A stretch of DNA of 64,000 bases, taken from an uncultured Clostridia bacterium. GTDB taxonomy: Bacteria > Bacillota > Clostridia > Christensenellales > Borkfalkiaceae. The stretch covers positions 62,001 to 126,000 of the forward strand of contig CALVXB010000003.1 in NCBI GenBank assembly GCA_944368775.1, in the 5' to 3' direction. Of this stretch, positions 1-64,000 are shown piece after piece. The notes under the pieces are model-generated. The model had not been told where the DNA came from. It saw only the letters and a program-made list of their open reading frames with translations, and did not search any database. Each line of letters begins with the position of its first letter. The stretch's first letter is position 1. The position numbers were made by a program, and so were the translations under genes.

Positions 1-2
1 GC

Positions 3-1262
3 GTCAATGCGCCGACGTTGGGGAAGAAGCACGACCTGATCCTCCGGATCATCGCCGTCGCGTCCGGCTTGTCCGACCCCGAGCCGCGCAGCAACAAGGG
101 CGCGCGCGTCAAGTCGGACGGGGCCTCGCCGGAGAGCATCGAACAGGTGCGCCGCCTCATCGCCGCGTGCAAGGAGACGATGCCCTTTCTCGCCGGGCCG
201 GACAGCGCGGAACAGACGGAGTTTCGCGACAGCGCTTCAGATACCCGCGCCTCGGCCGGCTATGCCGACCGCCGCTTTGTCGGCATCCTCGAGTGCCTCT
301 CCGCGGGCGGCCGTTTGTGCGACAAAAACGGCGTGCGCACGGACGTGTTCGTCGCGCAGTCTTGCATCGACGATTACGGTCTGCGCGAAGGGGACTTGAT
401 CTCCGGCTACGCGGGCGAGCGGAGCGAAGGCCGCGTCGAGGTCGTGCAGATCATCGGCGTAGAAGGGATCGCCCCCTCGCGCAGCCGCCCCGCATTTGAA
501 GATTTTGTTCCGCTGCTCCCCGCCGAACGCATCCCGCTCTCCGCCTCGCCCGTCGCGGCCATCCGCGCGCTCGAGATGTTGAGCCCGATCGGCAAGGGAC
601 AGCGCGTCCTGTTCCGTGCCCCCGCGGGGGGAGGAAAGACGGCCTTCATCCGCGAAGCGGCGCGCTGCGCCGCGCAGGCGGATCTGCGCACCGTCGTCCT
701 CGCATTCGGCCGGCCGGAAGAGTGCGGCGAGTTTGCGGCGGCGGCGCCGTCGGCGTCGGTATTCGCGGCGCCCTTCGGCTCGCAGCCGGCCGAGCGCGTC
801 CGCATGGCCCGCCTCGCGCTCGCCTACTGCAAGGGGATCGCGGCCTCCGGCGGAGACGTCGTGCTGCTGGTCGACCCGCTCGCCGAACTGCTCCGCGCCT
901 GCGCAGAAGTTTCTTCTCTCCCGGGCGTCGAGGGGTGCGCATCGCTGGCAGAACAGCTGTTCGCGTCGGCGCGGCGGCTGCAGCGCGCCGGCACGCTGAC
1001 CGTCATCGCCGCGGCTCCCGCCGCGGGGGAGGCGTTCGACCGGTTCGCCGATGCGGCCAACTGCCTGCTCTACGGCGGCGCGGCCCGCGCCGAAGGCGAC
1101 CCGTTCGGCATCGACTTTGCCCGCTCCTTCACGCGGCGGGCGGACCTGCTCCTGACAAAAGAGGAATGCGATGCAGCCGACGCGCTGCGCGCGCGGCTCG
1201 CAGCAACGGATGCCGAGGGGGGTGCCGCGCTGCTGCAACAAATTCAGAAAGAGAATCTATAA
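3..1262 (+). CDS. Rho-like transcription termination ATPase, divergent (5' end outside window)
   Basis: The reading frame is already open at base 3, so the true start lies upstream. Residues matching the Rho cold-shock-type RNA-binding domain lie at about nt 270-450 (FVGILECL, then FVAQSCIDDYGLREGDLISG). A RecA-like ATPase follows, with Walker A APAGGGKT near nt 617-640 and a Walker B strand VVLLVDP near nt 859-880. Rho is a hexameric RNA translocase that ends transcripts. This copy is unusual. The canonical LLDSITRLARAYN segment reads LVDPLAELLRA, and the usual SGG-D-ALQKPK and TGSRMDEVIFEEFKGTGN loops, which carry RNA contacts and the arginine finger, are not recognisable. It may be a degenerate or specialised Rho paralogue. 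The ROK kinase gene begins 13 bp downstream, so co-transcription is likely. Confidence 0.75.
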   Translation, partial: VNAPTLGKKHDLILRIIAVASGLSDPEPRSNKGARVKSDGASPESIEQVRRLIAACKETMPFLAGPDSAEQTEFRDSASDTRASAGYADRRFVGILECLSAGGRLCDKNGVRTDVFVAQSCIDDYGLREGDLISGYAGERSEGRVEVVQIIGVEGIAPSRSRPAFEDFVPLLPAERIPLSASPVAAIRALEMLSPIGKGQRVLFRAPAGGGKTAFIREAARCAAQADLRTVVLAFGRPEECGEFAAAAPSASVFAAPFGSQPAERVRMARLALAYCKGIAASGGDVVLLVDPLAELLRACAEVSSLPGVEGCASLAEQLFASARRLQRAGTLTVIAAAPAAGEAFDRFADAANCLLYGGAARAEGDPFGIDFARSFTRRADLLLTKEECDAADALRARLAATDAEGGAALLQQIQKENL

Positions 1263-1275
1263 AGAGGTATATGAT

Positions 1276-2229
1276 ATGAAAAAGTACTATGCAGGGATCG
1301 ATTTTGGCGGGATGAGCGCCAAAGCCGGGCTTTTCGACACCGAGGGCAACATGATCGCGAAAGACACGGTCAAGACCTCGCGCGAGGAAGGCTACCTGAC
1401 GACGGTCGTAAAGATGGCGCAGCTTGTGCGCGGTCTGAGCGAGCGCTACGGCGGCATGTCCGAAGTAGGGGCCGTGGGGATCGGCTCGCCGGGCGTGATC
1501 GACGGCGCTTCGGGCATGGTCGTCCGCTGGAGCAACTACGATTGGCGGGATATGCCGCTCGGCCCCGACCTCGCGGTCAAGCTGGGCGTGCCCGTGTTCG
1601 TCGCCAACGACGCGAACGCCGCCGCGCTGGGCGAGGCGAAGTTCGGCGCGGGCAAGAGCTATGAGGACAGCATCCTCATCACCCTCGGCACGGGCGTCGG
1701 CAGCGGCATCATCATCGGCGGAAAGATCTTTGAAGGCTTCCACGGTGCCGGCGGCGAGGCGGGGCACATGGTCATCGAGGTGGGCGGCATCCCCTGCGGG
1801 TGCGGCCGACGCGGCTGCTTCGAGCAGTATGCCTCCGCGACCGCGCTCATGCGCGACACCAAGCGCGCGATGTTCGAGCATAAAGACAGTCTGATGTGGA
1901 AGCTGGTCGGCGACCCCGAAAACGTGGACGGCAAGACCGCCTTCGACGCCGCAAAAGCGGGCGACGAGGTGGGTGCGCAGGTCGTCAAAAACTATGTCAT
2001 GTACCTCGGCGAAGGCATTTTGAACCTCGTCGGCATCCTGCGCCCGCAGGCCATCCTGCTGGGCGGCGGCGTCTCCAACCAGGGCGAGTACCTGCTGCAG
2101 CCGCTGCGCAAGTATGTCAACGACCGCCTGTACGTCGACAGCGACCGCGTCCCGCTCGCGATCGTCCGCGCCACGCTCGGCAATGACGCCGGCATCTACG
2201 GCGCATACGCCCTCGCGGTCGGCAAGTAA
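1276..2229 (+). CDS. glk: ROK family glucokinase / sugar kinase
   Basis: A 317-residue cytoplasmic kinase predicted to phosphorylate glucose or a related sugar with ATP. The ATP-binding motif GIDFGG is at residues 6-11. The ROK zinc motif CGCGRRGC lies near residues 174-181 and is preceded by GEAGHM, which supplies the conserved His. VANDANAAALGEA carries the catalytic Asp. Length is typical for the family. The start is set at the ATG at 1276 behind AAAGAGG at 1261; an in-frame extension into the upstream gene lacks a ribosome site. A 10-bp GC hairpin ends the transcript region downstream. The exact sugar cannot be read from sequence; N-acetylmannosamine kinase is an alternative. Confidence 0.9.
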   Translation: MKKYYAGIDFGGMSAKAGLFDTEGNMIAKDTVKTSREEGYLTTVVKMAQLVRGLSERYGGMSEVGAVGIGSPGVIDGASGMVVRWSNYDWRDMPLGPDLAVKLGVPVFVANDANAAALGEAKFGAGKSYEDSILITLGTGVGSGIIIGGKIFEGFHGAGGEAGHMVIEVGGIPCGCGRRGCFEQYASATALMRDTKRAMFEHKDSLMWKLVGDPENVDGKTAFDAAKAGDEVGAQVVKNYVMYLGEGILNLVGILRPQAILLGGGVSNQGEYLLQPLRKYVNDRLYVDSDRVPLAIVRATLGNDAGIYGAYALAVGK

Positions 2230-2280
2230 GCGACCCCTTTCGCGGCGCCGCGCGCGCCCGGATCGATAAGAGCGACGTCC

Positions 2281-2310
2281 GCGCGCCCGGCCACCGGGCG
2301 CGCGTTCTTT
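2281..2310 (+). terminator. Intrinsic terminator-like hairpin after the ROK kinase gene
   Basis: A perfect 10-bp stem (GCGCGCCCGG at 2281-2290, loop CCA, CCGGGCGCGC at 2294-2303) is followed by GTTCTTT. The T tract is short, so termination may be partial. It ends immediately before the ribosome binding site of the next gene. Confidence 0.6.
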
Positions 2311-2321
2311 GGAGGCGGAGC

Positions 2322-3401
2322 ATGGCAGAACAGGCGAAAAAGAAAAAGCGCAGCAAGCTCAAGCTCGCGGGCATCCTCTTCGCGGCCTTCGTCGCGCTGC
2401 TCGTCCTCGCCGGCATCGTCGTCGACGTCTTTTTCGTTCGCCTCGATCACCTGGCGATGTTCCTCGCCGCGCCCGACCTCCCGGAGCGGCGGGCGGGCGA
2501 ACTGCGCGTCCATTTCGTAGACGTGGGGCAGGGCGACTGCACCATCTTTGAATTCCCCGACGGAAAGACCATGCTCGTCGACGCGGGGGATGCGAGCGTC
2601 GCCTCCCGCACCGCCGTCATCGGCTACGCGCACGCGCTGGGCGTCGACGCCTTCGACGTGCTGCTGCTCACCCATCCCGACAGCGACCACGCGGGCGGGA
2701 TGGCGGACGTCGTCGAGTGCTACGGCGCGGACGAGATCTGGATGCCGTACTGCCTGAACACTTCCGTCAACAGCGCATATTCGTCGTTTATGGAAGAGGC
2801 GTCAGCGAGCGGCGCGCCCATGCTCGTCTCGCAGACCTACCGCCATCTGCTCTCGGAGGATGCCGACCATTTTTACTACGCGATGCTGCTCGGTCCGCTC
2901 TCGCCCGATGTCGAGGGCAGCGAGTACATCGCGCCCAACGCCGCGTCGGCGGGGGAGGAGAGCTTCAACGACAGCTCCGCCATCCTCTACGTCGAGTACG
3001 CCGGCCGCCGCGTGCTGCTCACCGGCGACGCCTCGACGCGGGTAGAAAACCGGTTGGTCGAGGACTTCGAGCTGACGGAGGGCGCGGCCTTCGCCTGCCG
3101 CGCGCAGGCAGCGTGGGGCAGCGTCGACCTCGAGCCGGATTTAGACGGCCTCGAATTTTTGAAGGCGGGGCATCACGGCAGTTCGGGCTCGACGGGCAGG
3201 GCGCTCGCCGAGCTGTGCCGCCCGCAGGCGCTGTTCGTCAGCGCGGGCGCGGACAACCCGTACACCCACCCGTCCATGCCCTCGGCCGAGCGGGTGCTCG
3301 CCGCCTCGCCGAACGCGCAGATCTGGCGCACGGACGAGGTGGGCAGCATCATTTTGACCATACGCGCGGACGGCTCCTGGACGGTCTCGCCCGCCGCATG
3401 A
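2322..3401 (+). CDS. Membrane-anchored ComEC/Rec2-type metallo-beta-lactamase-fold hydrolase
   Basis: A 359-residue protein with a Lys-rich N-terminus, one transmembrane segment (about residues 14-37) and an extracytoplasmic metallo-beta-lactamase domain. The domain resembles the C-terminal domain of ComEC: HFVDVGQGDC near residue 66, the metal motif THPDSDHAGG near 117, a later LLTGDAS, and GHHGSSGS near 283. Stand-alone proteins of this type lack the ComEC channel and are thought to be secreted or anchored phosphodiesterases or nucleases; the substrate is unknown. The start ATG is 1 bp after GGAGGCGGAG at 2311-2320. It sits 30 bp upstream of aroC and may share a transcript with it. Confidence 0.8.
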   Translation: MAEQAKKKKRSKLKLAGILFAAFVALLVLAGIVVDVFFVRLDHLAMFLAAPDLPERRAGELRVHFVDVGQGDCTIFEFPDGKTMLVDAGDASVASRTAVIGYAHALGVDAFDVLLLTHPDSDHAGGMADVVECYGADEIWMPYCLNTSVNSAYSSFMEEASASGAPMLVSQTYRHLLSEDADHFYYAMLLGPLSPDVEGSEYIAPNAASAGEESFNDSSAILYVEYAGRRVLLTGDASTRVENRLVEDFELTEGAAFACRAQAAWGSVDLEPDLDGLEFLKAGHHGSSGSTGRALAELCRPQALFVSAGADNPYTHPSMPSAERVLAASPNAQIWRTDEVGSIILTIRADGSWTVSPAA

Positions 3402-3430
3402 TATGCTACAAACTACGGAGAATAACGGTT

Positions 3431-4561
3431 ATGCTGAAATGGATGACGAGCGGCGAGTCGCACGGACAGGCGCTCACCGCCATCGTAGAGGGGCTTCCCT
3501 CCAATTTAGAAGTGGATACGGCGGAGATCGACCGCTACCTCGCCCTGCGCCAGAGCGGTTACGGCCGCGGCGCGCGGCAGAAGATCGAAACCGACCGCGT
3601 AAAGATCCTCGCGGGCGTGCGCGACAGGCGCACGCTGGGCAGCCCCGTCTGCCTGCTCGTCGAAAATAAAGACTACGCAAATTGGGAGCCGTATATGTCC
3701 CCCTACGGTGCGGACGTCGCCGCCCGCCGCCTCACCCGCGTGCGCCCCGGCCACGCCGACCTGACCGGCCTGCGCAAGTACGACCAGACGGACGCGCGCA
3801 ATATTTTAGAGCGCGCCTCCGCCCGCGAGACGGCGGTGCGCGTCGCGGCGGGCACCCTCGCCCGTATGTTCCTGCGCGCGTTGGGCGTCGAGGTCAACGG
3901 TTACGTCCGCGCGGTCGCGGGCATCGCAGACGAAAGGGAGTATTCCTTCGACGAGCTGCGCGGCGTGCAGGAAAATGAGCTGTTTATGCCAGACATAGTA
4001 CTATGCAAACGGGCAAAAGAGCGCATTGACGCCATCCGCGAGGCCAAAGACACGGCGGGCGGCGTCGTCGAGGTGCGCGTGCGCGGCCTCAAGAGCGGCT
4101 TCGGCAGCTGCATGAGCTACGGCGAAAAGTTAGACGGCCGCCTCGCGGGCGCGGTCATGGGCGTGCAGGCGATCAAGGGGGTCGAGATCGGCCTCGGCTT
4201 CGCCGCGGCGATGCGCCCGGGCAGCGCCGTGCACGACGAGATCTATCCCGAAAACGGAAAATTTGTCCGCCGCACCAACAACGCGGGCGGCATCGAGGGG
4301 GGCATGTCCAACGGCGAGGAGATCGTCCTGCGCGCGGCGATGAAGCCCATCCCCACCCTCATGCGCGGGCTGAACACCGTCGACTACGAGACGGGCGAGG
4401 CCTGCCGCGCGGCGACCGAGCGCAGCGACGTGTGCGCCATCTGCGCCTGCGAGGTGGTGGTGGAGAGCACCGTCTGCTTCGCGCTCGCGCAGGCGGTCCT
4501 CGAGCGCCTGGGCGGCGACAATATGCGCGAAGTCGTCGCCCGCTACAACGACCTGATCTGA
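3431..4561 (+). CDS. aroC: Chorismate synthase
   Basis: A 376-residue FMN-dependent enzyme that converts 5-enolpyruvylshikimate-3-phosphate to chorismate, the last shikimate step. Visible signatures are SGESHG at residues 7-12, RPGHADLTG, RNILERASARETA, the GGVVEVRVRGL segment and VGVQAIKGVEIG-type residues near the middle, and NNAGGIEGGMSNGE. The start is chosen at ATG 3431 behind CGGAG; the frame stays open far upstream but only as a shadow of the preceding gene. It is first of the six-gene aro cluster. Codons at 3985-4010, encoding the FMPDIVLCK segment, contain an inverted copy of the dispersed palindromic repeat found elsewhere here. The protein alignment length is not disturbed there. 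Confidence 0.95.
   Translation: MLKWMTSGESHGQALTAIVEGLPSNLEVDTAEIDRYLALRQSGYGRGARQKIETDRVKILAGVRDRRTLGSPVCLLVENKDYANWEPYMSPYGADVAARRLTRVRPGHADLTGLRKYDQTDARNILERASARETAVRVAAGTLARMFLRALGVEVNGYVRAVAGIADEREYSFDELRGVQENELFMPDIVLCKRAKERIDAIREAKDTAGGVVEVRVRGLKSGFGSCMSYGEKLDGRLAGAVMGVQAIKGVEIGLGFAAAMRPGSAVHDEIYPENGKFVRRTNNAGGIEGGMSNGEEIVLRAAMKPIPTLMRGLNTVDYETGEACRAATERSDVCAICACEVVVESTVCFALAQAVLERLGGDNMREVVARYNDLI
3985..4010 (-). repeat. Dispersed palindromic repeat, copy a (inside aroC)
   Basis: Read on the minus strand this is GTTTGCATAGTACTATGT followed by CTGGCATA. It shares the variant right half seen in copy b at 7683. It lies in frame within aroC, so the repeat is tolerated as coding sequence. 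Confidence 0.75.
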
Positions 4562-4570
4562 GGAGGCAGC

Positions 4571-5623
4571 ATGGAGATCATCGAAGTTCACACAAAATCG
4601 CGGCCGAGCACCGTGTACTGCGGCGAGGGCGCGGCGCAGGCGGCGAGCGAATACCTGCGCGGCGCGCAGGCGTTCGTCGTCACCGATACCAACGTCTCCC
4701 GCCTGTACGCGGACACGATATCCCGCCTCTTTCCGGGCGCGCCCGCCTGCGTGCTGCCGGCGGGCGAGCGGCATAAAAACCGTACGGGGCTGTTCACCAT
4801 CCTCGGCAAGATGTTAGACGCGCAGCTGCACCGTCCGTCCGTCGTCGTCGCCTTCGGCGGCGGCGTCATCGGCGACATGGCGGGGCTTGCGGCGGCGCTG
4901 TACATGCGCGGCACCCGCCTCGTGCAGATGCCGACCACCCTGCTCGCGCAGGTAGACAGCTCGGTCGGCGGCAAGACGGCGGTCGACTACCGCGGCGTCA
5001 AAAATGTCGTCGGCGCATTCTACCAGCCCGAGCGCGTCTTTTGCGACCCGGTATTTTTGAATACGCTCCCCGCGCGCGAAGTGCGCTGCGGCCTCGGCGA
5101 GATCGTCAAGACCGGCCTGCTCGACGAGAAGGTGGGCGCAAAGATCCGCGAAAACGCCGACAAACTGCATGAACTCGCCTTTTTGCAGGAGCTCGCCGCC
5201 GACTGCATCCGCTTCAAGGCGGGCGTCGTCGAGCGGGACGAGACGGAGAGCAGCGGGCTGCGCAAGTGCCTCAACCTCGGCCACACGACCGGCCACGCGC
5301 TCGAGCTGCTGTGCGGGCGGCGCTCGCACGGCGAGTACGTGCTCATCGGCCTGTGGCTGGAGAGCTTCATCGCCGAAGGGGAGGGAGTGTGCGAGCCCTC
5401 GTACGCGCAAGAGGTGCGTTCCCTCGTCTTGCGCGCGCTGCCGCGCATTCCGCGCTTCCCGAACGCGGCGGAGGGGCTGCGGTTTGCCCTGCTCGACAAA
5501 AAGAACGCGGGCAGCGGCGTCTCCTTCATTCTCCCCAAATCGCGCGGCGCATACGCCGAGCTCACCCTCCCGCCCGAGCGCTACGCGCACTACTTGAACA
5601 TTCTCGCGGAGGAAAGGCAATGA
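4571..5623 (+). CDS. aroB: 3-dehydroquinate synthase
   Basis: A 350-residue NAD- and metal-dependent enzyme that cyclises DAHP to 3-dehydroquinate (shikimate step 2). The NAD-binding FGGGVIGDMAG is near residue 95, followed by QMPTTLLAQVDSSVGGKTAVD. The metal ligands are visible as the Glu in GLGEIVKTG, the two His in NLGHTTGHA, and HGEYV. Length is normal. A strong ribosome site GAGGAGG lies 5-8 bp before the ATG, 9 bp after aroC. The stop codon overlaps the aroA start by 4 bp, indicating translational coupling. Confidence 0.96.
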   Translation: MEIIEVHTKSRPSTVYCGEGAAQAASEYLRGAQAFVVTDTNVSRLYADTISRLFPGAPACVLPAGERHKNRTGLFTILGKMLDAQLHRPSVVVAFGGGVIGDMAGLAAALYMRGTRLVQMPTTLLAQVDSSVGGKTAVDYRGVKNVVGAFYQPERVFCDPVFLNTLPAREVRCGLGEIVKTGLLDEKVGAKIRENADKLHELAFLQELAADCIRFKAGVVERDETESSGLRKCLNLGHTTGHALELLCGRRSHGEYVLIGLWLESFIAEGEGVCEPSYAQEVRSLVLRALPRIPRFPNAAEGLRFALLDKKNAGSGVSFILPKSRGAYAELTLPPERYAHYLNILAEERQ

Positions 5624-6861
5624 ACGTACGCCCCCGCACACAATTTTTCGGGGAATTTCGAATCCCCGGCGATAAATCTGTCACCCACCGCGCCATCCTC
5701 TTCAACGGCATCGCGCGCGGCGAGGCGGTCGTCACCGACGCGCTGCTCGGGGCGGACTGCCTTTCGAGCGCTGCCTGCATGCGCGCTTTGGGCGCGCAGG
5801 TCGAGGTGGACGGCACCTCCATCCGCGTGCGCGGGGCGGAGCGGCTGCGCGCGGCCGACTGCGACTGCGGCAACAGCGGCACGACCATGCGCCTTTTGAT
5901 GGGGCTGGCGGCGGGGCAGGGCGTGCAGGTGCGCCTGACCGGCGACGCCTCCCTCTCCCGCCGCCCGATGGAGCGCGTCGCCGCGCCCCTCCGCCTTTTG
6001 GGCGCGGACATCGAAACGGCGGACGGCCACGCCCCCGTCACTGTGCGCCCCGCGCCCCTTTTTGGCCGCGCGGTGGACACCAAGGTCGCCAGCGCGCAGG
6101 TCAAAAGCGCGCTCATCCTCGCCGCTTTGGGTGCGGAAGGGGAGACGGTCATCCGAGAGCCGCTGCTCTCGCGCGACCACACCGAGCGCATGCTCGCGGC
6201 GATGGGGGCCGACATCCGCGCGGAAGGCTGCACGGTGACGGTCGGGCGCAGCGCGCTGCGCGCCGTCGACGTCGCCGTCCCCGCCGACATCTCCGGCGCC
6301 GCCTACTTTATGGCGCTGGGCGCGCTGTGCGGCGAGACGCTGTGCCGCAGCGTCGGCGTCAACCCGACGCGCACGGGCATCCTGCGCGTGTTCGACCAAA
6401 TGGGCGTGCGTTACGCTTTGGGACATGAGCGCACCGTCTGCGGCGAACCGGTCGCCGACATCCGCGTCCGCAAGTCGCCGCTGCGCGCCGTGCACCTCGG
6501 CCGCGCGATCATGCCCTCCCTCATCGACGAACTGCCCGTCATCGCGGTGCTGTGCGCCTGTGCGGAGGGGGAGAGCGTCATCGAGGGGGCGGAGGAGCTG
6601 CGCGTCAAGGAGAGCGACCGCATCCGTACGACGGCGGCCATGCTCGCGGCGATCGGCGGCGACGTCGAGGAAAAGCCGGACGGCTTTATCATCCGCGGCA
6701 AAAAGTCGCTGCGCGGCGGCAATTTCGACGCCTGCGCCGACCACCGCATCGCCATGAGCGGCGCGGTCGCGCTGGCCGCCAGCGAGCGGGGCGGCGACAT
6801 CGCGGGTGCGGAGTGCGTCGATATCTCCTTCCCCAACTTTTTCGATCTGCTCAATTCCTGA
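5620..6861 (+). CDS. aroA: 3-phosphoshikimate 1-carboxyvinyltransferase (EPSP synthase)
   Basis: A 413-residue enzyme that adds enolpyruvate from PEP to shikimate-3-phosphate. Signatures are PGDKSVTHRA near residue 17, GNSGTTMRLLMG near 84, RRPMERV, the catalytic Asp in IDELPVIAVLC and the Lys in RVKESDRI. The GNSGTTMRLLMG form is closer to the class II (glyphosate-tolerant) type than to the class I GNAGTAMRPL form; this is motif-level inference. The start ATG overlaps the aroB stop as ATGA at 5620-5623, behind GGAGGAAAGG. aroE follows 17 bp downstream. Confidence 0.95.
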   Translation: MNVRPRTQFFGEFRIPGDKSVTHRAILFNGIARGEAVVTDALLGADCLSSAACMRALGAQVEVDGTSIRVRGAERLRAADCDCGNSGTTMRLLMGLAAGQGVQVRLTGDASLSRRPMERVAAPLRLLGADIETADGHAPVTVRPAPLFGRAVDTKVASAQVKSALILAALGAEGETVIREPLLSRDHTERMLAAMGADIRAEGCTVTVGRSALRAVDVAVPADISGAAYFMALGALCGETLCRSVGVNPTRTGILRVFDQMGVRYALGHERTVCGEPVADIRVRKSPLRAVHLGRAIMPSLIDELPVIAVLCACAEGESVIEGAEELRVKESDRIRTTAAMLAAIGGDVEEKPDGFIIRGKKSLRGGNFDACADHRIAMSGAVALAASERGGDIAGAECVDISFPNFFDLLNS

Positions 6862-6878
6862 ACGGAGGTTTGGATACA

Positions 6879-7676
6879 ATGTATAAAATGGCAGTGATCG
6901 GCAAGGACGTCTCCAAATCGGACAGCGCCAAGATGCACACGTTCGATTTCCGCGCGCTGGGCAGCGCGTGCAGCTACGAGCTCCTCTCCGTCGCAAAGGA
7001 AAATTTTGACGAGGCCGCAAAAAAACTCATCGCCGAATACGACGCCTTCAACGTCACCATCCCGTACAAGCTGGACATCATCCCGTATCTTGACAGGCTG
7101 GAAGGGGATGCAAAGGTTTTCGGCGCGGTCAACGTCGTCAAAGACAAGGTCGGCTACAACACCGACGGCGTCGGGTTCATGCTCATGCTCGAAAACAACG
7201 GCATCGCCCCGCGGGGCAAAAAGATCCTCGTCTTGGGCGCGGGCGGCGCGGGCCGCAGCGCGGTGAAAAAGCTCGCCGACGCCGGCGCGGACGTGTTCGT
7301 CTACGACTTGCGCAAGGAGAGCGTCGACCGCCTCTACGCCGAGTTCGGCTGCTTTACCCCTCTCGAAAAGGTGGAACCCGCCGATTACGACCTCATCATC
7401 AACATCACGGGCGTCGGCATGCACAAGACGGAGGGCGTCTCGCCCGTCGGAGAGGACATCCTCTCGCGCGTCAAGGCCGCCTGCGACCTCATCTACTATC
7501 CCCGCAAGAGCGAGTTTCTGCGCATCGCCGAGTCGCTCGGCAAGCCCATCTGCAACGGGGAGAGCATGCTCTTCTACCAGGCCTACTACGGCGACTGCAT
7601 CGTCCTCGGCCGCGAGCCCAAGGCTGCGGAGGCAAAGGCGCTTTTTGAAGAATATAAGCGAATATATCCCGAATAA
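6879..7676 (+). CDS. aroE: Shikimate dehydrogenase, divergent
   Basis: A 265-residue NADP-type oxidoreductase that reduces 3-dehydroshikimate to shikimate. The N-terminal substrate domain has AVIGKDVSKSDSAKMH, a diverged form of the usual GKPVSHSLSP. The catalytic Lys is in NVTIPYK and the catalytic Asp in YNTDGVGF. The Rossmann motif is VLGAGGAGRS. The C-terminal GESMLFYQA matches the family's G-x-x-ML-x-x-QA. The start is ATG 6879 behind ACGGAGG. It completes the pathway between aroQ and aroK, so assignment is firm despite sequence divergence. Confidence 0.88.
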   Translation: MYKMAVIGKDVSKSDSAKMHTFDFRALGSACSYELLSVAKENFDEAAKKLIAEYDAFNVTIPYKLDIIPYLDRLEGDAKVFGAVNVVKDKVGYNTDGVGFMLMLENNGIAPRGKKILVLGAGGAGRSAVKKLADAGADVFVYDLRKESVDRLYAEFGCFTPLEKVEPADYDLIINITGVGMHKTEGVSPVGEDILSRVKAACDLIYYPRKSEFLRIAESLGKPICNGESMLFYQAYYGDCIVLGREPKAAEAKALFEEYKRIYPE

Positions 7677-7682
7677 ACGGCA

Positions 7683-7710
7683 TTTGCATAGTACTATGTC
7701 AGACATAAAC
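7683..7710 (+). repeat. Dispersed palindromic repeat, copy b (aroE-aroQ spacer)
   Basis: TTTGCATAGTACTATGT followed by CAGACATAAAC. The 13-bp left part is the common form; the right part matches copy a. It lies 28 bp before the aroQ start, inside the operon. Confidence 0.85.
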
Positions 7711-7737
7711 GCGAGATAACAGCGAGGTGACCCTACC

Positions 7738-8154
7738 ATGAAGTTATTGTTTCTCAACGGCGTCAACCTGAACATGACCGGTCGGCGCGAAAAGGGCGTC
7801 TACGGCACGGAGACGCTCGACGACATCAACGCCCAACTCGAGCGCTTCTGCAAGGAGCGCGGCGCCGAATGCGAGTTCTATCAGAGCAACATCGAAGGGG
7901 AGCTGTGCACCAAGATCCAGCAGTCGGATGCGGATGGCATCGTCCTCAATGCGGGCGCGTTCACTCACTACAGCTACGCCCTGCGCGACGCCATCGCGTC
8001 CGTGCCGACGCCCGTCGTCGAGGTGCATATGTCCAACGTGCACGCGCGCGAGCCATTCCGCCACACGTCGGTCATCTCCGAGGTGTGCCGCGGCACCGTG
8101 CTCGGCTTCGGCAAAAACAGCTACTTCCTCGCGGCGGAGAGTTTTCTGTTATGA
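7738..8154 (+). CDS. aroQ: 3-dehydroquinate dehydratase, type II
   Basis: A 138-residue dodecamer-forming enzyme that dehydrates 3-dehydroquinate to 3-dehydroshikimate by the type II mechanism. FLNGVNLNMTGRRE contains the conserved Asn and Arg, the catalytic Tyr lies in KGVYG, NAGAFTHYS follows, and EVHMSNVHARE supplies His and Arg. Length is typical (about 140-150). AGCGAGGTGA at 7720-7729 is the ribosome site. The stop overlaps the aroK start by 4 bp (8151-8154). Confidence 0.95.
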   Translation: MKLLFLNGVNLNMTGRREKGVYGTETLDDINAQLERFCKERGAECEFYQSNIEGELCTKIQQSDADGIVLNAGAFTHYSYALRDAIASVPTPVVEVHMSNVHAREPFRHTSVISEVCRGTVLGFGKNSYFLAAESFLL

Positions 8155-8669
8155 ACATCGTACTCTGCGGCATGATGGGTTCGGGCAAGACGACGGTCGG
8201 CATCCGCATCTCCGAGCTGACGGGGATGCGCTGGTACGACACGGACGACCTGATCGTCGACAAGTACGGCAGGATCGCAGACATCTTCGAGTATTACGGC
8301 GAGGAGCGCTTCCGCAAGTTAGAGACGGAGACGGTGCACCGCATCGCGGGGGAGGACAACTGCGTCATCTCGACGGGCGGCGGCTGCGTGCTTCGCCCCG
8401 AAAACAGCGCGGCCTTCAAGGAAGGGGGCGGCAAGATCGTCTTTTTGAAGGTGGATATTCACGTCCTCTTCGCGCGCACCGGCCACACGGGCGACGAGCG
8501 CCCGCTGCTCAAAAATACGACCTTTGAAAAGATGCAGGCGCTGCTCGACAGCCGCACCCCCGTCTACGAGAGCTGCGCCGACTACACCGTCGACACCAAC
8601 GGCAAGAGCGTCGACGAAGTCGCGCGGGAGATCATTCAAGTTTTCGGCCTCCCGCTGCTGCACGGCTGA
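8151..8669 (+). CDS. aroK: Shikimate kinase
   Basis: A 172-residue P-loop kinase that makes shikimate-3-phosphate. Walker A is GMMGSGKTT at residues 7-15. The shikimate and Mg contacts are DTDDLI (about 31-36), RFRKLE and STGGGCV. The lid region includes TGDERPLL. It is translationally coupled to aroQ through ATGA. Together with aroC, aroB, aroA, aroE and aroQ it encodes every step from DAHP to chorismate. Confidence 0.95.
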   Translation: MNIVLCGMMGSGKTTVGIRISELTGMRWYDTDDLIVDKYGRIADIFEYYGEERFRKLETETVHRIAGEDNCVISTGGGCVLRPENSAAFKEGGGKIVFLKVDIHVLFARTGHTGDERPLLKNTTFEKMQALLDSRTPVYESCADYTVDTNGKSVDEVAREIIQVFGLPLLHG

Positions 8670-8670
8670 T

Positions 8671-9381
8671 ATGGACATGGTCTTTGTGACGGGCGGCTCG
8701 CGCGGCATCGGCCGCGCCGTCTGCGAGGCGTTCGCGCGCACGGGGCGCGACGTCGCCTTCTGCTATTCGCAAGACGAGGATGGCGCGCGCGAGACGGTGC
8801 GCCGTATCGAGGCGGCGGGCGCGGGCGCGCTCGCGCTGCGCGGCGACGTCTCCGACGAGGCCGCCGTGCAGGCGATGTTTTCTTCCCTCCCCGGCCTCGA
8901 GATCCTCGTCAACAACGCGGGCGTCGCCCTCTTCGGGCAGATCCAAAACACGAACGCGGCCGATTGGCGGCGCATCTTCGCCGTCAACGTCGACGGCGCC
9001 TTCTACTGCACGCGCGCGGCCATCCCCGGCTTTTTGCGCCGCGGGGGAGGGAGCATCGTCAACGTCTCCTCCGTTTGGGGAGAGGTCGGCGCCTCCTGCG
9101 AGGCCGCCTACTCCGCATCCAAGGCGGCGCTCATCGGCCTCACCAAGGCCGCCGCAAAAGAACTCGCCCCCTCCGGCATCCGCGTCAACTGCGTTTCCTG
9201 CGGCATGATCGATACCGCCATGAACGCCCGCCTCTCGCCAGAAGAGCAAAGTGCCTTCCTCTCCGGCGTGCCCTGCGGCAGGGCGGGCACGCCCGCCGAG
9301 GCCGCGGCTGCCGTCGTCTTTCTCGCGACGCAGCGGTATGTGACGGGCGAGGTGCTGCGCGTCGACGGCGGGCTTTTGTGA
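8671..9381 (+). CDS. SDR family oxidoreductase, FabG-like
   Basis: A 236-residue short-chain dehydrogenase/reductase. The cofactor motif TGGSRGIG is at about residues 7-14, then NNAG near 92, and the catalytic Ser/Tyr/Lys with YSASK. The C-terminal VTGEVLRVDGG is typical of 3-oxoacyl-ACP reductases. It begins 1 bp after aroK stops, so it is the last gene of the aro operon. A second ATG two codons in is an alternative start. The substrate is uncertain: the FabG reaction is the default, but the operon position could mean a different ketone. Confidence 0.85.
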   Translation: MDMVFVTGGSRGIGRAVCEAFARTGRDVAFCYSQDEDGARETVRRIEAAGAGALALRGDVSDEAAVQAMFSSLPGLEILVNNAGVALFGQIQNTNAADWRRIFAVNVDGAFYCTRAAIPGFLRRGGGSIVNVSSVWGEVGASCEAAYSASKAALIGLTKAAAKELAPSGIRVNCVSCGMIDTAMNARLSPEEQSAFLSGVPCGRAGTPAEAAAAVVFLATQRYVTGEVLRVDGGLL

Positions 9382-9645
9382 CTTTTTCTTGAAAAATATC
9401 CGCCCGCCCCGCTCGCCGCGCGCGCAAAAATGCGCCGTTAGCGGCGATCTATGTCACGCATAGTACTTCGCGTCCGCGCGATTTTCCCCCTCTGAACGGG
9501 CAAAACGCCCGAAAAATTGCCTTTTTGCGAAAAAAATTCCTTTGAAAAAAGGTTTTTTTCTTTTTTTGGCGAAATTATTTAATGGTACGGCGCTTTGGGC
9601 GGCGTGCCGCATATTGCCGCGCCGCAAGCGCAGGGAGGGTGGCTT
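9382..9645. other. Intergenic stretch between the SDR gene and dgt
   Basis: It holds a partial copy of the dispersed repeat (9444-9467) and T-rich sequence. A short stem CCTTT/AAAGG at 9540-9554 runs into TTTTTTTCTTTTTTT, a possible weak terminator for the aro operon. No convincing sigma-70 promoter for dgt was seen. Confidence 0.4.
9444..9467 (-). repeat. Dispersed palindromic repeat, copy c (partial)
   Basis: On the minus strand AGTACTATGC followed by GTGACATAGATCGC. The left arm TTTGCAT is missing, so only half of the palindrome plus the tail is preserved. Confidence 0.75.
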
Positions 9646-10680
9646 ATGGAGCAGCTGTTCGGCAAAGAACGGACGTACCGCATAGAAGAACTCTTTTGTT
9701 CCGCCTATGCCTGCCGCTCGCGCGAGAGCAAGGGTCGGCAGCGCGAAGAGCCGCCCTGCGCCATGCGCACAGACTTTCAGCGCGACCGCGACCGCATCAT
9801 CTACAGCAAGGCATTCCTGCGCCTGAAAAACAAGACGCAGGTATTCTTTTCGCCGGAAGGGGACCATTTCCGCACCCGCATGACGCACACCATCGACGTC
9901 TCGCAGATCGCCCGCTCCATCGCCCGCTGCCTCGCCCTCAACGAGGACCTCGCCGAGGCGATCGCGCTCGGGCACGACCTCGGCCACACCCCTTTCGGCC
10001 ACGCGGGCGAGCGGGTGCTCGCCAGCCTCTCGCCGCGCGGGTTCGCGCATAACGAGCAGTCGCTGCGCGTCGTCGACGTACTCGAAAAGGAGGGCCGCGG
10101 CCTCAATTTGACCTTCGAGGTGCGCGACGGCATCCTCAACCACAAAAAGAGCGGCAAGCCCGCCACGCTCGAGGGCAAGGCGGTCTCCATCGCAGACCGC
10201 ATCGCCTACGTCAACCACGACATCGAGGACGCCATCCGCGCGGGCCTCTTGCGGGCGGAGGACTTGCCGCGCGCGGAGGTGCGCGTGCTCGGCGCGACCA
10301 CGCGCGAGCGCATCAACACGATGATCGGCTCCATCTACGAAAACAGCGTCGGCAAAGACTGCGTCGCGATGGGCGAAAAGGAGGCGCACGCGCTGGAAAA
10401 CCTGCGCTCGTTCATGTTTGAAAAGGTGTACATAACCCCGCTCTCGATGAAGGAGGAGGAGCGCGCCAAGCGCATGCTCTCGTCCATGTACGACTATTTT
10501 TGGAACAACCGCGAGCGGCTGCCCGCCTTCTACCTCTCCCTCGCCGAACAATGGCCGCTCGAGCAGGTGCTGTGCGACTACCTCTCGTCCATGACGGACA
10601 AGTTCGCCGTCGCCGTGTTCAACAACATCTTCATCCCGCACAGCTGGGCGCTGACCGAAAAGGACATCGAGGACATCTGA
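9646..10680 (+). CDS. dgt: Deoxyguanosinetriphosphate triphosphohydrolase-like HD protein
   Basis: A 344-residue HD-domain dNTP triphosphohydrolase, releasing tripolyphosphate from dNTPs and helping control dNTP pools. The metal-binding HD signature is RTRMTHTIDVSQIARSIAR with GHDLGHTPFGHAGE. RTDFQRDRDRIIYSKAFLRL is the typical N-terminal block. The start is ATG 9646 behind AGGGAGG; a TTG 51 bp upstream would lengthen it without a ribosome site. It precedes dnaG, a common pairing in Clostridia. Confidence 0.92.
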   Translation: MEQLFGKERTYRIEELFCSAYACRSRESKGRQREEPPCAMRTDFQRDRDRIIYSKAFLRLKNKTQVFFSPEGDHFRTRMTHTIDVSQIARSIARCLALNEDLAEAIALGHDLGHTPFGHAGERVLASLSPRGFAHNEQSLRVVDVLEKEGRGLNLTFEVRDGILNHKKSGKPATLEGKAVSIADRIAYVNHDIEDAIRAGLLRAEDLPRAEVRVLGATTRERINTMIGSIYENSVGKDCVAMGEKEAHALENLRSFMFEKVYITPLSMKEEERAKRMLSSMYDYFWNNRERLPAFYLSLAEQWPLEQVLCDYLSSMTDKFAVAVFNNIFIPHSWALTEKDIEDI

Positions 10681-10706
10681 CCCGTCGTGCGGCGGAGGAC
10701 AAGCAT

Positions 10707-12497
10707 ATGGCAAAAGGGCTCGACCCCGAATATTTGCAGCAATTAAAGAGCAAAAACGATCTGGTCGAAGTGGTCGGCGCCTACGTCCCGCTCGAGCGCA
10801 AGGGCGGCAATTGGTGGGGGCGCTGCCCCTTCCATCACGAAAAGACGCCCTCCTTCACCGTGCACGCCGAGGGGCAGTTTTACCACTGCTTCGGCTGCGG
10901 CGCTTCGGGAGACGTCATCACCTTCATCCGCGAAATAGAGTCTGTAGACTTTATGGACGCCGTCAAAATTTTGGCAGAGCGCGCCAAGATGCCGCTGCCC
11001 GAAATGAACTTCGACACCGAAAAGACTGCCGAGCAGAAGCGCCGCCGCGACGCCGTGCTGCAGATCTTGCGCGCCGCCGCGCACTTCTATCTGGACAACA
11101 TCAATTCGGGCAGGGCGGACGCGCATGTGCAGTACATTGTAGACCGCAAAATAGCCGCAAGCATCGTTCGCAAGTTCGGGCTGGGGGCCTCCCTCGACTT
11201 CCGCTCGCTGCCGCAGTTTTTGCTGGACAAGGGCTTCCGCCGCGACGACATCCTCGAGAGCGGCGCGGTCGCCCTCTCCGAAAAGAACGGGCGGCTGATC
11301 GACGCGCAGGGCGGGCGGCTGATCTTCCCCGTCATCAACGCCTTCGGCGACGTCATCGCCTTCGGCGGGCGCGTCCTCGGCAAGACGGACTTCGCCAAAT
11401 ATAAAAACACCCGCGAGACCATCGTGTTCAACAAGAGCAAGACGCTCTACAACATCAATCTCGTCAAAAAACTCAAAAAGGCTGCGGGGCTGAAGGACAT
11501 CATCGTCGTCGAAGGGTACATGGATACCCTCGCCCTCTACCAGGCGGGCTTCCAAAACGTGGTGGCGAGCATGGGCACGGCGCTGACCAAAGACCAGGCC
11601 CGCCTCGCCAAGCGGTACGCCGACAGCGTGTACATCAGCTACGACGGCGACTTCGCCGGGCAAAAGGGCGCCATCCGCGGGCTGGAGATCTTGCGCGACG
11701 AGCAGCTCAACGTGCGCGTCGTGCCGCTGCCCGAGGGGCTGGATCCCGACGACGTGATCAAAAAGCAGGGGAGCGAGGGCTACCAAAAGTGCCTCGACGC
11801 CGCCATGCCGCTCATCGACTTCAAGCTCGAAGCCGCCCGCCGCAAGTACGACCTCGGCAAGACGGAGGAGCGCCGCGCCTACATCGCCGAGGCGCTCAAG
11901 ATCATCCGCGAAGCGGACAGTGAGAGCCTCAAAGAGGACCTCTTAAAGCAGCTGCGCGACCGCACGGGCGTCACCTACGAGTCGCTGCGCCGCGACCTCG
12001 ACAGCGCGCCCGCCCCCGCGCCCGCGCCCGTCGAGCTGCCCAAGGCGGACCCCGCCCTGCAGGGAGACGGCGCGGACAGGCTGACGCGCGCCCGCCGCTT
12101 CGTGCTCGCCGCCGTGCTGTTCGGCGCGCGCTACGCGAAAAATTTCGACCTTTCGGGTGTCGAATTTGCGCATCCCGTGCATAATACCATCGCAGAATAT
12201 ATCAAAGAGCGGCAAAAGAGGGGCGAGGCGGTGCGCGCGAGCGCGCTGTTCGACCTCTTCGACGAAAACACGCCCGAGCTCAACGAGATCCTCGATCTGA
12301 GCGTGGGCGACGCGCTGCAGGGGGAGAACGGCGCGCGCTACTTCGACGCCTGTGTCCGTTCCCTCGAGTGCGCCCGCCTGACCGAAGAGCTCGACCGCCT
12401 CAGCGCGCTGTGCGACGCGGAGACAGACCTCGCCAAAAAGAAGGAGATGACCCGCCGCATTTTGCAGCTCACCATCCAATTAAAGCAGTACAATTAG
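10707..12497 (+). CDS. dnaG: DNA primase
   Basis: A 596-residue primase that makes RNA primers at the replication fork. The N-terminal CHC2 zinc finger shows CPFHHEKTPSF and FYHCFGCGASGD (residues 35-65). The TOPRIM core has VVEGYMDTLALYQAG near residue 268 and YDGDFAGQKG. The C-terminal third is the helicase-binding region, with an Ala/Pro-rich linker around residue 435. RBS GGCGGAGGAC at 10691-10700 fixes the start. It forms a macromolecular-synthesis arrangement with rpoD downstream. Confidence 0.97.
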   Translation: MAKGLDPEYLQQLKSKNDLVEVVGAYVPLERKGGNWWGRCPFHHEKTPSFTVHAEGQFYHCFGCGASGDVITFIREIESVDFMDAVKILAERAKMPLPEMNFDTEKTAEQKRRRDAVLQILRAAAHFYLDNINSGRADAHVQYIVDRKIAASIVRKFGLGASLDFRSLPQFLLDKGFRRDDILESGAVALSEKNGRLIDAQGGRLIFPVINAFGDVIAFGGRVLGKTDFAKYKNTRETIVFNKSKTLYNINLVKKLKKAAGLKDIIVVEGYMDTLALYQAGFQNVVASMGTALTKDQARLAKRYADSVYISYDGDFAGQKGAIRGLEILRDEQLNVRVVPLPEGLDPDDVIKKQGSEGYQKCLDAAMPLIDFKLEAARRKYDLGKTEERRAYIAEALKIIREADSESLKEDLLKQLRDRTGVTYESLRRDLDSAPAPAPAPVELPKADPALQGDGADRLTRARRFVLAAVLFGARYAKNFDLSGVEFAHPVHNTIAEYIKERQKRGEAVRASALFDLFDENTPELNEILDLSVGDALQGENGARYFDACVRSLECARLTEELDRLSALCDAETDLAKKKEMTRRILQLTIQLKQYN

Positions 12498-12648
12498 GGC
12501 CGCGCCGCAAAATGGCGCGCCGCACATTCGCCCCGCGCCCGCGGCAAGAACGCGCCGCATCAGCGGCGAAAAGCGGCTAAGCCGGGCGCGCGACACAAAT
12601 TCCATTTGCCAAAAATTTTTTTAACATAAGCGGAGGACATGATACTTC

Positions 12649-13703
<1,055 letters not shown>

Positions 13704-13704
<1 letters not shown>

Positions 13705-14366
13705 TGAAAAATACCCGCCGCCTGCGCGTCCTCTGCGGCGAGCTGCGCCCCTGCGCCCGCTTTGCCGACGTCGGGTGCGACCACGGCTACTGCACGCAGT
13801 ATATGCTCGAGCAAAACCTGTGCCGCACCGCCGTCATCTCCGATATCAGCGCGGGCAGCCTGCATAAGGCGGAGACGCTGCTCGCGCCGTACATCGCCGA
13901 AGGGCGGGTGCGCAGCGTGTGCTGCGCGGGGCTGTCCGATATCCCGCGCGACACCGACGAGGTGCTCATCGCGGGCATGGGCGGGGAGGAGATCGTCTCC
14001 ATCCTCGAAGAGGGCTTCCTGCCCCCCGTCCTCGTGCTCCAGCCCATGAAAAACGCGCCCAAGCTGCGCCGCTTCCTGTTGGAGCGCGGCTACGCGATCG
14101 AGCGCGACTTCACCTTTACGGACACCAAGCATTACGACCTGCTGCGCGCCGTGCGCGGCGGGCAGGGGCGCGCCTACGGCGCGCGCGAACTCGCCTTTGG
14201 CTACGACAATATCCACTCTCCTTCGGCGGAGTTTTTGTCGCTTGTAGAAGAAGAGATACAAAAGTGCCGCGCCCGCCTCGCGGCGGCAAGCAGACAAGTG
14301 CCCGCCGTACAGGCGCGGCTGAACGAACTTGCGGAGGTACGCGATGAAATTGCGGGACGTCTATGA
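13704..14366 (+). CDS. trmK: tRNA (adenine22-N1)-methyltransferase
   Basis: A 220-residue SAM-dependent methyltransferase of the TrmK (YqfN) family that methylates A22 in the D-arm region of tRNAs. Motif I is FADVGCDHGY near residue 20. The NPPY-like position is IAGMGGEEI, and LVLQPMKNAPKLRRFL is a family hallmark. The start TGATG overlaps the rpoD stop, so the genes are coupled. The 3' end overlaps the next gene by 23 bp, as commonly seen for trmK-nif3 pairs in Bacillota. Confidence 0.9.
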
Positions 14367-15132
14367 GCGCATCGACGCGCTCTATCCCAAACAGTTGAGC
14401 GATGAGTACGTCGCCCGCTACAACGGGCACGACAACAGCGGTATCTTATTGATGGACGAAAAAGAAGAAGTGACGGGCGCCCTCTTTTCGCTCGACCTGT
14501 CGGCGGGCGCCATCGCCGCGGCCAAGGCGCGGGGGATGAACCTGATCGTCACCCACCACCCCGCCATCTTTTTCCCGATCAAAGACGTCCGCACAGACGA
14601 CGCGCTCGGCGCGCGGCTGCACGCCTGCCTGCGCGCGGGCATCGGCGTCATCTCCATGCACCTGAACATGGACTGCGCGCCCGGCGGCATCGACGAGCAG
14701 CTCGCCCTTGCGGCGGGCGCGGAAGGGGAGATGCACATCACCGAGCCCCTCTCGGCGGGCGGCTACGGCCGCATCTACGGCGTTCCCGCGCGCACCCTCG
14801 CCGATTTTGCCGAGCAGCTCGCGCAGACGCTGCGCACTCGTCGCCTGTTCGTGTACGGCGACCTTTCCGCAAACATCTCCCGTGTCGGCTCCTTCTGCGG
14901 GGCGGGGCTGGACGGCGGCGCCATCGCCGCGGCCAAGGCCGCCGGCGCGCAGTGCGTCCTCTCGGCGGACATCAAACACAACTTTATCTGCGACGCGCTC
15001 GAATCCGGCCTGTGCGTCGTGCAGCTCACCCATTACGCGAGCGAAAATTACGGATTTCAGAAAATTTATCAGTCTCTCAGCGCGCGCCTCGGCGTCCCGA
15101 GCGCCTTTTACGAAGACGCGCATATGCTTTGA
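14344..15132 (+). CDS. Nif3-like dinuclear metal-binding protein (DUF34)
   Basis: A 262-residue Nif3/YqfO-type protein. The metal ligands appear in LIVTHHPAIFFP (His pair, about residue 67) and, towards the C-terminus, in CVLSADIKHNF and QLTHYASE. Family members bind two metal ions and are proposed GTP cyclohydrolase-like or NIF3 chaperone proteins, but the physiological role is unsettled. The start ATG 14344 follows GCGGAGG inside the trmK 3' end; the frame opens slightly earlier at a TTG without a ribosome site. A zinc-ribbon gene follows by 15 bp. Confidence 0.88.
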   Translation: MKLRDVYERIDALYPKQLSDEYVARYNGHDNSGILLMDEKEEVTGALFSLDLSAGAIAAAKARGMNLIVTHHPAIFFPIKDVRTDDALGARLHACLRAGIGVISMHLNMDCAPGGIDEQLALAAGAEGEMHITEPLSAGGYGRIYGVPARTLADFAEQLAQTLRTRRLFVYGDLSANISRVGSFCGAGLDGGAIAAAKAAGAQCVLSADIKHNFICDALESGLCVVQLTHYASENYGFQKIYQSLSARLGVPSAFYEDAHML

Positions 15133-15147
15133 GAGGGGAGGTTCCAT

Positions 15148-15849
15148 ATGATCGATGAATTGTTGCAGTATCAGGAAGCGGACGGCCGCCTGCGCGCCGT
15201 CGAGCAGGGGCTCGCCGCGACGGACGAGCGCAAAAAGTACATGACCGCGCGCAAGTTTTTAGAAAAAGCGCCCGAAAAGTTGGACGCGCTGGACGCCAAG
15301 GCCGCAGAGCTCAAACACCTCTTTGAACTGCTCGAAAAAAAGTACGCCGAGATCGCCGACACCATCAAAGATTACGAAAATTTGGACGAGATGGTGGACG
15401 AGCAGGGGGGCGAGATCTCCTTCTATAAAAAGAACGCGGCGCAGATCGCCGACAACCTGCGCGGGTTGAAGGCGGAGATCAACAAGCTCGCCTCGCAGAT
15501 CGAAAGCGCCTCCGCCGAGTACCAGGCTGCCAAAAAGCAGACCATCGCCATGCAGAAGCAGTACAAGGAGTACAAGGTCAAGTACGCCGAGGTGAAGGAG
15601 GCGCGCGCGGGCGACGTCAAAAAGATCGAGGCGGAGCTCGCAGAGCTTGGCAAAAAGGTGCCCAAAGACGCCCTCGCCAGGTACAACGCCAAGCGCAAAG
15701 AAAAGCTCTTCCCCGTCGTGTGCGAGGTCTCGGGCAACCGCTGCCCGCAGTGCGGCATGGAGCTTTCCATCGCAGAGCTGGCAAAGCTCGCCGACGGCAC
15801 CTTCATCGAGTGCGACAGCTGCCGCCGCATCCTCTTCCGCCGCAAATAG
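15148..15849 (+). CDS. C4-type zinc-ribbon coiled-coil protein
   Basis: A 233-residue protein with a long coiled-coil body (about residues 10-180, rich in Lys/Glu/Ala heptads). A C-terminal four-Cys zinc ribbon reads NRCPQCGMELS and ECDSCRRILF. Proteins of this architecture (YbjQ/CdsZ-like, DUF164 type) follow nif3 genes in many bacteria; the role is proposed to be nucleic-acid or ribosome-associated but is not established. GAGGGGAGG lies 7-15 bp before the ATG. Two strong terminators follow. Confidence 0.85.
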   Translation: MIDELLQYQEADGRLRAVEQGLAATDERKKYMTARKFLEKAPEKLDALDAKAAELKHLFELLEKKYAEIADTIKDYENLDEMVDEQGGEISFYKKNAAQIADNLRGLKAEINKLASQIESASAEYQAAKKQTIAMQKQYKEYKVKYAEVKEARAGDVKKIEAELAELGKKVPKDALARYNAKRKEKLFPVVCEVSGNRCPQCGMELSIAELAKLADGTFIECDSCRRILFRRK

Positions 15850-15873
15850 AGGGGAGAGGAAGGGTAAAAAGAT

Positions 15874-15908
15874 CGCCCCGCCGAACAAGGCGGGGCGTTT
15901 GGTTTTTT
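15874..15908 (+). terminator. Intrinsic terminator
   Basis: A 9-bp perfect stem CGCCCCGCC / GGCGGGGCG with loop GAACAA, followed by TTTGGTTTTTT. It ends the dgt-to-zinc-ribbon gene block. Confidence 0.88.
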
Positions 15909-15924
15909 GTCCGCGCTCGCATCT

Positions 15925-15953
15925 AAAAAACCCCGCGCAGGGCGGGGTTTTTT
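15925..15953. terminator. Bidirectional intrinsic terminator
   Basis: The stem AAAAAACCCCGC / GCGGGGTTTTTT with a 5-nt loop works on both strands. It lies between the plus-strand zinc-ribbon gene and the convergent rplI. Confidence 0.85.
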
Positions 15954-15963
15954 GCTGCCGAGC

Positions 15964-16041
15964 CGTCGGGGCTTTTCGCGCCCCTTCGGCAGGGCTTTTT
16001 CGCCCCTTCGGCAGGGCTTTTCGCGTCCCTTCGGCAGGGCG
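15964..16041. repeat. Short tandem repeat, about three and a half copies of a 22-23 bp unit
   Basis: The unit CTTCGGCAGGGCTTTTCGC recurs with small variations (GGGGCTTTTCGCG, then CTTCGGCAGGGC three times). It lies between the convergent terminator and the rplI stop. Each unit can form a small GC hairpin; no gene is present. Confidence 0.7.
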
Positions 16042-16047
16042 GCTCGT

Positions 16048-16494
16048 TCAGTTTTCGGGCACGACGGATACAGAAATTTTCGCGGAGACGCCCTCCATCA
16101 GGCGGATCTCCACCGGGTATTCGCCGACCGCTTTGATCGGGTCTTTGAGCAAGATCTTCTTTTTATCCACGTCGTAGCCCAGCTCGGCGAGCTTCGCCGC
16201 GATCTCGCGCGAGGTCACGCTGCCGAACGTCTTGCCGTTTTCGCCGCACTTGATGGAGAGTGTCACCGTGCTCTTGTCCATCTTTTTGCCGAGTTCGCGG
16301 ATGGCGGCGATCTCTTCCGCCTTGCGGCGCGCCTCCGCCTCCTTCTGCAATTTGAGGCTGTTGACCGCCACCGAAGAAGCCTGCTCCGCCAGCCCCTTTT
16401 TCAGGAGAAAATTCTTGGCGTAGCCGTCGCTCACCTCGATGATGTCGCCCTTTTTGCCCGAGCCCTTCACGTCTTGTTTCAAGATCACTTTCAT
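16048..16494 (-). CDS. rplI: 50S ribosomal protein L9
   Basis: A 148-residue L9. The N-terminal rRNA-binding domain is MKVILKQDVKGSGKKGD, then DGYAKNFLLKKGLA with the family's conserved YARNFL-like block. A long connecting helix rich in Glu/Ala/Lys leads to the C-terminal domain containing FGSVTSREIA. The start is set at 16494 behind GCGAGGTGA on the minus strand; the open frame extends 33 codons upstream without a matching L9 N-terminus. It is transcribed alone here, away from its more usual rpsF-ssb-rpsR neighbours. Confidence 0.96.
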   Translation of the reverse strand: MKVILKQDVKGSGKKGDIIEVSDGYAKNFLLKKGLAEQASSVAVNSLKLQKEAEARRKAEEIAAIRELGKKMDKSTVTLSIKCGENGKTFGSVTSREIAAKLAELGYDVDKKKILLKDPIKAVGEYPVEIRLMEGVSAKISVSVVPEN

Positions 16495-16616
16495 CGCAGT
16501 CACCTCGCAATTTGTTTGGTTGTTTCTTAATATTGTACAACGAAGTGCAAAAAAAGTCAACCCTTTGCTCATAAACGGCGGCCAAACGCACACAATATCG
16601 GTACGGAGGTAGCGTT

Positions 16617-16772
16617 ATGAACAAGATCAACCAGGCCATCGGCTGCGAAGTATCCGAGTGTATGTTCAACTGCGAAGGCAAGAACTGCACGCTGGACAAG
16701 ATCGTCGTGGGCAATACCTGCGACTGCGATGCGGAAAGCTGCACCTGCTGCGAAAGTTACCGCAGGAGATAA
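16617..16772 (+). CDS. DUF1540-type Cys-rich small protein
   Basis: A 51-residue peptide starting MNKINQAIGCEVSECMFN and ending CESYRRR, with nine Cys in CxxxC-like spacing. This matches the DUF1540 pattern of small metal-binding-looking proteins common in spore-forming Clostridia; the function is unknown. The start ATG follows ACGGAGG at 16603-16609. It is divergent from rplI and is followed by a terminator shared with the convergent Nudix gene. Confidence 0.8.
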   Translation: MNKINQAIGCEVSECMFNCEGKNCTLDKIVVGNTCDCDAESCTCCESYRRR

Positions 16773-16833
16773 GGCGCCGCACGCCTGTCTTTGCGGCGGC
16801 AAGGGGAACCCCGCCGCAGGGCGGCAAAAGAGG

Positions 16834-16871
16834 AAAAGCCGCGCGGAACTTACCTTCCGTGCGGCTTTTTC
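16834..16871. terminator. Bidirectional intrinsic terminator
   Basis: AAAAGCCGCGCGGAA pairs with TTCCGTGCGGCTTTT with one mismatch and a 6-nt loop. It lies between the DUF1540 gene (+) and the Nudix gene (-) and is flanked by A and T runs. Confidence 0.85.
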
Positions 16872-16887
16872 CGTGCGCGCTGCGCGA

Positions 16888-17382
16888 TCAGATCTTTCCC
16901 TTTTTCAGCTCGGCGACGGAGTTTTTCAAAAAGTATTCCGCCGTCGAGTCGTGCTCGATGTACTCGAGCGCCTCGTCGAAGGTGCACCAGCGCGCCTCGA
17001 GGATCTCCTCTTCGTTCAGCTTCAATTCCCCGTCCGCCACGACGACGATAAACCCCAGCATGAGCACGTTGCGCGGCTCGTGATAGCGCGAGCGGGTGTA
17101 GCGGTATTTGAGGGTGTTCAGCCCCGTCTCCTCGCGGATCTCGCGCAGGATGGCCTTTTCCGCCGATTCGCCCTTCTTTATGTACCCGGCAAAGAGCAGG
17201 TTGTTCCCGTTGGTGTGCTTGCCGACGAGGATGCGGTCCTGCGCCTTGTTGACGACGGTCATGTTGACCGCCGCGCGGAAGGACGGAAATTTAAATTCCG
17301 CGCATTCGTTGCAGTAGGGGACGAGACCTTCGTTGTCGCAGAATTTGAGCGTGAGTTTTTGTCCGCAATCCTGGCAATACAT
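16888..17382 (-). CDS. Nudix hydrolase with N-terminal zinc ribbon (NudC-like)
   Basis: A 164-residue protein. The N-terminal zinc ribbon MYCQDCGQKL and PYCNECAEF resembles NADH pyrophosphatase-type Nudix proteins. The Nudix box is complete, GYIKKGESAEKAILREIREE followed by TGL (near residue 72). The likely reaction is hydrolysis of a nucleoside-diphosphate-linked compound such as NADH or an NDP-sugar, but the NudC SQPWPFPxS motif is not visible, so the substrate is open. The start is set at ATG 17382 behind AAAGGAGGAG. Confidence 0.85.
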   Translation of the reverse strand: MYCQDCGQKLTLKFCDNEGLVPYCNECAEFKFPSFRAAVNMTVVNKAQDRILVGKHTNGNNLLFAGYIKKGESAEKAILREIREETGLNTLKYRYTRSRYHEPRNVLMLGFIVVVADGELKLNEEEILEARWCTFDEALEYIEHDSTAEYFLKNSVAELKKGKI

Positions 17383-17580
17383 AGGTTCTCCTCCTTTCAA
17401 AAGATATTTTCAATAGAATACTCCATTTTCGGGAGAATGTCAATACTATTTTGAACAATTTTTTCGGATATTTCAAATTTATTACATTTGTAAAATCTTT
17501 TTGTGTCCGAAACTGCCAAAAACCGTCAAATTTCGCTCCCTTCCGCGCCCGCCCGCGCGCCCGATTTTTGCGGCAGAGTG

Positions 17581-17609
17581 TTGACATTTTGGCGCAAAAA
17601 GTGTATCAT
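17581..17609 (+). promoter_or_regulatory. Sigma-70 promoter for the tandem aminopeptidase genes
   Basis: TTGACA at 17581-17586, a 17-bp spacer, TATCAT at 17604-17609. It lies 38 bp before the first M29 gene. Confidence 0.85.
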
Positions 17610-17647
17610 ATTTACATAGATCGAACAGACGAACGGCGGAGTACACA

Positions 17648-18883
17648 ATGAAGAAGACACAGCTGAGAAATTACGCAAAACTGATCGCCCGCGTGGGCGG
17701 CAACATACGCAAGGGGCAGCGGGTCGAGATCACGGCCCAGCTCGACCAGCCCGGCTTTATCGCCATGCTTGCAGAGGAGTGTTACCGCGCGGGCGCCTCG
17801 CGCGTGACCGTCCGCTGGCACAGCCAGGCGCTCGAAAAGCTCGCCTCCCGCTTCGAGTCGGTGAAGGAGCTCGCCAACGTCCCCTCGTGGGAGGAGATGC
17901 GCCTCAAAGAGAGGGCGGAGGAGCTGCCCGTCACCATCAAGATCCTCTCCGCCGACCCAGACGGCATGAACGGGGCAGACCGCGACAAGCTGCTGCTCGC
18001 GCAGGCGGCGCGCTCGGCCATCACCAAGCCGTACACCGACGCGATGACCAACCGCTACCAATGGTGCGTGGCGGCCGTACCCTCCGCCGCGTGGGCGAAA
18101 AAGATCTTCCCCGAAGACCGCTCAAACACCGCCGTCGAGCGGCTGTGGGAGCTCATTTTGCAGGTCTCGCGCGCGGACGGCAAAGACCCGCTCACCGATT
18201 GGATGTGGCACAACCGCGCCCTGCGCGAAAAGTGCGACAAGCTCAACGCCCTCGGTCTCAAAGAGCTCGAGTACCGCAGCAGTAACGGCACCCGCCTGCG
18301 CGTGGGGCTGATCGAACAGGCACAGTTCATTTCGGGGAAGAAATGCACGGTCGCAGGCAACTACTTCAACCCCAACATCCCGACGGAGGAGTGCTTCACC
18401 ACCCCCGCGCGGGGCAGGGCAGAGGGCATCGTGTACGCCGTCAAGCCCCTCTCCTACGGCGGCGAGCTGATCGAGGACTTCTGGCTGCGCTTCGAGGGCG
18501 GCCGCGCCGTCGCCTGCGGCGCCAAAAAGAACGCCGCCCTGCTCGAAAAGATCCTCTCGATGGACGAGGGCGCGTCCTACCTCGGCGAGTGCGCGCTCGT
18601 GCCGTACGATTCGCCCATCAACAACACGGGCATCCTCTTTTACAACACGCTGTTCGACGAAAACGCCTGCTGTCACCTCGCGCTCGGCCGCGGCTACAGC
18701 AACACCATCGTCGGCTTTGAAAGGTACACCCACTCCGATTTCGCGGCGATGGGCGTCAACGATTCTTCCATCCACGTCGACTTTATGATCGGCAGCGAGG
18801 ACCTCGAGATCGTCGGCGTCACCAAAGAGGGCGCGCGCGTCCCCGTGTTTGAAAGGGGAAATTGGAGCGCACGCCTGCGCTGA
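17648..18883 (+). CDS. M29 family aminopeptidase (AmpS-like), copy 1
   Basis: A 411-residue cytosolic metallo-aminopeptidase of the AmpS/PepS/AmpT family, releasing N-terminal residues from peptides. Expected metal and active-site residues are visible in order: Glu in NIPTEECFTTP, Glu in YLGECALVP, His/Asp in FDENACCHLALG and the late NDSSIHVDFMIG with His and Asp. Length is typical. It is driven by the promoter at 17581 with GGCGGAG as ribosome site. It is followed after 11 bp by a close paralogue, so it arose by tandem duplication. Confidence 0.93.
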   Translation: MKKTQLRNYAKLIARVGGNIRKGQRVEITAQLDQPGFIAMLAEECYRAGASRVTVRWHSQALEKLASRFESVKELANVPSWEEMRLKERAEELPVTIKILSADPDGMNGADRDKLLLAQAARSAITKPYTDAMTNRYQWCVAAVPSAAWAKKIFPEDRSNTAVERLWELILQVSRADGKDPLTDWMWHNRALREKCDKLNALGLKELEYRSSNGTRLRVGLIEQAQFISGKKCTVAGNYFNPNIPTEECFTTPARGRAEGIVYAVKPLSYGGELIEDFWLRFEGGRAVACGAKKNAALLEKILSMDEGASYLGECALVPYDSPINNTGILFYNTLFDENACCHLALGRGYSNTIVGFERYTHSDFAAMGVNDSSIHVDFMIGSEDLEIVGVTKEGARVPVFERGNWSARLR

Positions 18884-18894
18884 AGGGAATTTCT

Positions 18895-20124
18895 ATGCAA
18901 AAGACCGTCTTAAAAAATTATGCCAAACTGCTCGCGCGCGTCGGGCTGAACGTGCAGAAGGGGCAGGAAGTGATCATCACCGCCGAGCTCGACCAGCCCG
19001 AATTTGTCGAGCTGGCGGCGGAGGAGTGCTACCGCGCGGGCGCGGCGAAGGTGCGCGTCGAGTGGACGCACCAGCCCGTCTCCCGCCTCGCGGCGGAGTA
19101 TTGCGACGAGGCCGTGTTGGGCGAGGTGCGCCCCTGGCAGGAGGAGAAGCTGCGCTGTCAGGTGCGCGAGCTGCCCGCCCGCCTCTATTTGGAGAGCGCC
19201 GATCCCGACGGCATGAGCGGCATCGACGCCGCCAAGTATTCCCGCGCCATGCAGGCGCGCTCGCGCATCGTCAAACCCTACCGCGACAAGATGGAAAACA
19301 AGTACCAATGGTGCATCGCCGCCGTCGCGGGCGAAAAGTGGGCGAAAAAGGTGTTCCCCCGCGCGACGAGCGCGAGCATCGCCGTCGAAAAGCTGTGGCG
19401 CGCCATCCTCTCCTGCTCGCGCGCGCTCGAGGGCAACCCCATCGAAAATTGGCGCCTGCACGACGAGGACCTCGCCGCCCGCTGCGCCTACCTCAATTCG
19501 CTCGGCCTGACCTCCCTCGAGTATCAGAGCTCCAACGGCACAGACCTTCGCGTCGGCCTGCTGCGCGAGGGGCTGTTCTCGGCGGGGGAGGAAAAGACGC
19601 TCTCCGGCATCCCGTTCAACGCCAACATTCCCTCCGAAGAGGTGTTCACCAGCCCCAAAAAGGGGGAGGCGGAAGGGGTGGTCTACTCCACCAAGCCGCT
19701 CTCCTACCAGGGCCAGCTCATCCGCAACTTCTCTGTGCGGTTTGAAGGGGGCCGCGCGGTCGAAGTGCACGCTTCGGCGGGCGAAGCGCTGCTCAAAAAG
19801 ATGATCGAGATGGACGAGGGCGCGTCCTACCTCGGCGAGTGCGCGCTCGTGCCCTGCGATTCTCCCGTCAACGCCAGCCGCGTCCTCTTCTACAACACGT
19901 TGTTCGACGAAAACGCCGCCTGCCACCTCGCCTTCGGCAGGGGATTTACCAACTGCGTGCGCGGCTACGAGGACAAGACGGAAGGGCAGCTGCACGCGCT
20001 GGGCGTCAACGACTCCATCATCCACGTCGACTTCATGATCGGCAACGACGACTTGCACATCGACGGCGTCACCGATACGGGTGCCCGCCATCCGATATTC
20101 CGCAACGGCCGCTGGGCCTTCTGA
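18895..20124 (+). CDS. M29 family aminopeptidase (AmpS-like), copy 2
   Basis: A 409-residue paralogue of the preceding gene with the same order of motifs: NIPSEEVFTSP, the YLGECALVPCDSPVN block, ENAACHLAFGRG and NDSIIHVDFMIG. Both copies keep the putative ligands, so both are probably active; differences concentrate in the N-terminal half, which may shift peptide preference. AAGGGA precedes the ATG at 18895. A strong GC hairpin follows. The two are likely co-transcribed and co-translated. Confidence 0.93.
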   Translation: MQKTVLKNYAKLLARVGLNVQKGQEVIITAELDQPEFVELAAEECYRAGAAKVRVEWTHQPVSRLAAEYCDEAVLGEVRPWQEEKLRCQVRELPARLYLESADPDGMSGIDAAKYSRAMQARSRIVKPYRDKMENKYQWCIAAVAGEKWAKKVFPRATSASIAVEKLWRAILSCSRALEGNPIENWRLHDEDLAARCAYLNSLGLTSLEYQSSNGTDLRVGLLREGLFSAGEEKTLSGIPFNANIPSEEVFTSPKKGEAEGVVYSTKPLSYQGQLIRNFSVRFEGGRAVEVHASAGEALLKKMIEMDEGASYLGECALVPCDSPVNASRVLFYNTLFDENAACHLAFGRGFTNCVRGYEDKTEGQLHALGVNDSIIHVDFMIGNDDLHIDGVTDTGARHPIFRNGRWAF

Positions 20125-20153
20125 TCTTTTTTCGGGTTGAATTTATTACAGAG

Positions 20154-20181
20154 AGGGGCGCCCCCTGCGGGGGCGCCCCTT
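20154..20181 (+). terminator. GC hairpin after the aminopeptidase pair
   Basis: A 12-bp perfect stem AGGGGCGCCCCC / GGGGGCGCCCCT with a TGC loop. The following T tract is poor (TGCGTCGTTT), so it may act as a transcript 3' stabiliser rather than a full terminator. Confidence 0.55.
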
Positions 20182-20202
20182 GCGTCGTTTCGTTCGCGTA
20201 TT

Positions 20203-21807
20203 TCAGCCCGCGTACAGGCGCGCCCCCTTAAAATAGGCGATCCATGCCACGCAGAGTACTATGCAAACGGCGTTAAATGCCGCGACGGCGTACCATCCGA
20301 GGAAGGAGAGGCCGATCAGCAGGAAGCCGATCGCCATCGCGCCGAGCACGAGGATGGTCACGGGCGCGCTGCTCTTGACGACGTTCGCCTCCGCCTTCCA
20401 GTCGTATTTGGGCAGCTTGTAGTTGAGGAAGATGCCGCACAGCGCTGTGAATGCGGAAAAGATGACGGCGGTCGACAGCAGCGCCGCCCAGCCCGCCGCT
20501 CCCGCGCCGACCTTTGCGCAGACGACGGCGGAGAAAAAGAGGGAGGCCGCCCCGTCGATAAGGAAGGTGGGCATCGCCTTTGCGAGCAGGATGGTGCGCG
20601 CCGACACGGGCATGGAAAACAGCAGCCCGCGCGAGCTGCCTTCCAAAGACAGCGCCGACGCCGCGGGGCAAGACATGCCGATAAAGAGCACGACCAGCCC
20701 CGCCGCCATGTACGGCAGGTTTTGCTCGAAGAATTCGACGAGGTATGGAGCTTCCGTCTCCGCCTCCGCGCGCAGCAGGTCGATGAACGCCTGCGCGTCG
20801 ACGAAGAGCAGCGCGACGCCGCCTAGCACGAGCAGCAGCGCGCCCGATACGCCGTTCAACAGGTACACCGAGGAGGTAAACAGCCGCCTGAACTCCCTGC
20901 CCAGCAGCGATGCGAAGGCGGACGCGCTCTTCACGTCCCCCGCCTTATACGCGACGCGCGCGCCGCGGTTGAGCAGGGCCGCATTGATCTTGGAATAGAA
21001 GGGGGATACCGCGAGCACGAAGAGGGCGGCCGCGGCGACGGATACGCCGACAAAGGCGAAGATGCCCCAGACCGCCTCCCCCGAGAGGGTCATCGAGACC
21101 CACTGCGCGGGCGGGTAGACGTACCGCGCCAGCGCGTCGACGGCGGCCGCCATGTTGCCGGCGGCGTCCGGAGACTGCATGGAGAAGCTGAACGCAAAGC
21201 TCAGCACCATGATGGCGGCAAAGAACAAGACCCCGAACAGTCCCTGCAGCAGCCCCTTGATGCGCAGCCCCGCCATCAGCGCGGTCAGCAGCGTGCCGAT
21301 CGCCGTCGCCACGACGACGGGCAGCAGGGGCGCGCACAGCGTCGCGGCGAGGATGACGGCCAGCTGCGCGAAAGAAAATCCCGCAAATACAAAGTAGACG
21401 ACGGTGACCGGCGCCATCACGCCCAGGCAGAAGAGCAGGTTGACGAGGTAAGATACGAGCAGGCGGCTGCCGATGACGGCGCGCTTGGACACGGGCAAAG
21501 ACATGACCGCGTCGTAGTCTTTGAGGGCGAACAGGATGGAGCCGCCCTGCAGCAGCGAAAAGAAGAAGGTGATGATCGCCGTCAGCGCGATGGCCGCGGC
21601 GGGCACAGCCTGCGTCAGCCCCAGCCCGCAAAAGACGACGGCGAACAGGGTGACGTAGGCGATCAGCAGGAGGGAGACGACGGCAAAGGCGACGGCCCCG
21701 CCGACCGCCCTGCGCCGCACGCGCGCGTCGCTCGTATTGCGCGCGCGGTTGAGCCCGAGCAGCCCCATCAGCTGGATCTTTGTCAGCAGCATCCATTTAG
21801 CGCGCAT
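20203..21807 (-). CDS. ABC transporter permease (ABC-2-like, multi-TM)
   Basis: A 534-residue membrane protein with about 11-12 hydrophobic segments in two halves separated near residue 270 by a hydrophilic loop. It is encoded directly after an ABC ATPase and overlaps it by 11 bp. The segment YDAVMSLPVSKRAVIGSRLL is characteristic of the YthQ/YthP-like or EcsB-like ABC-2 exporters of Bacillota. The substrate is unknown. The C-terminal membrane segment (encoded around 20243-20268) contains a copy of the dispersed repeat, giving the VCIVLCV sequence. Confidence 0.82.
   Translation of the reverse strand: MRAKWMLLTKIQLMGLLGLNRARNTSDARVRRRAVGGAVAFAVVSLLLIAYVTLFAVVFCGLGLTQAVPAAAIALTAIITFFFSLLQGGSILFALKDYDAVMSLPVSKRAVIGSRLLVSYLVNLLFCLGVMAPVTVVYFVFAGFSFAQLAVILAATLCAPLLPVVVATAIGTLLTALMAGLRIKGLLQGLFGVLFFAAIMVLSFAFSFSMQSPDAAGNMAAAVDALARYVYPPAQWVSMTLSGEAVWGIFAFVGVSVAAAALFVLAVSPFYSKINAALLNRGARVAYKAGDVKSASAFASLLGREFRRLFTSSVYLLNGVSGALLLVLGGVALLFVDAQAFIDLLRAEAETEAPYLVEFFEQNLPYMAAGLVVLFIGMSCPAASALSLEGSSRGLLFSMPVSARTILLAKAMPTFLIDGAASLFFSAVVCAKVGAGAAGWAALLSTAVIFSAFTALCGIFLNYKLPKYDWKAEANVVKSSAPVTILVLGAMAIGFLLIGLSFLGWYAVAAFNAVCIVLCVAWIAYFKGARLYAG
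20243..20268 (-). repeat. Dispersed palindromic repeat, copy d (inside the permease gene)
   Basis: On the minus strand GTTTGCATAGTACTCTGC followed by GTGGCATG. It differs at three positions from the intergenic consensus and is translated as part of the last membrane segment. Confidence 0.75.
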
Positions 21808-22528
21808 CGCTCTCGAGCACCTCCATGAACACCGCCTCGAGGCTCTCGTCGCCGCGCACCGCGTCGATGTCGCCGCTCGCGATCAGCTTGCCCCCCTTGA
21901 TGATCGCGATCTTGTTGCACAGCTTTTCGGCGACGTCTAAAACGTGCGTCGAAAAGAAGATGGCGCTGCCCGCCGCGCACATCTCGCGGAACACCTGCTT
22001 GAGCTTGAAGGCGGCCTCCGGGTCCAGCCCGACGAAGGGCTCGTCCAGCACCATCAGCTTGGGCGCGTGCAGCAGCGCGCCGATGATGGCGAGTTTTTGC
22101 TTCATGCCGTGCGAATAGGCGCCGATCAGCGAGCCGAGGTCCCCCTCGATGCGGAACATCGCGGCGTACTTTTCCACCCGCTCGCGGCGCAGCGCCTTAT
22201 CCACGCCGAACATATCGCCGATAAAGTTGAGGTACTGCACGCCCGTCAGGTACTCGTACAGGTCGGGGTTGTCGGGGATGTACGCCGTGACCGCCTTGCA
22301 GGCGACCGGCTGCTGCTTCACCGACTTGCCGTCGATGTAGATCTCGCCCGCGTCGAAGTCGAGGATGCCCGTCACGGCGCGCAGCGTCGTCGTCTTGCCT
22401 GCGCCGTTCTGCCCGATAAAGCCGTAGATATCCCCGGCATATACGTCCAGCGAGAGGCCGTCCACCGCCTTCTTGTCCTTGCCGTAGCTCTTGCTCAGGT
22501 TTCTGATCTCGAGGATCTTGTTTTCCAT
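21797..22528 (-). CDS. ABC transporter ATP-binding protein
   Basis: A 243-residue ATPase with Walker A GQNGAGKTTT (about residue 40), the ABC signature YSHGMKQK, Walker B LMVLDEP and the switch His in FSTHVLD. It is the partner of the overlapping permease gene, forming an exporter of EcsA/YthP type. The ribosome site AAAGGAG lies before the ATG at 22528. The substrate is not predictable. Confidence 0.92.
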   Translation of the reverse strand: MENKILEIRNLSKSYGKDKKAVDGLSLDVYAGDIYGFIGQNGAGKTTTLRAVTGILDFDAGEIYIDGKSVKQQPVACKAVTAYIPDNPDLYEYLTGVQYLNFIGDMFGVDKALRRERVEKYAAMFRIEGDLGSLIGAYSHGMKQKLAIIGALLHAPKLMVLDEPFVGLDPEAAFKLKQVFREMCAAGSAIFFSTHVLDVAEKLCNKIAIIKGGKLIASGDIDAVRGDESLEAVFMEVLESDAR

Positions 22529-22674
22529 AAAACTCCTTTCCCGCGGCCGCGCGTCTGTCGGGCCGCCCGGTACGCTTCCATGGTATCATACGCCCGCACT
22601 TATGTCAAGTGAACGAACAAAAAAGGGCGGGCGGCGCGCCATGTCCGATTTTTTTGCCTTTGGTGCAAAATGTA

Positions 22675-22703
22675 TTGCCGTTTTTTTGAAAATCATGTAT
22701 AAT
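22675..22703 (+). promoter_or_regulatory. Sigma-70 promoter for the aldo/keto reductase gene
   Basis: TTGCCG at 22675-22680, a 17-bp spacer, TATAAT at 22698-22703, with the start codon 30 bp downstream. Confidence 0.8.
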
Positions 22704-22732
22704 AGAACAAAAAGGAATGGGGAGGTACATCG

Positions 22733-23647
22733 ATGCGCAAGGTCAACGTCGCAGATATGAAGCTGCCCGTGCTCGCCGTCGGCTGCATGGGTTTGGACAA
22801 GGCGGGCGCGGATGGCACGCGCGCGCTGCTCTCTGCCGCGCTGGACGCGGGGCTCAACTTTTTCGACCACGCCGACATCTACGGCGACGGCGCGTGCGAG
22901 AGCTTGTTCGGCGACGCGATGCGCGCGCTCGGCATCCCGCGTGGCGCGTATGTGCTGCAATCCAAGTGCGGCATCATCCGCGGCAAGATGTACGACCTCT
23001 CCGCCGAGCACATCGTCGCCGCCGCCGAGGGCTCGCTGCGCCGCCTGCGCACCGACCACCTCGACATCCTGCTGCTGCACCGCCCCGACCCGCTCATGCG
23101 GCCGGAGGAGGTCGCCGCCGCCTTCGACAAGCTGGAAGGGGAGGGCAAGGTGCTGCGCTTCGGCGTCTCGAATATGCACCCGTACCAGATCGCGCTGCTG
23201 CAAAGTGCGCTGCGCCAAAAATTGTGCGTCGACCAGCTGCAGTTCTCGCCCGCGCACGCGGGCATGGTGCGCTGCGGCATGGAGGTCAACATGAACACCG
23301 ACGGCGCCGCCGCGCGCGACGGGTACGCCCTCGACTACTGCCGCCTGCACGGCATCGCCGTCCAGGCGTGGTCGCCCCTGCGCTACGGTTTGCTCGAAGG
23401 GGTGTATTTAGACGACCCGCACTTCGCATCCCTCAACGCCGCTCTGGCGGATGTAGCCGCAAGTTACGGCGTCACCAAGGCGGCCGTCGTCGCCGCGTGG
23501 ATCCTGCGCCACCCCGCCGTCGCGCAGGTCGTCACGGGCACGTCGAACGTAAAGCACCTGTTCGAAATGGCGGAGGGCGCGCGCGTCGAGCTGCGCCGGG
23601 AGGAATGGTATAAAATCTACCTCTCCGCGGGGAATATGCTCCCGTAA
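22733..23647 (+). CDS. Aldo/keto reductase (YdhF-like)
   Basis: A 304-residue NADPH-dependent oxidoreductase with the AKR tetrad: Asp and Tyr in FFDHADIYGDG (about residues 45-55), Lys in QSKCGI and His in LLLHRPDPL. FGVSNMHPYQ and VQAWSPLRYG are the usual barrel strands, and the C-terminal part binds the cofactor phosphate. The substrate aldehyde or ketone is unknown. It has its own promoter and GGGGAGG ribosome site. It is followed by the dispersed repeat and rdgB. Confidence 0.88.
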   Translation: MRKVNVADMKLPVLAVGCMGLDKAGADGTRALLSAALDAGLNFFDHADIYGDGACESLFGDAMRALGIPRGAYVLQSKCGIIRGKMYDLSAEHIVAAAEGSLRRLRTDHLDILLLHRPDPLMRPEEVAAAFDKLEGEGKVLRFGVSNMHPYQIALLQSALRQKLCVDQLQFSPAHAGMVRCGMEVNMNTDGAAARDGYALDYCRLHGIAVQAWSPLRYGLLEGVYLDDPHFASLNAALADVAASYGVTKAAVVAAWILRHPAVAQVVTGTSNVKHLFEMAEGARVELRREEWYKIYLSAGNMLP

Positions 23648-23682
23648 GCGAAAAAGCGGCTCGAAATTTTGATTTTTACGCG

Positions 23683-23708
23683 TTTGCATAGTACTATGCG
23701 TGACATAA
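23683..23708 (+). repeat. Dispersed palindromic repeat, copy e (before rdgB)
   Basis: TTTGCATAGTACTATGC followed by GTGACATAA, the consensus form. It is preceded by AAATTTTGATTTTTACGCG, similar to the sequence before copy g. It ends 2 bp before the rdgB ribosome site GGAGGG. Confidence 0.9.
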
Positions 23709-23723
23709 CAGGAGGGACCAGCG

Positions 23724-24314
23724 TTGCAGACCATCGTCGTCGCGAGCGGAAATAAAGGGAAATTGCGCGAGATCGCCGCCATCTTTCGCGGACATGTCGT
23801 CATCTCCATGCAGGAGGCGGGCTTTACGGGAGACATCGAGGAGACGGGCGAGACGTTTGAAGAAAACGCGCGCATCAAGGCGCGCGCGGTCAGCCGCGCG
23901 CTGCACTGCACGGCGCTCGCCGACGACTCCGGCCTGTGCGTGGACGCGCTGGGCGGCGCTCCGGGCGTGCACAGCGCCCGCTTCTGCGGCCGCCACGGCG
24001 ACGACGCCGCCAACAACGCCCTCCTTTTAGAGAGGATGCGCGCCGTTCCCGACGGGCAGCGCGGGGCGTACTTCGAGAGTTGCGTCGCCCTCTGCACGGC
24101 GGACGGTTTAGAGCTGACGGCGAGCGGCCGCACCTACGGCCATATATTAAAGGAAGCGGCAGGAGAAGGCGGCTTCGGCTACGACCCGCTCTTTTGGAGC
24201 GATGAACTGCAAAAGAGCTTCGGCGTCGCCTCCGCGGAGGAAAAGAACGCCGTATCTCACCGCGCCAAGGCGCTGGCGGCGCTCGCGGCGCGCTGCAGGG
24301 AGGCGGGCGTATGA
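23724..24314 (+). CDS. rdgB: dITP/XTP pyrophosphatase (RdgB/HAM1 family)
   Basis: A 196-residue house-cleaning enzyme that hydrolyses dITP, dXTP and ITP to monophosphates. Signatures are VVASGNKGKLREI at residues 5-17, ETGETFEENARIKA and ALADDSGLCVDALGGAPGVHSARF (read in two blocks), then GFGYDPLF. The start is an unusual TTG at 23724; it is chosen because GGAGGG sits 7 bp upstream and the family N-terminus begins at exactly this point. The stop overlaps the next start as ATGA. Confidence 0.93.
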   Translation: MQTIVVASGNKGKLREIAAIFRGHVVISMQEAGFTGDIEETGETFEENARIKARAVSRALHCTALADDSGLCVDALGGAPGVHSARFCGRHGDDAANNALLLERMRAVPDGQRGAYFESCVALCTADGLELTASGRTYGHILKEAAGEGGFGYDPLFWSDELQKSFGVASAEEKNAVSHRAKALAALAARCREAGV

Positions 24315-24781
24315 AGACGATCGTCGTCCTCTCGGACACCCACCGCAACCTCGCCCCGCTTGAAAAGATCTCCCGCGTGCTTTCCGAGTGCGACATGTTC
24401 GTTCATTTAGGCGACATGGCCTCCGACGCGCGCGAGCTCGCCCGCATGTATCCCGAAAAGACGCACGTCGTCCTCGGCAACAACGACTTTTACGGCGCCG
24501 AAAGCGAGCTCGTCTTAGAGGCGGAAGGCCGCCGCATCTTCGCCTGCCACGGCCACCGCTACGGCGTCAAGCAGGGCACCGCAGAGCTCGTCGCCGCCGC
24601 GAGAGAGCGCGGGTGCGACATCGCCCTCTACGGCCACACGCACGAGGCAGACGTGCACGAAGAAGGGGAGGTGCTCGTCGTCAACCCCGGCTGCATGACC
24701 CGCTATACCCCCGTGCCGACTTACTGCTACCTCGTCGTCGTCGGCAAAAAGGCAATCGCAACCATCGTCGAAGTGCACTGA
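24311..24781 (+). CDS. YfcE/MJ0936-like metallophosphoesterase
   Basis: A 156-residue phosphodiesterase of the YfcE family. Metal-binding motifs are in order LSDTHRN (residues 6-12), HLGDMASD, LGNNDF, CHGHRYG and GHTHEADVH near 121. It hydrolyses phosphodiesters in vitro; the natural substrate is unknown. It overlaps rdgB by 4 bp, a pairing conserved in many Bacillota. Confidence 0.92.
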   Translation: MKTIVVLSDTHRNLAPLEKISRVLSECDMFVHLGDMASDARELARMYPEKTHVVLGNNDFYGAESELVLEAEGRRIFACHGHRYGVKQGTAELVAAARERGCDIALYGHTHEADVHEEGEVLVVNPGCMTRYTPVPTYCYLVVVGKKAIATIVEVH

Positions 24782-24841
24782 CGAACATTTTTTGTGCGTT
24801 TTGAAAATCGCAAATTTTTTGCGGAAAGTTTCCGAAAATAT

Positions 24842-24870
24842 TTGACATAAAATTCTCTATTTGGTATAAT
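24842..24870 (+). promoter_or_regulatory. Consensus sigma-70 promoter of the tRNA cluster
   Basis: TTGACA at 24842-24847, a 17-bp spacer, TATAAT at 24865-24870; the first tRNA begins 18 bp later. A perfect consensus fits a stable-RNA operon. Confidence 0.92.
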
Positions 24871-24888
24871 GGCATAGCGTTGTGAATC

Positions 24889-24962
<74 letters not shown>

Positions 24963-24992
24963 TAAGCATAGATGAGAGTCGAGCGTGTTTAT

Positions 24993-25069
<77 letters not shown>

Positions 25070-25077
25070 AATTTTAT

Positions 25078-25155
25078 GGCGGGTGTAGCTCAGTTGGTTA
25101 GAGCGCCAGATTGTGGCCCTGGAGGTCGTGGGTTCGATTCCCGTCGCCCGCCCCA
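25078..25155 (+). tRNA. tRNA-His(GTG)
   Basis: Includes an encoded G at -1 (25078) opposite discriminator C at 25152, the tRNA-His identity element. Acceptor GCGGGTG / CGCCCGC, anticodon GTG in GATTGTGGC, CCA encoded. Confidence 0.97.
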
Positions 25156-25168
25156 TAAAATTTTTGAT

Positions 25169-25243
25169 TGGGGTGTCGCCAAGCGGTAAGGCACCGGATT
25201 TTGATTCCGGCATTCGTAAGTTCGAATCTTGCCACCCCAGCCA
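25169..25243 (+). tRNA. tRNA-Gln(TTG)
   Basis: Acceptor TGGGGTG / CACCCCA, anticodon TTG within GATTTTGATTC, CCA encoded. Confidence 0.97.
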
Positions 25244-25257
25244 TTTGTCAGCGATTC

Positions 25258-25333
25258 GGTCCATTAGCTCAGTTGGCAGAGCACGTGACTTTTAATCACG
25301 GTGTCCCGCGTTCGAATCGCGGATGGATCACCA
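25258..25333 (+). tRNA. tRNA-Lys(TTT)
   Basis: Acceptor GGTCCAT / ATGGATC with one G-U pair, anticodon TTT in ACTTTTAAT, CCA encoded. Confidence 0.97.
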
Positions 25334-25338
25334 TATAT

Positions 25339-25414
25339 GCACCTTTAGCTCAGTTGGTAGAGCAACTGACTCTTAATCAGTGGGTCCCGGGTTCGAGTCC
25401 CTGAAGGTGCACCA
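25339..25414 (+). tRNA. tRNA-Lys(CTT)
   Basis: Acceptor GCACCTT / AAGGTGC, anticodon CTT in ACTCTTAAT, CCA encoded. Last gene of the cluster. Its 3' end plus flank (25409-25434) recurs inverted at 33508-33533, and its two acceptor strands are echoed in the structured units at 33540 and 33659. Confidence 0.97.
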
Positions 25415-25417
25415 ATC

Positions 25418-25465
25418 AAAGCCTAATTCGAATATCCAAAAGGGTATTCGGGTCAGGCTTTTTTT
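25418..25465 (+). terminator. Intrinsic terminator of the tRNA cluster
   Basis: AAAGCCT and CGAATA strands pair with TATTCG and AGGCTTT across a short AAAA loop, followed by seven T. The left strand lies in the 26-bp block repeated inverted at 33.5 kb. Confidence 0.85.
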
Positions 25466-25473
25466 CTGCGCTT

Positions 25474-25989
25474 TTAGCCGATATATATCCTTACCTCCAT
25501 CCGTTGTGGCGGCGTTATCTGCGCGTGCGAGAAGGCATAGCACGATACAGTGTTCTTATAAAAGCAAAAGCCCCGACTTTCGTCGGGGCCGTCTGCTTTG
25601 AGCGGGCTGTTGAAATATATCTCCATCCTGTCATCATACAGAACGATTTTGTCTATCAGGTAATTGATCAGCATCTTGGCTTCCTGCCGCAGCGCCTGCT
25701 CATAAAATCGCCTTATATCTTGTTCGGTCAGTTTAACGGCGCTTTTGCTTTGTTCGATCAGGACAAGCCGCTCAAGTTCCTGCTGCCGTTCTTCAAGTTC
25801 CTTTAATCTCTTTGCCGTCGCGTTTGAAACGATTCCGCGCTCTATGGCATTTACGATGTTGTCTATCGAGACCTGCGTCTGTTTCTGTTCTTTAAGAAGA
25901 AGAGCGAGAGAGGAATTTGCTCGCATCATATGCCCTTTGAAGATAACGACCCCGCCCCGACTCTTCCGCTCGGGGTAACGGTGCGGCAA
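25474..25989 (-). pseudogene. C-terminal remnant of a large serine recombinase
   Basis: Up to 171 codons are open, but only the C-terminal coiled-coil part of a large serine recombinase is recognisable: IDNIVNAIERGIVSNATAKR, KELEERQQELERL and LTEQDIRRFYEQALRQ, then INYLIDKIVLYDDRMEIYF and a tail rich in aromatics. The N-terminal catalytic domain and the zinc domain are absent, and the first roughly 30 residues do not look like the family. Such enzymes integrate phages and conjugative elements. The fragment points towards tRNA-Lys and sits immediately beside it, so it is probably the scar of an integrated element. It could be translated, but recombination activity is excluded without the catalytic Ser domain. 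Confidence 0.75.
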
Positions 25990-26054
25990 TTTTCAGCCTG
26001 CTAAAATCTCAATGGTATCGCTTCAACAGATATTTGAGGAAAATCGCCGCAAGT

Positions 26055-26083
26055 ATTGAAATTCTGCCTGCGATATGGTAAAA
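26055..26083 (+). promoter_or_regulatory. Sigma-70 promoter of the two-component system
   Basis: TTGAAA at 26055-26060, a 17-bp spacer, TAAAAT at 26078-26083, 19 bp before the response regulator start. Confidence 0.8.
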
Positions 26084-26101
26084 TAGTACGAGAGGTGACG
26101 T

Positions 26102-26806
26102 ATGATAAATATTATCGTTGTCGACGATTGCCCTTCCGACGCGCAGTTGCTCATTTCATTGATACACAAATATGCCGAAGAGAGCGGCAGGGAGATCGCC
26201 GTAAGGCATTATGAAAGCGCCCTTCGCTTCCTCTCCGAGTACAGAAGCGACGCCGATATCATCTTTATGGACATCGAACTCCCCGACATAAACGGCATTA
26301 TGGCGAGCGGCAAGCTGCGCCGTACGGACGGCGACGTCGCGCTCGTTTTCGTCACGAACCTCGCGCATATGGCGATAAGCGGGTATGCGGTGGAGGCGAG
26401 CGACTTTATCGTAAAGCCCGTACATTATTACAGGCTGTCCGCCCTCATGAACAAGCTCATCAAGCGGTTGGAGATGAAGGGAAAAGACTATATCTCCGTC
26501 GTCACGAATCACGGCGTCGAACGCTTTCGCCTAAGTCAGGTGCTGTATATCGAAGCCGAGGCTCACCGCATAACTTACCACCTCGCCGAGCGCAGCATAA
26601 CCTATTCGGGCACGCTTAGCGCCTGCGAAAAAGCGCTGCCGCAGGATAGCTTTTTCAGGTGCTTTCAGAGCTTTATAGTCAATCTGAGGTACGTCCTGTC
26701 CTGCACGGGCAGCGAGATCATTATGGTCGGCGGCGATAAGATACCCTTGAGCCGGGCAAAGCGCAAACAATTCATGGAAGCGCTCACGCGCTATATGCAC
26801 GGGTGA
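26102..26806 (+). CDS. LytTR-family response regulator
   Basis: A 234-residue regulator. The receiver domain has DD at residues 8-9, phospho-acceptor D57 in FMDIELPD, the Thr in VFVTN and the Lys in IVKPVHYY. The C-terminal LytTR DNA-binding domain runs from about residue 130 (DYISVVTNHGVERF, then QVLYIEAEAHR, SFIVNLRYV). AgrA-like proteins of this kind control secretion, peptide signalling or cell-surface genes. GAGAGGTGA is the ribosome site. The sensor kinase gene follows 4 bp downstream. Codon use and GC are lower than in the flanking core genes. Confidence 0.92.
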   Translation: MINIIVVDDCPSDAQLLISLIHKYAEESGREIAVRHYESALRFLSEYRSDADIIFMDIELPDINGIMASGKLRRTDGDVALVFVTNLAHMAISGYAVEASDFIVKPVHYYRLSALMNKLIKRLEMKGKDYISVVTNHGVERFRLSQVLYIEAEAHRITYHLAERSITYSGTLSACEKALPQDSFFRCFQSFIVNLRYVLSCTGSEIIMVGGDKIPLSRAKRKQFMEALTRYMHG

Positions 26807-26810
26807 ACCT

Positions 26811-28103
26811 ATGCTTTACGTCGAAGAATTGTTTATCTATATACCCTTTTATATCGAGTGTTTACTTATCGTCCTTCTGCTTTTGGCGCATTACGGCAAA
26901 AAGCCGCACTTCCGCGCTAAAATGGCGGCGATCGTTTTCGGCGGCATACTTTGGCAGCTGCCGCTGTGCGCGCTGATCTACATACCGGCGGAAGGTGCGG
27001 CAGAGGTGGTCTTCGGCATTTTTAAGTTTATCTTATGTACCCTCCCCGCGCTCTTTTTGTATTTTGCATTCAAAGTCAAATTTCAAAGAATACTATATTT
27101 CAGTATACTTGCCATGCTCCTGCAGCGCTGGTCGAGCGTATTTGCCGGCATCGTGGTCGGATTTACCCCTCTCGAAAGCGAGTTCTTTTTTGAAAGGGCG
27201 GTGTCTTGGATGTGCTATGCCCTCATGCTCGTCATCATGTGGTTCTCCTATATAAGGAAGGTGAACAGCGATGAGGGGCTCGCCCTCGACGGGATAACGG
27301 TGACGCTCTTTATCTTTCTCTCGATGACATTCGAGCTCATTCTTACCGTCGCCAGGAATTACTTGCACGGAAATGTCTGGAGCCTCGTTTTAAGCCTTGT
27401 CGAACTCGCGTTCATCGTCTTTATGCTCTATCAATCGATGCGCATAGCCGCGCTCAACCGCGAACGGCTCGAGCGGAGCGTTTCCGATGCGCTCCTCGAA
27501 AAGGAGAGGCGGCAGTACGAAGCCCTCAAACAAAATATGGAAAACATGCGCTCGCAGATGCACGACCTCAAATATGTCATCCGCGCCGCGCGCAGCGGCG
27601 CTGCGGACGCAGATACGGCGAAGAGGCTGGGACACATCGTCGCTCTTTACGAAAACGCCTACAACACCGGCAACCCTGAGCTCGATATCATCCTTTCGGA
27701 CGCCGCCAAAATGCTCGCGGCGAGGGATATACGGTTTGAATGCTGCACGGAAAACTGCGCGAGCGGCTTCATCAAAAGTTTCGACCTGTATTCGCTGCTC
27801 GGCAACGCCTTCGACAATGCCGCCGAGTATCTTTCGGGCGTGGAAAGAGAGAGGCGATACGTCAACTGCATTATCCGTGGGCAGGGCGGGTTTATGTATA
27901 TAGAAGTGTCCAACTATTACGAGGGCGGCAATGCTTACGTCGGCATGCCGACGACGAAGGCGGATACTGCCGCGCACGGCTTCGGCATAAAAAATATGCG
28001 GCGCATAGCCGAAAAGTACGGCGGGGAGCTTTCCGTCCGCGCCGAAGGCGGGGCGTTTTATGTCTCCGCTCTGCTGCCCGTTCTCGGGGATAAACGGGAG
28101 TAA
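26811..28103 (+). CDS. GHKL-type sensor histidine kinase (AgrC-like)
   Basis: A 430-residue kinase. About six transmembrane segments occupy residues 1-210, and a coiled coil with ERRQYEALKQNMENMR follows. The phospho-acceptor His is at about 251 in QMHDLKY. The GHKL ATPase has an N box LLGNAFDNAAEYL and a G box HGFGIKNMRRIAEKYGG. This is the AgrC/ComD arrangement that usually senses a peptide. No pheromone precursor or AgrB-like processing gene is visible nearby, so the signal is unknown. The downstream lipoprotein and glycosidase are candidate targets. Confidence 0.9.
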   Translation: MLYVEELFIYIPFYIECLLIVLLLLAHYGKKPHFRAKMAAIVFGGILWQLPLCALIYIPAEGAAEVVFGIFKFILCTLPALFLYFAFKVKFQRILYFSILAMLLQRWSSVFAGIVVGFTPLESEFFFERAVSWMCYALMLVIMWFSYIRKVNSDEGLALDGITVTLFIFLSMTFELILTVARNYLHGNVWSLVLSLVELAFIVFMLYQSMRIAALNRERLERSVSDALLEKERRQYEALKQNMENMRSQMHDLKYVIRAARSGAADADTAKRLGHIVALYENAYNTGNPELDIILSDAAKMLAARDIRFECCTENCASGFIKSFDLYSLLGNAFDNAAEYLSGVERERRYVNCIIRGQGGFMYIEVSNYYEGGNAYVGMPTTKADTAAHGFGIKNMRRIAEKYGGELSVRAEGGAFYVSALLPVLGDKRE

Positions 28104-28123
28104 TAAAATTACGAGATATGCGA

Positions 28124-28156
28124 AGAGACCTACCGGATTTGCGGCGGGTCTTTTTT
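28124..28156 (+). terminator. Intrinsic terminator after the histidine kinase
   Basis: An imperfect stem AGACC-x2-CCG / CGG-x-GGGTCT with a short loop, followed by TTTTTTATTTT. It separates the two-component genes from the lipoprotein gene. Confidence 0.7.
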
Positions 28157-28224
28157 ATTTTCCGCAATGTGTTAGAATCGTGCACGAAGCGGAAAGTAAG
28201 ATCTTTCCGCACAAAGAAAAAAAA

Positions 28225-28243
28225 GTGCGCGGCTGTCGCGCAC
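28225..28243 (+). promoter_or_regulatory. Leader hairpin just upstream of the lipoprotein ribosome site
   Basis: GTGCGCG GCTGT CGCGCAC forms a 7-bp hairpin ending 1-2 bp before the ribosome site GAGGAGGA. It follows an A-rich run. It could influence translation of the lipoprotein; no known riboswitch class is recognised. Confidence 0.4.
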
Positions 28244-28256
28244 GAGGAGGAAAGTT

Positions 28257-29381
28257 GTGAAAAAGAAGTTTTTAGCATGTATGGTTGCGGCGTGTGCGGT
28301 ATGCGCCTCCGCGGCATTGTTCGCGGGCTGCGGCGAAGAAGAGAAGGAACCGGGAGGCGGCCCGGAAGGCTCTGGCGACGGGCCTGCCAAAGTCGAATGG
28401 CAGTTTACGGGAGAGTATCACGGCCTGATCGGGAACGGCTTCGATTTCTTCCTGCTCGGCCAGATGTATGAAGGCGGCGAGGGAGAAATTTATCTCGCCA
28501 CCTGGAATAACGGCAACGTCGCCTATGAGGTGACGGAGCTCGCGTGGGAAGAGGCTACCGACCGCGACGGGCTCACGACCTTTTCGGTATCGACCGAAGA
28601 TCCCGACGCCACTTTTACAGAGACCTCCCTCTATGCCGAAAGCGACGGCTCTGTAGAGTGGGAATATAAGTTTGAATTTGCCGGCGGCTACAGCAGGACT
28701 GTAACTTTTACGGGCACCAAGGAGGCAGAGTATGACAGCCTCGATGCATGGAAGACGTATGTCACCGAAAACGGCGGCAAGGCAGAAGTTCCGGAGCCGG
28801 ACGTTCCCGAAAAGGATGCCATTTTGACTTTTGCGGGCGGCGAAGGGAATTCGATCGAATTTTATGCCAACGGGACTGCCAAAATTTCCGCATACGGCGG
28901 GGCGATCGGTTTTGAATACACATGGACGTGCGAAGACGGCGTCATAACGATGACGAGCGTCAGCAACCCCTCGGAGGTCATCACCTCGACTGCGGAGGGC
29001 GGCGTGACGACCATCGTGTACGCGGCAAGCCTGGGCGGGAACAATGTCGAGCTGACGTTTACATGCGGCGATATCTCCGCGCTCGAAGATGTCGAAGTCA
29101 AGACCGAGCTTTTGGCGTTTAACGGCGATGACGGTGCAAAGATCACCTTTTACAGCGACGGCACTGCGGCGATGACCGCATACGGCGGGGCGATCAATTT
29201 TGAATACACATGGACGTGCGAAGACGGCGTCATAACGATGACGAGCGTCAGCAACCCCTCGGAGGTCATCACCTCGACTGCGGAGGGCGGCGTGACCACT
29301 ATCGTGTACGCGGCGAGCCTGGGCGGGAACGAAATAACCCTGACGTTCACAAGCAATGATATCGCGGCGTTGGAACAATAA
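28257..29381 (+). CDS. Lipoprotein with a duplicated C-terminal domain
   Basis: A 374-residue secreted lipoprotein starting at GTG 28257 behind GAGGAGG. The signal peptide ends in the lipobox LFAGC with C25. A Glu/Gly/Pro linker follows, then an N-terminal beta-rich region (about 45-175) and two near-identical repeats of about 90 residues (about 190-280 and 285-374). Each repeat contains FEYTWTCEDGVITMTSVSN and VTTIVYAASLGGN. The repeats are almost identical at DNA level, suggesting recent duplication or conversion. No enzymatic motif is seen; a carbohydrate- or surface-binding role would fit the glycosidase encoded 21 bp downstream. Confidence 0.8.
   Translation: MKKKFLACMVAACAVCASAALFAGCGEEEKEPGGGPEGSGDGPAKVEWQFTGEYHGLIGNGFDFFLLGQMYEGGEGEIYLATWNNGNVAYEVTELAWEEATDRDGLTTFSVSTEDPDATFTETSLYAESDGSVEWEYKFEFAGGYSRTVTFTGTKEAEYDSLDAWKTYVTENGGKAEVPEPDVPEKDAILTFAGGEGNSIEFYANGTAKISAYGGAIGFEYTWTCEDGVITMTSVSNPSEVITSTAEGGVTTIVYAASLGGNNVELTFTCGDISALEDVEVKTELLAFNGDDGAKITFYSDGTAAMTAYGGAINFEYTWTCEDGVITMTSVSNPSEVITSTAEGGVTTIVYAASLGGNEITLTFTSNDIAALEQ
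28914..29042 (+). repeat. Intragenic direct repeat, first copy
   Basis: About 130 bp starting TTTGAATACACATGGACGTG and ending GGGCGGGAAC. It recurs at 29201-29331 with only a few substitutions and encodes the duplicated lipoprotein domain core. Confidence 0.8.
29201..29331 (+). repeat. Intragenic direct repeat, second copy
   Basis: The second near-identical copy of the 28914 repeat, in the same frame of the same gene. Confidence 0.8.
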
Positions 29382-29402
29382 TATCGTCGGGAGGATAGAG
29401 CT

Positions 29403-32400
29403 ATGAAAAAATCTCAAAAAATCAGGCTTGCGGTCGTATCCGCGATCTGTGCGGCCGTGCTGGTCATCATGATCGTGCTGAATTGTATAGCCGCGTCCTA
29501 TAACAACGTGCTCATAACGCAGTTCGGCAAAGTGGGCGAAACGTCCGCGCAGGGGCAGTCCGATTACGACACGCTCGAAGAGGCTTTAAACGACTTCACT
29601 GCCAACATGAACGAGAGAGTGGTGGAAGAGGGCGCCGTCCTGCTCAAAAACGACGGGGCGCTCCCCTTGAACAAAGAGAGCGAGGCTGTCAGCGTCTTCG
29701 GCATGAGTTCGACGCTCTGGATGACGCTCGACAAGATCAAGACTGCCAAGGACGCCGTTTTCGCCAACGCGCTCGAAGATTACGGCTTTAAGGTCAACGG
29801 CACGCTCCGCGCCTTTTACAACCGCTCGTCCCACACCGATTGGGGCATCGGCGACAACAAAGGCGACGGCTCTTCGGCGGGGTCGTGGAAGATAGACGAG
29901 GTGCCGCAGAGCGAATATACCGACGAAGTAAAGCAGAGCTACAGTAATTATAACGACGCGGCAATTGTCGTCATCTCGAGGAGCAGCGGTGAGGGCGCAG
30001 ATCTTCCCCGCAATATGGATCGCTTCGGCGGTTCTGCGGATGAGCACTATCTCCAGCTCACCGAGAACGAGAGAGATATGCTCACGGCCGTCAATAATGC
30101 TGGGTTCAAGAAGGTCATCGTTCTTCTGCACTCTGCCAATCCCGTACAGATGGACTTTGTCGACGAGTACGGCATCGACGCGGTGATCTGGGCGCCCGGT
30201 ACAGGTGCGGGGACGGGCGGCATAAACGCCCTCTGCAAACTTATAGCGGGCGATGCGAACTTTTCGGGCAGGATAGTCGACACATATTCCTATGACAACC
30301 TGTCCTCACCCGCCATGCAGAATTTCGGCGATTATCGCTTTCTGGACGCAAACGGCAACATGATCGATGCGTCGTCCAACGGCAGCGGCTATTATTCGTA
30401 TATCAACTATGCCGAAGGCGTCTATGTCGGCTATAAATATTACGAGACGAGGTATGAGGACAAGGTGCTCGGCACGGACGGCGTCAGCGACTACGATTAT
30501 GAGGAAGTCGTTGCATACCCATTCGGCTATGGCCTTTCGTACACGGATTTCGAATGGAGCGATTTTACCGGCAGCTATGACGAAGTTTCGGACGAGTTCA
30601 CATTTACCGTAAACGTCAAAAACACGGGCGAGGAAGCCGGCAAGGAAGTCGTGCAGCTGTATATGCAATCGCCTTACACCGATTACGACAGGCAAAACCT
30701 GATCGAAAAATCTGCCGTTCAGCTCGTCGGCTTTGCAAAAACAGACGAACTCGCGGCGGGAGCCGATCAGGATGTCACGATCACCGTCAGCGGCGAAGAG
30801 ATGCGCTCCTACGACGAGTTCGGTGCCGGTACATACATCCTCGAAGCCGGTCAGTATTATTTTACTGCCGCAGCCAATGCGCACGAAGCCGTCAATAATA
30901 TTCTCGCGCAGAAGGGCAAGACAGTCGCAGACGGTATGACTGAAGCGGGCGATACGGCATTCGTTTACGGGTATGAAGTTTCCGAAACGGACGACGATGT
31001 GTACGCGATCGGCGCGGACGGAAACAAGATAGTGAACCGCTTCGGCGGCGCCGCGCTCGAAGACGCCGTGTATCTCTCCAGGCAAAATTGGTCGGCTATG
31101 GATAACAACGGCCTCGAATATGCCACGGGCGTAAAGGCGGGCGTATCCAATACGACCAATGCCGCAGGCGAGGCAAAGACGCACGAAGCGTCGCAGGACA
31201 TCATCGACGATCTGAAGGCAACCGGCTGGGAGTCGTCCGGCAACCCCAATGCCAAGGACTCTTACGAGGCTATAGTTACGGGGCAGGCAACGGAACTCAA
31301 ACTTGCCGACCTTGCGGGGCTTGATTTCGACGACGAAAAGTGGGACGAGCTTTTGAACAGTATGTCCGTCGAGACCATGCACGCCATCTATCAGTCCTCG
31401 GCATACGGCACCGCCGAAATCCCCTCCATAAACAAACCGACGGCGTATGTGTATGACGGGCCGGAGGGGGTACACAATGTCGTGGGTCCCGCGGAGATAT
31501 TTCTCGCCGCTACTTTCAATGAACAGATCGTGTATGATTACGGTAAAATAAACGGCAATCTCGCCGTCCTCGATAATTATACCGGCTGGTATGCCCCCGC
31601 GACAAATATTCACCGCACGCCTTTCTCGGGCAGAAATTACGAGTATTTCTCCGAGGATCCCTATCTGTCGGGAGTGATGTCCGTCGCAATGACGGAGGGC
31701 GCGGCGAGCAAGGGGCTCAACACCGTGCCCAAACATATGGCGCTCAACGACCAGGAGACCAACCGCGATGCAAACGGCGGCGTGGCGACCTATTGCCGCG
31801 AACAGGCGATAAGAGAGATCTATCTCCGCCCCTTTGAGGACGCTCTCACCGACGGCGGCGCCATGGGTGTAATGTCGAGCATGGCGAGGATAGGCAGTAT
31901 GCGTTGCCGTTCGAGCTACGCGCTCAACATAAGCGTGCTGCGCGGCGAATGGGGATATGAAGGCTTTGTCATCACCGATTACAATGTCATCACTCCTGCC
32001 GAATCGGAGGCGTGCCTTGCGGGCGGATGCAATCTTCAGCTTACGGGCATGGCAAACCCCGTCGTCGAAACTTCCTCTGCAGGCGTTCAGTATATGCTGC
32101 GAGACAGCCTTCATAGGTCGCTCTATTTCAGCGCCAACAGCCGCCTGGTCGCCGGTTTAGGAGATAATTACAGTTCTGGTGTGCCCGTCTACGTGCTTGC
32201 GCTCATCGCGGTAGACCTCGTCGTGGCGGCATATATTGCCTGCGGCATCTTGCTCAACATCTACAATATCCGCTTTGCAAACCGCAGCGAAGTAACCGCC
32301 GATATGAAAAAGAAGCACCTCGCGCTCAATATCGTGTACTACGCATTTCTCGCAGCGTTCATTATCGCAGTAATAGTCATATTCTTCTCTTGGGGATTGC

Positions 32401-32432
32401 CGCTTTTACAGCAGGCGTTCAAGATATCGTAA
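29403..32432 (+). CDS. Membrane-anchored GH3 glycoside hydrolase with permuted domain order
   Basis: A 1009-residue protein probably anchored at both ends, with one transmembrane segment at about residues 8-32 and two at about 925-950 and 965-995. The usual GH3 order is reversed. The C-type alpha/beta domain comes first (VEEGAVLLKNDGALPL near 75, GVYVGYKYYETR, YPFGYGLSYTDF near 376). An Fn3-like domain follows (VNVKNTGEEAGKEVVQLYM), and the catalytic barrel comes last (DGPEGVHN, NIHRTPFSGRNYEYFSEDP, VPKHMALNDQE). The nucleophile is D859 in GFVITDY. The likely activity is exo beta-glucosidase or xylosidase outside the membrane. GGGAGGATAG precedes the ATG. It is probably co-transcribed with the lipoprotein gene. 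Confidence 0.88.
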   Translation: MKKSQKIRLAVVSAICAAVLVIMIVLNCIAASYNNVLITQFGKVGETSAQGQSDYDTLEEALNDFTANMNERVVEEGAVLLKNDGALPLNKESEAVSVFGMSSTLWMTLDKIKTAKDAVFANALEDYGFKVNGTLRAFYNRSSHTDWGIGDNKGDGSSAGSWKIDEVPQSEYTDEVKQSYSNYNDAAIVVISRSSGEGADLPRNMDRFGGSADEHYLQLTENERDMLTAVNNAGFKKVIVLLHSANPVQMDFVDEYGIDAVIWAPGTGAGTGGINALCKLIAGDANFSGRIVDTYSYDNLSSPAMQNFGDYRFLDANGNMIDASSNGSGYYSYINYAEGVYVGYKYYETRYEDKVLGTDGVSDYDYEEVVAYPFGYGLSYTDFEWSDFTGSYDEVSDEFTFTVNVKNTGEEAGKEVVQLYMQSPYTDYDRQNLIEKSAVQLVGFAKTDELAAGADQDVTITVSGEEMRSYDEFGAGTYILEAGQYYFTAAANAHEAVNNILAQKGKTVADGMTEAGDTAFVYGYEVSETDDDVYAIGADGNKIVNRFGGAALEDAVYLSRQNWSAMDNNGLEYATGVKAGVSNTTNAAGEAKTHEASQDIIDDLKATGWESSGNPNAKDSYEAIVTGQATELKLADLAGLDFDDEKWDELLNSMSVETMHAIYQSSAYGTAEIPSINKPTAYVYDGPEGVHNVVGPAEIFLAATFNEQIVYDYGKINGNLAVLDNYTGWYAPATNIHRTPFSGRNYEYFSEDPYLSGVMSVAMTEGAASKGLNTVPKHMALNDQETNRDANGGVATYCREQAIREIYLRPFEDALTDGGAMGVMSSMARIGSMRCRSSYALNISVLRGEWGYEGFVITDYNVITPAESEACLAGGCNLQLTGMANPVVETSSAGVQYMLRDSLHRSLYFSANSRLVAGLGDNYSSGVPVYVLALIAVDLVVAAYIACGILLNIYNIRFANRSEVTADMKKKHLALNIVYYAFLAAFIIAVIVIFFSWGLPLLQQAFKIS

Positions 32433-32464
32433 AATCTGTTTTGTAAACTTAATTGTCTTTCGGA

Positions 32465-32494
32465 TCAGGCGGGATTTTTATCCCGCCTGAATTT
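32465..32494. terminator. Intrinsic terminator after the GH3 gene
   Basis: An 11-bp perfect stem TCAGGCGGGAT / ATCCCGCCTGA with a T-only loop, followed by ATTTATG. It lies between convergent genes. Confidence 0.75.
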
Positions 32495-32518
32495 ATGCTA
32501 AAAAAACCAATAAAAATC

Positions 32519-33178
32519 TTATCGATTAGGATATAATGCATAATATCTTCTGCGGATGCTCGCTTTGCGGTGGTAGATCGTACCTCTGCCGATCCCGAGT
32601 TCTGCACAGACTGTCGTTTGGTGCATTCCCTGCATATAGCAATTCAGAATGGCAAGTTCAAGCTCTGAAAGGCGCAGATTTTCTACAAGGTCGTCGTATT
32701 TGTCGTAGCTGGTCTGCTCGTATTCGTAATAATTGACGAGATCCATAGGCAGGGCCTTGTAGTCCGTAAAATCGATTTCATCCGTCTTTTGCGCATTTCT
32801 GCGATAGCGCCTGAGAATGCCGTCCAATTCGCGGTAGCAGGCGAGCTTAATGGTTATCTCAATGCCTTTGCGGTCTTTGCCGTAGATATCGGATACCTTT
32901 TTGCCCTTGAACTGACAGAGGAAGCAAATTGCAGTTTGGGCGATGTCGTATCCGTCCGACACGATATAATCGACCTCGCCCATATGGTGCAGGTCTTTTA
33001 TGATGCCGATATAGTATCTGTCCGCGACCTGCCAATCGAATTTCTTTGCGGTGCGAAGTGCTTGCAATGCCATCATTTCGCCCATGAGTTTGACATTCTC
33101 GTCCGAGATAGGTTCAGAGAACAACTCTCCCTCATTCCTGTACTTACCGTTTGAGAACTTAGTTACCAACATTTCCAT
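32519..33178 (-). CDS. Sigma-like / phage-type transcriptional regulator with C-terminal helix-turn-helix
   Basis: A 219-residue protein of mixed charge. The last 50 residues resemble sigma-70 region 4: LSELELAILNCYMQGMHQTT followed by VCAELGIGRGTIYHRKASIRRRY. The N-terminal part (about 1-150) is unlike known sigma regions; a segment with CFLCQF could bind metal. The start is set at ATG 33178 behind GAGGTATC; 21 more upstream codons are open but lack a ribosome site. Proteins of this shape occur on phages and conjugative elements as late-gene activators. The partner promoter is unknown. Confidence 0.65.
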   Translation of the reverse strand: MEMLVTKFSNGKYRNEGELFSEPISDENVKLMGEMMALQALRTAKKFDWQVADRYYIGIIKDLHHMGEVDYIVSDGYDIAQTAICFLCQFKGKKVSDIYGKDRKGIEITIKLACYRELDGILRRYRRNAQKTDEIDFTDYKALPMDLVNYYEYEQTSYDKYDDLVENLRLSELELAILNCYMQGMHQTTVCAELGIGRGTIYHRKASIRRRYYALYPNR

Positions 33179-33507
33179 TTTTGATACCTCAGAATTGTAT
33201 TGCCCTTTTCGGGCAACCGGCGGAGGAGCATAGGACGGCAAATGTCGGTGTAATCAGAATTAAGCCTGCGGAAGTCAACGGGATAAAGAAAAATCGTTGC
33301 ATTTATGGCGCGTAAAACGGCTTGCAGGGCAACAAAAGAGCCGAGTAAGGAACTTTCCTTGCTCGGCTATTAAAATCTTCTATAGGTGTTTTCAGCAACG
33401 ATTTTGCAACCGTTTACTTCCGCGAGGACTGTGCTACCCTCAGCCACCCGAAAAGGCAATGCGGAGGGTTCAATGGGTCAAAACGAAAAAACAGAGCCTA
33501 AACCGCA

Positions 33508-33533
33508 ATTCGAATTAGGCTTTGATTGGTGCA
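33508..33533 (-). repeat. Inverted copy of the tRNA-Lys 3' flank
   Basis: On the minus strand TGCACCAATCAAAGCCTAAT followed by TCGAAT, identical over 26 bp to 25409-25434. Those bases are the last 6 nt of tRNA-Lys(CTT) plus 20 nt of flank. The two copies enclose about 8.1 kb in inverted orientation. Confidence 0.85.
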
Positions 33534-33624
33534 CAATCTGCACTTTAGCTGCCCGCGCAGCGGGCTGTTCGTGCTTGAGCGCAGCGAGAGCTTTGCGGCG
33601 TAGCCGCAAGCCCCCTGAAGGTGC
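33526..33624 (+). repeat. tRNA-Lys-like structured unit 1
   Basis: Begins with a 38-bp block shared exactly with unit 2. GCACTTT (33540-33546) can pair with AAGGTGC (33618-33624) like the acceptor stem of tRNA-Lys(CTT), and TAGCT and CCCTGAAGGTGC copy its ends. Inside lie hairpins GCCCGC/GCGGGC (33551-33565) and TTGCGGC/GCCGCAA (33593-33609). There is no anticodon arm, so it is not a working tRNA. Confidence 0.65.
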
Positions 33625-33644
33625 AGGTGCCTCTGTTCTTCTTT

Positions 33645-33735
33645 TTGGTGCACAATCTGCACTTTAGCTGCCCGCGCAGCGGACTGTTCGTGCGCGCAGC
33701 GCTTTGCCCCGATAGGGCAAGCCTCCTGAAGGTGC
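33645..33735 (+). repeat. tRNA-Lys-like structured unit 2
   Basis: Repeats the 38-bp block (33645-33682) and the acceptor-like pairing GCACTTT (33659-33665) with AAGGTGC (33729-33735). Its last hairpin has a different sequence with preserved pairing, TTGCCC/GGGCAA (33704-33720), a compensatory change relative to unit 1. Confidence 0.65.
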
Positions 33736-33768
33736 TTCATTCTGTAAATGCTTGACTTAAAATACCGG

Positions 33769-33797
33769 TTGACAACGCCTGCACGATGTGCTAAAAT
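33769..33797 (+). promoter_or_regulatory. Consensus sigma-70 promoter with no adjacent ORF
   Basis: TTGACA at 33769-33774, a 17-bp spacer, TAAAAT at 33792-33797. Transcription would start near 33804 and run into the structured RNA candidate. Confidence 0.85.
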
Positions 33798-33803
33798 AGG
33801 TCT

Positions 33804-33970
33804 TACAAGGGGGGCGGCGGCTCCGCCCCCTCTGCCCATCGGCGATTATTGATCGTCGGTCTTTGGCGCCTTGCAGGGCTTTGGTTTTTTCAAGACGATC
33901 GTCACTCGAACGCTTTCGACAACATTTTGATTTTCGATCGCCTTTGCCAAGCCTTGCAAGACTTTTTTAT
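33804..33970 (+). ncRNA. Candidate structured non-coding RNA of about 165 nt
   Basis: Bounded by the promoter at 33769 and a terminator. TTGCAGGGCTTTGG (33871-33884) pairs with CCAAGCCTTGCAA (about 33948-33960, one bulge), followed by GACTTTTTTA. The 5' part has a strong hairpin GGGGGCGG-CGGCT-CCGCCCCC; the interior has self-complementary ATCGTC/GACGAT strings. There is no ORF with a ribosome site. It does not match an RNA family I can name. An XRE regulator gene begins about 210 bp downstream. Confidence 0.6.
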
Positions 33971-34180
33971 TCTGTCATATAAGGCGGGCAAAAACGGGCA
34001 AAAAGGAAAGCCGCCCACCGATAGCAAAGGAAAGGACGGCAATCGCGGAGAGGGCACACAACCTGCCTCGCCCTCTCTGCAAAATCATTGTAACATGGCA
34101 GGGGACGAAAGTCAAGAGATTTTTGTAAAAAAGCAGCGGCGTCAATATATCCGTCGAATTAGCGAAAGGAGAATGCGGCA

Positions 34181-34438
34181 ATGATCGTCGAAATCACGAT
34201 AAAGACAAAAGATGGCGGCGTCATCAAATACAATAGTCAGGCGGCGGCGATCCGCAGGGCGCGGGAGGAGGCCGGAATATCGCAGGCGGAAGCGGCGAGC
34301 AGGGTCGGCATCAAGGTGCAGGCGTGGCAGCAGTACGAATACGGCACGCGCACGCCGAAAGATTCGATGCTTGAAAAAATCACAGTCGCCCTCGGCACGG
34401 ACATCAGCGTGCTGACGACTTTTTCAGGAAAAGTATAA
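34181..34438 (+). CDS. XRE-family helix-turn-helix regulator
   Basis: An 85-residue protein. A short beta N-terminus (MIVEITIKTKDGGVIKYN) is followed by a Cro/C1-type HTH with AAIRRAREEAGISQAEAASR and VGIKVQAWQQYEYGTRTP. GAAAGGAG lies 8-15 bp before the ATG. It is a small DNA-binding protein of the type found on mobile elements or as an antitoxin; no toxin-like partner is evident on the same strand. A bidirectional terminator follows at 34442. Confidence 0.85.
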   Translation: MIVEITIKTKDGGVIKYNSQAAAIRRAREEAGISQAEAASRVGIKVQAWQQYEYGTRTPKDSMLEKITVALGTDISVLTTFSGKV

Positions 34439-34441
34439 AAG

Positions 34442-34472
34442 GAAGCCGGCAGATTTCTGCCGGCTTCACATT
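34442..34472. terminator. Bidirectional intrinsic terminator
   Basis: A 12-bp perfect stem GAAGCCGGCAGA / TCTGCCGGCTTC. The plus side continues ACATTTTAT and the minus side CTTTTATAC. It lies between the XRE gene and the convergent HicB-like gene. Confidence 0.8.
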
Positions 34473-34590
34473 TTATAGGCCAATCATTTGGTCGCTTTGT
34501 TTTGAAAGGCATCGCTCTTTCGACTGCGCCGCAGGCTAAACAAAAAGCCGTTGTCGCGTCGCATCGCTTCTCTGTGCGTCGCAAAAACGA

Positions 34591-34884
34591 TCAAAGTTTT
34601 TTGAAGGAGTTTTGCGCGCGGCAAACGTCGGCATCGACGGCGATCAAAGACGTGAACCCGTTTGGATATTCATTTGCGCGGAGATCTTGCATCGCAGAGG
34701 GGGTGGGTAGTGGTTGATGCGCATTGAGCATATCAAAAATGGTTCCGATCAAGTAATCGGCGGCCATGTCTATGGCGTCGGCAAGGTCGTTTCCGTATGT
34801 TGCGCCGCCAAAATCAGGGAAGATCACAGAATAGCGGCCGTCTTCTTCGGGATAGAAACAAGCGGGATAGATATATTTTTTCAT
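34591..34884 (-). CDS. HicB-like antitoxin domain protein, truncated
   Basis: A 97-residue protein with the HicB fold signature YSVIFPDFGGATYGNDLADA followed by IDMAADYL. Full HicB antitoxins continue after the SLI-VD motif with a ribbon-helix-helix or HTH DNA-binding domain; here the protein stops 15 residues after SLIAVDAD. No HicA-type dsRNA-binding toxin gene lies within several kb. It is either an orphan remnant or a free-standing partial antitoxin. It has its own promoter at 34907-34936 and AGGTAA as a weak ribosome site. Confidence 0.8.
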   Translation of the reverse strand: MKKYIYPACFYPEEDGRYSVIFPDFGGATYGNDLADAIDMAADYLIGTIFDMLNAHQPLPTPSAMQDLRANEYPNGFTSLIAVDADVCRAQNSFKKL

Positions 34885-34906
34885 TGATTTACCTACAAGT
34901 GTTTAT

Positions 34907-34936
34907 GTTATAACAGGTATCGTGTGTGTTTGTCAA
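34907..34936 (-). promoter_or_regulatory. Sigma-70 promoter of the HicB-like gene
   Basis: On the minus strand TTGACA (34931-34936), an 18-bp spacer, TATAAC (34907-34912). Confidence 0.7.
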
Positions 34937-35033
34937 GTAAAGGGGACCAATCTTTGTGAGAATTTTTCCTCCCGCTGAGTAAAACCGCCGCGTGCGCCGT
35001 CTAATGGGTAGGACGAAAGGGGAGGTGCCTGCC

Positions 35034-35206
35034 ATGAAGAGGAATTTGAATCAGCGTTCCGTGCCCTCGGCTGCAGCGTCGAGCGCGTCGCGGGCGGCAG
35101 CCGCGCCGTCTATGGCAAGACGAGCATCTCCCTCTTCGGCGAAGGAGAGCAGCGAGAACTGCGCATCTCCGTCGAAGTGACCAACAAAAAGGGCATCGAC
35201 TTTTAG
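35034..35206 (+). pseudogene. Small gene of about 57 codons, apparently frameshifted at its start
   Basis: A good ribosome site AAAGGGGAGG precedes ATG at 35034, but that frame gives a low-complexity Ser/Ala peptide. One base later in phase, the sequence reads EEEFESAFRALGCSVERVAG, then SRAVYGKTSISLFGEGEQRE and VTNKKGIDF, ending at TAG 35204-35206 in front of a strong terminator. Adding one base after the ATG restores a single frame of 58 codons. This is either a 1-nt deletion, a sequencing error or chance. The product is not recognised. Confidence 0.4.
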
Positions 35207-35226
35207 CCGTGCGCAAAAGGATAGAT

Positions 35227-35257
35227 AAAAAAGGACAGGCAGGCTGCCTGTCTTTTT
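35227..35257. terminator. Bidirectional intrinsic terminator
   Basis: GACAGGCAG / CTGCCTGTC stem with one extra G on the left strand, flanked by AAAAAA and TTTTTT. It closes the small-gene region from the left and the sRNA array from the right. Confidence 0.8.
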
Positions 35258-35309
35258 TATAGAATTGCGGGCGCGGTGTCGTCGATATACTGCCAGCGAA
35301 TTTTGACAT

Positions 35310-35422
35310 AAAAAAGGAACCCTTGCCACGCCGTCGGGTGAACAAGCCCCCAACAATACGCCCAAAGCGAACCGTGGTACAGATTCCACTAATATTTTAT
35401 CCCAAAACGAGGGATCTGTCAA
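35310..35422 (-). ncRNA. Small RNA cassette 4 (promoter, hairpin, terminator)
   Basis: On the minus strand: TTGACA (35417-35422), 17-bp spacer, TAAAAT (35394-35399), predicted start near 35387. GGAATCTGTACCACG (35373-35387) pairs imperfectly with CGTGGCAAGGGTTCC (35316-35330), followed by six T (35310-35315). The loop contains GGTTCGCTTTGGGCG. The predicted RNA is about 78 nt. It has no ORF with a ribosome site. Confidence 0.65.
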
Positions 35423-35451
35423 CCCTTTTCGCAAAAAATTTTCGGTGAACA

Positions 35452-35548
35452 AGAAAAAGAGGCGACTCAACTAAACAAGTCAAAGCCTGAGGGTGTTGAG
35501 TCACCTCTTTCCGAATAATAATATACACCAAAGCGCGAGAAATGTCAA
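35452..35548 (-). ncRNA. Small RNA cassette 3
   Basis: Minus strand: TTGACA (35543-35548), 17-bp spacer, TATATT (35520-35525), start near 35512. AAAGAGGTGACTCAAC (35495-35510) pairs over 16 positions with GTTGAGTCGCCTCTTT (35456-35471; one G-U), followed by a T run. The predicted RNA is about 60 nt and is essentially one long hairpin with a 23-nt loop. Confidence 0.68.
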
Positions 35549-35550
35549 CT

Positions 35551-35661
35551 AAAAAAAGACACCTCTACCGCACAAACAGCTGGAACCGCCAAAGGCAGTA
35601 GCTCTGCATCGAATAGGGATGTCTTCATTAACAATATACACCCAAAAGAGAGAATCGTCAA
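35551..35661 (-). ncRNA. Small RNA cassette 2
   Basis: Minus strand: TTGACG (35656-35661), 17-bp spacer, TATATT (35633-35638), start near 35626. AAGACATCCCTA (35614-35625) pairs with TAGAGGTGTCTT (35556-35567; one mismatch, one G-U), followed by seven T. The loop holds an inner GCCTTTGGC hairpin. The predicted RNA is about 75 nt. An AT-rich, UP-element-like stretch lies upstream of the -35 box. Confidence 0.68.
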
Positions 35662-35695
35662 CCGTTCTGCGAAAAATTTTCGCGCAATTTGGCAT

Positions 35696-35919
35696 AAAAA
35701 AAGATTCTGCCAAGGCGAACCCATCAGAGACACCTTTGATGCAGCGGAATCTTTCAAAGATCCCGCCAAGGCGAACTCAAAAGAGACACCTCAGAAGCAG
35801 CGGAATCTTCAAAGATCCCGCCAAGGCGAACTCAAAAGAGACACCTTTGATAGGGCAGAATCTTTTATGGAAACTTTTATTTCCAATACTATAATACACC
35901 AAAAAGAGGGAGCTGTCAA
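35696..35919 (-). ncRNA. Small RNA cassette 1 with three tandem hairpin units
   Basis: Minus strand: TTGACA (35914-35919), 17-bp spacer, TATTAT (35891-35896), start near 35884. The RNA of about 190 nt carries three tandem 54-56 nt units (35811-35865, 35756-35809, 35700-35754). Each folds by AAAGATTCxGC with GCGGGATCTTT-type strands and an inner hairpin with loop TGTCT. The last unit ends in GCAGAATC and a T run and doubles as the terminator. Each unit also contains GTTCGCCTTGGCGG. No ribosome site is seen. Confidence 0.7.
35700..35865 (-). repeat. Three tandem 54-56 bp repeats within sRNA cassette 1
   Basis: Shared core on the minus strand: AGGTGTCTC, then GAGTTCGCCTTGGCGGGATC (the last unit varies: GATGGGTTCGCCTTGGCAGAATC). 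Variation falls in positions that preserve pairing. Confidence 0.85.
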
Positions 35920-36128
35920 CCATAAATCGCAAAAAAATAAAAGATTTTCTCTCCCCGAGACCGACAGCACGGGCGAGACGCTCTCTGCGGAGCAGAGGGA
36001 GTTCTTCAAAGACAGCAAAGCCGCAGGCGGAGGGTGGGCGCTATCGGGTGCCGTTCGCCCGCCGCAGCGTCGCGATGTGTGACGCCGCCCGTGCGCCCGC
36101 GGCCGCGGCGAAAAGTCGGGCAAAGTAT

Positions 36129-36157
36129 TTGCCATCGCTACGCTTTTGTGGTATAAT
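36129..36157 (+). promoter_or_regulatory. Sigma-70 promoter of the alr operon
   Basis: TTGCCA (36129-36134), 17-bp spacer, TATAAT (36152-36157). The 36.0-36.13 kb stretch before it holds no supported gene. Confidence 0.82.
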
Positions 36158-36238
36158 TTCAAAAAGAGATGCACGCATTTTTCTCCCCGCCGCATACAGT
36201 ATGTGGTGCGGGCTGCCGCCCGCGGGGGAGGAAAGGGT

Positions 36239-37255
36239 ATGCAGCAGGTGCGCGTCGTCGTCGACCTCGGCGCGATCCGCTCCAACGCGCGCCGCTTTGC
36301 GGCGCTTGCGAATGGTGCGGCGCTGTGCGCCGTCGTCAAGGCGGACGCCTACGGCCACGGCGCGGCGATGGTCGCGCACGCGCTGCGCGGCGTCGCAGGC
36401 TCGTTCGCGGTCGCGCTCGTTTCGGAGGGCGCGGCGCTGCGCCATGCGGGCGTCGCAGAGGACATCCTCGCGCTCGTGCCGCCCCTCACGGAAGAGGAGG
36501 CGCTGCGCGGCATCGCGTACGGGCTCACCTTTCTCGTCACAGACCTCGCGGACGCCGCCCTTTTAGAGGCGACGTGCGAAAAGTACGGCCTTTTTGCCCG
36601 CTGCCACATCAAAGTCAACACGGGCATGAACCGCTTCGGCATGGACGAGGCAGCGCTCGCCGCCTTTTTGCGCCGCCCGCGCGGGCGGCTGCGCGTCGAG
36701 GGCGTCGCCTCGCACTTTTATTGCCCGGAGGACGCGGCTGCGGCGGCGCGGCAGTTCGCCCTGTTTTTGGCAGCCTGCGCCCGGGCAGAAGACGCCTTCG
36801 GCCGGCTGCAAAAGCATATCGCGGCGACGGGCGGCCTGCTCGCCGACCCCGCCTACGCCATGGACATGGCGCGCGTCGGCATCGGGCTGTACGGCTACCT
36901 GCCGCGCGGCTTTGCGCCCGCGGCGACGCCCGCCGCCCTCGGCCTGCGCCCCGCCATGCGCGCCTACGCGCGCGTCGCGGCCGTGCGAAAATACCGGGGC
37001 GGCGGCATGGGGTACGGCAGGCGCGCCCCCGCGGGGGAGGACCTCGCCGTGCTGCGCTGCGGCTATGCCGACGGCTTGTTTCGGGAGGGGAATTTGTGCA
37101 TGGACGCCCGCGTGGCGGAAATGCGCGGTGAAAAATACGGCGAGGTGTGCGTCTTTTCGGATGCGGACGCCGTCGCCGAAGCCAACCATACCATCTCGTA
37201 CGAGGTACTCGCCCGCATGGGCGGGAGGGCGGTCAGAGACTATGTGGACGGATAA
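36239..37255 (+). CDS. alr: Alanine racemase
   Basis: A 338-residue PLP enzyme interconverting L- and D-alanine for peptidoglycan. The PLP Lys is in AVVKADAYGHG near residue 35. INTGMNRFGMD-like KVNTGMNRFGM, IAATGGLL, MARVGIGLYGY and a GMGYGRRAP block (catalytic Tyr region) follow. The protein is a little shorter than the typical 360-390. The start is set at ATG 36239 behind GGGGAGG; an upstream ATG in frame adds 31 residues without family similarity. It overlaps the next gene by 14 bp. Confidence 0.92.
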   Translation: MQQVRVVVDLGAIRSNARRFAALANGAALCAVVKADAYGHGAAMVAHALRGVAGSFAVALVSEGAALRHAGVAEDILALVPPLTEEEALRGIAYGLTFLVTDLADAALLEATCEKYGLFARCHIKVNTGMNRFGMDEAALAAFLRRPRGRLRVEGVASHFYCPEDAAAAARQFALFLAACARAEDAFGRLQKHIAATGGLLADPAYAMDMARVGIGLYGYLPRGFAPAATPAALGLRPAMRAYARVAAVRKYRGGGMGYGRRAPAGEDLAVLRCGYADGLFREGNLCMDARVAEMRGEKYGEVCVFSDADAVAEANHTISYEVLARMGGRAVRDYVDG

Positions 37256-37793
37256 AAATTCGCTTCGCCGCGCCATGAAGGCGGCGCGCCAAGACGCGCC
37301 CGACCGCGCCGCGCGCGACGCAAAAATTTTTGAAAACTTTTTCGCATTGCCCCGCGTCGCGGCGGCGGGCAGCTTCTTTTTGTACCGCTCCTTCGGCGCG
37401 GAGGCAGACACCGCGCGCATCGCGCGCGAGCTCGCGCGGCGGGGCAAGGTCATTTTTTACCCGCGCGTGCGCGGGCAGGAGATGGAGCTCGTGCGTTGGA
37501 CGGGCCAGCCCTTCATGCGCGGGCCCTTCGGCATCGAGGAGCCGCTCGGGGAAGGGGAGGACGCCCGCCCAGACGTCGCCGTGCTGCCCCTGCTCGCGGC
37601 GGACAGGCGGTGCCGCCGCCTCGGCTACGGCGGCGGGTTTTACGACCGCTATCTCGCGGGCGCGGGGCAGGCCGCCTACAAGGTGGGCATCGCCTACGCC
37701 TTTCAGGTGGTCGAAAGTTTGCCCGCCGAGGCGCACGACGTCCCCGCAGACGCCGTTGTCACCGACGAAGGTGCGTTCTTTCGCCCGCAATAG
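37242..37793 (+). CDS. 5-formyltetrahydrofolate cyclo-ligase
   Basis: A 183-residue enzyme that converts 5-formyl-THF to 5,10-methenyl-THF with ATP. The N-terminal block is NSLRRAMKAARQ, then FFLYRSFGAEADT, VIFYPRVRGQEMELVRW and the diagnostic C-terminal LGYGGGFYDRYLAG. The ATG at 37242 lies inside the alr 3' end (TATGTGGACGG), giving a 14-bp overlap and likely coupling. About 140 bp without a gene follow before rsmD. Confidence 0.9.
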   Translation: MWTDKNSLRRAMKAARQDAPDRAARDAKIFENFFALPRVAAAGSFFLYRSFGAEADTARIARELARRGKVIFYPRVRGQEMELVRWTGQPFMRGPFGIEEPLGEGEDARPDVAVLPLLAADRRCRRLGYGGGFYDRYLAGAGQAAYKVGIAYAFQVVESLPAEAHDVPADAVVTDEGAFFRPQ

Positions 37794-37936
37794 GGGGCTG
37801 AAATCGTGCCGCGCCGCCCTTCTTGGCGGCTCATCGCGCGCGACGGCGCGCGCGGGCAGAAAGGTTCGGGGTACTGCGGGCGCTTCCATTCTAAAATATC
37901 GGCAAAGTGCGGCCGCTGCGGCCGGAGGAGAAAACT

Positions 37937-38467
37937 GTGAGGATCGTCGGCGGAAAGTTCCGCGGCCGCGTGCTCGCCTCGTTCAAGGGCAAGGACGTGC
38001 GCCCCACATCCGATCGCGCCAAAGAGGCGCTGTTCAATATCCTCGCGCCGGAAATTTCCGGTGCGAACGTGCTCGACCTGTTCTGCGGGACGGGCGGTAT
38101 CGGGCTGGAGGCCATCTCGCGCGGGGCGGACCTCGTCGTGTTCAACGACGTCTCGGCGGACAGCCTCGCCATCCTGCGCAAAAATCTGGCGCTGCTGCGC
38201 ACGGACGCCAAGGTGTACAACCTCGACTACGCCGCGCTGCTCGACAGGATCGACGTCACCTTCGACGTCATCTACATCGATCCGCCGTACAAGAGCGGCT
38301 TCGGCGAGGACGCCCTGCGCCGCGTCGCGGCGCGCAAGCTGCTCAACACGGGCGGCGTCGCCGTGCTCGAAAGCGACAAGCCCTTCGAGGGGGAAGTCGA
38401 CGGCCTCGTCCGCTACGACGAGCGCAAGTACGGCATCGCCTACCTGACCTTTTTTACACCCGATTAA
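37937..38467 (+). CDS. rsmD: 16S rRNA (guanine966-N2)-methyltransferase
   Basis: A 176-residue SAM-dependent rRNA methyltransferase. RIVGGKFRGRVL is the classic N-terminus; RPTSDRAKEALFNIL, VLDLFCGTGGIGLEAISRGA (motif I) and YIDPPYKS (motif IV) follow. The start is GTG at 37937 behind GGAGGAG, because RIVGG follows directly; 10 upstream codons are open but have no family match. It is adjacent to coaD, a widely conserved pairing. Confidence 0.94.
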   Translation: MRIVGGKFRGRVLASFKGKDVRPTSDRAKEALFNILAPEISGANVLDLFCGTGGIGLEAISRGADLVVFNDVSADSLAILRKNLALLRTDAKVYNLDYAALLDRIDVTFDVIYIDPPYKSGFGEDALRRVAARKLLNTGGVAVLESDKPFEGEVDGLVRYDERKYGIAYLTFFTPD

Positions 38468-38487
38468 ACAAAAGAGGGGAACGTTTT

Positions 38488-38982
38488 ATGAAAAAGTGTG
38501 TGTTCGCCGGCACCTTCGACCCGCCCACGCTCGGGCACAAGGACATCGTCCTCCAATGCCGCGCGCTGTTCGACGAGGTCATCGTCGCCATCCTCATCAA
38601 CCCCAACAAAAAGCCGCTCTTTTCGGTAGAGGCGCGCCTTGCCATGCTGCAAAAGGTGTTCGCGCCCTATCCCAACGTGCGCGCGCTCTCCTACGACGGG
38701 CTCATGGTCGACCTGCTGCGGCGGGAGAAGGCGCAGTTTTACGTGCGCGGCATCCGCAACGGCACCGATTACGACTACGAGGCGCAGCTCGACTATATCA
38801 ATAAAGATATGTATCCGGAGATGATCACGGTATTTTTGCCGACCAAGCAGGAGTACCTGCACATCAGTTCGACGCTGGTCAAAGACGCGCTGCGCTTCAA
38901 AAAGAGCGTCGACCGCTATGTTCCCGAAGAGATCAGGGGGGATCTGAAGAAATACTTGCAAGAGGAAGAAGGACATGTTTAA
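38488..38982 (+). CDS. coaD: Phosphopantetheine adenylyltransferase
   Basis: A 164-residue nucleotidyltransferase of coenzyme A synthesis that adenylates 4'-phosphopantetheine. AGTFDPPTLGHKDIV holds the T/HxGH-type site (residues 7-21); family members usually have PxTxGH, and here LGH is kept. INPNKKPLFSVEAR, YVRGIRNGTDYDYE and a TKQEYLHISSTLVK block match. AAAGAGGGGA lies before the ATG. The 3' end overlaps the DAHP synthase gene by 8 bp. Confidence 0.94.
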   Translation: MKKCVFAGTFDPPTLGHKDIVLQCRALFDEVIVAILINPNKKPLFSVEARLAMLQKVFAPYPNVRALSYDGLMVDLLRREKAQFYVRGIRNGTDYDYEAQLDYINKDMYPEMITVFLPTKQEYLHISSTLVKDALRFKKSVDRYVPEEIRGDLKKYLQEEEGHV

Positions 38983-40000
38983 GAGAGAAGAACTGATCCC
39001 CGCCGCAGAGGAGATCCTCGCGCGGGTACCGCTGCCCAAATCGCTGCAGAAGATCAAGGCAGAGCGCGACGCGCTCGCCTCGCAGGTCATCCGCGGCGAA
39101 ACGGATAAATTGCTGCTCATCATCGGCCCGTGCTCCGCGCACGAGAGCAAGCCCGTGCTCGACTACGTCGAGCGCCTCGGCAAACTCAACGAAAAGGTCA
39201 AGGACAAGATCGTCATCGTCCCGCGCATCTATACGAACAAGCCGCGCACCAAGGGCGTCGGGTACAAGGGGATGTTCACCCAGCCCGACCCGCGCAGCAA
39301 GGAGGATATCCTCAAAGGCATCCTCACCATCCGCCATCTGCACATCGACGCCATCGGCGCGAGCGGGCTGTCGGCGGCGGACGAGATGCTCTATCCCGAA
39401 AACTACGCCTACATCGAGGATCTGCTCACCTACATCGCCGTCGGCGCGCGCTCGAGCGAAAACCAGATGCACCGCCTCGTCGCCAGCGGCATCGACCTGC
39501 CCGTCGGCATCAAAAACCCGATGAGCGGCTCGGTGCCCGTGCTGCTCAACTCCATCTACGCGGCGCAGAGCGGCGGCCAGGTATTCAAATACCAGAATTA
39601 CCAGGTCCGCACGACGGGCAACGTGCTCGCCCACGCCGTGCTGCGCGGCGCAGTCGACGGCTACGGCAACGACATCCCCAACTTCCACTACGAAACGGTC
39701 ATGAAGGTCATCGAGGGCTACTCGCAGACGGGGCTCAAGCACCCGGCGATCATCATCGACACCAACCACTCCAACTCGGGCAAGCAGTTCAAACAGCAGA
39801 TCCGTATCGTCGAGGAGGTGCTCAACAACCGCCTCTACGACCGCGACTTCAAAAAGTACGTCAAGGGCTTCATGATCGAGAGCTTTATCGAAGAAGGCAG
39901 CCAAAAAGAGGACGTCATCTACGGCAAGTCCATCACCGACCCCTGCCTGGGCTGGGAAGATACCGAGCGCCTCGTCCTCGACATCGCGAACAAAGTATAA
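38975..40000 (+). CDS. aroF: 3-deoxy-7-phosphoheptulonate synthase (class I)
   Basis: A 341-residue DAHP synthase that condenses PEP and erythrose-4-phosphate, the first shikimate step. IIGPCSAHES near residue 50, VPRIYTNKPRTKGVGYKG, ASGLSAADEM, ARSSENQMHR, GIKNPMSG, IIIDTNHSNSGKQ and FMIESFIEEGSQ are the type I-alpha (AroG/F/H) blocks. There is no fused regulatory or chorismate mutase domain. It is encoded directly before prephenate dehydratase, 30 kb from the main aro operon, so regulation may follow phenylalanine. Confidence 0.94.
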   Translation: MFKREELIPAAEEILARVPLPKSLQKIKAERDALASQVIRGETDKLLLIIGPCSAHESKPVLDYVERLGKLNEKVKDKIVIVPRIYTNKPRTKGVGYKGMFTQPDPRSKEDILKGILTIRHLHIDAIGASGLSAADEMLYPENYAYIEDLLTYIAVGARSSENQMHRLVASGIDLPVGIKNPMSGSVPVLLNSIYAAQSGGQVFKYQNYQVRTTGNVLAHAVLRGAVDGYGNDIPNFHYETVMKVIEGYSQTGLKHPAIIIDTNHSNSGKQFKQQIRIVEEVLNNRLYDRDFKKYVKGFMIESFIEEGSQKEDVIYGKSITDPCLGWEDTERLVLDIANKV

Positions 40001-40010
40001 GGAGCACGCC

Positions 40011-40835
40011 ATGAGTCAGATGCAGTCCGCGCCCGCCGAAAAGGTCGCCTACCTCGGCCCGGAGGGCAGCTATTCGATGCTCGCCGCGCAAAAGCTGTGC
40101 CCGCAGGCGCAGGGCGTGCCCTGCAAGAGCTTCTTTTCCGCCGTCGAAAAATTGCGGAAGGGGGAAGTCGGCAGCGCCGTGCTGCCCGTCGAAAACACGC
40201 TGCAGGGGGCGGTCACGCAAAACCTCGACCTGCTGTACGCCGCGCCATCGCTGTTTGCCGTGCGCGAGTACGTTTTGCCCATCGAGCACCGCCTCATCGC
40301 GCGCGAGGGCACGCGGCTCGAGGAGGTGCGCCGCGTCTACTCCCACCCGCAGGCCATCCTGCAATGCGGCAAATTTCTCTCCGGCGTCCTCTCGCGCGCC
40401 GCGACGATCGAAACGTCGTCGACGGCGGAGAGCCTCACGCACATCCGCGAGGCGGGCGACGCGGGCATCGTCGGCTCGCACGTGCGGGCGGCGGGCTTTT
40501 GCTTCCTCGGCGAAAACATCGCCGACGAAAAGAAGAACTTCACCCACTTTTTGCTCGTCAAAAAGGGGAGGGAACACCTGCCCGCGTCGAGCAGCCACGT
40601 CTACTTCGCCGCGACCTGCCCGCACGAGCCGGGCGCGCTGCTCAAAATGCTGCAGATCCTCTCCGTGTACGATTTGAACATGACCAAGATCGAGTCTCGC
40701 CCCATCAAAAATTCGCCGGGAACGTACTGCTTCTTCATCGAATTTAAGGGCGACGTCGCCGACCGCCATGTGTGCGCCGCGCTCGACCGTTTGGAGGAAT
40801 ATACGGACGGATTCAAGCTCATCGGCTGTTATTGA
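40011..40835 (+). CDS. pheA: Prephenate dehydratase with ACT domain
   Basis: A 274-residue enzyme that converts prephenate to phenylpyruvate. The PDT domain starts VAYLGPEGSYSMLAA, with VLPVENTLQG near residue 60 and a C-terminal KKNFTHFLLVKK. The ACT domain (about 190-270) has HEPGALLKMLQI and the phenylalanine-binding TKIESRP. There is no chorismate mutase domain. Feedback inhibition by phenylalanine is expected from the ACT domain. It follows DAHP synthase by 10 bp. Confidence 0.95.
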   Translation: MSQMQSAPAEKVAYLGPEGSYSMLAAQKLCPQAQGVPCKSFFSAVEKLRKGEVGSAVLPVENTLQGAVTQNLDLLYAAPSLFAVREYVLPIEHRLIAREGTRLEEVRRVYSHPQAILQCGKFLSGVLSRAATIETSSTAESLTHIREAGDAGIVGSHVRAAGFCFLGENIADEKKNFTHFLLVKKGREHLPASSSHVYFAATCPHEPGALLKMLQILSVYDLNMTKIESRPIKNSPGTYCFFIEFKGDVADRHVCAALDRLEEYTDGFKLIGCY

Positions 40836-40838
40836 GCG

Positions 40839-40871
40839 TTTTGCATAGTACTATGCGTGACATAGATCGCG
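40839..40871 (+). repeat. Dispersed palindromic repeat, copy f
   Basis: TTTTGCATAGTACTATGC, then GTGACATAGATCGCG. It begins 3 bp after pheA and lies before the 3' end of the convergent ylbJ-like gene. Confidence 0.9.
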
Positions 40872-40888
40872 TAAAAACGGGGTAAAAT

Positions 40889-42001
40889 TCAAAGGAAGAG
40901 GAATAGCAGGCAAAAGGCGAATGCCGCTGCTCCCTGCGCCGCTTTGACGGCGACAAATCGCCCTGCGCGCACGCCCGCCTTTTTCAAAAAGGCGAGCTGC
41001 TGGGCGAGGATGCTCGCCCCGCCGAATGTGATCGTAAAGGCGGCAAAGGGCAGGGCCGCTTCGCCCGCGCCTGCGAGCGCCGCACAGCCGCGCGTAGATT
41101 CGATCAGTCCGCAAACCGTTCCCGCCGCGCAGCCCTCCAAGCCGAAGGGGCGCAGGCAGAGGGTAAGAAGTTCTTGCAGCGGGCGCAGCAGATACAGGTC
41201 TTCCAACACGCACAGCAGCACGCTCGCGGCGGCGATGAAGCCGCCCACGCCGAGCACGGCGAGCACGGCATTTTGAACGACCTCGCCGAGGGAGAGTTCC
41301 TTTGCGGCCCGTTCTTTTGCGGCGGCCCGCTCCGTCGGGCGGGGCGCGCCTCGACTTGTCTGCCCGCCCGCAGGCGGGCGGGAAAAGGCGTCTTTGCGGC
41401 CGCGCGCCGACCTTCTCCATTCAAAAAAGCGGAGGACAAAATAGACGGACAGCACGCCGAGCAGGTGCGCGGCGAGCAGCACCGCCCCCGCGCCGCCCCC
41501 GCCGAACATCCCGCTGCCGACGGTGCCGAGCACGAACATCGGCCCCGACGTCGAGCAGAGCGCGCTCAGCCGCACCGCCTCGCCGCGGCCGATGCGCCCG
41601 CCCGCGTACAGGTCGGCGACGGCGCGGCTGCCGACGGGATAGCCGGACAGCGCGCTCGTCAAAAATGCGCCCGCGCCCGCGGCGGACAGCCCGAGCGCGC
41701 GCAGCGGCGCGCGCAGCTTTGTTCCGATTTTTTGGGCGCAGCCTTTTTTTGAGGCGCGGCCTCCGCGCGTACGGCTTTTGTCCGCGCCGCGCAGGCCGGC
41801 CGTCGCGCCGGTGAGCAGCAGAAAGGGGAACAGCGCGGGCAGCACAGCCTTCGCCCATAGCGCGATCCCCTCCGCGCAGGCGGCGGCGCAGCGCTGCGGC
41901 CGCAGCGCGAGGAAGAGGAGCAGCAGCGCGGCCGCGCCATAGCTCAGGGCGCGCCGCCACCGCAGACAGTTCAAGATCATAGGGCTCGTCCCGGACTTCA
42001 T
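40889..42001 (-). CDS. ylbJ: YlbJ-like sporulation integral membrane protein (nucleoside-recognition fold)
   Basis: A 370-residue membrane protein with about eight hydrophobic segments and Gate-domain repeats: LFPFLLLTGATAG, TSALSGYPVGSRAVADLY near residue 115, and a second half with GLIESTRGCAAL and FGGASILAQQLAFL. YlbJ-family proteins act in the mother cell during sporulation and are needed for spore cortex integrity; transport activity is inferred only. A hydrophilic Arg-rich insert of about 40 residues lies near residue 200. The start is uncertain: ATG 42001 or an internal ATG eight codons later, neither with a strong ribosome site. Confidence 0.8.
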   Translation of the reverse strand: MKSGTSPMILNCLRWRRALSYGAAALLLLFLALRPQRCAAACAEGIALWAKAVLPALFPFLLLTGATAGLRGADKSRTRGGRASKKGCAQKIGTKLRAPLRALGLSAAGAGAFLTSALSGYPVGSRAVADLYAGGRIGRGEAVRLSALCSTSGPMFVLGTVGSGMFGGGGAGAVLLAAHLLGVLSVYFVLRFFEWRRSARGRKDAFSRPPAGGQTSRGAPRPTERAAAKERAAKELSLGEVVQNAVLAVLGVGGFIAAASVLLCVLEDLYLLRPLQELLTLCLRPFGLEGCAAGTVCGLIESTRGCAALAGAGEAALPFAAFTITFGGASILAQQLAFLKKAGVRAGRFVAVKAAQGAAAFAFCLLFLFL

Positions 42002-42034
42002 ATCACTTAAATTTATGGATCAAAGGGGGAATAT

Positions 42035-42826
42035 ATGCGCAAAACACTCGGCTTCGCGCTCGGCGCGGGCGGCTCGCGCGGCATCGCGCACATCGGCTTT
42101 TTGAAGGCGATGGAGGAGGAGGGCATCCGCCCGGACATGATCGCGGGCACGTCGATGGGCAGCATCGTCGGCGCCTGCTACGCCAAGGGCATGACGCCCG
42201 CAGAGATGGAAGAGGTCGCCAAAAAGCTGCGCGCGGGCGACATCTTCGACCTCGGTATCCTGCCCCTCAACACGTTGGGGCTGATGAAGTGGAACAAGGC
42301 GCGCCGCATGATCGCGGGGCTGCTCGAAGACGCGCAGTTCGAGCACCTGCAGATCCCCTTCCGCTGCGTCGCCGTCGACCTGCGCTCGGCCAAGCTGCGC
42401 CTCTTTTCGCAGGGCAGCGTCGTCGACGCGGTGCTCGCCTCCAGCTCGGCGCCCACCCTCTTCCGCCCCGTCGAAACGGAGGAGGGGCTGTTCATCGACG
42501 GCAGCATCCTCTGCCGCGTCCCCGTGCGCCAGGTGCGCGAGATGGGCGCGCAGGTGGTCGTCGCGGTGGACGTGCTGGGCGGCTGCGAGCACATCGAAAA
42601 GATCCCCAACATGATCGCCCTCATCGCGCGCGTGTACGAGATCATGGACTCCGCCCTCACCGCAACAGAGCACCGCCGCTGCCGCCGCTTCGTCGACCTC
42701 TGGCTTGAGCCGGAGCTGGGCGATATGCAGCAATTCGCATTCAAAAATTTAGACCGCGCATTGGAGGCGGGCTACGCGCTGGGCAAGCAGTACGCGCCAA
42801 AGATCCGCGCGCTGGTCGGCGAATAG
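42035..42826 (+). CDS. Patatin-like phospholipase family protein
   Basis: A 263-residue serine hydrolase of the RssA/YlbK type. The oxyanion hole is GAGGSRGIAHIG (residues 10-21), the nucleophile elbow is GTSMGSIVGA near residue 39, and the catalytic Asp is in FIDGSI near 158. It is predicted to cleave acyl esters of phospholipids or acyl-CoA; the cellular role is unknown. AAGGGGG precedes the ATG. It is divergent from the ylbJ-like gene. Confidence 0.9.
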   Translation: MRKTLGFALGAGGSRGIAHIGFLKAMEEEGIRPDMIAGTSMGSIVGACYAKGMTPAEMEEVAKKLRAGDIFDLGILPLNTLGLMKWNKARRMIAGLLEDAQFEHLQIPFRCVAVDLRSAKLRLFSQGSVVDAVLASSSAPTLFRPVETEEGLFIDGSILCRVPVRQVREMGAQVVVAVDVLGGCEHIEKIPNMIALIARVYEIMDSALTATEHRRCRRFVDLWLEPELGDMQQFAFKNLDRALEAGYALGKQYAPKIRALVGE

Positions 42827-42921
42827 GGGAAGAATTTTCCCCGCCGCCCCGCCGCCTGTCCGTCGCCCGCCCGCGGCGGGCGCGCTTTGCGGCGCGTTCG
42901 AGAACGCACCCACGGAGAACT

Positions 42922-44265
42922 ATGGACCTGTTCGATTTCAACAACAACGAGGAGGGCGCCAAGCCGCTCGCAGAAAAGATGCGCGCGGAGACGCTCGACG
43001 AATTCATCGGTCAAAAGCACATCGTCGCAGAGGGCAGCCTGCTGCGCCGCGCCATCCGCACGGACAGGCTGGGCAGCTGCATCTTCTGGGGCCCGCCCGG
43101 CTGCGGCAAGACGACGCTCGCCAACATCATCGCCAAGACGACGCGCGGCAACTTCATCAAGCTCAACGCCGTGCAGAGCGGCGTCGCCGACGTCAAAAAG
43201 GCTGTGGAGGACGCCCGCAACGCCCTCAAACTGTACGGAAAGCGCACCTACCTGCTGCTGGACGAGTGCCACCGCTTCAACAAGACGCAGTCGGATTCCC
43301 TCCTGCCCGCCATCGAGCAGGGCACCATCCTCTTCATCGGCTCGACGACGGAAAATCCGTACGCGTCCATGACGCCCGCCATCGTCTCCCGCTGCCGCGT
43401 GTTCGAGTTCAAGCGGCTGACGGAAGGGGAGATCGCGGGCGCGCTGCGCGCGGCGCTCACCTCGCCCAAGGGTCTGGCGGCCTACCGTGCTTCGGCGGAG
43501 GACGCGGCCATCGCGCACATCGCGCGCACGGCGGCGGGCGACCTGCGCATGGCGTACAACGCCCTCGAGCTCGCCGTGCTCACCACCCCGCCCAAGGAGG
43601 ACGGCAGTATCACCGTCACCCTCGCCGACGCCGAGCAGTCCATCCAGCGCAAGGCGCTCTCCTACAACGAGGACGCCTACTACGACTTCCTCTCCGCCTT
43701 CTGCAAGAGTCTGCGCGGCAGCGACTCGAACGCCGCCCTCTACTACGCCTTTCGCCTGATCGAGGGCGGGTGCGACCCCATGCTCATCCTGCGCCGCCTC
43801 GTCGTGCACGCGAGCGAAGACGTCGGCATGGCCGACCCGAACGCGCTCGTCGTCGCGACGTCCGCCATGGTCGCCTTCGAGCACCTCGGCGCGCCCGAGG
43901 GGCTCATCCCGCTCAGTAACGCGATCGTCTACGTGTGCGAGGCGGAAAAGTCCAACTCCGTCATCCTCGCGATGGACGCCGCCAAGCGCGCCGCGCGCGA
44001 AGTGCGCGACGACGCCGTGCCGCCCTACCTCAAAGACAACTCCTACGGCAGCCGGCAGGACAAGGCGCAGAGCGCCCGCTACAAGTACCCGCACAACTAC
44101 GGCGGCTGGGTGCGCCAGCAGTACCTGCCCGACTCGTTGAAAGACGAAGTCTTTTATCATCCGCAGGGCAGGGGGTACGAAAAGACGGTCGCCGAGATCC
44201 GCGCCCGCAAGGGCATGCCGACCGACGAATTGACCGATCCGCCAAAGGGCATCCCGCATCCCTGA
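42922..44265 (+). CDS. rarA: Replication-associated recombination protein A (AAA ATPase)
   Basis: A 447-residue RarA/MgsA/WRNIP1-family clamp-loader-like ATPase acting at stalled forks. Walker A is WGPPGCGKTTLA near residue 56, Walker B LLLDECHRFNK and sensor 1 FIGSTTENPYASMTPA; ALSRCRV-like VSRCRVFEFK follows. The C-terminal tetramerisation domain includes HASEDVGMADPNAL and YPHNYGGWVRQQYLP. Length and order are normal. A terminator follows at 44325. Confidence 0.95.
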   Translation: MDLFDFNNNEEGAKPLAEKMRAETLDEFIGQKHIVAEGSLLRRAIRTDRLGSCIFWGPPGCGKTTLANIIAKTTRGNFIKLNAVQSGVADVKKAVEDARNALKLYGKRTYLLLDECHRFNKTQSDSLLPAIEQGTILFIGSTTENPYASMTPAIVSRCRVFEFKRLTEGEIAGALRAALTSPKGLAAYRASAEDAAIAHIARTAAGDLRMAYNALELAVLTTPPKEDGSITVTLADAEQSIQRKALSYNEDAYYDFLSAFCKSLRGSDSNAALYYAFRLIEGGCDPMLILRRLVVHASEDVGMADPNALVVATSAMVAFEHLGAPEGLIPLSNAIVYVCEAEKSNSVILAMDAAKRAAREVRDDAVPPYLKDNSYGSRQDKAQSARYKYPHNYGGWVRQQYLPDSLKDEVFYHPQGRGYEKTVAEIRARKGMPTDELTDPPKGIPHP

Positions 44266-44324
44266 CGCGCGTTTTTGCGCCGCAAGAACGCGCCCGCCGC
44301 GCGAGGATCATAAAACAAGAAAAC

Positions 44325-44360
44325 AGCCCCTGCATCTGCGATGCAGGGGCTCAAATTTTG
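44325..44360. terminator. Intrinsic terminator after rarA
   Basis: A 12-bp perfect stem AGCCCCTGCATC / GATGCAGGGGCT with a TGC loop, followed by CAAATTTTGATTTTT. The AAATTTTGATTTTTCAAG sequence directly continues into repeat copy g. Confidence 0.85.
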
Positions 44361-44370
44361 ATTTTTCAAG

Positions 44371-44403
44371 TTTTGCAGAGTACTATGCGTGACATAGATC
44401 GCG
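44371..44403 (+). repeat. Dispersed palindromic repeat, copy g
   Basis: TTTTGCAGAGTACTATGC, then GTGACATAGATCGCG. One arm base differs (CAGAG for CATAG). It lies between the rarA terminator and the 3' end of the fumarase beta gene. Confidence 0.88.
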
Positions 44404-44465
44404 CAAAGTGCGGTCGCGGTGCGCCTGCTTACTCGGCCTGTTCCGCGGCCGGAAGCGGCTGCTCG

Positions 44466-44990
44466 TTACTTGCGGTAGACGCTGCCGCCCTTGCAGTCGA
44501 TGGCGACGATGCAGGGGAAGTCTTGCACGGTGAAGCGGTACACCGCCTCACTGAGCAGGTCTGGGAAGGCGACGATCTCGCTCTTTTGCACGGCGTTGCC
44601 GTACAGCGCGCCCGCCCCGCCGATGGCGGCGAAGTAGACTGCGTGGTCGCGCACGACCGCCTCGCACACCTCCTCGCTGCGCTCCCCCTTGCCGATCATC
44701 CCTTTCAGGCCGAGGTCGAGCAGGCGGGGCGCAAAGGCGTCCATGCGCGCGCTCGTCGTCGGGCCGCAGCTGCCGCACGCCTTGCCGTCGGGCGCGGGGC
44801 AGGGGCCGGCATAATAGATGGTCTCGCCGCGCAGCGAAAATGGCAGCTGTTCGCCCGCGTCCAGCATGGCGCAGATGCGCTTGTGCGCGCAGTCGCGCCC
44901 GGTCAGCAGGCTGCCCGAAAGCAGCACCCCCTCGCCCGCGCGCAGCTCTTCGATATCCGCATCCGTCAGCGGCAATGTGATCTTCTTCAT
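44466..44990 (-). CDS. fumB: Fumarate hydratase class I, beta subunit
   Basis: A 174-residue swivelling domain of the iron-sulfur fumarase/tartrate dehydratase family. It pairs with the alpha subunit encoded just upstream on the same strand to interconvert fumarate and malate. Signatures are LSGSLLTGRDCAHKR, YYAGPCPAPDGKACGSCGPT and MIGKGERSEEV. Length matches stand-alone beta subunits. The L(+)-tartrate dehydratase beta subunit is the main alternative. Repeat copy h lies in the 91-bp gap to the alpha gene. Confidence 0.88.
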   Translation of the reverse strand: MKKITLPLTDADIEELRAGEGVLLSGSLLTGRDCAHKRICAMLDAGEQLPFSLRGETIYYAGPCPAPDGKACGSCGPTTSARMDAFAPRLLDLGLKGMIGKGERSEEVCEAVVRDHAVYFAAIGGAGALYGNAVQKSEIVAFPDLLSEAVYRFTVQDFPCIVAIDCKGGSVYRK

Positions 44991-45014
44991 CTCCCGTTCT
45001 CCCGATTTTTCAAG

Positions 45015-45049
45015 TTTTGCATAGTACTATGCGTGACATAATTCGTCGC
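45015..45049 (+). repeat. Dispersed palindromic repeat, copy h (between the two fumarase genes)
   Basis: TTTTGCATAGTACTATGC, then GTGACATAATTCGTCGC. Relative to the minus-strand operon it lies in the alpha-beta spacer, immediately before the beta ribosome site. Confidence 0.9.
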
Positions 45050-45081
45050 AAATGGCCTCATTTTTGCCTTTTCGCGCCTGT

Positions 45082-45924
45082 TCAGATCTCCGTCTTTGCG
45101 CAGCGCATGCAGTGGCATTGGATGTTGACGGCAACGGGCAGGCCCGCGATGTGGGTGGGGGCGAGCTCGCACAGCACGCCGAGGGCGGTCACCTTTCCGC
45201 CGAATCCCTGCGCGCCGATGCCCAGCGCATTGATCTTTTCCAGCGCTTCCGCTTCGATGGCTGCGACGTCCGCGCGCGCGTTGTGCGAGCCGAGCTCGCG
45301 CGTGAGCGCCTTTTTGGCGAGGAAGGCGCAGGTGTCGAATGTGCCGCCGATGCCGACGCCGCAGATGACGGGCGGGCAGGGCTTGCTGCCGGCGAGGCGC
45401 ACCGTCTCGACGATGGCGTCGACCACCCCCGCGACGCCCTTGGCGGGGGTGAGCATATACAGCCGCGACATATTTTCGCTGCCGAACCCCTTGGGGAGAA
45501 AGGTCAGGCGGATCTTGTCGCCGGGCACGATCTCGGTATGCAGCGCGGCGGGGGTGTTGTCCGCCGTGTTTTCGCGCGTGAGCGGGTCGCATACGCTCTT
45601 GCGGAAGCGAAAGTCCGCATACGCCTTCGCGACGGCGCAGTCGACCGCCGCGGCGAGCGGCTTGCCCTCGATGTGCACGTCTTGGCCGATCTCGGCGAGC
45701 ACGACGGCGTAGCCGGTATCCTGGCAGACGGCCATCCGCTCGGCGGCCGCCGTATCGGCGTTTTGCAGCAGGGTATCCAGCGCGAAGCGCGCCGCGCTCC
45801 CGCTCTCTTCTTGCGCCGCCGCATCCTGCATTGCGCGCGTGCAGGCGTCCGTCAGGTGCAGGCACGCCTGCCCGCAAAGCTCGTAGACCGCCCGTTCGAT
45901 GGTATCCGTGTGAATGTTTCTCAT
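45082..45924 (-). CDS. fumA: Fumarate hydratase class I, alpha subunit
   Basis: A 280-residue catalytic subunit binding the 4Fe-4S cluster. The three expected Cys appear in MAVCQDTGYA, VICGVGIGGTFD and IQCHCMRCAK. ENTADNTPAA and GFGSENMSRL are family blocks. It works with the adjacent beta subunit; tartrate dehydratase alpha is the main alternative. No strong promoter was identified in the roughly 100 bp shared with the divergent CPBP gene. Confidence 0.9.
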   Translation of the reverse strand: MRNIHTDTIERAVYELCGQACLHLTDACTRAMQDAAAQEESGSAARFALDTLLQNADTAAAERMAVCQDTGYAVVLAEIGQDVHIEGKPLAAAVDCAVAKAYADFRFRKSVCDPLTRENTADNTPAALHTEIVPGDKIRLTFLPKGFGSENMSRLYMLTPAKGVAGVVDAIVETVRLAGSKPCPPVICGVGIGGTFDTCAFLAKKALTRELGSHNARADVAAIEAEALEKINALGIGAQGFGGKVTALGVLCELAPTHIAGLPVAVNIQCHCMRCAKTEI

Positions 45925-46026
45925 ATCGTACTCCGCACGGCGCGCCGTCTTGCGCGCGCCGACGGTACAAGTATAGCAAAAAAGTTTGAAAATCGCAAAA
46001 AATTTCGGCGCGGGCGAAAAATTTTA

Positions 46027-46055
46027 TTTACATCGCCCGCAAATTTCTTTATAAT
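46027..46055 (+). promoter_or_regulatory. Sigma-70 promoter of the CPBP protease gene
   Basis: TTTACA (46027-46032), 17-bp spacer, TATAAT (46050-46055); the ATG is only 7 bp after the -10 box, so the message may be leaderless or the start may lie further in. Confidence 0.65.
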
Positions 46056-46061
46056 GAAGGC

Positions 46062-47009
46062 ATGAATACGCAAAACACGCCGTCTGCGGGCAGGGGCGGC
46101 CTGCTCGACCGGCCGCGCCCGGTCGTCGGCGGGCTCGTCTATTCGAGCGCCGTCGTCGGGCTGGTCCTCGTCTCCTTTCTCTTTTCGATCACCGTCGCCC
46201 TCATCTCGAGCGCGACGGACACCCCCGTCGCCGACCTGCAGGCGACGGACGCCTACAAGCACCTGAGCTACCTGGTCAACCAGCTGCTCTTCCTCGCCGT
46301 CATCTTCGCCTTCGCGTTCAGCGGCAGGCAAAAGCCGCGCGACTTCGGCTTCCGCAAGGTGCGCCCGCGCTATATCCTCGTTTCGCTGCTGCTCGCCTTC
46401 GGCCTGCTGTTCAGCCTCAACTGGGTCAACGGCCTGTTCGTGCAGCTTTTAGAATGGATGGGCTATCGGATGCCCGCATCGCAGCTCCCCTCGCTCGAGG
46501 GCGCGGGCTTTTTCGGCGTCCTGCTCGTCGTCGCGGTTCTGCCCGCGCTGTGCGAGGAGACCCTCTTCCGCGGCATCATTTTAGAGGGCATCAAAGAGCT
46601 CGGCACCGTCGCCGCCTGCCTCTTGGGCGGCCTCATTTTTTCGGTATTCCACATGAACCCGCCGCAGACCATCTACCAGTTCATCTGCGGCGCGGCGTTC
46701 ACCCTGCTCGCCATCCGCGCAGGCAGCGTCTGGCCGGCGGTGCTCGCGCACTTTATCAACAATGCCGTCATCATATTCGACTCTAAGTTCGGTTTTCTCT
46801 CAAAAATTTCGGAGGGCGGCGCCATCGCCGTCTACATCGTTTCCGCCGTCTGCCTGGTCGCGGCGCTCGCATATCTCATCTTTTTCGACCGCAAGAGCGA
46901 TCGCAAAAAGGAAGGGGCGATCAAACCCTTCCTCTTCTCCGCGCTCGTCGGGCTCATCCTCTGCGCCGTGGTGTGGGTCGCCAACTTCGCGGTCGGGCTC
47001 GGGGGGTAA
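46062..47009 (+). CDS. CPBP family intramembrane glutamic protease
   Basis: A 315-residue membrane protein with about eight segments. The Abi/CAAX motif set is complete: motif 1 CEETLFRGII (EExxxR) near residue 165, motif 2 FSVFHMNP (FxxxH) near 195, and motif 3 AHFINNAVI. Family members cleave prenylated or other membrane substrates, or act in bacteriocin immunity; the substrate here is unknown. No clear ribosome site precedes the ATG, which is close to the -10 box at 46050. The rlmH gene follows 3 bp downstream. Confidence 0.87.
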   Translation: MNTQNTPSAGRGGLLDRPRPVVGGLVYSSAVVGLVLVSFLFSITVALISSATDTPVADLQATDAYKHLSYLVNQLLFLAVIFAFAFSGRQKPRDFGFRKVRPRYILVSLLLAFGLLFSLNWVNGLFVQLLEWMGYRMPASQLPSLEGAGFFGVLLVVAVLPALCEETLFRGIILEGIKELGTVAACLLGGLIFSVFHMNPPQTIYQFICGAAFTLLAIRAGSVWPAVLAHFINNAVIIFDSKFGFLSKISEGGAIAVYIVSAVCLVAALAYLIFFDRKSDRKKEGAIKPFLFSALVGLILCAVVWVANFAVGLGG

Positions 47010-47012
47010 GGG

Positions 47013-47450
47013 ATGCAAAAGCTCAACGTCGTCTGCGTCGGCAAACTCAAAGAAAAATTTTTCGCGGACGCCGTCGCGGAATACACAAAGCGCCTCTCCC
47101 GCTTCGCATCCGTTCGCGTCTGCGAGCTGCCCGAGCGCCGTACCCTCGCAGAAGAGGCCGAGCACATCCTGCGCGAGCTGCGCGGCACCGTGTTCGTGCT
47201 CGCCGTCGAGGGCAAAAAGATGTCCAGCGAGCAGCTCGCCGCCGCCGTCGGCGCGCAGTGCAGCGCGGGGCGCGAGATGACCTTCGTCATCGGCTCCTCC
47301 TGCGGGCTTGACGACGCCGTCAAGCGGCGTGCGGACGTGCTGCTCTCCTTTTCGGACATGACCTTCCCGCACCAGCTCATGCGCGTCATCTTGTGCGAGC
47401 AGCTGTACCGCGCCTTCATGATCAACGCGGGCAGCACCTACCATAAATAA
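47013..47450 (+). CDS. rlmH: 23S rRNA (pseudouridine1915-N3)-methyltransferase
   Basis: A 145-residue SPOUT-class methyltransferase that modifies helix 69 of 23S rRNA. VCVGKLKEKFFADAVAEY, LAVEGKKMSSEQLA, FVIGSSCGLDD and SFSDMTFPHQLMRVILCEQL are diagnostic, as is the terminal YHK. The SAM-binding trefoil knot lies in the C-terminal half. Length is slightly below the usual 155-160. Confidence 0.95.
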   Translation: MQKLNVVCVGKLKEKFFADAVAEYTKRLSRFASVRVCELPERRTLAEEAEHILRELRGTVFVLAVEGKKMSSEQLAAAVGAQCSAGREMTFVIGSSCGLDDAVKRRADVLLSFSDMTFPHQLMRVILCEQLYRAFMINAGSTYHK

Positions 47451-47544
47451 ATCGTTTTGAAGGGCCGGCGCGCAGGCGGGCGCTTCTTTCTCCGCCGCGC
47501 GGATGCCGCGCGGCGACATAAAACGAAACCCGCCGGAGGATACT

Positions 47545-48096
47545 ATGGAAGATAAGCTGCGCTTTATGCGCGCGGCGCTCGCCCGCGCCAAAAAGGGGCT
47601 CGCCCAGGGCGAAGTGCCTGTGGGGGCGGTCGTCGTGTGCGAGGGCAAGATCGTCGGCTCCGGCTACAACCGCCGCACCCGCACGCAGATGGCCAGCTCG
47701 CACGCGGAGATGTACGCCATCGACCGCGCCTGCAAAAAGCTGAAAAGCTGGCGGCTGCCCGAGTGCGATCTGTACGTCACCCTCGAGCCCTGCCCGATGT
47801 GCATGGGCGCGGCGCTCAACGCCCGCATCCGCAAGATCTACTTCGGCGCGTACGAGCAAAAGGGCCGCTCGATGACAAAAGAGCTGGCGGAGAGCAACCT
47901 GCTCAACCACACGCTCGAGGTGGAGGGGGGCGTGCTCGAGGAGGAGTGCTCGGCCATCCTCTCCGGCTTTTTCCGCGCCATGCGCGCCCGCGCCAAGTCC
48001 GCTTCCGCCGCGGCGGAAGGGGAGAGCGCGCCGCCCGCCGCGGGTGAGGGAGAAGGGCTCCCCGCGGGCGGGGCAGAGGGGGAGGGCGCGCGCTGA
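47545..48096 (+). CDS. tadA: tRNA-specific adenosine deaminase with C-terminal low-complexity tail
   Basis: A 183-residue zinc deaminase that converts A34 to inosine in tRNA-Arg(ACG). The zinc site is HAEMYAI (His and catalytic Glu, near residue 52) and EPCPMCMGAAL. LAQGEVPVGAVVV is the N-terminal block. The catalytic domain ends near residue 145; a Gly/Ala/Glu-rich tail of about 35 residues follows and has no known function. CGGAGGA precedes the ATG; an upstream in-frame extension has no ribosome site. Confidence 0.92.
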   Translation: MEDKLRFMRAALARAKKGLAQGEVPVGAVVVCEGKIVGSGYNRRTRTQMASSHAEMYAIDRACKKLKSWRLPECDLYVTLEPCPMCMGAALNARIRKIYFGAYEQKGRSMTKELAESNLLNHTLEVEGGVLEEECSAILSGFFRAMRARAKSASAAAEGESAPPAAGEGEGLPAGGAEGEGAR

Positions 48097-48156
48097 AGCG
48101 TTGCCCTTCCGCCCCGCGAAAAGAGAAGATTTCTGCGCGAATGTGCCGCAAAACAT

Positions 48157-48185
48157 TTGACTAATGCGGCCAAAAACCGTACAAT
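48157..48185 (+). promoter_or_regulatory. Sigma-70 promoter of prs
   Basis: TTGACT (48157-48162), 17-bp spacer, TACAAT (48180-48185). It gives an unusually long leader of about 190 nt. Within the leader CGGCCTTCCCC-GCCA-AGGGGGCCG (around 48293-48318) forms a strong hairpin followed by GCTTTCG. Confidence 0.75.
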
Positions 48186-48378
48186 ATTAGCGTCCGCAGG
48201 GCACCGCAGGGGAAAACCGCCGCGCTTTGCGTCTGAACGCGCAGGCAACAGCGCCGCGCGCAAAAGGGGGTGTGCGGAACGGATGTTCCGCCCGGCCTTC
48301 CCCGCCAAGGGGGCCGGCTTTCGTTCGGGCTTACGCCGCGGGGAATCGCGGCTGCATAGATTTGTATCGGAGGTACAC

Positions 48379-49332
48379 ATGATAACGCACGGCAACGAGA
48401 TCAAGATCTTCGCGGGCAATTCCAACCGCCCCCTGGCGGAAGCGATCGCCAAAAAGCTCAACACAGAGCTTGGCGGCGCGGAAGTGGGCCGCTTTTCAGA
48501 CGGTGAGACGGCCGTCCACATCGACGAGACCGTCCGCGGCAGAGACCTGTTCATCATTCAGTCCACGTCCGCGCCCGTCAACGACAACTTGATGGAGCTG
48601 CTCATCCTCATCGACGCGGCGCGCCGCGCAAGCGCAGGCCGCATCACGGCGGTCATGCCCTACTTCGGCTACGCCCGCCAAGACCGCAAGGCACGCTCGC
48701 GCGACCCCATCACCGCAAAGCTCGTCGCCGACCTCATTACCGCCGCAGGTGCAGACCGCGTCCTCACGATGGACCTGCACGCGGCGCAGATCCAGGGCTT
48801 TTTCAATATCCCGCTCGACCACCTGCTCGGCGGGCCGACCATCTATAACTATTTCAAAAATAAGAAGATCATCGACGAAAACTTCGTCGTCGTCTCGCCG
48901 GACATCGGCTCGGTCACCCGCGCCCGCAACGTCGCCATGAAGCTCAACTGCCAGATGGCGATCATCGACAAGCGCCGCCCCAAGGCGAACGTGATGGAGG
49001 TGATGAACATCATCGGTGACATCGAGGGCAAAAAGTGCCTGATGGTGGACGACATGATCGACACCGCCGGCACCATCTGCCAGGGCGCCGTCGCGCTCAT
49101 GGAGCACGGCGCGAAGGAAGTGTACGCCGGCTGCACGCACGCCGTGTTCAGCGGCCCCGCCATCGAGCGCCTCGAAAAGGCTCCCATCAAGGAGCTGGCC
49201 GTGCTCGACACCATCGCCCTCCCGCCCGAAAAGAAGCTGGACAAGATCAGCGTCATCTCCGTCGCCGACATCTTCGCCGCCGCCATCGAAAACGTCTATC
49301 TCGACAAACCCATGTCGAAGATCTACGACTGA
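48379..49332 (+). CDS. prs: Ribose-phosphate pyrophosphokinase
   Basis: A 317-residue enzyme making PRPP from ribose-5-phosphate and ATP for nucleotides, His, Trp and [21 protein letters not shown] is the N-terminal block; [29 protein letters not shown] (ATP loop), [12 protein letters not shown] and the PRPP-binding [18 protein letters not shown] follow. The start is ATG 48379 behind GGAGG; the frame is open through the leader, but the family N-terminus begins here. It is followed by pth and mfd, a conserved Bacillota order. Confidence 0.96.
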
Positions 49333-49469
49333 CGCGCCGCCGCTCGTAAAACAAGGGCAGCGCAAGCAGGCAGCGCCCCGCGCGGGCGCACTTCCAACAC
49401 AAAAGCTCAAATGCCGCGTTTTTTACGAACGCGGCGTTCGCACGTTTTGATTTATTTGAAAGGCAGATT

Positions 49470-50036
49470 ATGTATCTCATCGTAGGGCTCGGTAACCCGG
49501 AAAAAAAGTACGAAAAGACCTTCCACAACATGGGCTTCCTCGCCGCGGGCGAGGCGGCCGAGCGCCTGGGCGTCAAGTTCAAAAAAAAGGAGTGCGAGGC
49601 GTCCGTCGCCGAGGCCTTCCTCGGCGGCGAAAAGGTCATCATCGCCCGCCCCGTCACCTACATGAACGCGAGCGGGCGCGCCGTCAAGCAGCTGATGGCA
49701 AAGTATAAGGTCTCGCCCGCCGAACTTCTCGTCATCTATGACGACTTCGACCTGCCGAAGGGCAAACTGCGCATCCGCGCGTCGGGCAGCGCCGGCACGC
49801 ACAACGGCATGCGCAGCATCATCGGTGAGATCGGCACCTCCGAGTTCCCGCGCATCCGCATCGGCATCCGCGACCCGGAGGTCAACATCCCCATCATCAA
49901 CTACGTCCTCGCAGAAGTGCGCAAAGAGGACTACCCGCTGTTCGCCGCCGCCTGCGGCGAGGCGGCGGAGGCGGCCATCGCCTTCGCCCGCGGCGAGGGC
50001 ATCGAAAAGGTGATGAACGAGCACAACAAAAACTGA
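49470..50036 (+). CDS. pth: Peptidyl-tRNA hydrolase
   Basis: A 188-residue hydrolase that releases tRNA from peptidyl-tRNA dropped by ribosomes. LIVGLGNPEKKYEKTFHNMG contains the catalytic His at about residue 19. RPVTYMNASGRAV, IYDDFDLPKGKLRIR and GSAGTHNGMRSI hold the conserved Asp and Asn residues. GAAAGG precedes the ATG. The classical neighbour mfd lies 100 bp downstream. Confidence 0.96.
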   Translation: MYLIVGLGNPEKKYEKTFHNMGFLAAGEAAERLGVKFKKKECEASVAEAFLGGEKVIIARPVTYMNASGRAVKQLMAKYKVSPAELLVIYDDFDLPKGKLRIRASGSAGTHNGMRSIIGEIGTSEFPRIRIGIRDPEVNIPIINYVLAEVRKEDYPLFAAACGEAAEAAIAFARGEGIEKVMNEHNKN

Positions 50037-50136
50037 CGGCTTCGCCTCGCGGGCAGCTGAAACCTGCAAGCCCCGCGCTGTGCGGCCGCCGTATAGCCGT
50101 ATGATTTCGCGCGCGGGCGCGCGCGGGAGAATCGCC

Positions 50137-53100
50137 ATGCCCCGAAACTTTTTTCATGCACAGAATCTGGGCGGGGAATATCTCGACCTGGAACAAGACT
50201 TCCGCCTCGGCACGCCGACGGCGGTTTTCGGCGTGTCCGCGCCGCACAAGGCGCTCATCGCCGCGGCGTGCACGCCCGGCCGCGTCGTCTACGTCGCCGA
50301 CAACGCGCAGTCGGCCGCGCGGGCGGCGGCGGAGATCGGCGGCTTCGCGGGGGAGCAGCCCGCCCTGCTGTGTGCCAAAGACGAAGTCCTATTATATAAA
50401 GAGGCGGTCTCGCGCGACGCCCTCTTCCGCCGCCTGAACGCGCTGTATCGCGCGCAGCAGGGGGCGCGCATCGTCGTGTGCGACGCGGAGAGCCTCATGC
50501 AGCTCTTCCCGCGCCGCGTCCTCTCCCTCACGCTGCGGGAGGGGGAAGAGCAAGACTTCGATTCCCTGCCCTCCCGCCTCGTCTCGCTCGGCTACGTCCG
50601 CGCCGCGACGGTGGAGGGGAAGGGCAACTTCGCCCTGCGCGGCGATATCCTCGATATCTTCCCCATCAACGAGGAGAACCCCGTGCGCGTCGACTTCTTC
50701 GGCGATACGGTGGAAAAGATCAAGCCGTACAACTTTATCAGCGGCGAGCGCCTCGGCAGCCGCCCCGCCGTCGACATCGTCGCGGCGACGGACGTCGCCA
50801 TCGGAGAAGGGGAGGCGCGCCACCTCAAAGACGCCCTGTTCGGCGAGCTCCCTTCCTTCCGCGACGCCGCCGCCTACGAGCGCGCGCAGTCCATCGCGGG
50901 GGACATCGCCGCCAAGTTAGAGGGGGGCGCGCCCTTCGCGGGGGCGTCTTACCTCTTTCCGCTGCTCGCCTGTGCGACAGATTTTAAAAGCTTTTTCGGC
51001 GACGCGCTCTATATCTTCGACGAGTGCAAACTCATCCGCGACCGCGCCGAGGCGCTGTACAAGGAGCACGAAGAGCGCTTCACTTCCCTGCACCGCGGGG
51101 GCGAGGTGTTTTCCTTCGGCCGCGACCAGCTTTTAGGGAAGGAAGAATTTTTCGCGCTGCTCGGCTCGGTGCGCGCCGCGGCGCTGCAGACCTTCGCCTC
51201 GCGCACCTACTTTTTCGAGCCGCTGCGCGTCTACAACCTGCACTCTTCGCCGGTCGGGCGGTACCTCAACGGCATGGAGATGCTCGTCTCCGACGTCAAG
51301 CGCTGGCGTTCGGGCGGCTACCGCGTCATGATCTGGTGCGGCACGCAGGCGCGCGCCGACAAGCTGGGCGACCTCTTCTACGACGAGGGCATCTCCGTCT
51401 CCGCCTGCCCGCCCGCCCTCGAACTGCTCAAGGGCGTCACGATCCTGCCCGACGAGCTGGATCACGGCCTCGTGCTGCACGAGCAGAAGATCGCCGTCAT
51501 CGGCACGGGCGACGTCTACACCAAGCCCGCCGTCAAAAAGCGCATCCGCCGCCGCCGCAACGACATGTTCACCTCCCCCGAGGTGGGCGACTACGCCGTG
51601 CACGAGACACACGGCATCGGCCGCATCACGGGCACGAAGAAGATCGAGACGACGGACGGCACCAAGGAATACATCGCCCTCGAATACCGCGGCGGCGACG
51701 TGCTGTACGTTCCCGTCGAGCAGATGGACATCCTCTCCCGCTACATGGGCGAGGACACGCCCGCCCTCTCCAAGATCGGCGGGGCGGAGTTTGAAAAAGT
51801 CAAGCAGCGGGTCAAGGCTTCCCTCAAAAAAATGGCCTTCGACCTGAAGCAGCTGTACGCCGAGCGCGCCGAGCAGCGCGGCTACGCCTTTTCTCCCTGC
51901 GAGGAGGGGATGGCGGAGTTCGAGGCCGCCTTCGAGTACGAGGAGACGCCCGACCAGCTCTCCTCCGTCGCCGAGATCAAGGCGGATATGTGCTCGAAAA
52001 AGGTGATGGACCGCCTGCTGTGCGGCGACGTCGGCTACGGCAAGACGGAGGTCGCCTTCCGCGCGGCGTACCTGTGCATCCTCAACGGCAAGCAGGCGGC
52101 GCTCATGTGCCCCAACACCGTGCTCTGCCAGCAGCACTACGAGACGGCGCTGAAGCGCTTTTCCGACTTCGGCGTCAATGTCGAGGCGCTCAACCGCTTC
52201 AAGAGCGCGCGCGAGCAGGACAAAGTCCTCGCCCGCCTCGCCCGCGGCGAGGTCGACCTCGTCATCGGCACCCACCGCCTGCTCTCCTCCGACGTCCGCT
52301 TCAAGGACCTCGGCCTGCTCATCCTCGACGAGGAGCAGCGCTTCGGCGTCGAGCATAAAGAAAAGATCAAAAACATGAAGCGCGACGTCGACTGCCTGAC
52401 CATGACGGCGACGCCCATCCCGCGCACCCTGCACATGTCGCTGAGCGGCATCCGCGACATCAGCACCATCGACACGCCGCCCTCCAACCGCCTGCCCGTG
52501 CAGACGTATGTGGTGGAGGAGACGGAATCGCTCATCCGCGACGCCTGCGTAAGAGAGCTCGCCCGCGGCGGGCAGGTGTTCGTGCTGTACAACCGCGTCG
52601 AGAGCATCCATTCCTTCGCCGAAAAGCTCAAACAGATCGTGCCCGAAGGGCGCTTCTGCGTCGCGCACGGGCAGATGGAAAAGTCTGCGCTCGAAAACAA
52701 CATCCTCGGCTTCTACCGCGGCGAGAGCGACATCCTCGTCTCGACGACCATCATCGAAAACGGCATCGACCTCCCGCGCGCCAACACCCTCATCGTCATC
52801 GACGCCGACCGCCTCGGCATCTCGCAGCTGTACCAGCTGCGCGGGCGGGTGGGGCGCGGCTCGGTGCTCGCGCACGCCTACTTCACATTCAAGCCCGAAA
52901 AGGTCATGACGGAGACGGCGAGCAAGCGGCTGCAGGCGATCATGGAGTTTACCGAGCTTGGCTCCGGCTTCAAGATCGCCATGCGCGACATGGAGATCCG
53001 CGGCGCGGGCAGCGTGCTCGGCCGCGAGCAGCACGGCCATATGGGCAAGGTCGGCTACGAGCTGTACGCCAAGCTGCTCAAAGAGGAGCTGACGGGGGAG

Positions 53101-53559
53101 GAGCAGACGGTCGCCGAGCTGGACATCAAGGCGGACGCCTTCATCCCCGAAAAGTACGTCGAGGCGAGCTCGTCGCGGCTTGACTGCTACAAGCAGATCG
53201 CCGAGATCCGCACGCTGGACGACTACAAGCGCGTCTGCCTGTCGATGGAAGAAAATTACGGCAAGATGCCGCCAGAAGTGCTCAACCTGCTCGTCATCGC
53301 CGTGCTCAAAGCGTACGCGGCCAAGTTCAACATCCGCAAGCTAGCCGTCGGCGCGAAAGGGGGGCGCGTCGAGCTGCCCTCCGTCAACAGCCTCGCCGAT
53401 CCACGCCTCGCCGCCGCGCTCGACCGCTTCGGCAGCGGCGTGCGGCTGGATATGTCCAAGACGCCCGCCATCGAGTTCGCGGGCGGCAAAGACGCGCGCG
53501 CCGTCATGCTGGCAATGACGAAATTCTTCAAATTTGCCGAAAATGCGCAGGCAGCGTGA
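50137..53559 (+). CDS. mfd: Transcription-repair coupling factor
   Basis: A 1140-residue DNA translocase that removes stalled RNA polymerase and recruits UvrA. In order: a UvrB-like N-terminal module with GNFALRGDILDIFPI near residue 165; the polymerase-interacting CarD-like domain (about 480-545, VGDYAVHETHGIGRI); the RecG-type motor with Walker A GDVGYGKTEVAFRA near 630, DEEQRFG near 731 and MTATPIPRTL; helicase C with GRVGRG; and a C-terminal TRCF domain. ATG 50137 is preferred because GGGAGA precedes it; an ATG 19 codons upstream has none. Length is normal. Confidence 0.96.
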   Translation: MPRNFFHAQNLGGEYLDLEQDFRLGTPTAVFGVSAPHKALIAAACTPGRVVYVADNAQSAARAAAEIGGFAGEQPALLCAKDEVLLYKEAVSRDALFRRLNALYRAQQGARIVVCDAESLMQLFPRRVLSLTLREGEEQDFDSLPSRLVSLGYVRAATVEGKGNFALRGDILDIFPINEENPVRVDFFGDTVEKIKPYNFISGERLGSRPAVDIVAATDVAIGEGEARHLKDALFGELPSFRDAAAYERAQSIAGDIAAKLEGGAPFAGASYLFPLLACATDFKSFFGDALYIFDECKLIRDRAEALYKEHEERFTSLHRGGEVFSFGRDQLLGKEEFFALLGSVRAAALQTFASRTYFFEPLRVYNLHSSPVGRYLNGMEMLVSDVKRWRSGGYRVMIWCGTQARADKLGDLFYDEGISVSACPPALELLKGVTILPDELDHGLVLHEQKIAVIGTGDVYTKPAVKKRIRRRRNDMFTSPEVGDYAVHETHGIGRITGTKKIETTDGTKEYIALEYRGGDVLYVPVEQMDILSRYMGEDTPALSKIGGAEFEKVKQRVKASLKKMAFDLKQLYAERAEQRGYAFSPCEEGMAEFEAAFEYEETPDQLSSVAEIKADMCSKKVMDRLLCGDVGYGKTEVAFRAAYLCILNGKQAALMCPNTVLCQQHYETALKRFSDFGVNVEALNRFKSAREQDKVLARLARGEVDLVIGTHRLLSSDVRFKDLGLLILDEEQRFGVEHKEKIKNMKRDVDCLTMTATPIPRTLHMSLSGIRDISTIDTPPSNRLPVQTYVVEETESLIRDACVRELARGGQVFVLYNRVESIHSFAEKLKQIVPEGRFCVAHGQMEKSALENNILGFYRGESDILVSTTIIENGIDLPRANTLIVIDADRLGISQLYQLRGRVGRGSVLAHAYFTFKPEKVMTETASKRLQAIMEFTELGSGFKIAMRDMEIRGAGSVLGREQHGHMGKVGYELYAKLLKEELTGEEQTVAELDIKADAFIPEKYVEASSSRLDCYKQIAEIRTLDDYKRVCLSMEENYGKMPPEVLNLLVIAVLKAYAAKFNIRKLAVGAKGGRVELPSVNSLADPRLAAALDRFGSGVRLDMSKTPAIEFAGGKDARAVMLAMTKFFKFAENAQAA

Positions 53560-53609
53560 GCGCGCCCCATTTTTTCAAGAATTTTAACGCTATTTTCATA
53601 AAAAAGTTA

Positions 53610-53638
53610 TTGCTTTTCTCTCCGAAATAAGGTATAAT
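53610..53638 (+). promoter_or_regulatory. Sigma-70 promoter of the lipoprotein gene
   Basis: TTGCTT (53610-53615), 17-bp spacer, TATAAT (53633-53638), 48 bp before the start. Confidence 0.8.
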
Positions 53639-53685
53639 AAAACATATTGCGAATTCTATACAAGGAACTCCGAGACAGATCTATT

Positions 53686-55947
53686 ATGAAGAAAAAACTT
53701 GTCAAGATCATCAGTATCGTGCTCGCGCTCGCCTTTTCGGTCGGCCTGATGGCCGGTTGCGACTTGTTCATCGGCGTCGACAGCACGAAGGACATGCAGC
53801 AGGTCATCGCCGAAGTCAACATCGGCGAGGACAAGGAGGCGCTCTCCTCCGCGTTCGACGCGCTGGGCGCCGATCTGGACGACGGCGTCGCCTCCCGCAC
53901 CGACGAGATCCTCTCGACGGACGAGATCTATAAGCGCGACCTCGTCGCCTACTTCCTCACCTACGGCTACAGCTACGTCTCTTCGGGCAGCTACACCTAT
54001 GCAGAGACCTTTGAACTGCTGCTCGATGCGCTCATCAACAGCAAGATCAACGCGCAGATGGCGATGCTGTACTACCTGAGCGAGGGCGAAGTGCTCGTCG
54101 ACCGCGACAACACAGACTCGCACGACGGCTACACCGCCATCGACGGCACGGATGCGCTGCGCATGGACGGCGACATCTCCCTCGACGGCTACCTCTCCGC
54201 CGTGAACGCCGCGGAAGGGAATGACGAACAGGCGATCGCCGGTTACGAGTACTTCCTCACCGAAGACGAGGTCAACTACGCGACCTATATCGTGATGCTC
54301 TCCATCAACAACACGCTCGACACCTACGAAGAGGACATCATCGCCGAAGAAGGTGAAGAGACGACGAGCAGCGATACCCGCACCGTCCCCGAAGGGGCGA
54401 ACGTGCTGGCTGACACCTACTATCCGTCCAGAACGGAGAACGGCGCCGAAGTCATCGATTATGACATCTACACCGGCTTCAACAACGTATCCGACTGCGG
54501 CGAGTACGAAAAGGTAGAGGGCTCCACCACCTACACCCGCACCCGCGCCTATGCTCGCTTCCTCAACGCGCTGCGCCAGAACAACCTCGTCTCCGAGGAC
54601 GACGAAAACTCGTACGACATCGTCTCCCTCGACTACTTCAAGATGGAGCTGCGCAACCAGCTGCAGGCGATGGTGATCAACAAGTTCGTCGCGACCATCA
54701 ACCTGGGCATGACGGATACGCTCGAAGAGCAGACGCTGCAGAACATCTACACGCAGCTCGTCACCGACCAGACGGTCGGCGCGCAGAGCGACTTCATTTC
54801 CACGATGGACGGCATCTCCGATACCTCCTTCGTGCTGTATTCCCCCGAAGACCACACGTACGGCTACGTCTACAACATCCTGCTGCCCTTCAGCGCGGAT
54901 CAGGAACTCGTTTTGAGCGAGATCGCTTACGCCGACGGCACGAAGGAATACTACGCCGCCCGCAACACCAACCCCGAACTGCTCCGTGCGGTCGAGGGCA
55001 CCGACCAGCGCGCGGCATGGTTCAACGGCGAAACGGATTACAGCTACCTCGCCGAGGGCGACTACTACGTCAACGCCGCCAACGCCGGCCGCGACAATTA
55101 CCTCTTCTTTAAGGACAGCTACGTCACGAGCGACGACGGCATCGCGCGCTATGCGGGCAAGTACCCGTACAACGGCTCCGTCGAGGAGCTCGAAGACGAC
55201 ACCTACAAGCTCACCCCCGAAAAGCTGAACATCGACGAGTTCATCACCGAGATGCAGGCGTATATCAACTACGTCGCGGGCGCAGACGTCGCGTCGGGCG
55301 GCTACTACGCGGGCAAGGACGCGAGCGGCAACGCCTCGTGGACGGCCTCGACGGGCGACGCCTTCTACAACGTCACCGCTGCCGACTTCCTCAAGGCGGA
55401 CGGCCGCACCATCGACCAGAGCGCGAACATCTACTATAAGGGCTCCGTCGCCGGCGTCTCCGACGTCAGCGCGGCCGACTACCTGCTCGAAGACGAGATC
55501 TCCTATAAGGCGCTCTCCGCCGTCAACGAGCTCATGTTCGCCTACACGACGGACACCGCCTGCCTCGAGACCTACTACGGCTACTCCATCGAGTCCATCG
55601 AAACGGCGACCTCCTACGTCGCAGAGTTCGAGTTTGCCGCGCAGGATCTGATCACCAACGCGGGCGCCGGCGCCTACGCCGTCGTCGCCGCCGACTTCGG
55701 CTGGCACATCATCTACGTCAGCTTCGTCTTTGACGGCGGCCTGACCTACGAAGACGGCTTCGTGTACGACGACCGCAACGTCGAGGGCACCTTCTCCTAC
55801 TACTTCTACCAGGCGAACAAGCAGTCGCTCGCCGAGGATTATGCCTCCGACCGCCAGAGCGAGTACAATATCCTCCTCAATAACGACAGCTCCGTCACGC
55901 GCTACGAGAGCCGTTACGCCGACCTCATGGAAATGGACGAAGAGTAA
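53686..55947 (+). CDS. Large secreted lipoprotein with PrsA/SurA-like C-terminal region
   Basis: A 753-residue protein with a signal peptide and lipobox GLMAGC (C25), hence extracytoplasmic. The body is acidic and Tyr/Asp-rich. The N-terminal 120 residues and C-terminal 120 residues resemble the chaperone part of PrsA/SurA proteins; near the end, YAVVAADFGWHIIYV looks like the degenerate parvulin strand GYHIIxV seen in such lipoproteins. Catalytic parvulin residues are not evident. The role is probably folding of exported proteins, or an unrelated surface function. The start is ATG 53686, because the signal peptide begins there. The ribosome site is weak. Confidence 0.7.
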   Translation: MKKKLVKIISIVLALAFSVGLMAGCDLFIGVDSTKDMQQVIAEVNIGEDKEALSSAFDALGADLDDGVASRTDEILSTDEIYKRDLVAYFLTYGYSYVSSGSYTYAETFELLLDALINSKINAQMAMLYYLSEGEVLVDRDNTDSHDGYTAIDGTDALRMDGDISLDGYLSAVNAAEGNDEQAIAGYEYFLTEDEVNYATYIVMLSINNTLDTYEEDIIAEEGEETTSSDTRTVPEGANVLADTYYPSRTENGAEVIDYDIYTGFNNVSDCGEYEKVEGSTTYTRTRAYARFLNALRQNNLVSEDDENSYDIVSLDYFKMELRNQLQAMVINKFVATINLGMTDTLEEQTLQNIYTQLVTDQTVGAQSDFISTMDGISDTSFVLYSPEDHTYGYVYNILLPFSADQELVLSEIAYADGTKEYYAARNTNPELLRAVEGTDQRAAWFNGETDYSYLAEGDYYVNAANAGRDNYLFFKDSYVTSDDGIARYAGKYPYNGSVEELEDDTYKLTPEKLNIDEFITEMQAYINYVAGADVASGGYYAGKDASGNASWTASTGDAFYNVTAADFLKADGRTIDQSANIYYKGSVAGVSDVSAADYLLEDEISYKALSAVNELMFAYTTDTACLETYYGYSIESIETATSYVAEFEFAAQDLITNAGAGAYAVVAADFGWHIIYVSFVFDGGLTYEDGFVYDDRNVEGTFSYYFYQANKQSLAEDYASDRQSEYNILLNNDSSVTRYESRYADLMEMDEE

Positions 55948-55966
55948 GCAAACAAATCAAAAGAAC

Positions 55967-55997
55967 AAAACCCGCGGCAGTCTGCCGCGGGTTTTTT
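55967..55997 (+). terminator. Intrinsic terminator after the lipoprotein gene
   Basis: A 9-bp perfect stem CCCGCGGCA / TGCCGCGGG with a GTC loop, flanked by AAAA and TTTTTT. Confidence 0.9.
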
Positions 55998-56342
55998 GTA
56001 TGCGCCGTATTTTTTGAATTTGAAGAAGACGCGCTGCAGAGAACGCTGCGCGTATCCCGCCGCTCGTCTGCCTGCCGTGCGGCAAGGGGGAAGAAGCTGC
56101 GCTTGCCGTTCTCACCCGTCTCTCTCGCTCCACACAAAAAAGCGGCAAGGGCTTTTGTTGGATAATAAAATAGTTTTCTAAAACCGGTCGCCGCGGTGCG
56201 GCGAGGAGCGAGAGCCGGGTACTTGCGCCCCTTTGGGGCGCAAAGCCCTGCGGGCACGAACGACAAGCGGGGCGATGTTTTGCGTTCTACCCGTATTTTA
56301 CGGCGCTTGTTGTTCTCACCCGTCTCTCTCGCTCCACACAAA
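55998..56342. other. Gene-free stretch with tRNA-Gly-derived repeats
   Basis: No supported gene. It is dominated by two identical 45-bp repeats and a GC-rich spacer of about 160 bp between them. Small open frames here encode only shadows of the repeat. Confidence 0.6.
56108..56152. repeat. 45-bp direct repeat, copy 1 (carries a tRNA-Gly 3' end)
   Basis: Starts GTTCTCACCCGTCTCTCTCG and ends AAAAAAGCGGCAAGGGC. It includes CCCGTCTCTC-TCGCTCCACA, nearly the 3' end and CCA of the tRNA-Gly gene at 56381 in opposite orientation. Confidence 0.88.
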
Positions 56343-56356
56343 AAAGCGGCAAGGGC
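56312..56356. repeat. 45-bp direct repeat, copy 2
   Basis: Identical over 45 bp to 56108-56152. Its last part forms the left arm of the tRNA-Gly terminator. Confidence 0.88.
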
Positions 56357-56380
56357 GTTACACGCCCTTGCCGCTTTTTG
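56343..56380. terminator. Bidirectional terminator next to tRNA-Gly
   Basis: AAAAAGCGGCAAGGGCG pairs with CGCCCTTGCCGCTTTTT around a short TTACA-type loop. It ends the minus-strand tRNA-Gly transcript. Confidence 0.88.
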
Positions 56381-56455
56381 TGGAGCGAGAGACGGGAATC
56401 GAACCCGCGGGAATCAGCTTGGGAAGCTGACGCCATACCATTAGGCGACTCTCGC
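56381..56455 (-). tRNA. tRNA-Gly(CCC)
   Basis: Minus strand: acceptor GCGAGAG / CTCTCGC, anticodon loop CTTCCCAA, T-loop TTCGATT, CCA encoded. The promoter at 56478 and terminator at 56343 make it a single-gene unit. Confidence 0.97.
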
Positions 56456-56477
56456 ATTTCCTTCACAAGTATCTCCT

Positions 56478-56506
56478 ATTATAGCGTATTTTTCAAAAAT
56501 TTGCAA
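56478..56506 (-). promoter_or_regulatory. Sigma-70 promoter of tRNA-Gly(CCC)
   Basis: Minus strand: TTGCAA (56501-56506), 17-bp spacer, TATAAT (56478-56483). Confidence 0.82.
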
Positions 56507-56560
56507 TCAAAACGGCGGTAAAAATTGAAAATAATCGCATCGGAAGGGCCGCTTGTCTGC

Positions 56561-56592
56561 AAAAGCGGCCTCCCGCAGTTGCGGGAGGCCGC
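56561..56592 (-). terminator. Intrinsic terminator of apgM
   Basis: A 12-bp perfect stem GCGGCCTCCCGC / GCGGGAGGCCGC with a 4-nt loop; on the minus strand TTTT follows. Confidence 0.85.
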
Positions 56593-56606
56593 AGCAGGGA
56601 TCAAAT

Positions 56607-57818
56607 TCAAATTTCGAGCAGCTTCTTCATCAAATCGCAGCCGCGCGCGACAAAGATGCCCGTACCTGCGGCGCTGTCCTCGTCGTAGGCCGCCGCGCCG
56701 CAGCCGCGCTCCGCCGCGCTGTCGTACAGCAGGTAGGGGATGGGGTCGGAGACGTGCGTGCGCAGCGCGATGGGGGTGGGGTGGTCGGGGCAGATGAGCA
56801 TGCGGAACTGCTCGCCCGCCGCGCGCAGCCCCTCGATGAGGCGCGCCACTACCTTTTCGTCGATCTGTTCGATGGAGTATACCTTGTGCGCGATATCCCC
56901 TTGGTGCCCGCACTCGTCGGGGGCCTCCATGTGGATGTACACGAGGTCCAGCCCGCCCAGCAGCGCCTCGAGTGCCGCCTCCGCCTTGCCGGCAAAGTTG
57001 GTGTCGTAGTTGCCCGTCGCGCCGGGCACTTCGATGACGCGCATGCCCGCGCCGATGCCGATGCCCTTCACGAGGTCGACCGCCGAGATGACGCCGCCCT
57101 TTTTGCCGAACTTCTCTTCAAAGTTTTCGAGGGCGGGTCGGGTGCCCTCGCCCCACAGCCAGATGGAGTTTGCGGGATTTTTGCCCGCGGCGACGCGAGC
57201 CTTGTTGATCGGGTGGTCGCGCAGCAGCGCGCTCGAACGTTCCATCAGCGCGCGGTACAGCTCTCCCTCCGGGCCCTGCGGCAGGTGGCCGCGCACCGGC
57301 TTATTCGTGATGTCGTGCGGCGGGGTCAGCTCGTGCCCCGTCTTTCCGTTCCCCACGACCAGGCAGTGGCGGTAGCTGACGCCGGGGTAGAGGGTGAGGC
57401 GCTCGCCGTCCAGATGCTCTTTCAAAAACCCGATCAGCTCCGCCGCCTCCGCGGTCGAAATTTCGCCCGCGCTGTAATCGAGCATGGTCTTGTCCTCGTA
57501 GTTTTCCTCATCCGAGAGGGTCACGAGGTTGCAGCGCAGCGTCACGTCGGTGTCGGCGAGGTCGATGCCGATGGACAGCGCCTCGAGCGGCGAGCGGCCG
57601 GTGTAGCAGTCGTGCGGGTCGTACCCGAGCACGGAGAGGTTTGCCACGTCGCTGCCCGGCTTAAAGCCGCTCGGAACGGTGCGGCACAGCCCCACCTCCG
57701 CCTTCTTCGCCAGCGCGTCGATGTGCGGCTTGCGCGCCGCCTGCAGCGGCGTCTTGCCGCCAAGTTCGCTCAGCTTGTAGTCGGCCATGCCGTCGCCGAG
57801 CACCACGATGTATTTCAT
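56607..57818 (-). CDS. apgM: Cofactor-independent phosphoglycerate mutase (archaeal-type ApgM)
   Basis: A 403-residue alkaline-phosphatase-superfamily mutase that interconverts 3- and 2-phosphoglycerate. Metal and nucleophile motifs are VVLGDGMAD (residues 5-13), SGFKPGSDVANLSVLGYD with the catalytic Ser near 57, EAPDECGHQGD near 298 and ICPDHPTPI near 345. This is the 400-residue ApgM family, also annotated as homoserine kinase-like or phosphonopyruvate decarboxylase-related, not the 510-residue GpmI. AAAGGAG precedes the ATG at 57818. Confidence 0.92.
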   Translation of the reverse strand: MKYIVVLGDGMADYKLSELGGKTPLQAARKPHIDALAKKAEVGLCRTVPSGFKPGSDVANLSVLGYDPHDCYTGRSPLEALSIGIDLADTDVTLRCNLVTLSDEENYEDKTMLDYSAGEISTAEAAELIGFLKEHLDGERLTLYPGVSYRHCLVVGNGKTGHELTPPHDITNKPVRGHLPQGPEGELYRALMERSSALLRDHPINKARVAAGKNPANSIWLWGEGTRPALENFEEKFGKKGGVISAVDLVKGIGIGAGMRVIEVPGATGNYDTNFAGKAEAALEALLGGLDLVYIHMEAPDECGHQGDIAHKVYSIEQIDEKVVARLIEGLRAAGEQFRMLICPDHPTPIALRTHVSDPIPYLLYDSAAERGCGAAAYDEDSAAGTGIFVARGCDLMKKLLEI

Positions 57819-57836
57819 GATAAAACTCCTTTCAGG

Positions 57837-58502
57837 TCACAGCTGCCAGTCGATGGGGTCGATGCCGTGCGCCTGCAGATATGCGTTCGTCTTAGAAAAG
57901 TGCCTGCACCCGAAAAATCCGTTGTAGGCGGAGAGGGGGGAGGGGTGCGCACATTCGAGCACGAGGTGCTTGCTCTGGTCGATGAGCGGCTTTTTCGAGC
58001 GCGCGTTCGCCCCCCAGAGGATGAACACGACGTGCTCGCGGCAATCGCCGATCAGCTTGATGACGCTGTCGGTGAACCACGTCCAGCCGCAGTCGCGGTG
58101 CGAGTTGGCGCGGTGTGCGCGCACGGTCAGCGCCGTGTTCAAAAGCAGCACCCCCTCCTGCGCCCACTTGGTCAAATTGCCCGAGCGGGGGATGGCGCAG
58201 CCGACGTCGTCGTGCAGCTCCTTGAAGATGTTGACGAGCGAAGGGGGCGGCTGTACGCCCTCCTGCACCGAAAAGCAAAGCCCGTGCGCCTGCCCCTCGT
58301 TGTGGTAGGGGTCCTGCCCGAGGATGACCGCCTTCACCTTTTCCAAAGGCGTCAGCTTGAAGCAGTTGAAGATGTCGTACATATCGGGATAGACGATATG
58401 ATGCGCATATTCCTGCTTGAGAAATTCGCGGATCTTGTGATACTGCTCGCTCGCAAACAGCGGCGCGAGCGCCTCGTCCCAGCCGCCGCCAAGTTTGATC
58501 AT
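57837..58502 (-). CDS. ung: Uracil-DNA glycosylase (family 1)
   Basis: A 221-residue base-excision repair enzyme that removes uracil from DNA. The catalytic Asp is D64 in ILGQDPYHNEGQAHGL. LLLNTALTVRAHRANSH and the leucine-loop motif HPSPLSAYNGFFGCRHFS follow. The start is ATG 58502 behind GAAGGAGG; a long upstream extension in frame is only shadow sequence. The ATG overlaps the luxS stop region by 4 bp, so it is read with luxS and mtnN. Confidence 0.96.
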   Translation of the reverse strand: MIKLGGGWDEALAPLFASEQYHKIREFLKQEYAHHIVYPDMYDIFNCFKLTPLEKVKAVILGQDPYHNEGQAHGLCFSVQEGVQPPPSLVNIFKELHDDVGCAIPRSGNLTKWAQEGVLLLNTALTVRAHRANSHRDCGWTWFTDSVIKLIGDCREHVVFILWGANARSKKPLIDQSKHLVLECAHPSPLSAYNGFFGCRHFSKTNAYLQAHGIDPIDWQL

Positions 58503-59020
58503 GCCTGCGCCTCCTTCGACTGTGTGGCCGAGGCCTGCGCAGCCGCAAAGGCGGCCTCCGCGCGCGCCTCTTCTTCTCTCCAAACGCCTGCGGGCAGGCC
58601 GCCCAGCTGCTCGATATAGGCGGCGAGCTCTCTCTTCGCGCCCGCGAGGTCGTGTTCGAGGTAGTTGCCGCACTCCTTGCGCAGCGCGCCGGGCACTTCA
58701 TTCATGCCCATGCACGCGTCCAGAGCCGCGCGCAGCGCGTCCGCCGCCGCGCGGTACGATAGACCCTCCGTCAGCAGGTAAAAGCCGGTGCGGCAGCCCA
58801 TGGGGCCGAAGTAGAGGATATGCTCCTTCTGCGGCCCGCTGCGCAGCGCCGTGGCGAGCATATGCTCGATGCTGTGCAGCGCGGCGGGTGAGATGAAGTC
58901 GCCGGCGTTCGGCCTTTTGCAGCGCATATCCAGCGTCATCACGCCTTTTTGCAGGGTAGAAAAGTGCAGCCCCGGCTGCAGCAGGTCGTGGTCTTTTTCA
59001 AACGAAGGGATCTTATCCAT
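58499..59020 (-). CDS. luxS: S-ribosylhomocysteine lyase with extended C-terminus
   Basis: A 173-residue enzyme that cleaves S-ribosylhomocysteine to homocysteine and the autoinducer-2 precursor DPD. The metal site is H49-x-x-E-H53 (LHSIEHMLAT), with Cys in FGPMGCRTGFYL. Family members are about 155-160 long; here a tail of about 15 Ala/Glu residues is added. GGAGGCGC precedes the ATG. It overlaps mtnN by 8 bp, joining two consecutive steps of the activated methyl cycle. Confidence 0.95.
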   Translation of the reverse strand: MDKIPSFEKDHDLLQPGLHFSTLQKGVMTLDMRCKRPNAGDFISPAALHSIEHMLATALRSGPQKEHILYFGPMGCRTGFYLLTEGLSYRAAADALRAALDACMGMNEVPGALRKECGNYLEHDLAGAKRELAAYIEQLGGLPAGVWREEEARAEAAFAAAQASATQSKEAQA

Positions 59021-59666
59021 GGAGCGCCTCCTCGAAGATGGCTTGCATATTGTCCTGCAGGGCGGCGAGCGCATCCTGCAATTTTTCGGTATAGACGCGC
59101 GTGTCGTCGCCCATGCCGTCGGAGATGGATTTGAAGATGGTGCAGGGTACCCCCGCCGCGTACGCGATGTGCGCGACGGCCGCGCCCTCCATCTCATGGA
59201 TCTGTACGCCAAGCTGCGCGAACAGCGCCGCCTCCGCCCTGCCGTCTGTAAAGCGGTCGCCGGAGGCCAGCGTCGCCTTGGGGAAGGCGTTTTCGCGGCA
59301 GCTGAGGGGGAAGTAGGGGGTCTGGTACTCGTTCAGCGTGCCGACGGGCGTGCCGTTGATAGTGTGCAGGTCGAAGTCGAACTGCACGGCGCGGTCGATC
59401 TGCCACAGCGTGCCGACGCGCGCCTGCGGCGATACGCCGCCCGCCACGCCGAAGTTGAGCAGCCTGTCCGCGCCCAGCGTCAGAGCGAGCATGGTGCCCG
59501 CGGCGGCGTTCGTCTTGCCCACGCCGCACAGCACCAGCCCGAATTGCTTGCCGAAGGCGGTGCCTTCAAAGACGCGCTTCCCGTATAAGGTGCGTTTTCT
59601 TTCGATGTGCGCTTGCGCGAGCAGCGTGTCCGCTTCCTTTTGCATGGCGACGACGGCGTACAGCAT
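59013..59666 (-). CDS. mtnN: 5'-methylthioadenosine/S-adenosylhomocysteine nucleosidase
   Basis: A 217-residue enzyme that removes adenine from SAH and MTA, feeding LuxS. VVAMQKEADTLL at the N-terminus, LVLCGVGKTNAAAGTMLAL, NFGVAGGVS, the EMEGAAVAHIA purine/ribose site near residue 170 and FKSISDGMGDD with the catalytic Asp match the family, although some segments diverge. The start is set at ATG 59666 behind GGGAGGAA. The likely promoter is at 59696-59725. Confidence 0.92.
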   Translation of the reverse strand: MLYAVVAMQKEADTLLAQAHIERKRTLYGKRVFEGTAFGKQFGLVLCGVGKTNAAAGTMLALTLGADRLLNFGVAGGVSPQARVGTLWQIDRAVQFDFDLHTINGTPVGTLNEYQTPYFPLSCRENAFPKATLASGDRFTDGRAEAALFAQLGVQIHEMEGAAVAHIAYAAGVPCTIFKSISDGMGDDTRVYTEKLQDALAALQDNMQAIFEEALHG

Positions 59667-59695
59667 ATGCCATTCCTCCCGCATTTTCTCCCTAT

Positions 59696-59725
59696 ATTTT
59701 ACCACAAATTCCGCCCCCTTTGCAA
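59696..59725 (-). promoter_or_regulatory. Probable promoter of mtnN-luxS-ung
   Basis: Minus strand: TTGCAA (59720-59725), 18-bp spacer, TAAAAT (59696-59701). Confidence 0.6.
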
Positions 59726-59786
59726 ATTTTCGGAATAGGAAAAGGGCGCAATGTGCATAATATTTCCAAAAAAGGAGGATACCCCT

Positions 59787-61034
59787 ATGAATCCATTTCA
59801 GGAACAAGCCAAAGACATCGAAAAGACGTATAAAAATTGGAAGAGCATCAACGTGCGCCCGTACGACAAGGAGACGGTCGACCCGTACACGCGCGTCCGC
59901 GTCATCCTGATGAACGGAACGGAGTTCGAGGCGATCTGGAACACGGCGCGCTTCACGCGGCACTGCACCAACAACGACGTGCGCCGCGGCATGGCGCTCA
60001 TCCGCCGCGGCGAACAGCAGCAGCAAAAGCGCATCGCCTCCCTCAAACCCATCGACGAGAGCGTTTTAGAGCACACCATCGGCTACGAACAGCTCGCCGT
60101 CGACCTTACCGCCATCCTCGCCCAAAGAGAAAAGAACGAGTACGTCAAAAAGCAGATGGACTTCGCCCTGCTCGAAGACTTCGACCACCTCTACCGCTAC
60201 GCCGACCTGCTCGACTTCGAGCGGGGCATCCATGCAGAAAAGCTGGTCGGCAAATACACCGAGATCATGCCCGGCCGCCCGACCGTCGCCGAGGCGCGCG
60301 CCCCGCAAGACGACGTGCGCTTCTATATCAACAACTACCTCAACGACCCGATCACCCGCCTCAACATCGCCATCATCACCGCCGCCGAACAGCAGACGAT
60401 GAACTACTATCTCAACGTCGCCAACCTGCACGACACCGAGCTCGGCCGCAAGCTGTACTCCGAGATCGCCATGATCGAGGAGCAGCACGTCACCGGCTAC
60501 GGCTGCCTCTCCGACCCGTCGACGGATATGTTCGAGTGCATGCTCATGCACGAGTACACCGAGTGCTACCTGTATTGGAGCTGCTACAACGACGAGACAG
60601 ACGAGCGCATCAAGCAGATCTGGCTGATGCACTTCGAAGAGGAGCTCTCTCACCTGCATTTTGCCGCCGCGATGCTGGAAAAATACAGCGGCAAGGTCTG
60701 GCAGCAGCTCTTCCCCGAAGGGGGCGAATTCCCGGAGCTCCTTGCGTTCTCTGAACAGAAGAGCTACGTGCGCGAGGTGCTGCGCAGCGTGCGCCTGACC
60801 GGCCGCGCCGAGAGCTACGCGGAGGTAGACGACCTGCCCGACAATTTCCGCTTCTTCTCCTACAACCGCGCCGTGCAGGGGAACGTGAAGAGCCTCGCCA
60901 GCCACGTCGTCATCGAAAAGGCGATCGAAAAGTTCGGCAAAGATTACCGCGTCGAGGACAAGGCGCACCCCATTCGCGGCCTCAACGATCCGAAGTCCGT
61001 CAACGCAGACATCGCCCGCGTCAAGGGCGCATAA
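59787..61034 (+). CDS. Uncharacterised ferritin-like (diiron-type) protein
   Basis: A 415-residue, all-helical, soluble-looking protein. Two segments resemble ferritin-like metal helices: IAMIEEQHVTGYG (ExxH near residue 232) and LMHFEEELSHLHFAA (near 287). MHEYTECYLYW lies between, and an earlier helix has ERGIHAEKLVGKY (ExxxHxE, near 146). The ligand set E, ExxH, E, ExxH could bind two metals. I do not recognise a named family; Mn-catalase-like and rubrerythrin-like folds are possibilities. AAAGGAGGAT gives strong translation. It has its own terminator and is divergent from mtnN-luxS. Confidence 0.6.
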   Translation: MNPFQEQAKDIEKTYKNWKSINVRPYDKETVDPYTRVRVILMNGTEFEAIWNTARFTRHCTNNDVRRGMALIRRGEQQQQKRIASLKPIDESVLEHTIGYEQLAVDLTAILAQREKNEYVKKQMDFALLEDFDHLYRYADLLDFERGIHAEKLVGKYTEIMPGRPTVAEARAPQDDVRFYINNYLNDPITRLNIAIITAAEQQTMNYYLNVANLHDTELGRKLYSEIAMIEEQHVTGYGCLSDPSTDMFECMLMHEYTECYLYWSCYNDETDERIKQIWLMHFEEELSHLHFAAAMLEKYSGKVWQQLFPEGGEFPELLAFSEQKSYVREVLRSVRLTGRAESYAEVDDLPDNFRFFSYNRAVQGNVKSLASHVVIEKAIEKFGKDYRVEDKAHPIRGLNDPKSVNADIARVKGA

Positions 61035-61053
61035 ACGGCCGTACAGTTGAAAA

Positions 61054-61088
61054 GCCCGCGCGCAGAAACTGCGCGCGGGCGGTTTTTT
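61054..61088 (+). terminator. Intrinsic terminator after the ferritin-like gene
   Basis: A 12-bp perfect stem GCCCGCGCGCAG / CTGCGCGCGGGC with an AAA loop, followed by GGTTTTTT. Confidence 0.92.
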
Positions 61089-61139
61089 GCCGCGCACGAC
61101 CGAAACGAGCGGCTTTTGCCGCAAAATATCCAATTTGAC

Positions 61140-61168
61140 TTTACAATGCCGCCCGCGTGTGTTATAAT
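61140..61168 (+). promoter_or_regulatory. Sigma-70 promoter of the exonuclease-methyltransferase pair
   Basis: TTTACA (61140-61145), 17-bp spacer, TATAAT (61163-61168). Confidence 0.75.
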
Positions 61169-61200
61169 TTATGTGTAGCAATTCTAATTTTGGCGGAACT

Positions 61201-62175
61201 ATGAAGTACGTTTTTTTCGATATCGAATGTGCATGCGTGTATAAAAACGTTGCCAAGATCTGCGTATTCGGCTATTGCGTCGCAGACGAACAGTTCAATA
61301 TTTTAGAGAAGCAGGACATCCTCATCAACCCGAACGGGAAATTTCACCTGACAGACCACGGCGGCGACGGCATCGTTCTCCCGTACGACTACGACGATTT
61401 CAAAAAATATCCCGATTTCAAAAAGTTTTATCCCCGCATCAAGGAGCTGCTCGAGGGGGGCGACCGCCTCGTGTTCGGCCACGCCGCCGTCAACGACGTC
61501 AAGTACCTCAATTTGGAGACCAAGCGCTACAAGCTTCCCTCCTTTTCCTTCCGCTTCGCGGATACGCAGGTGCTGTACATGGCGATGACGGAGACCTTCG
61601 ACCGCCAGGCGGGGCTCGAGTCGCTGACGCAGATCTTCGAGATCGACTACACGCCGCATTGCGCGGCAGACGACGCCTACGCGACCATGCGCATCGCGCA
61701 GGAGATGTGCGCCAAAGAAAGCTGCACCCTGCCCGAACTGCTCGAAAAGTTCAGCATCCGCTTCGGCAAGATCGGCAATTATCAGTACAGCAACTGTTCG
61801 TCCAACCGCCGCACCGAATATCTGCGCGAGAAGAGCCGCATCAAGCGCGAACGGGGCGAAAAGCGCGCCCGCTTCAACGACTTCGTCTACGGCTACCGCG
61901 TCCGCCCGCAGACGGACGAGTGGCGGGGCAAGCGGTTCAGCTTCGCCCGCAGCATCGAAGAAAATTTGTCCCTCGCCAAGAGCCTCGTCAAAGAGATCGT
62001 GCGGCGGGGCGGGCGATACTCGCTCAAGCTCTCCGGCTGCAACGCCTTCGTCGAGGAGGAGGGGGACGACAGCGTCCGCTGCGCCGCCGCACACAAACTG
62101 CAGGAGGAGGGCAAGATCGCAGAGATCTACACGCTGGCCGATTTCCGCGCCCGCTTTATGCCGGAACAAGAATGA
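61201..62175 (+). CDS. DEDD-family 3'-5' exonuclease
   Basis: A 324-residue protein. The N-terminal 180 residues form a DnaQ-like exonuclease: FFDIECACVYKN (ExoI, Asp and Glu at about residues 6-8), VFGHAAVNDVKYL (ExoII) and HCAADDAYATMRIA (ExoIII, D-type with His). The C-terminal part is basic and contains KSRIKRERGEKRA, then a small alpha/beta region with no family I recognise. It may process DNA or RNA. ATG 61201 is preferred over an upstream ATG ten codons earlier because the exonuclease fold begins there and GGCGGA precedes it. It overlaps the methyltransferase gene by 4 bp. Confidence 0.82.
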   Translation: MKYVFFDIECACVYKNVAKICVFGYCVADEQFNILEKQDILINPNGKFHLTDHGGDGIVLPYDYDDFKKYPDFKKFYPRIKELLEGGDRLVFGHAAVNDVKYLNLETKRYKLPSFSFRFADTQVLYMAMTETFDRQAGLESLTQIFEIDYTPHCAADDAYATMRIAQEMCAKESCTLPELLEKFSIRFGKIGNYQYSNCSSNRRTEYLREKSRIKRERGEKRARFNDFVYGYRVRPQTDEWRGKRFSFARSIEENLSLAKSLVKEIVRRGGRYSLKLSGCNAFVEEEGDDSVRCAAAHKLQEEGKIAEIYTLADFRARFMPEQE

Positions 62176-63446
62176 ACGAACGCTATTCAGAGCGCATGCG
62201 CGCGCAGCTCGGGGATGAATTTGCGGCGTATGCGGCCTGCCTTGGCGGCGCGCCCGCCCGCGGCATCCGCGTCAACATGCTGAAACTATCCCCGCAAGAA
62301 TTTTGCGCCGCTGCGCCCTTTCCGCTCGAGCCCGTTCCGTGGGAGGCGAGCGGTTTTTATATCGAGGAAGAAAAGCCGGGCAAGAGCCCGCTGCACGACG
62401 CGGGGCTCTTTTATGTGCAGGAGCCGAGCGCCATGTGCGCCGCGCCCCTGCTCGCCGCCGCGCCCGGGGAGAGGGTGCTCGACTTGTGCAGCGCGCCGGG
62501 CGGCAAGGGCACGCAGCTCGCGCAGGCCATGCGCGGGCAGGGCATCCTCGTCCTCAACGAAAAGATGCCCGACCGCGCCCGCATCCTGCTGCAAAACGTC
62601 GAGCGGATGGGCGTCACGAACGCCGTCGTCACCTGCGCCGACCCCGCCGCCCTCGCCGACCGCTTCGATGGGTATTTCGACAAGATCCTCGTCGACGCGC
62701 CCTGCTCGGGGGAGGGGATGCTGCGCAAAGAGGCTGCCGCCGCCGCCGAGTGGAGCGAGCAGAACGTGCTGATGTGCGCCGACCGCCAGGCGAAAATTTT
62801 GGAGAGCGCGGCGCGCATGCTCGCCCCGGGCGGCGCGCTCGTCTATTCGACGTGCACCTTTTCGCGCGAGGAGGATGAGGACAACGCCGCCCGCTTTGCG
62901 GCCGCCCACCCCGATTTTGTGAAGTGCGAGGAGATCAAGCTGTACCCGCACCGCGTGCGCGGCGAGGGGCATTACGCCGTCCGCTTCACCTGCGCGGCAG
63001 GGGAGCGCCGCATCTTCCGCCCCGCAAAGTTTACGGCCGACCGCAGGGCGGTCGCCGCGTGGCGCGCCTTCGCGGCCGACTTTCTCGACCCCGCCGCCCT
63101 CCCGCAGGGGCAGCTCGCCTCCTTCGGCGAGGCGCTCTGCCTGCTCCCGCCCGGGCTCTTCGCGCTGGACGGTCTGAAGGTGCTGCGCGCCGGCCTCGCC
63201 CTCGGCTTTTTCCGCGGCGGCAGGTTCGAGCCCGCCCACGCCCTCGCCCTCGCGCTGCCGCGCGCCGCCTTCGCCCGCGCCTACGACTGCTCGGACGAGG
63301 AGATCGCCCGCTACCTGCGCGGCGAGGAATTGGAGGCGGAAGGGAAGGGCTGGTGCGCCGTCTGCTGCCGCGGCTACCCCGTCGGCCTCGGCAAACTCGC
63401 GGGCGGCAGGCTGAAAAATCACTACCCGAAGGGCCTGCGCCATTGA
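62172..63446 (+). CDS. RsmF/NOL1-NOP2-type RNA (cytosine-5) methyltransferase
   Basis: A 424-residue SAM-dependent m5C methyltransferase. Motif I is VLDLCSAPGGKGTQLAQAM near residue 101. The catalytic Cys motifs are DAPCSGEGMLRK (motif IV) near 176 and VYSTCTFSREEDE (motif VI) near 222. The C-terminal third (NOL1-associated RNA-binding domain) includes GEGHYAVRF and a final KNHYPKGLR. Together these match the RsmF/YebU group that modifies 16S rRNA; the exact site is not determinable. The start is coupled to the exonuclease stop (ATGA). Confidence 0.9.
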   Translation: MNERYSERMRAQLGDEFAAYAACLGGAPARGIRVNMLKLSPQEFCAAAPFPLEPVPWEASGFYIEEEKPGKSPLHDAGLFYVQEPSAMCAAPLLAAAPGERVLDLCSAPGGKGTQLAQAMRGQGILVLNEKMPDRARILLQNVERMGVTNAVVTCADPAALADRFDGYFDKILVDAPCSGEGMLRKEAAAAAEWSEQNVLMCADRQAKILESAARMLAPGGALVYSTCTFSREEDEDNAARFAAAHPDFVKCEEIKLYPHRVRGEGHYAVRFTCAAGERRIFRPAKFTADRRAVAAWRAFAADFLDPAALPQGQLASFGEALCLLPPGLFALDGLKVLRAGLALGFFRGGRFEPAHALALALPRAAFARAYDCSDEEIARYLRGEELEAEGKGWCAVCCRGYPVGLGKLAGGRLKNHYPKGLRH

Positions 63447-63512
63447 TAGCGCGCAAAGGCCGTTTTTGCGCCGTTTGGTGAAAATTCAGCTTAAAAACAA
63501 ACTTTTCCGCCA

Positions 63513-63542
63513 TTTGCATAGTACTATGCGTGACATACTTCG
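63513..63542 (+). repeat. Dispersed palindromic repeat, copy i
   Basis: TTTGCATAGTACTATGC, then GTGACATACTTCG, the consensus form, in the spacer between the methyltransferase gene and convergent argH. Confidence 0.9.
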
Positions 63543-63556
63543 CTGCAAAACATAAA

Positions 63557-63591
63557 AAAATACGCGCCCCTGCGTTGCAAGGGGCGCTTTT
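63557..63591. terminator. Bidirectional intrinsic terminator
   Basis: Stem GCGCCCC / GGGGCGC with a 10-nt loop that can extend the pairing, flanked by AAAAAAATAC and TTTT. It lies between convergent genes and serves argH on the minus strand. Confidence 0.8.
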
Positions 63592-63606
63592 GCGTCACTA
63601 AAAATG

Positions 63607-64000
63607 TCAGTCTTTGCACAGTTTGTTGAGGCGTTTGGTGAGGGAGCGGATGTTTTCGCGCACCGCGCTCTTGGCGCTGCCGCCGATCGCCTTGCGCGCC
63701 TCGACCGATTCGGTCACGCGCACCTTGCGCAGGATGTCCTCGTCGAACAGCTCGCAGAAGGTGCGGTAGGTGGCGAGGTCGAGCTTATCGAGCGACTTGT
63801 CGTTCTCGATGCAGTAGCGGACGATGCGCCCGGTCACGCCGTGCGCGTCGCGGAAGGCCATGCCCTTCATCACGAGGTAGTCGGCGATGTCCGTCGCCGT
63901 CGAAAAGCCGCCCGCCGCCGCGTTGTGCATCTTGCGGGTGCGGAAGGTGACGTTGCGCAGCAGCTCGGTGAAGATGGAGAGGCAGCTCTTGACGGTTTCT
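63607..64000 (-). CDS. argH: Argininosuccinate lyase, C-terminal part (5' end outside window)
   Basis: About 130 codons of the C-terminal end, open to the window edge. GGFSTATDIADYLVMKGMAF and RDAHGVTGRIVRYCIE are the characteristic ArgH C-terminal blocks; upstream, in frame, KSCLSIFTELLRNVTF continues the family alignment. The active-site Ser loop lies beyond the window. ArgH splits argininosuccinate to arginine and fumarate. It is followed by the bidirectional terminator at 63557. Confidence 0.92.
   Translation of the reverse strand, partial: ETVKSCLSIFTELLRNVTFRTRKMHNAAAGGFSTATDIADYLVMKGMAFRDAHGVTGRIVRYCIENDKSLDKLDLATYRTFCELFDEDILRKVRVTESVEARKAIGGSAKSAVRENIRSLTKRLNKLCKD

What the first reader, a model, noticed from the sequence alone, without database searches (positions are those of the whole stretch)
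35310..35919. Tandem array of four small-RNA cassettes, each with its own promoter and terminator
On the minus strand, four units follow one another head to tail within 610 bp. Each has a near-consensus sigma-70 promoter with an exact 17-bp spacer (TTGACA/TTGACA/TTGACA/TTGACG with TATTAT, TATATT, TATATT, TAAAAT). Each predicted RNA is about 60-190 nt, folds into a long hairpin and ends in a T run, with no ribosome site. The spacer between -35 and -10 is itself conserved (about TCCCTC-TTTTGGTGTA), which is unusual and suggests cassette duplication or an operator. Cassettes 1, 2 and 4 share a loop motif near GTTCGCCTTGGCGG. Cassette 1 holds three tandem hairpin units whose variants keep pairing. 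I know of no family with this layout; it could be a regulatory or RNA-sponge array, type III antitoxin-like RNAs without a visible toxin, or a small multiplying element.
Basis: partly seen in the sequence, partly recalled or inferred. Interest (0 to 1): 0.9.

Follow-up and report, generated by a model that had tools for sequence, protein, structure and literature searches.

The report
Orphan array of phage antisense RNAs
Four small RNA genes sit in a row in a gut Clostridia chromosome and turn out to be left over from a phage 'polyvalent' effector gene, whose living relatives carry one such antisense RNA gene at the end of each of several effector domains; this looks like a new way to pair a phage toxin domain with an RNA partner, possibly its antidote.

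Summary
In detail: four head-to-tail RNA genes on the minus strand (35919-35310), each with a 17-bp-spaced sigma-70 promoter, a hairpin RNA and a T-run. Cassette 4 has covarying homologues, and similar arrays with other unit numbers occur in related Clostridia. The decisive finding lies outside the window. In intact phage 'polyvalent' effector genes, an RNA gene of the same build sits antisense at the 3' end of MuF_C (BECR-fold) and LPD3 domains. In 56 kb of such genes a promoter+hairpin+T-run rule finds 22 RNA genes antisense, all with a 17-bp spacer, against 1 sense; 124 kb of unrelated phage DNA gives 0. Synonymous-codon randomisation shows that promoter and fold exceed what the protein demands. 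Fresh loci obeyed in 5 of 6 cases (the sixth just missed). One gene holds four such RNAs next to an ART-PolyVal domain; the window holds an ART-PolyVal-like start fragment followed by four RNAs and no domain bodies. So the window is an orphan, decayed or domesticated copy: protein frame broken, promoters and hairpins intact. Rfam has no match. Best guess for function: RNA antidotes to the linked effector domains (inferred, not shown). Rivals: cis-antisense control, trans-acting sRNAs, relics.

The parts
35891..35919 (-). promoter 1, TTGACA-17-TATTAT
35696..35884 (-). RNA 1 (cassette 1): three tandem hairpin units inside one long closing stem, T-run 35702-35696
   Evidence: sequence; fold -88.9 kcal/mol, z -11.2
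35633..35661 (-). promoter 2, TTGACG-17-TATATT
35551..35626 (-). RNA 2 (cassette 2), T-run 35557-35551
   Evidence: z -3.7
35520..35548 (-). promoter 3, TTGACA-17-TATATT
35453..35513 (-). RNA 3 (cassette 3): long perfect closing stem that doubles as terminator. Close homologue with its own promoter in L019; weaker similarity to the LPD3-linked RNA of L132 (z 3.9)
   Evidence: (z -5.7)
35394..35422 (-). promoter 4, TTGACA-17-TAAAAT
35310..35387 (-). RNA 4 (cassette 4, type A): four-helix RNA, homologous and covarying with array RNAs in G013, G224, G237, G256, G141, G021; T-run 35316-35310
35915..36022 (+). remnant of the parent gene: ...VNHKSQKNKRFSLPETDSTGETLSAEQREFFKDSKA, like the start of an ART-PolyVal domain; frame broken downstream and throughout the array
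   Evidence: compare L097 and L049 proteins. By itself the fragment has no Pfam match

Best explanation
The four cassettes are RNA genes that once lay antisense inside a phage or mobile-element polyvalent effector gene. In intact relatives many MuF_C and LPD3 domains are closed by one such RNA gene. Its promoter lies in the linker just after the domain (the antisense of protein motifs like 'SISQNSENVN'). Its 65-80 nt RNA runs back over the last codons of the domain and ends there in a T-run. Loss of the domain bodies, plus duplication, left a bare RNA array next to an ART-like fragment. Shown here by sequence: RNA genes, antisense placement, domain linkage, selection beyond the protein, orphan state. 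Inferred: each RNA is a constitutively made partner, most likely an inhibitor (antidote), of the domain it is encoded against. It would protect a lysogen from its own effector, and as an orphan array protect a host from the injected effectors of related phages, as orphan immunity genes do.
For: Covariation: 90.2% of cells paired (70.1% in shuffles), 50 cells with both sides changed (16.6 in shuffles), slid partners only 41-48% paired. Antisense RNA genes in intact genes: 22 antisense, all 17-bp spacer, against 1 sense in 56 kb of coding DNA; 0 in 124 kb of unrelated phage contigs. Elsewhere in 7 of these genes only 1 of 194 blocks has an antisense promoter of 11/12 or better, against 7 of 7 at MuF_C ends. 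Synonymous randomisation: promoter P below 0.05 in nearly all distinct antisense loci tested (exceptions L117, L109, L136), typically 0.001-0.025; fold z -1.3 to -5.7 in all but the type B RNA of L049. Domains before the RNAs: MuF_C or LPD3 in most cases. Fresh loci obeying the rule: L130, L131, L132, L133, L135; L136 just missed it. Invariant synonymous codons, including one over an unpaired bulge: Gln CAA 19/19, Leu CTG 17/17. Layout parallel: L076 has ART-PolyVal next to four RNAs. An orphan-array RNA is homologous to an LPD3-linked RNA of the same genome, z 7.4. MuF-C is described as a BECR-fold RNase or RNA-binding domain of injected phage proteins (PMC5512222).
Against: No transcript, binding or toxicity data. 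The antidote role is an analogy. MuF_C relatives in an E. coli and a Pasteurella phage have no good antisense promoter, L095 has none and L136 is borderline. Domain segments of L133 that carry RNAs have no Pfam match, so the linkage may be wider than MuF_C/LPD3. Homology of window cassettes 1 and 2 to domain-linked RNAs is not established. Model R2 does not recognise most domain-linked RNAs. LPD3 has no known activity, and the structure predictions of LPD3 and MuF_C were too poor to use.
Confidence: 0.45

Rival explanations
1. Cis-antisense control: each RNA pairs with, or transcriptionally interferes with, its own polyvalent mRNA at a domain boundary, keeping the effector silent in the lysogen. 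Orphan arrays would act in trans on incoming phage mRNA or be relics.
For: The RNAs are by position fully complementary to the 3' end of each domain's coding sequence. Promoters are near consensus.
Against: Selection acts on folded structure and on synonymous sites at an unpaired bulge across different genes, which plain complementarity does not need. Orphan arrays persist in genomes with no detectable MuF_C or LPD3. A protein that arrives pre-made in the virion could not be stopped this way.
Confidence: 0.22
2. Trans-acting regulatory sRNAs of phage origin that control host or phage mRNAs by base pairing and were domesticated as an array.
For: Strong promoters, stable short RNAs, orphan arrays kept as bare RNA genes.
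Against: Domain-by-domain linkage is unexplained. I did not search for targets.
Confidence: 0.13
3. RNA cofactor or cargo: the RNA is bound by the RNase-like domain, packaged or injected with it, and needed for its activity or specificity.
For: MuF-C of phage Mu is predicted to be an inactive, RNA-binding BECR domain (PMC5512222).
Against: Orphan arrays without the protein have no role under this view.
Confidence: 0.08
4. Neutral relic: the window array is a recent fragment of a dead prophage gene with no present function.
For: The gene remnant beside it is broken and other remnants are common. The same-genus cassette in L018 has a weaker promoter (sequence).
Against: All four promoters and hairpins are intact although frames are broken. 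Orphan RNAs (L107, L098, L099, L108) also keep 10-12/12 promoters. Covariation is seen among array RNAs that are mostly orphans, although some of it may have arisen while still in phages.
Confidence: 0.1
5. Artefact of protein coding: the promoters and hairpins are chance by-products of a repetitive linker on the other strand.
For: The opposite strand is an open frame in intact relatives.
Against: Synonymous randomisation, 22 antisense to 1 sense, compensatory changes, and tandem copies out of frame with each other (spacings 113, 142, 121, 145, 146, 196 bp).
Confidence: 0.02

Closest known systems
Type III toxin-antitoxin systems (ToxIN, CptIN, TenpIN): structured RNA antitoxin bound by an endoRNase toxin
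   Same: Short structured RNA from a strong promoter, tied genetically to a (predicted) RNase-fold domain, sometimes in tandem copies.
   Different: Here the RNA is antisense within the domain's own coding sequence, one per domain of a multi-domain protein, with its own terminator; the domains are MuF_C and LPD3, not ToxN-like. Binding is untested. (Features of type III systems are from general knowledge.)
Type I toxin-antitoxin and cis-antisense RNAs (e.g. RalR/RalA, hok/sok)
   Same: An RNA gene antisense to a toxin-like gene.
   Different: Repeated at successive domain ends of one giant gene; structure and synonymous sites conserved across genes; orphan arrays without the gene.
Orphan immunity-gene arrays of polymorphic toxins; MuF polymorphic toxins (PMC5576092)
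   Same: Modular toxin domains, each with a small linked gene; orphan arrays of the small genes on chromosomes.
   Different: The small genes are RNA, not protein. PMC5576092 proposes small immunity ORFs downstream; I saw no mention of RNA immunity in the passages found.
Rfam small RNAs and riboswitches
   Same: Size and terminator-like stem.
   Different: No Rfam family reaches threshold for the window array or for 18 related loci apart from tRNAs and one neighbouring 6S RNA.

Membership tests
Type III toxin-antitoxin | structured RNA with its own promoter | tested here: met
   (sequence evidence only; no expression data)
Type III toxin-antitoxin | toxin ORF directly downstream on the same strand, of the ToxN/CptN/TenpN fold | tested here: not met
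   The linked domains are on the opposite strand and are MuF_C/LPD3; nothing of the kind in the window
Type III toxin-antitoxin | RNA binds and inhibits the RNase | not testable with these tools
   needs biochemistry
Type I / cis-antisense toxin-antitoxin | RNA gene antisense to the toxin gene | tested here: met
   in intact relatives; in the window only a gene remnant is left
Type I / cis-antisense toxin-antitoxin | RNA represses toxin mRNA | not testable with these tools
   needs expression data
Any Rfam RNA family | covariance-model score above the gathering threshold | tested here: not met
Polyvalent-protein antisense RNAs (group defined here) | TTGACA-17-TATAxT promoter + hairpin + T-run antisense at the 3' end of a MuF_C/LPD3 domain | tested here: inconclusive
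   Met in the intact relatives. In the window, RNA build, antisense frame remnants and the ART-like neighbour fit, but the domain bodies are gone
Orphan immunity arrays | tandem cognate small genes without the toxin in the genome | tested here: met
   Own genome has no MuF_C, ART-PolyVal or LPD3 match (the LPD3 search had no positive control genome in that call). The protective function is not tested

The most novel reading that the evidence does not exclude
Phage polyvalent effector proteins carry, for each RNase-like domain, a dedicated RNA antidote encoded antisense at the end of that domain. Bacteria keep cut-out arrays of these RNAs as an RNA 'poly-immunity' locus against effectors injected by related phages.
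Probability: 0.35. Interest if true: 0.97.

Novelty: categorically new. Interest (0 to 1): 0.9.

Why it matters
It exposes a layer of RNA genes, unrecorded as far as I could find, inside the giant effector genes of gut phages and conjugative elements: one antisense RNA per domain, recognisable from the protein motif 'SIS(Q/K)xxxxVN' that its promoter imposes on the linker. How cells and prophages survive multi-toxin polyvalent proteins, whose internal domains leave no room for a downstream immunity gene, is open; this offers a directly testable answer. It also explains orphan small-RNA arrays on Clostridia chromosomes and shows dense dual coding under selection on both strands.

Tried and rejected
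Rfam at gathering and lax thresholds: nothing credible. Exact-pattern scans of viral contigs for types A and B: type A hits were chance matches, type B none. A scan for the type D core gave 2 true contigs among 12. tblastn of the first MuF_C against public phages and plasmids: no match; a second MuF_C type found E. coli, Pasteurella and other records that lack a good antisense promoter in the ones checked. AlphaFold models of LPD3 and MuF_C were low confidence, so no fold search was run. A link of cassette 1 to the third RNA of L076 was suggested by the opposite-strand peptide (TPLIG) but the RNA alignment is not convincing (z 2.1). Weak R1/R3 hits (e.g. L050, L051, L064, L110, L111, L118, L119) lie in ordinary genes or terminators and were set aside. 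The promoter-spacer 'operator' idea was dropped because the spacer sequence is not kept between genomes.

Full report
What is in the window. On the minus strand between 35919 and 35310 there are four RNA genes in tandem, each with a promoter of 10-11 of 12 consensus letters and a 17-bp spacer, a folded RNA and a T-run. Cassette 1 contains three tandem units inside one long closing stem (-88.9 kcal/mol, z -11.2). There is one copy in the genome (1.78 Mb, 22 contigs) and no Rfam match.

Homologous arrays. A blastn search of same-family genomes found cassette 4 in G237, G224 and G013 and cassette 3 in G240. A covariance model of cassette 4 (R1) added G256, G141 and G021. Several of these loci are arrays too: G237 has three cassettes, G256 a double unit plus two more, G021 and G141 two to three, with TTGA-type promoters. 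Over 11 sequences the four-helix structure shows 90.2% paired cells against 70.1% in shuffles, and 50 cells with both sides changed against 16.6; slid versions pair 41-48%. The alignment was fitted to the model, so the cell percentage is favoured, but the compensatory changes are many.

The opposite strand. In G021 and others the strand opposite the array is an open or broken reading frame that leads into '[KR][FY][SA]LP[ED]TDS...', the start of an ART-PolyVal-like domain. In the window the same fragment is present just upstream of promoter 1 on the plus strand, and the frame is broken elsewhere. A second RNA type (D), found next to cassette-4-type RNAs, led to two viral contigs, L076 and L077, in which the RNA lies antisense inside an intact gene of about 4000 codons.

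The rule. Type D sits at the 3' end of a MuF_C domain (PF18819). Of four further MuF_C genes in the family all have an antisense promoter and RNA at the domain end, as do 11 of 12 relatives from IMG/VR and GTDB contigs, which include some duplicates of one another (L095 is the exception). The L076 gene carries four such RNAs: after three MuF_C domains and one LPD3 domain (PF18798), next to an ART-PolyVal domain. L089 and L094 carry one after MuF_C and one after LPD3. I then tested fresh loci: a public faecal phage contig (L130), two LPD3 loci (L131, L132), and IMG/VR relatives of another MuF_C type (L133, L135, L136). Five of six have an antisense RNA gene at the domain end; L136 has one just under the threshold (9/12 promoter). 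L133 has five in 3.5 kb and L135 three. In 12 intact genes (56 kb) the rule gives 22 antisense hits, all with a 17-bp spacer although 16-18 were allowed, and one sense hit. Unrelated viral contigs (124 kb) give none. The threshold of the rule was chosen after seeing the first loci, so the fresh loci and the sense-strand and unrelated-contig controls are what carry the weight.

Selection beyond the protein. With the protein held fixed and codons drawn from each gene's own usage, the antisense promoter score is reached with P below 0.05 in nearly all distinct loci tested, mostly 0.001-0.025; the exceptions are L117, L109 (which uses a 16-bp spacer) and L136. The RNA folds better than recoded versions in all but one (z -1.3 to -5.7; the type B RNA of L049 is the exception). 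In type D, 19 sequences show the same codon at many sites against background usage: Gln CAA 19/19, Leu CTG 17/17 (background 8%), and Asn as AAT at one site but AAC at another. One of these sites lies in an unpaired bulge. Tandem copies in arrays are often out of frame with each other (113, 142, 121, 145, 146, 196 bp between promoters), so the duplicated unit is the RNA gene, not the peptide.

Orphans. Thirteen genomes of the family (own included) carry convincing RNAs. MuF_C is detected in two of them (G034, G144) and LPD3 in two of the eleven tested (G100, G141). The own genome has no MuF_C, ART-PolyVal or LPD3 match. In L098, L099, L100 and L108 the sequence like the gene is confined to the RNA unit and its close flanks, or the frame is broken within it, while promoter and hairpin remain. 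In G141 an RNA of the orphan array is homologous to the RNA linked to that genome's LPD3 domain (z 7.4), and window cassette 3 resembles both more weakly. The window's order (ART-like fragment, then four RNAs) matches the L076 order (ART, then RNAs of LPD3 and three MuF_C) with the domain bodies removed. Cassettes 1 and 2 are not tied to a named domain.

Mechanism. MuF-C is described as a member of the phage BECR endoRNase group carried by proteins thought to be injected (PMC5512222), and MuF toxins are thought to need immunity factors (PMC5576092). An internal toxin domain of a multi-domain protein has no place for a downstream immunity gene, so an antisense RNA gene that travels with the domain is an economical solution. 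Conserved unpaired and synonymous positions favour recognition of the RNA as a molecule over simple complementarity. This supports, but does not show, an RNA antidote. Steps shown: RNA genes (by sequence), antisense domain linkage, selection, orphan arrays. Steps inferred: transcription, binding, inhibition, immunity. It works like an RNA antitoxin at best; it is not filed as a type III system because that system's defining gene order was tested and not met.

Limits. No expression data; MAG and viral-contig sequences; a modest sample; Pfam assigns no domain to several RNA-bearing segments of L133; the feature was not seen in the E. coli or Pasteurella MuF_C genes checked. The host is an uncultured gut-type Clostridia; several relatives are named only so in their records.

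Noticed in passing
window 34591-34884 (-) and 34181-34438 (+): A HicB-like antitoxin (Pfam E 1.7e-9) and a small HTH_3 protein lie downstream of the array; a HicA partner was not looked for.
   Followed up: no
L048 1298-1600 and 1713-1915: The RNA array of G141 lies directly next to the 6S RNA gene (Rfam RF00013, 59.8 bits).
   Followed up: no
L085 and L086: ArdC/MPTase polyvalent genes of conjugative-element type carry a 12/12 antisense promoter and a different hairpin RNA ('type E') at the MuF_C end, so the feature is not confined to phage-type genes.
   Followed up: partly
L133 3.5 kb stretch: Domain segments of about 220-240 aa without any Pfam match are each closed by an antisense RNA gene; they may be unrecognised effector domains.
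   Followed up: no
L123 (Escherichia phage PhiR5_2) 1501-1935: A giant gene of an E. coli phage holds a MuF_C-like domain with a terminator-like antisense hairpin but only a poor antisense promoter.
   Followed up: partly
L019 about 1500-1600: A close homologue of window cassette 3 stands alone, with its own promoter, between two unrelated host genes in G240.
   Followed up: partly
window 33769 (+), 34115 (-), 48157 (+): Other promoter + strong hairpin + T-rich candidates from the rule; they look like ordinary promoters or terminators or unexamined small transcripts.
   Followed up: no
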